Shown in pieces: positions 1 through 10,513 of a stretch of DNA of 10,513 nt. This DNA is from Deltaproteobacteria bacterium (GTDB taxonomy: Bacteria; UBA10199; 2-02-FULL-44-16). The notes beneath the pieces are model-generated. The model was not told where the DNA came from, searched no databases, and saw only the letters and a list, made by a program, of their open reading frames with translations. The DNA lies in the NCBI GenBank assembly GCA_016203825.1, contig JACQMA010000124.1, positions 1 through 10,513 on the forward strand. Direction: 5' to 3'. The translations under genes and the position numbers were made by a program. The first letter of the stretch is position 1; every line of letters begins with the position of its first letter.

Positions 1-778
1 ATGTTTTTCGAAATGATTTTTGTTTTGTGACGGAAGAATAAAAGGCAAAGAGCATGATGATCACGATTGCCGAAGCGAGTGTCCATCCAAAACACACAAA
101 GGGATTCGAAAAGAGAAAGTAGGGACTCACAAGGACGGCTACCACATTGATATAAGCAACTCCGGTGTAGGCCCCGGCCTTCCAGGGGTTCCGCAGACCT
201 TCTTCTTTGGTGGACAGGTATTCGGACCCCGCCATCGCAAGCGATGCGGCAATGCCGGTGATCAGTCCCGCAATCGCCACAGTTTTTGTACTCTGGAGTG
301 CCAAGGTGAGTCCCGCCAGTGTTCCCGTGAGTTCAACGAGGGCGTCATTCATGCCCAAGACGATGGATCCCGTATAGGAAAGTTCGTGGGCATCAATGAT
401 GGAGATCAGCTCGTGTTCATGATCTTCCTCTTCTTGGGCAATCGTTTGGAGTTCGGGAAAGTGGGGGATGAGTTCGGCATACACCTTTTGCACTGAACTC
501 TCGCCGCTTTCCATGAGCTTGATGCCGAACTGACGACCGAAGAGCCGGATGATGGTAAGGTAGAAGATGAGACGACCGAAGAAGGGTTTGGCGCGGGTTC
601 GCGTGATTTCGCTCAGGACCCGATAGTGGCGGAGTTCATGTTCGGCGAGACGAAGAAAGAGTGTCTTGTTGGCCTCATCCTTTTCGGTTTTGGCGAGTTC
701 CTTATAGATGATGTGTTCGGTAAACTCGCGGCGCTGGGCGTTGAGGAGGTGCTTGAAGAGCGGCTGCGAGAGGGGCAT
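1..778 (-). CDS. Ferritin-like/VIT1 (Er-VIT1, MbfA-type) membrane iron transporter, 3' end cut by window edge
   Basis: The minus frame is open from ATG at 778 to the left edge (259 codons visible, no stop), so the C-terminus is missing. Residues about 10-125 form a ferritin/rubrerythrin-like helical domain with carboxylate and histidine motifs: E18 and E27, E48-L-R-H51, and an acidic cluster E116-E117-E118-D119-H120-E121-H122-E123. From about residue 133 the protein becomes a VIT1/CCC1 membrane domain, starting SYTGSIVLGMNDALVELTG and followed by hydrophobic segments near 164-184, 203-222 and 229-248. This order matches the Er-VIT1 family. Characterised members (MbfA of rhizobia and Agrobacterium) are inner-membrane iron exporters whose ferritin-like domain senses or oxidises iron; that role is inferred here. 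Members are usually a little over 300 residues, so perhaps 40-70 are missing. It starts 12 bp after the mutase stop, with a weak AGGGA ribosome site, and is probably co-transcribed. Mn2+ is an alternative substrate. Confidence 0.85.
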   Translation of the reverse strand, partial: MPLSQPLFKHLLNAQRREFTEHIIYKELAKTEKDEANKTLFLRLAEHELRHYRVLSEITRTRAKPFFGRLIFYLTIIRLFGRQFGIKLMESGESSVQKVYAELIPHFPELQTIAQEEEDHEHELISIIDAHELSYTGSIVLGMNDALVELTGTLAGLTLALQSTKTVAIAGLITGIAASLAMAGSEYLSTKEEGLRNPWKAGAYTGVAYINVVAVLVSPYFLFSNPFVCFGWTLASAIVIIMLFAFYSSVTKQKSFRKT

Positions 779-790
779 GAGTTTCCCTGG

Positions 791-2200
791 TCAGAGTCCG
801 AGAAGCTTCTTTCCGAATGCAAGCATCGCATCGACGTGGTCTTGAGTCCGAGCCTCGGCATAGATGCGGACGAGCGGCTCGGTCCCCGATGCACGAAAGA
901 GGAGCCATGCATCGTCATCAAAGAGAAAGTGATGACCGTCGATCGTGGTGTGCTTCACCATGCGATGGCCATCGAACGAAGGGACATCGAGGGTTTCAAA
1001 CTTTGCCCGCGCGGTCGCGATCTGATCTTGTGTGAGATGGGTGTCGATGCGTCGGTACGTCGTGGGACCGACGTCTCGTTGCAGATCGGCCACGAGTTGT
1101 CCCAAACTCTTCTTCATCGTCGCCATCAGTTCCAGCAGCAGGAGTCCCGAGAAGACACCGTCGCGTTCTGGGACATGGTACGGGAACGCGTAGCCCCCAC
1201 TCTCTTCACCACCGCACAGCACACCCGGTTCCTTCATCGCAGGTGAGATGTAACGGAATCCCACCGGTGTGGTCACCACGTTGCACCCGTACTTTTTTCC
1301 GAGACGATCGATCATTTGCGTCGTCGAGATCGACTTGATAATAGTCCCTGTGAGTTTTTTATTTTCGACGGCGTGTTTGATGAGCAGCGAATAGATTTCG
1401 TGGGTCGTGACAAAATTCCCCTTTTCGTCGATCGCGCCAGCCCGGTCGGCATCGCCATCGGTGATCAGACAGCAACTGTACGTTCCCTTTTTCATCCGCT
1501 CCATTGCTTCATTGACGTACGGTGGAATCGGTTCGGGATGGAGGCCACCAAAGTTCAGATCGTGGGCGTTGTGCATTTCTTCGACGGCCTTTCCCAAGAG
1601 TTTGGGGAAGAAGCCGACGCCCGCACCAAAGAGCGGTTCAATCAGGACGCGATAGTTTTGACGCTGGATCAGGTCGATATCGATGAGGTTGCGGATCGCG
1701 GTGAGATAATCGCCGAAACCATTGAAAGTTGTGAGAAGAGCATTTTCTTCGAACTTCGCACGCTTCGCTTTTTTCCCCATCCCATCATTCTTCCGAATCT
1801 GCTCTTCAATTGGCCGCACAAAATCGGTCGATGCAGCCCCCCCGGTTGATTCCTTGAACTTGATCCCGTTCCACTTTGGCGGATTGTGGCTCGCCGTGAT
1901 CATGACGCCCGCCGTAAGACCTCGCGTTTTCACAAGCCACGAGACACATGGAGTAGGGCAGTAGTCTTGGGAAAGAAGAACAGGGATGCCATTGCCGGTC
2001 ACGACTTCGGCGAACAGCGCTGCTGCTTCGGGTGACTGGTTTCGGCGATCGTAACCAATCGCAATTCCTTGTCCGGTCTTTTCGAGTTGGGGATACAGAT
2101 CGCAGAAGGCTTGCGCGACACGTTCGATGTTCGCGGGGACAAAATCCTCGCCCACCACCGCCCGCCACCCGTCGGTACCAAAGGCAATAGGTGTTACCAT
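791..2200 (-). CDS. Phosphoglucomutase/phosphomannomutase family enzyme (alpha-D-phosphohexomutase)
   Basis: This is a complete 469-residue member of the alpha-D-phosphohexomutase superfamily. It should interconvert hexose 1- and 6-phosphates in the cytoplasm, feeding nucleotide-sugar and envelope polysaccharide synthesis. All four signature sites are visible in order: the N-terminal FGTDGWRA near residue 7; the catalytic phosphoserine loop TASHNP (S104); the metal-binding loop DGDADR at 248-253; and the sugar-specificity loop GGEESGG at 330-336. The C-terminal phosphate-binding loop FRASGTEP follows at 435-442. The length is normal for the family. The motifs do not decide between glucose, mannose and glucosamine phosphate. 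The GEESGG loop is typical of glucose/mannose enzymes, so GlmM seems less likely, and I give no gene symbol. ATG at 2200 is chosen because FGTDGW lies close behind it and AAGAAAGG lies 5 nt upstream. The gene follows pdxA by 37 bp and precedes the iron transporter by 12 bp. Confidence 0.93.
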   Translation of the reverse strand: MVTPIAFGTDGWRAVVGEDFVPANIERVAQAFCDLYPQLEKTGQGIAIGYDRRNQSPEAAALFAEVVTGNGIPVLLSQDYCPTPCVSWLVKTRGLTAGVMITASHNPPKWNGIKFKESTGGAASTDFVRPIEEQIRKNDGMGKKAKRAKFEENALLTTFNGFGDYLTAIRNLIDIDLIQRQNYRVLIEPLFGAGVGFFPKLLGKAVEEMHNAHDLNFGGLHPEPIPPYVNEAMERMKKGTYSCCLITDGDADRAGAIDEKGNFVTTHEIYSLLIKHAVENKKLTGTIIKSISTTQMIDRLGKKYGCNVVTTPVGFRYISPAMKEPGVLCGGEESGGYAFPYHVPERDGVFSGLLLLELMATMKKSLGQLVADLQRDVGPTTYRRIDTHLTQDQIATARAKFETLDVPSFDGHRMVKHTTIDGHHFLFDDDAWLLFRASGTEPLVRIYAEARTQDHVDAMLAFGKKLLGL

Positions 2201-2205
2201 GGGGG

Positions 2206-2241
2206 CCTTTCTTAGGGACGTGAGTGAAAGAAAGCAATCAT
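2206..2241 (-). promoter_or_regulatory. Mutase ribosome site in a possible weak hairpin, preceded by a 9-codon mini-ORF
   Basis: In the 37-bp gap between pdxA and the mutase gene, the likely ribosome site AAGAAAGG (2213-2206) is partly complementary to CTTTCTT (2234-2228). This allows a 7-bp stem with a 14-nt loop. A mini-ORF reading MIAFFHSRP begins at ATG 2241, sharing ATGA with the pdxA stop, and ends with TAA at 2214-2212 inside the ribosome site. Ribosomes leaving pdxA could run through this mini-ORF, open the stem and stop at the mutase start region. The bases are directly visible. The coupling is inference, and the stem is short and A/T-rich. Confidence 0.25.
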
Positions 2242-3119
2242 TTTAACTTTGCCGCGAGTTCAATCGCCGCGATCATGCCCCTCGGATCGGCGATTCCTTT
2301 TCCAGCGATGTCTTCGGCGGTGCCGTGGGCGGGATCGGTGCGGACGAACGGGAGTCCTAACGTCATATTGACGACGTGACCGGCGCCTAAAAGTTTCGCG
2401 GGGATCAAACCTTGATCGTGGTACATGGCAATGACGGCGTCATATGAAGGAGATCTTTTAAAAAAACTATCCGCGGGAAAAGGGCCTGTGCAGTTGATTC
2501 CTTGACGACGCGCTTCTTCGATCGCGGGGATGATGGTTTCGATTTCTTCTCGACCGAGTGCTCCGTTTTCACCTGCGTGCGGATTGAGTCCCAAGACCGC
2601 GATGTGGGGTGACGCGATGCCAAAGTGTTCGCGCATGCCTTGTGCGGTGATACGAATCGTCATGAGTATTTTTTCCGATGTCAGTGAACGTGAAACTTCT
2701 GCGATCGGGATGTGAACGGTGGTGAGGACGATACATGTAGGGGCGGTTCGCGAACCGCCCCTACCTTTTTGCAACACAAACATCATCACCACATCTTTGA
2801 CACCAAACGCCTTCGCCAAATATCCCGTGTGGCCTGTGAAGTCAGGGACGAGCTGCTGCAGCCGTGCCTTATTCACCGGTGCGGTGACGAGAGAGGTGAT
2901 CTCACCCGTCTTGATGGCCGCAATGGCAGCATCGAGGGCGGTGAGTGCGATTTTCGCAGCATCGGTTTCAGATGGTGTGCGTGGATCGAGGGAGCAATCA
3001 CCGAAGATGCGACAGCGTTTTCGAATGGCGTCGGGAAGTTGCGCCAGTGCTTTCGCGACGACCTCGGGCCCAATGCCCTTCGGGTCACCCGTAGCAATGC
3101 CAATGAGATGTTCTTTCAT
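2238..3119 (-). CDS. pdxA: 4-hydroxythreonine-4-phosphate dehydrogenase PdxA, with an in-frame repeat-derived insertion
   Basis: PdxA carries out the NAD-dependent oxidation of 4-phosphohydroxy-L-threonine in the DXP-dependent route to pyridoxal 5'-phosphate. The 293-residue product shows the family motifs in order: GDPKGIGPEV (11-20), APVNKARL, GHTGYLAKAF with H97, LNPHAGENG with H181, GPFPADSFF, YDAVIAMYHDQG with H234, and NMTLGLPFVRTDPAHGTAEDIAGKG. The three histidines match the divalent-metal ligands known for the E. coli enzyme, so activity is likely. It is shorter than E. coli PdxA (about 329), mainly in the N-terminal third. Residues about 119-128 (GRGGSRTAPT) are encoded by a 28-bp palindrome and lie between two core strands, VVMMFV and CIVLTTVHIPI. 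From memory of the E. coli protein, this loop is about eight residues longer here. ATG at 3119 overlaps the surA stop as ATGA and has no clear ribosome site, which suggests translational coupling. Confidence 0.95.
   Translation of the reverse strand: MKEHLIGIATGDPKGIGPEVVAKALAQLPDAIRKRCRIFGDCSLDPRTPSETDAAKIALTALDAAIAAIKTGEITSLVTAPVNKARLQQLVPDFTGHTGYLAKAFGVKDVVMMFVLQKGRGGSRTAPTCIVLTTVHIPIAEVSRSLTSEKILMTIRITAQGMREHFGIASPHIAVLGLNPHAGENGALGREEIETIIPAIEEARRQGINCTGPFPADSFFKRSPSYDAVIAMYHDQGLIPAKLLGAGHVVNMTLGLPFVRTDPAHGTAEDIAGKGIADPRGMIAAIELAAKLK
2737..2764. repeat. Perfect 28-bp palindrome inserted in frame in pdxA
   Basis: The left arm is GTAGGGGCGGTTCG and the right arm is its exact reverse complement, with the dyad centre between 2750 and 2751 (TCG|CGA). 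Symmetry breaks at 2736/2765. In the pdxA frame it encodes the core of GRGGSRTAPT. G+C-rich palindromes of this GTAGGGGCG...CGCCCCTAC form occur, to my knowledge, as dispersed repeats in many environmental bacterial genomes, and RGGSRTAP-like peptides turn up where they lie in genes. I found no second copy in this window, so the mobile-repeat assignment rests on the perfect dyad, the extra loop in PdxA and prior knowledge. I see no clear target-site duplication. The palindrome is 28 bp, not a multiple of three, so the inserted unit probably included flanking bases. Confidence 0.85.
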
Positions 3120-3982
3120 CGAATATCGATAAAGGCTTTTTCGCGTTGCTGTTGGAGGTAATTCTTCAGGGCTTCTTCAACGCGTTGGTCGTACAGGGTA
3201 TTGTAGATGTGGTCGCGGAGTTTTTCGAAATCGTCGGCCGTAAGCACAGGGAGTGCAATCAGCTTGATGATCACCACCGCCTTCTCGGTGAGAATGGGCG
3301 ACGAGACTTCCCCGATCGTGAGACGGGGAATCGCCATCGCGACGTCGGGTGAAAGTTCTTTCAAGTTCACCATGCCGCGATCAACACCGTGAAAGGCTTG
3401 GGTATTCGACTGCGCCTCACGGGCGATCTTGTGCGCCTTTTCAAAAAAAGCCTCGAATTGGGCTTGATCCGCTTGCTCTGGAAAGGGGAGGACCATTTCG
3501 GCAATGTGGGCCTCGCGCGCGGCGCGAAATTGTTCGGGATGACGTTGATAATAATCCCGCATGTCCTGTTCGTTGATTTTGACCTGGGGCCCAATCACCT
3601 GATTGATAAATTTGACGCGTCGGATCTCGCGCTCGATTTGTTTTTTGTACTGTTCGTAGGTGATTCCCTTTCCCATAAGTTCGCTCTTCAGGGCTTCAAG
3701 CGAGATGCGGTTTTGAGCGAGGACATTTTGAATCGCACGCGCGAGGTCATCGTCGGTGACGTCGATCTTGGCTTCGGTGAGGGCATGGTCAAAGAGAAGG
3801 TCATCCACGAGTCCATCAAGGGCTTCGCCGCGGGATGTTTTGGGCTTCGCCGCGACGGTATCGTTGACATCTGAACGCGTAATCACTTCACCGTTCACGA
3901 CGGCGGCAATACCGTCGATGACTTCGGCATGAGCCGCAAGCGAGATGATGGTGATGAGCGCAAAAACAATGATAGTCTTCAT
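3116..3982 (-). CDS. SurA-like periplasmic chaperone with a degenerate parvulin domain
   Basis: The 288-residue product starts with a Sec signal peptide (about 1-19, MKTIIVFALITIISLAAHA, cleavage likely before E20). A SurA N-terminal domain follows, recognisable by IAAVVNGEVITRSDV (25-39) and a long helical region to about 130. Residues about 155-243 resemble one parvulin (PpiC-type) domain: AHIAEMVLPFP, a G-x-x-x-G segment near 199-203, then LTIGEVSSPILTEKAVVIIKL. The usual C-terminal HIIK motif has VIIK instead, and the central glycine-rich part is poorly kept, so prolyl isomerase activity is doubtful. A holdase role in outer-membrane protein assembly is more likely. E. coli SurA has two parvulin domains and about 428 residues, so this is a short form. 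ATG at 3982 shares ATGA with the mfd stop, and the gene's own stop shares ATGA with pdxA. Neither junction has a strong ribosome site. PpiD or PrsA-like proteins are alternatives, but the N-terminal motif favours SurA. Confidence 0.85.
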   Translation of the reverse strand: MKTIIVFALITIISLAAHAEVIDGIAAVVNGEVITRSDVNDTVAAKPKTSRGEALDGLVDDLLFDHALTEAKIDVTDDDLARAIQNVLAQNRISLEALKSELMGKGITYEQYKKQIEREIRRVKFINQVIGPQVKINEQDMRDYYQRHPEQFRAAREAHIAEMVLPFPEQADQAQFEAFFEKAHKIAREAQSNTQAFHGVDRGMVNLKELSPDVAMAIPRLTIGEVSSPILTEKAVVIIKLIALPVLTADDFEKLRDHIYNTLYDQRVEEALKNYLQQQREKAFIDIR

Positions 3983-6900
3983 GATCGTTGCGGCTCGCTA
4001 ACACAGGCAAGGAGTGCACTCAAGGCCTTTTTGGCCTCCTCGAGGATCGTGGTTTCGTCGCCGGCGAGGCTCGCTGCGTGTACGAGGCGGTTGGGGGGCA
4101 CAAGTCGCCACTGGTGTGGTTCACGCGCAATCAGGGCCGAAAGTTTTTGGGGATGGAGCGGGGTTTCGCGATCGACTTGAAAGATGAATTGTTGCTTCGC
4201 GAACGAAATGTTGGTGAGTCGCAAGTGTTTCGCGAGGAATTTGATCGACATGACCTTCAAGAGATTTTCTGCCTCACGAGGGAGCGGCCCAAAACGGTCC
4301 TGCCACTCCGTGCGGGTGGCAGTGATGTCAGATTCCTTTTCTCCATTCGTGAGTCTTCGGTACAGGTCGATGCGGGTGACTTCGTCGGCGACATACGTTG
4401 AAGGGAGAAACGCATCGACGCCGAGGTTCAGCTCGGGATCAATCGCTTCCGCTTCGAGTTCACCCTTCATGCCGCGGATCGTGCGGGCGAGCAATTTGTT
4501 GAAGAGATCGAGACCGACCGCGGCAATGTGCCCCGATTGCGCCGACCCCAAAATATTGCCGCCGCCGCGGAGTTCCAGATCGTGCATCGCGATCCGAAAG
4601 CCGCTCCCGAGTTCGGTGTACCGCGTGAGGGCGGCAAGCCTGCGTTTTGCGATGAGCGTGATTTCTCCTTCGGCGGGAGTTAAGAGATAGGCGAAAGCCT
4701 TCGCACTCGAGCGTCCCACGCGCCCGCGCAGTTGGTAGAGTTGCGCTAGTCCAAACGTGTCGGCGCGATGAATGATGATCGTATTCGCATTCGGAATGTC
4801 GAGCCCTGACTCAATAATCGCGGTGCACAACAAGACATCGAACTCGCGGTGAAAAAAACCGATCATCACCTTTTCCAGATCCCGCTCCTTCATTTGGCCG
4901 TGGGCGACGGCCATGCGGGCTTCGGGAACAATCGTAGCGAGTCTCTGTCGCATCGCCTCGATCGTTTGGACGCGATTGTGGACGAAGAAGACCTGTCCGC
5001 CGCGTTCCAGTTCGTGTCGAATCGCGTGACGAACGATCCCTTCATCGAAGGGCGCAACATGGGTCGCAATCGACTGGCGGTTGGCTGGTGGAGTATTAAT
5101 GATGCTGATGTCACGCAGACCCGAAAGCGCAACGTTGAGTGTGCGCGGGATCGGTGTTGCTGTCAGCGTGATGATGTCCACGGTTGCTTTGAGTTTTTTG
5201 AGGCGCTCCTTGTGCTCGACGCCGAAGCGGTGTTCTTCGTCGACGACGATAAGACCCAAGTCCCGGAATTCGACATCGGGTTGAAGCAATCGGTGCGTGC
5301 CGATCACGATATCGCGTTTGCCGTGTTTCAGTTCAGCGAGAATCTCCCGCTGTTCTGTGGTACTTCGAAAACGAGAGAGCATCTCGATGCGTAACGGCGT
5401 GCTCGCAAAGCGTGCGGTGAAGGTTTCAAAATGCTGAAAGGCAAGCACCGTTGTGGGGACCAGCACCGCGACTTGTTTTCCCGACATCGCCACGCGAAAG
5501 GTCGCGCGCATCGCGACTTCGGTTTTGCCGTAGCCAACATCGCCGCAGATGAGCCGATCCATCGGTTTGGCGTCGTCCATATCGCGCATGGTGTCGCCGA
5601 TGGCCGTGAGCTGGTCGGGTGTTTCGTCATACGGAAACAGCGCACAAAATTCTTCGTAGACGTGATCCGTCGGCGGAAAGGCGATGCCAGAACGCAGTGT
5701 CCGCAGCGCGTGGATTTTCAAAAGGTCCCGCGCGATCGTCATGATCTCGTGCCGGACTTTTTTCTGCGCCGTTGCCCACCGCGTTCCGCCGAGACGATCG
5801 ACGAGCGGAATCGCGTCACCCGAACCGATGTAGCGCTCGACGAGATTCAAGCGGTAGACGGGAAGGTAGAGTTTGTCGCCGCCCAGGTATTCGAGGATCA
5901 AAAAGTCGCCCCGTTGTCCCGCAACCTCGAGGTGTTGGAGGCCCAGATATTTTCCAATGCCGTGTTGTTCGTGGACGAGGAGATCGCCCGGACCGATTTC
6001 GGAAAAAGAGGAAAAGGCTTCCGTCGGTGGACGACTGGTGCGCCGCGCGATGTGTTTTTGGCCAAAGAGTTCATCCTCGGCAATGATCACCAGTTGCTCA
6101 GCATCCCAACGGAAGCCCTGGGAGAGGCGACCGATCTGGAACGTCAGGGGAATCTCGTACGGCGCAAAGAGGTGGCGAAGTCGCTCGATCATGGGCTCGG
6201 TGTGACTGACCACCGTGATGCGTGTGCCGCTCTCGTGCCACCCGCGAAAACGCTCCATGAGCGGTTCGAGCGCTGCTGCTATTTTGAGATCGGTGTTGGC
6301 GACGGTGTCGACGGTGATCGTGGGTGCATGACCTCCATTCAGTTCCAGTTTTTGAAATGCGGCGAGCGACGCTGTCCATTCGTCGGCGTCTTGGGTGATG
6401 AGATGCGGCGAGATGATCCGCTCGGGACTCGTGCTGGATTGGTGGAGGTCGGCTATCGCCGTATGAAATTTTTTGATGTTCGTTTCGATGAGGAGGGGAT
6501 CGTCGAGGATGACGAGCGTGGTTTCGGGGAGATATTCGGCCAATGTCGTCGTCCGCTCGTGAAAGAGGGGAAAGAAGGTGTCGATGCCGGCAAACGCGAT
6601 GCCTTCTTTGAGTTGATCGAGGAGCGCGCGGCGTTCGGCGGCGGGGAGATCCGCCTCGTCGGCGAGATCGCGCATGCGTTTTCCGGCGAGCCCTCGGGAC
6701 TCCGTTGAAAAAGGAAACTCGCGGACGGGGAGGAGTTCGATGTCCTTCCGATCACCATGCGAGCGCTGGGTCGCCGGGTTGAAAAGCCGCATCGAGACGA
6801 TGCGGTCGCCATCATACTCAAGGCGTATCGGTTGGGGCGAGGCCGGTGGCCAGAGGTCCACGATGCCGCCGCGCTTTGAAAACGAACCTTCGTCTTCGAC

Positions 6901-7377
6901 GAGCGGGACGTCTTCGTAACCGATCGCCACAAGTTCCTGCAGAAAATCATCGCGGGCGACCTCGTGACCCAAGCGAAGGATTCGGGTCGATGTCGAGAGA
7001 AAGCGGGGCGGCGGAAGGCGGCGAAGGACCGCCGCGACAGACGTGACGAGGATAAGGGGTTCATGGGCGAGCAGCCGGTGGAGGATATTCAGCCGATGGG
7101 CCAGATCGAGGGCATCGGGGGTGAGTCGCGTGTAGGGCATGACATCGAGCGTGGGAAAAAGGGCGAGGCGGCGGGAAGAGGTTTCATCCAGAAAAAGGTG
7201 CAGGTCGTCGACGAAGCTGTCGGCTTCTTCGGGGGATGGCGTCACGACGACGATGGTTCGGTCCGGGGCGGCCGCTTTCACGCGGGCCGTAAGATAGGCC
7301 CGGGAGGCCCCGGTCAGCCCCTGGACAGAGACATGCCCTTGGTGAAGCTGTTTGAGGATGGTGGCGATATCAGACAA
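3979..7377 (-). CDS. mfd: Transcription-repair coupling factor Mfd
   Basis: Mfd is the cytoplasmic ATP-dependent DNA translocase that displaces RNA polymerase stalled at lesions and recruits UvrA. The product has 1132 residues from the TTG at 7377, a normal length. Numbering from that start, the order is: a UvrB-like N-terminal module (about 1-210, including KRGGIVDLWPP near 168-178); a middle region; the CarD-like RNA-polymerase-interacting domain (about 460-525, GDLLVHEQHGIGKYLGL); and the RecG-like motor. The motor has Walker A GDVGYGKT (612-619), Walker B DEEH (713-716), motif III TATPIPRT (739-746) and motif VI QLRGRVGR. The TRG translocation motif (near 923-950) and the C-terminal TRCF domain (about 985-1080) follow. 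The TTG start has GGGAG six bases upstream. An upstream in-frame TTG at 7443 has no ribosome site and would overlap the divergent gene at 7426. mfd heads the minus-strand gene run and overlaps surA by four bases. Confidence 0.96.
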   Translation of the reverse strand: MSDIATILKQLHQGHVSVQGLTGASRAYLTARVKAAAPDRTIVVVTPSPEEADSFVDDLHLFLDETSSRRLALFPTLDVMPYTRLTPDALDLAHRLNILHRLLAHEPLILVTSVAAVLRRLPPPRFLSTSTRILRLGHEVARDDFLQELVAIGYEDVPLVEDEGSFSKRGGIVDLWPPASPQPIRLEYDGDRIVSMRLFNPATQRSHGDRKDIELLPVREFPFSTESRGLAGKRMRDLADEADLPAAERRALLDQLKEGIAFAGIDTFFPLFHERTTTLAEYLPETTLVILDDPLLIETNIKKFHTAIADLHQSSTSPERIISPHLITQDADEWTASLAAFQKLELNGGHAPTITVDTVANTDLKIAAALEPLMERFRGWHESGTRITVVSHTEPMIERLRHLFAPYEIPLTFQIGRLSQGFRWDAEQLVIIAEDELFGQKHIARRTSRPPTEAFSSFSEIGPGDLLVHEQHGIGKYLGLQHLEVAGQRGDFLILEYLGGDKLYLPVYRLNLVERYIGSGDAIPLVDRLGGTRWATAQKKVRHEIMTIARDLLKIHALRTLRSGIAFPPTDHVYEEFCALFPYDETPDQLTAIGDTMRDMDDAKPMDRLICGDVGYGKTEVAMRATFRVAMSGKQVAVLVPTTVLAFQHFETFTARFASTPLRIEMLSRFRSTTEQREILAELKHGKRDIVIGTHRLLQPDVEFRDLGLIVVDEEHRFGVEHKERLKKLKATVDIITLTATPIPRTLNVALSGLRDISIINTPPANRQSIATHVAPFDEGIVRHAIRHELERGGQVFFVHNRVQTIEAMRQRLATIVPEARMAVAHGQMKERDLEKVMIGFFHREFDVLLCTAIIESGLDIPNANTIIIHRADTFGLAQLYQLRGRVGRSSAKAFAYLLTPAEGEITLIAKRRLAALTRYTELGSGFRIAMHDLELRGGGNILGSAQSGHIAAVGLDLFNKLLARTIRGMKGELEAEAIDPELNLGVDAFLPSTYVADEVTRIDLYRRLTNGEKESDITATRTEWQDRFGPLPREAENLLKVMSIKFLAKHLRLTNISFAKQQFIFQVDRETPLHPQKLSALIAREPHQWRLVPPNRLVHAASLAGDETTILEEAKKALSALLACVSEPQRS

Positions 7378-7425
7378 CTTTGACTCCCGTGTGTGCCGAT
7401 AATAATGATATAGTGAGATCTGTCT
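7378..7425. promoter_or_regulatory. 48-bp divergent intergenic region, probable shared promoter zone
   Basis: This is the only place in the window where two genes point away from each other, so it must hold control signals for both mfd and the plus-strand gene. An A+T-rich core (7398-7414) stands out from G+C-rich surroundings. For the plus gene, TTGACT (7380-7385) and AATAAT (7401-7406) have a 15-bp spacer. TATAGT (7409-7414) is another possible -10, but too far from that -35. On the minus strand, TATTAT (7404-7399) could be a -10 for mfd, without a good -35. The region is certain from gene layout; the individual boxes are weak. Confidence 0.4.
7384..7388 (-). promoter_or_regulatory. mfd: Ribosome binding site deciding the mfd TTG start
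   Basis: GGGAG on the minus strand lies six bases (TCAAAG) before TTG at 7377. Between the in-frame TTG at 7443 and this codon there is no ATG or GTG, and the 7443 start has no purine-rich site upstream. The site overlaps the plus-strand TTGACT candidate box by two bases, so expression of the two divergent genes may be physically intertwined. Confidence 0.6.
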
Positions 7426-8649
7426 ATGGGGAATGACCCTCAAGTCGATATCGGAACTCTCGGCAGTCAGGAACTCTCGACGGCATTTTCGCGCCTATTA
7501 GAGCTTCAAGATACCGGTGCCGCACCGTCGGTCATCGAAGATGCGGCGGCGAAACTCAATGAGCTTGCCGTCAAAGAGGGTTTTCAGCTCCGCGAGGTCC
7601 TTCCGCATTTCATCAAGCAAACGGCACAGATGGTCAATGCGCAAAAGGTCTATCAGCATTTTCGTCTGCCCGGGAAGGATCGCATTGTCGAAGACCGTCG
7701 TGAGCGACCCCATGGTGACAAAGCCCCTGATCGCGCCGAACAGAAAAAGGGGGAGGAGAGAGAAGCGAGGGCCGAAAAAGAAGGACTCACGCTGAAACGC
7801 GGAACGCTCGTTTCGGATCGTCCGAAAGACTACAAAAATTATTTGGGTGATCGCTCTTCGCTGAGTGCTTCCCCCGAACAGCAAGCAGCGACGGAACGCG
7901 TCGAACGACTCCTCTCGGCTTTTGAGCGGTTGGTGATTGCGCGTTTTGAAGGGGGCCGCGAGATCGTCCAGGCCTTCGTGAATGGAGAGGTACGTTTTGG
8001 AGGAAAGACGATCGATGAGTGGCGCCAGTTTTTTGCCAACATGGGCGATCGAAGCGTAGCACGAAAAACGCTGCTCGCCGAAATTCAGGAATTTCTCTTT
8101 CGCGGCGTCATCCCGAAGGGAGAGCGCGGCGTTGTCATCGCCGATATGACGCACGCAAACGGTCGCGTCGAAAAATTTGTGCGCTTCGGGGTCATTGCCG
8201 AGGCCTTGGCGAAACTTAAAAGTCTTGTTCCGGGACAGACTTTTGGGAAGGAAGCACTTGCAGGTCTCACGGGAGAGGAACTCGTCTACCTCTCACTTGC
8301 AACCGCTCGTGGGACGGGCTTCACCATGAGCGATGCCCCAACACTCGGAAAATTTATGGGAGGGGCGTCAGAGGCACGTGCGGCGCAAGAATTGGGGATC
8401 GCCCTCGAAGGGCAACTGCACGCGAAGACGCAGCTCCTCAAACGTCGTGGCAAAGGACCCGGTGGCTTTCGCTGGCTCGACAAAGAAATTCCCGAGGAAA
8501 CTCCCTCTCAGTTTGTCCCGTGGTGGAAGTGGGGCAACCTCTATCGCCCCAGCAAAACCAAATGGCTCACCATTATGATGTACCTGTCGCTGCTCACCAT
8601 TTCGATGATTGCGATGGGAACGATTATAACTCGACTGATGTTTCCCTAA
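7426..8649 (+). CDS. Hypothetical protein with charged linker and single C-terminal membrane anchor
   Basis: I do not recognise this 407-residue protein. It has no signal peptide. Residues 1-75 look helical and soluble (SQELSTAFSRLLELQDTG, IEDAAAKLNELAVKEGF). Residues about 84-125 form a strongly charged, probably disordered linker rich in R, E, K and D. Residues about 145-370 look like a folded domain with segments such as VERLLSAFERLVIARFEGG, GKTIDEWRQFFANMG and GLTGEELVYLSLATARGTG. An aromatic stretch, PWWKWGNLYRPSKTKW, precedes one hydrophobic helix (about 380-404), and only a few residues follow. It is therefore probably tail-anchored, with the bulk in the cytoplasm. No catalytic motif is evident. 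ATG at 7426 is the first in frame after the promoter zone, with only a weak GAG upstream. It is the only plus-strand gene, diverges from mfd, and its TAA stop is one base from the convergent lipoprotein stop. No link to either neighbour can be argued from the sequence. Confidence 0.85.
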   Translation: MGNDPQVDIGTLGSQELSTAFSRLLELQDTGAAPSVIEDAAAKLNELAVKEGFQLREVLPHFIKQTAQMVNAQKVYQHFRLPGKDRIVEDRRERPHGDKAPDRAEQKKGEEREARAEKEGLTLKRGTLVSDRPKDYKNYLGDRSSLSASPEQQAATERVERLLSAFERLVIARFEGGREIVQAFVNGEVRFGGKTIDEWRQFFANMGDRSVARKTLLAEIQEFLFRGVIPKGERGVVIADMTHANGRVEKFVRFGVIAEALAKLKSLVPGQTFGKEALAGLTGEELVYLSLATARGTGFTMSDAPTLGKFMGGASEARAAQELGIALEGQLHAKTQLLKRRGKGPGGFRWLDKEIPEETPSQFVPWWKWGNLYRPSKTKWLTIMMYLSLLTISMIAMGTIITRLMFP

Positions 8650-8650
8650 A

Positions 8651-8920
8651 TTATTTCATTCCTTGTGATTCAATCTGCAACTTCAACTCTTTGATTTTGG
8701 CTTCGGTTTTTTGCTGTTGAAGAGACATATGTTCCTTGTTCTGTGGGTGATACACCCTTGAGAGGGGAATCGGGAGACGTGGTGGAGGCTGCTGATGCTG
8801 GTCACCGATGAGGAGTTCCTCGGAGGAGTGTTCTTGCTCAGAAGTGTTGGTCCTTGTTGGACAGGCACTCAGAAGAAGGGCAGCAAGCAACACAAAAGCA
8901 CTGAGGGCCATCCGGGTCAT
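8651..8920 (-). CDS. Small putative outer-membrane lipoprotein
   Basis: The 89-residue product begins MTRMALSAFVLLAALLLSAC, a signal peptide with a classic lipobox LSAC, so lipidation at C20 is expected. The residue after the cysteine is proline, not aspartate. Under the Lol +2 rule known from enterobacteria, that favours the outer membrane. The mature part of about 70 residues is hydrophilic, with a proline-rich stretch (QQPPPRLPIPL, 43-53) and a C-terminal helix likely to form a coiled coil (MSLQQQKTEAKIKELKLQIESQ, 65-86, in overlapping heptad-like spacing). The family is unknown. ATG at 8920 is chosen over an upstream in-frame start at 9013, because it puts the signal peptide at the N-terminus, forms TGATG with the upstream stop, and has AAGGAGAGG seven bases before it. 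ATG at 8911 (M4) is a minor alternative. The overlap suggests co-translation and a role shared with the upstream cysteine-rich protein. Confidence 0.8.
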   Translation of the reverse strand: MTRMALSAFVLLAALLLSACPTRTNTSEQEHSSEELLIGDQHQQPPPRLPIPLSRVYHPQNKEHMSLQQQKTEAKIKELKLQIESQGMK

Positions 8921-10513
8921 CAGGGTGCCTCTCCTTCCACCGGTACGGTGCACGGATTGTGTTGCGGTGACGAGGGAGTCACGGCCCCTGCTTCGGCAAG
9001 AAGCGCCGGACACTGACCTGCATATTCGCTCAACGCGTTTTGGAGGGTTACGTCAACGCCGGCGCGAAGAAACGCTTCGTTGATTACAGCCCGCACAATG
9101 ATGTTCTCACTGCGGAGGGCATCAAGGAGATTGGCTGGTGCGACGGTTTCGATCGATGTCCCCGGTGTGGCCATGCGGTACCAGATATCCGCAAGGAGAG
9201 AACAGAGAGCCGTTTGCGCACGCCGACGGATGTGGTCACCCTGGACGTTGCACCACGTATTATCGGGGCAGAAAAAGATTTCATTGATCAGAAAAACCGT
9301 CTGGTTTGAGACCGCTGAAAACATTTCGAGTGGAAAGGTTGCAGCTGCCCCTCTCGAGGGATCAGGAGGTGTTGCAATGCACACACTCGGATGGGTATCG
9401 ATGAAATAGGCGCACTGGTGGTTCCAATTCCATGCGTCGTCGGTGCGGATTTCGTCGAACGTGGTGTTGGAGATGATATCCGTTGTGCTGATGGAGCTGC
9501 TTCCGGGCGGGTTGTCACCGGCGACACAAAAGCGAACAGGGGGGTAATTGAAATCAAACCGGCCGCCGGAAGTGAAGGAGTCTGCAAAATCGCGGTAGCT
9601 GCGATAGTGTGTCTTGGCACCGATCCGCTCGACATCAAAAACGAGTCCGTGTGGCTGAAGACGCCCGCCGAGCGAGAGTTCGACGATGGCGCAGGTGGTG
9701 GCGTCGTCATCTCCTCCGGCGAGTATCGCAGCGTGACGCAGGGGAAATGGAAGCCGGTTGATACAGACGTCGGCATCAATCTCGCCAAAAATGTTGCTGC
9801 GAAAGTAGAAGTTTTCAACGGATCCCCGAAGGAGGGCAGCAAAGTCATTATCGTCTTGGATGTTATCGGCCGCTTCAATGAGCGGGTTGTTGATGGCCTT
9901 GTTGATTTCCTCTGTCAGCTCAAAGAGCCAGTCACCGAGTTCCACAAAGAGATAAATAATGGGTGCGGTCACATAGCGAATGACGTTCTCTGTCTGTTCG
10001 GGCAGGCAGCCGCCAAAAAGATCGATGAGGGCATCAATCAACCTTCCGTCACCGAAGGCCTCCCAGGCGTCGGAGCAGGCATCGAACGTCCATTCGTAAC
10101 CGAACGAATACTGAACCCCGGGCGACGAGGTGACGAGTCGACGAATTCCAATGCCAACACCTTCCCGGAGCTCATCATCATTAGCGGCCGGCTGTGAGTT
10201 GGGAAGCTGGCGGATGTTCCCCATGATTTCTGCCGTCGAGTCATCAAGGTCGACGATATGCTCATTCGGAATCGTCCACAGGACGGCCATATTCATTGCA
10301 TTTGCGACGATCGTGACCCATCCCGAAATGATGATTTCGACGAGGCGAATAAACCATCCGAGAAGCCAACCCCAGACACGCTGTCGCAGCCATTCCGAGG
10401 CCGAAGCAAAGAGACGAAATTCGACGATGAGACTCCCCGAATCAAAGAGGAGTTTGAGTCGTCCGAGATGAAGGTTTGTCGAAAAATCGATTCCGGCTGC
10501 AGAAACCACATAC
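8920..10513 (-). CDS. Large cysteine-rich membrane-associated protein of unknown family, 5' end outside window
   Basis: The minus frame is open from the right edge to TGA at 8922-8920. The first possible start in the window is GTG at 10509, but no ribosome site can be seen there and the frame stays open to the edge, so the true start is probably outside. Numbering from 10509 gives 529 residues. A strong hydrophobic stretch spans about 46-79 (VWGWLLGWFIRLVEIIISGW, then VTIVANAMNMAVLWTI), and a weaker one about 176-197. All twelve cysteines lie after these or near the second segment (144, 168, 249, 273, 328, 366, 377, 414, 420, 436, 500, 520). An even number in a long polar region suggests an exported, disulphide-bonded domain. 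CPDNTWC is a C-x5-C pair. I recognise no family. A secretion- or conjugation-related envelope protein is one possibility, without direct support. It is joined by a TGATG overlap to the small lipoprotein downstream, which supports an envelope location. Confidence 0.8.
   Translation of the reverse strand, partial: YVVSAAGIDFSTNLHLGRLKLLFDSGSLIVEFRLFASASEWLRQRVWGWLLGWFIRLVEIIISGWVTIVANAMNMAVLWTIPNEHIVDLDDSTAEIMGNIRQLPNSQPAANDDELREGVGIGIRRLVTSSPGVQYSFGYEWTFDACSDAWEAFGDGRLIDALIDLFGGCLPEQTENVIRYVTAPIIYLFVELGDWLFELTEEINKAINNPLIEAADNIQDDNDFAALLRGSVENFYFRSNIFGEIDADVCINRLPFPLRHAAILAGGDDDATTCAIVELSLGGRLQPHGLVFDVERIGAKTHYRSYRDFADSFTSGGRFDFNYPPVRFCVAGDNPPGSSSISTTDIISNTTFDEIRTDDAWNWNHQCAYFIDTHPSVCIATPPDPSRGAAATFPLEMFSAVSNQTVFLINEIFFCPDNTWCNVQGDHIRRRAQTALCSLLADIWYRMATPGTSIETVAPANLLDALRSENIIVRAVINEAFLRAGVDVTLQNALSEYAGQCPALLAEAGAVTPSSPQHNPCTVPVEGEAP
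8928..8936 (-). promoter_or_regulatory. Strong ribosome binding site for the lipoprotein, inside the upstream gene
   Basis: AAGGAGAGG on the minus strand lies within the last codons of the cysteine-rich protein gene, seven bases before the lipoprotein ATG at 8920. It is the best ribosome site in the window and decides the lipoprotein start. Together with the TGATG overlap it indicates both re-initiation and independent loading, so the lipoprotein may be made in excess of its partner. Confidence 0.65.

Follow-up and report, generated by a model that had tools for sequence, protein, structure and literature searches.

A GTAG-ended palindrome in pdxA is very probably one copy of a REP-like element integrated in genes throughout a bacterial genome

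The perfect palindrome carried by pdxA, the gene of a vitamin B6 enzyme, in the window (the whole stretch of DNA analysed here, 10,513 nucleotides) is, in our judgement, very probably a copy of a REP-like element, short and dispersed, which has GTAG at both ends, has integrated in genes genome-wide and survives in frame. According to the proposed mechanism, copies would integrate into genes across the genome with the loss of up to about 28 target bases, and the survivors would be those copies which leave the reading frame intact and do not fall into the frame where GTAG is read as a TAG stop; the spread itself might proceed by single-strand cleavage via an HUH transposase of the TnpA-REP (RAYT) type. 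REPs have been described as extragenic, whereas the REP-like element studied here is found mainly in housekeeping genes and supplies their codons. The resulting collection, about twenty natural insertions of near-identical segments of nine to ten residues into different enzymes, is a data set for where proteins tolerate insertions.

Table 1. Coordinates of the palindrome and of the related pdxA features in the window.
Feature	Position	Strand	Remark
Perfect 28-bp palindrome (REP-like element), GTAG at each end	2737..2764	.	13 exact genome copies
pdxA, 4-hydroxythreonine-4-phosphate dehydrogenase, 293 aa, read through the palindrome	2238..3119	-	
Codons of residues 119-128 (GRGGSRTAPT): palindrome plus 1 base on either side	2736..2765	-	
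Codon of H136, aligned with E. coli H166, eight residues past the segment	2712..2714	-	PDB alignment

An earlier note on this DNA had described a perfect palindrome, and the sequence GTAGGGGCGGTTCGCGAACCGCCCCTAC at 2737-2764 is exactly that, being its own reverse complement with GTAG paired to CTAC. A search of the window for the 14-base arm (at most 2 mismatches) found nothing beyond the palindrome's own two arms (shuffle mean 0.08). In the 1.1 Mb draft genome the 28-mer was found at 19 places with at most 3 mismatches, 13 of them exact, against 0 for the control pattern, thus the possibility left by the note that the palindrome occurs nowhere else in the genome is clearly not what was found. 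Palindromes with exact arms, GTAGGGGC...GCCCCTAC, number 22 in the genome and have at least 4 different cores, among them ACGGCATGCCGT and GATTCGCGAATC; the 28-base arm pattern was found at 32 places, with GTAG at both ends, and its arms are exact in 21 of these. The palindrome is a dispersed repeat family, and the near-identity of the copies supports the idea that the element has been mobile recently. A chance palindrome was ruled out by the copy number in the genome (control 0) and by the shuffles, and a known structured RNA by the window, which had 0 Rfam matches at gathering thresholds. An element mainly of plasmids or phages was rejected on the plasmid and IMG/VR matches, which amounted to a single plasmid record (92% identity over 83% of the query, E 0.1) and to the exact 28-mer in 4 IMG/VR stretches.

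The distribution of the copies was evaluated on a curated set of 32, namely 31 copies with at most 2 mismatches to the arm pattern and a 32-bp copy on contig C79, with open frames and Pfam matches as the basis of the curation. At up to 3 mismatches the arm pattern gave 16 control matches, hence only copies with at most 2 were counted, a cut-off which drops the copy in the NAD-dependent DNA ligase gene (C39:6428). Degenerate or variant palindromes (C132:4800, C142:5374 and C124 at about 4862) and a contig-end one (C227:9929) are likewise outside the 32. It was found that 21 of the 32 lie in frame inside 17 Pfam-matched genes and 6 provide a gene's TAG stop, while 5 are intergenic or ambiguous (C79, C115, C116:2245, C132, C159). 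Several in-frame copies are hosted by PriA (three), LeuRS (two) and MurD (two); MurA, PrmC, RsmG, DnaX, SerB, AtpG, PdxA, a PseudoU_synth_2 protein, a metallo-beta-lactamase-fold protein, a 2-oxoacid dehydrogenase acyltransferase, a class III aminotransferase (residues 266-275 of 277), a Methyltransf_4 protein, an AMP-binding enzyme and a CHASE2 cyclase have one each. Nine of these 21 copies fall within one continuous Pfam match (PdxA, metallo-beta-lactamase, AtpG, LeuRS twice, MurA, Methyltransf_4, RsmG, SerB) and six either between two matched domains or where such a domain begins (PriA three, MurD two, PrmC). The remaining six are near an end of the region matched (pseudouridine synthase, acyltransferase, aminotransferase, AMP-binding enzyme, DnaX, cyclase), and for these translation is indicated only by the open frame. 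The TAG stop is supplied to a VTT protein, a Na/Ca exchanger, Thy1, a YjgF-type protein, AtpG and an MlaD protein. The idea of a repeat turned into in-frame protein segments in a lineage far from Rickettsia has therefore held, with 21 of the 32 copies inside genes.

Two further observations concern open frames. The murD gene (own genome contig 124, 4114-5529) contains, besides two exact-arm palindromes, a third, degenerate one at about 4862-4890. The window itself has two long open frames without a Pfam match, at 7426-8649 (407 aa) and 8920-10509 (529 aa).

What the copies do to the length of their hosts was assessed against homologues, mostly of 40-70% identity. A median net gain of at least 2 residues (range 2-9) was obtained at 9 of 12 sites, as against 1 of 307 control windows in the same proteins. 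The comparison used 17 of 30 loci for PdxA, 59 of 120 listed proteins each for MurD and PriA, 12 of 14 loci for LeuRS, 13 of 13 for RsmG, 12 of 14 for MurA and 9 of 14 for PrmC. The median gain is 9 in PdxA (individual values from -11 to 10 among the 17 relatives), 6 in MurA, 7 in PrmC, 3 in RsmG, 2 at PriA 2097 and 6, 2 and 4 at the LeuRS sites, where the 4 belongs to the variant copy C142:5374 outside the 32. At MurD 4453 the gain is 9 (58 of 59 homologues); the closest homologue (P0122, 61% identity) is itself extended at this first MurD site, and over it the gain is 1, not 9. In a wider PrmC set (12 rows) two relatives are longer by 16 and 20 residues and one by 1. There is no net gain at PriA 2049 (0 in 45 of 59 homologues), and the medians at PriA 1454 (0) and MurD 4901 (-18) come from variable regions. 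The PriA copy at 2049-2076 (own genome contig 18), with the AATTAATT core, stands in a segment whose length is conserved; a second copy lies 20 bp away.

The element codes for 9.3 residues and its 28 bases equal 1 mod 3, consequently a clean insertion with neither loss nor duplication of target bases would always shift the frame. Taken together with the variable gains, this suggests that many copy sites seem to have lost target bases; later trimming of the loops might also have contributed. We put forward tentatively, as a doubtful but possible reading, that integration takes place by replacement, in which the 28 bases of the element would be swapped for a variable number of target bases. Replacement of this kind would make in-frame copies possible, and nearly length-neutral copies could then be tolerable even inside structured enzymes; if true, the process would generate protein loops in the core genome of a bacterial family.

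As regards the enzyme behind the spread, the dinucleotide CT stands directly 5' of GTAG in 14 of the 62 flanks of the 32 copies against a background of 4.7% (p 8e-7, before correction for 16 dinucleotides), and the GTAG ends together with this CT excess fit a REP/TnpA-REP (RAYT) system. The pdxA copy itself is flanked by AT and AG, with no CT. The excess was absent in the four other genomes tested (G001, G002, G093 and G106), where the leading flank dinucleotide was AT in G001 (5/14) and G002 (7/33) and CC in G093 (13/36), with none clear in G106. A Y1_Tnp (Y1 transposase) gene was not found in the own draft genome, which is 83.9% complete; such genes are present in 38 of 46 kin-set genomes (own included in the set), among them all three same-family genomes, and one of these, G003, has Y1 genes and lacks palindromes of this class. 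Among relatives, 20 Y1 loci were looked at, and no class palindrome was listed beside any of them. On contig 23 of G002 (3-557) a Y1_Tnp open frame is interrupted in frame by a class palindrome. This locus was considered as a REPtron and rejected, because the palindrome lies inside the Y1_Tnp frame and is read as an insertion into the transposase gene.

It could also be supposed that the element is non-autonomous and was moved by another kind of transposase, or was copied during repair as filler DNA at breaks, and not by TnpA-REP. The draft genome without a Y1 transposase, the Y1 loci of relatives without the palindrome, the variable apparent loss of target DNA and the flanks of 27 copies, in which no consistent target duplication of the kind typical of classical MITEs was seen by eye, all speak for such a mover; the GTAG tags with the CT excess in their flanks, and the Y1 transposases in every same-family genome, speak against it, and we regard it as rather unlikely. 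Under the preferred reading the element would be of REP-type origin, and the enzyme would be either missing from the draft or lost.

Palindromes of the same class are present in 34 of 118 kin-set genomes, own included. The same-family genomes G001, G002 and G003 have 7, 21 and 0 copies, respectively, and the distant genome G093 has 72, with the identical 28-mer in 15 of the 18 copies listed, for which either horizontal spread or convergence might account. The stretches taken from contig 1 of G093 have 64-70% GC. Location was compared across genomes with one automatic ORF model on exact-arm copies. In the own genome it placed 15 copies inside genes, 3 at edges and 4 between genes (of 22), the "inside" call of C140:834 being wrong by curation; the corresponding numbers were 6, 1 and 0 of 7 in G001, 7, 3 and 7 of 17 examined in G002 (21 exist), 5, 4 and 9 of 18 examined in G093 (72 exist), and 0, 2 and 3 of 5 examined in G106 (35 exist). 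The inside share of the own genome (15/22) was tested against the others by uncorrected Fisher tests, with p 0.025 for G093, 0.0098 for G106, 0.11 for G002 and 0.63 for G001. Pfam matches back the inside hosts in 6 of 6 cases in G001 and 4 of 7 in G002, where the remaining three frames comprise one without a Pfam match and two short ones outside the scan; the five "inside" calls in G093 comprise two frames of 104-105 codons, two without a Pfam match and one with the copy ahead of the first match. In-frame hosts in the same family include CysS, HemC, NadC, MutS and UvrD. Within these small samples, the high share of copies inside genes seems to characterise this bacterial family and not the palindrome as such. 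Four of the 7 copies in G001 are 44-46 bp long and appear by eye as head-to-head dimers of GTAG hairpins, whose units, delimited by eye, would have unpaired GTAG at one end only; the 28-bp form could have arisen from such a dimer by collapse.

One may ask whether the internal copies have been kept as useful, for example in mRNA stabilisation or gyrase binding within operons, roles that are discussed for REPs in the part of PMC3733652 drawn on here. This appears distinctly improbable, as the host genes are unrelated and the position of the copy varies from one to the next, genera of one family have different cores, and the segment is absent from the relatives compared at the sites tested.

Translated from its first base, the palindrome yields VGAVREPPL; another frame yields RGGSRTAPT and the remaining one begins with TAG, and since the element is a palindrome the same three readings result from either strand. 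The 21 internal copies divide into 14 of the VGAVREPPL type, 7 of the RGGSRTAPT type and 0 in the TAG frame, this zero being partly by construction because internal status was called from the open frame. The 6 copies in the TAG frame sit at gene ends, 5 of them after the Pfam domain is complete or nearly so. Such frame use agrees with selection acting on copies that are translated. In yeast mitochondria the byp elements are skipped by the ribosome, and the palindrome might similarly be skipped, or removed from the RNA, without ever becoming protein. Its RNA hairpin is indeed stable (centroid of -23.7 kcal/mol over a 68-nt stretch, equalled by 5 of 200 shuffles), but skipping needs neither the avoidance of the TAG frame nor the keeping of the host frame by all internal copies, and this frame bias, together with the TAG copies at gene ends, argues against it and leaves it very little chance.

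In PdxA, translation through the palindrome without a frameshift and a functional enzyme had both been proposed in the earlier note, together with H97, H181 and H234 as metal ligands. The frame at 2238-3119 does run across the palindrome, and the Pfam PdxA match (residues 51-289, E 4.1e-89) spans the coded segment; a frameshifted pdxA was rejected by the open frame, the PDB and 48-sequence alignments and the AlphaFold model. Modelling, a step that had been suggested, places the segment in a hairpin loop between intact strands (111-116 and 128-132), its last residue, 128, being already within the second strand, and the lowest-confidence block of the model contains the segment. H97, H136, H181 and H234 are all invariant in the 48-sequence alignment. 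In the PDB alignment H97 pairs with E. coli H136 and H136 with E. coli H166, and if the zinc ligands of the E. coli enzyme are H166, H211 and H266, as we take them to be, the first ligand here would be H136; the three proposed histidines are therefore conserved, and H97 seems to have been misassigned.

The nearest organism-named homologues are MAGs labelled Deltaproteobacteria. Among 17 aligned relatives the loop region is longer in 3 and shorter by 4-10 residues in 14, thus an equally long loop in all relatives, which would have spoken against an insert, is not seen in 14 of the 17. The claim of an insert is borne out in so far as the segment is absent from the homologues compared, and weakened in so far as this region also differs in length between proteins that lack the repeat. 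A native GC-rich loop turned palindromic by chance or by local quasipalindrome correction, to which this variation and the 3 longer relatives would lend themselves, deserves scarcely any credence, since the very same 28-mer recurs 13 times in the genome, including copies in nine different genes, and a local process would not repeat one sequence. The best explanation, on sequence and model, is that the copy has lengthened a beta-hairpin loop of naturally variable length by about nine residues; as the extra residues fall in such a loop, the enzyme is probably still active, and the segment would be present in the PdxA protein made in the cell and may be neutral for the enzyme.

The Rickettsia palindromic elements (RPEs) had been regarded as the closest precedent. 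They are not the sole one, since GTAG-tagged REPs inside genes of several bacteria were already described by Di Nocera et al. in 2013, in the part of PMC3733652 used here, with more than one REP per gene, many of them in replication and repair genes, and the TAG of GTAG serving as stop codon. No other paper on this element was found in an open-access literature search. A 2024 review (PMC10969869), as far as the sections cited here extend, remarks that proteins may have evolved by a similar mechanism outside Rickettsia, and the present element bears on this remark: as had been anticipated, a comparable element exists in a different lineage, dispersed and mostly inside genes. Repeats of this sort had been known from genes of Rickettsia and a few other bacteria; in the present genome they seem unusually frequent. 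In those sections RPEs are about 150 bp long and belong to Rickettsia; the present element shares with them in-frame insertion of a palindromic repeat in unrelated metabolic genes, and is set apart, by description, by its 28 bp and its other lineage.

With the REP/TnpA-REP (RAYT) system the element has in common the GTAG tag, the hairpin and CT beside GTAG as cleavage site, as TnpA-REP enzymes recognise GTAG and a hairpin and that of E. coli cleaves at CT beside the REP (PMC8266576, in the portion cited); it differs in that no transposase was found in this genome and the CT excess is confined to the 14 of 62 flanks. The likeness is extensive with the GTAG REP superfamily as characterised in the cited part of PMC3733652: a 20-40 bp palindrome in many near-identical dispersed copies, GTAG at an end, several families per genome, copies in replication, repair and tRNA synthetase genes, TAG used as stop and more than one copy per gene. 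GTAG REPs carry an unpaired tag at one end only and are mostly intergenic, and according to the passages used of a 2025 survey (PMC12306157) REPs seldom overlap coding regions, whereas here GTAG and CTAC are paired. As far as the sequences indicate, the element would thus differ from known REPs as a two-tailed perfect palindrome with an intragenic majority of copies and a variable, replacement-like gain.
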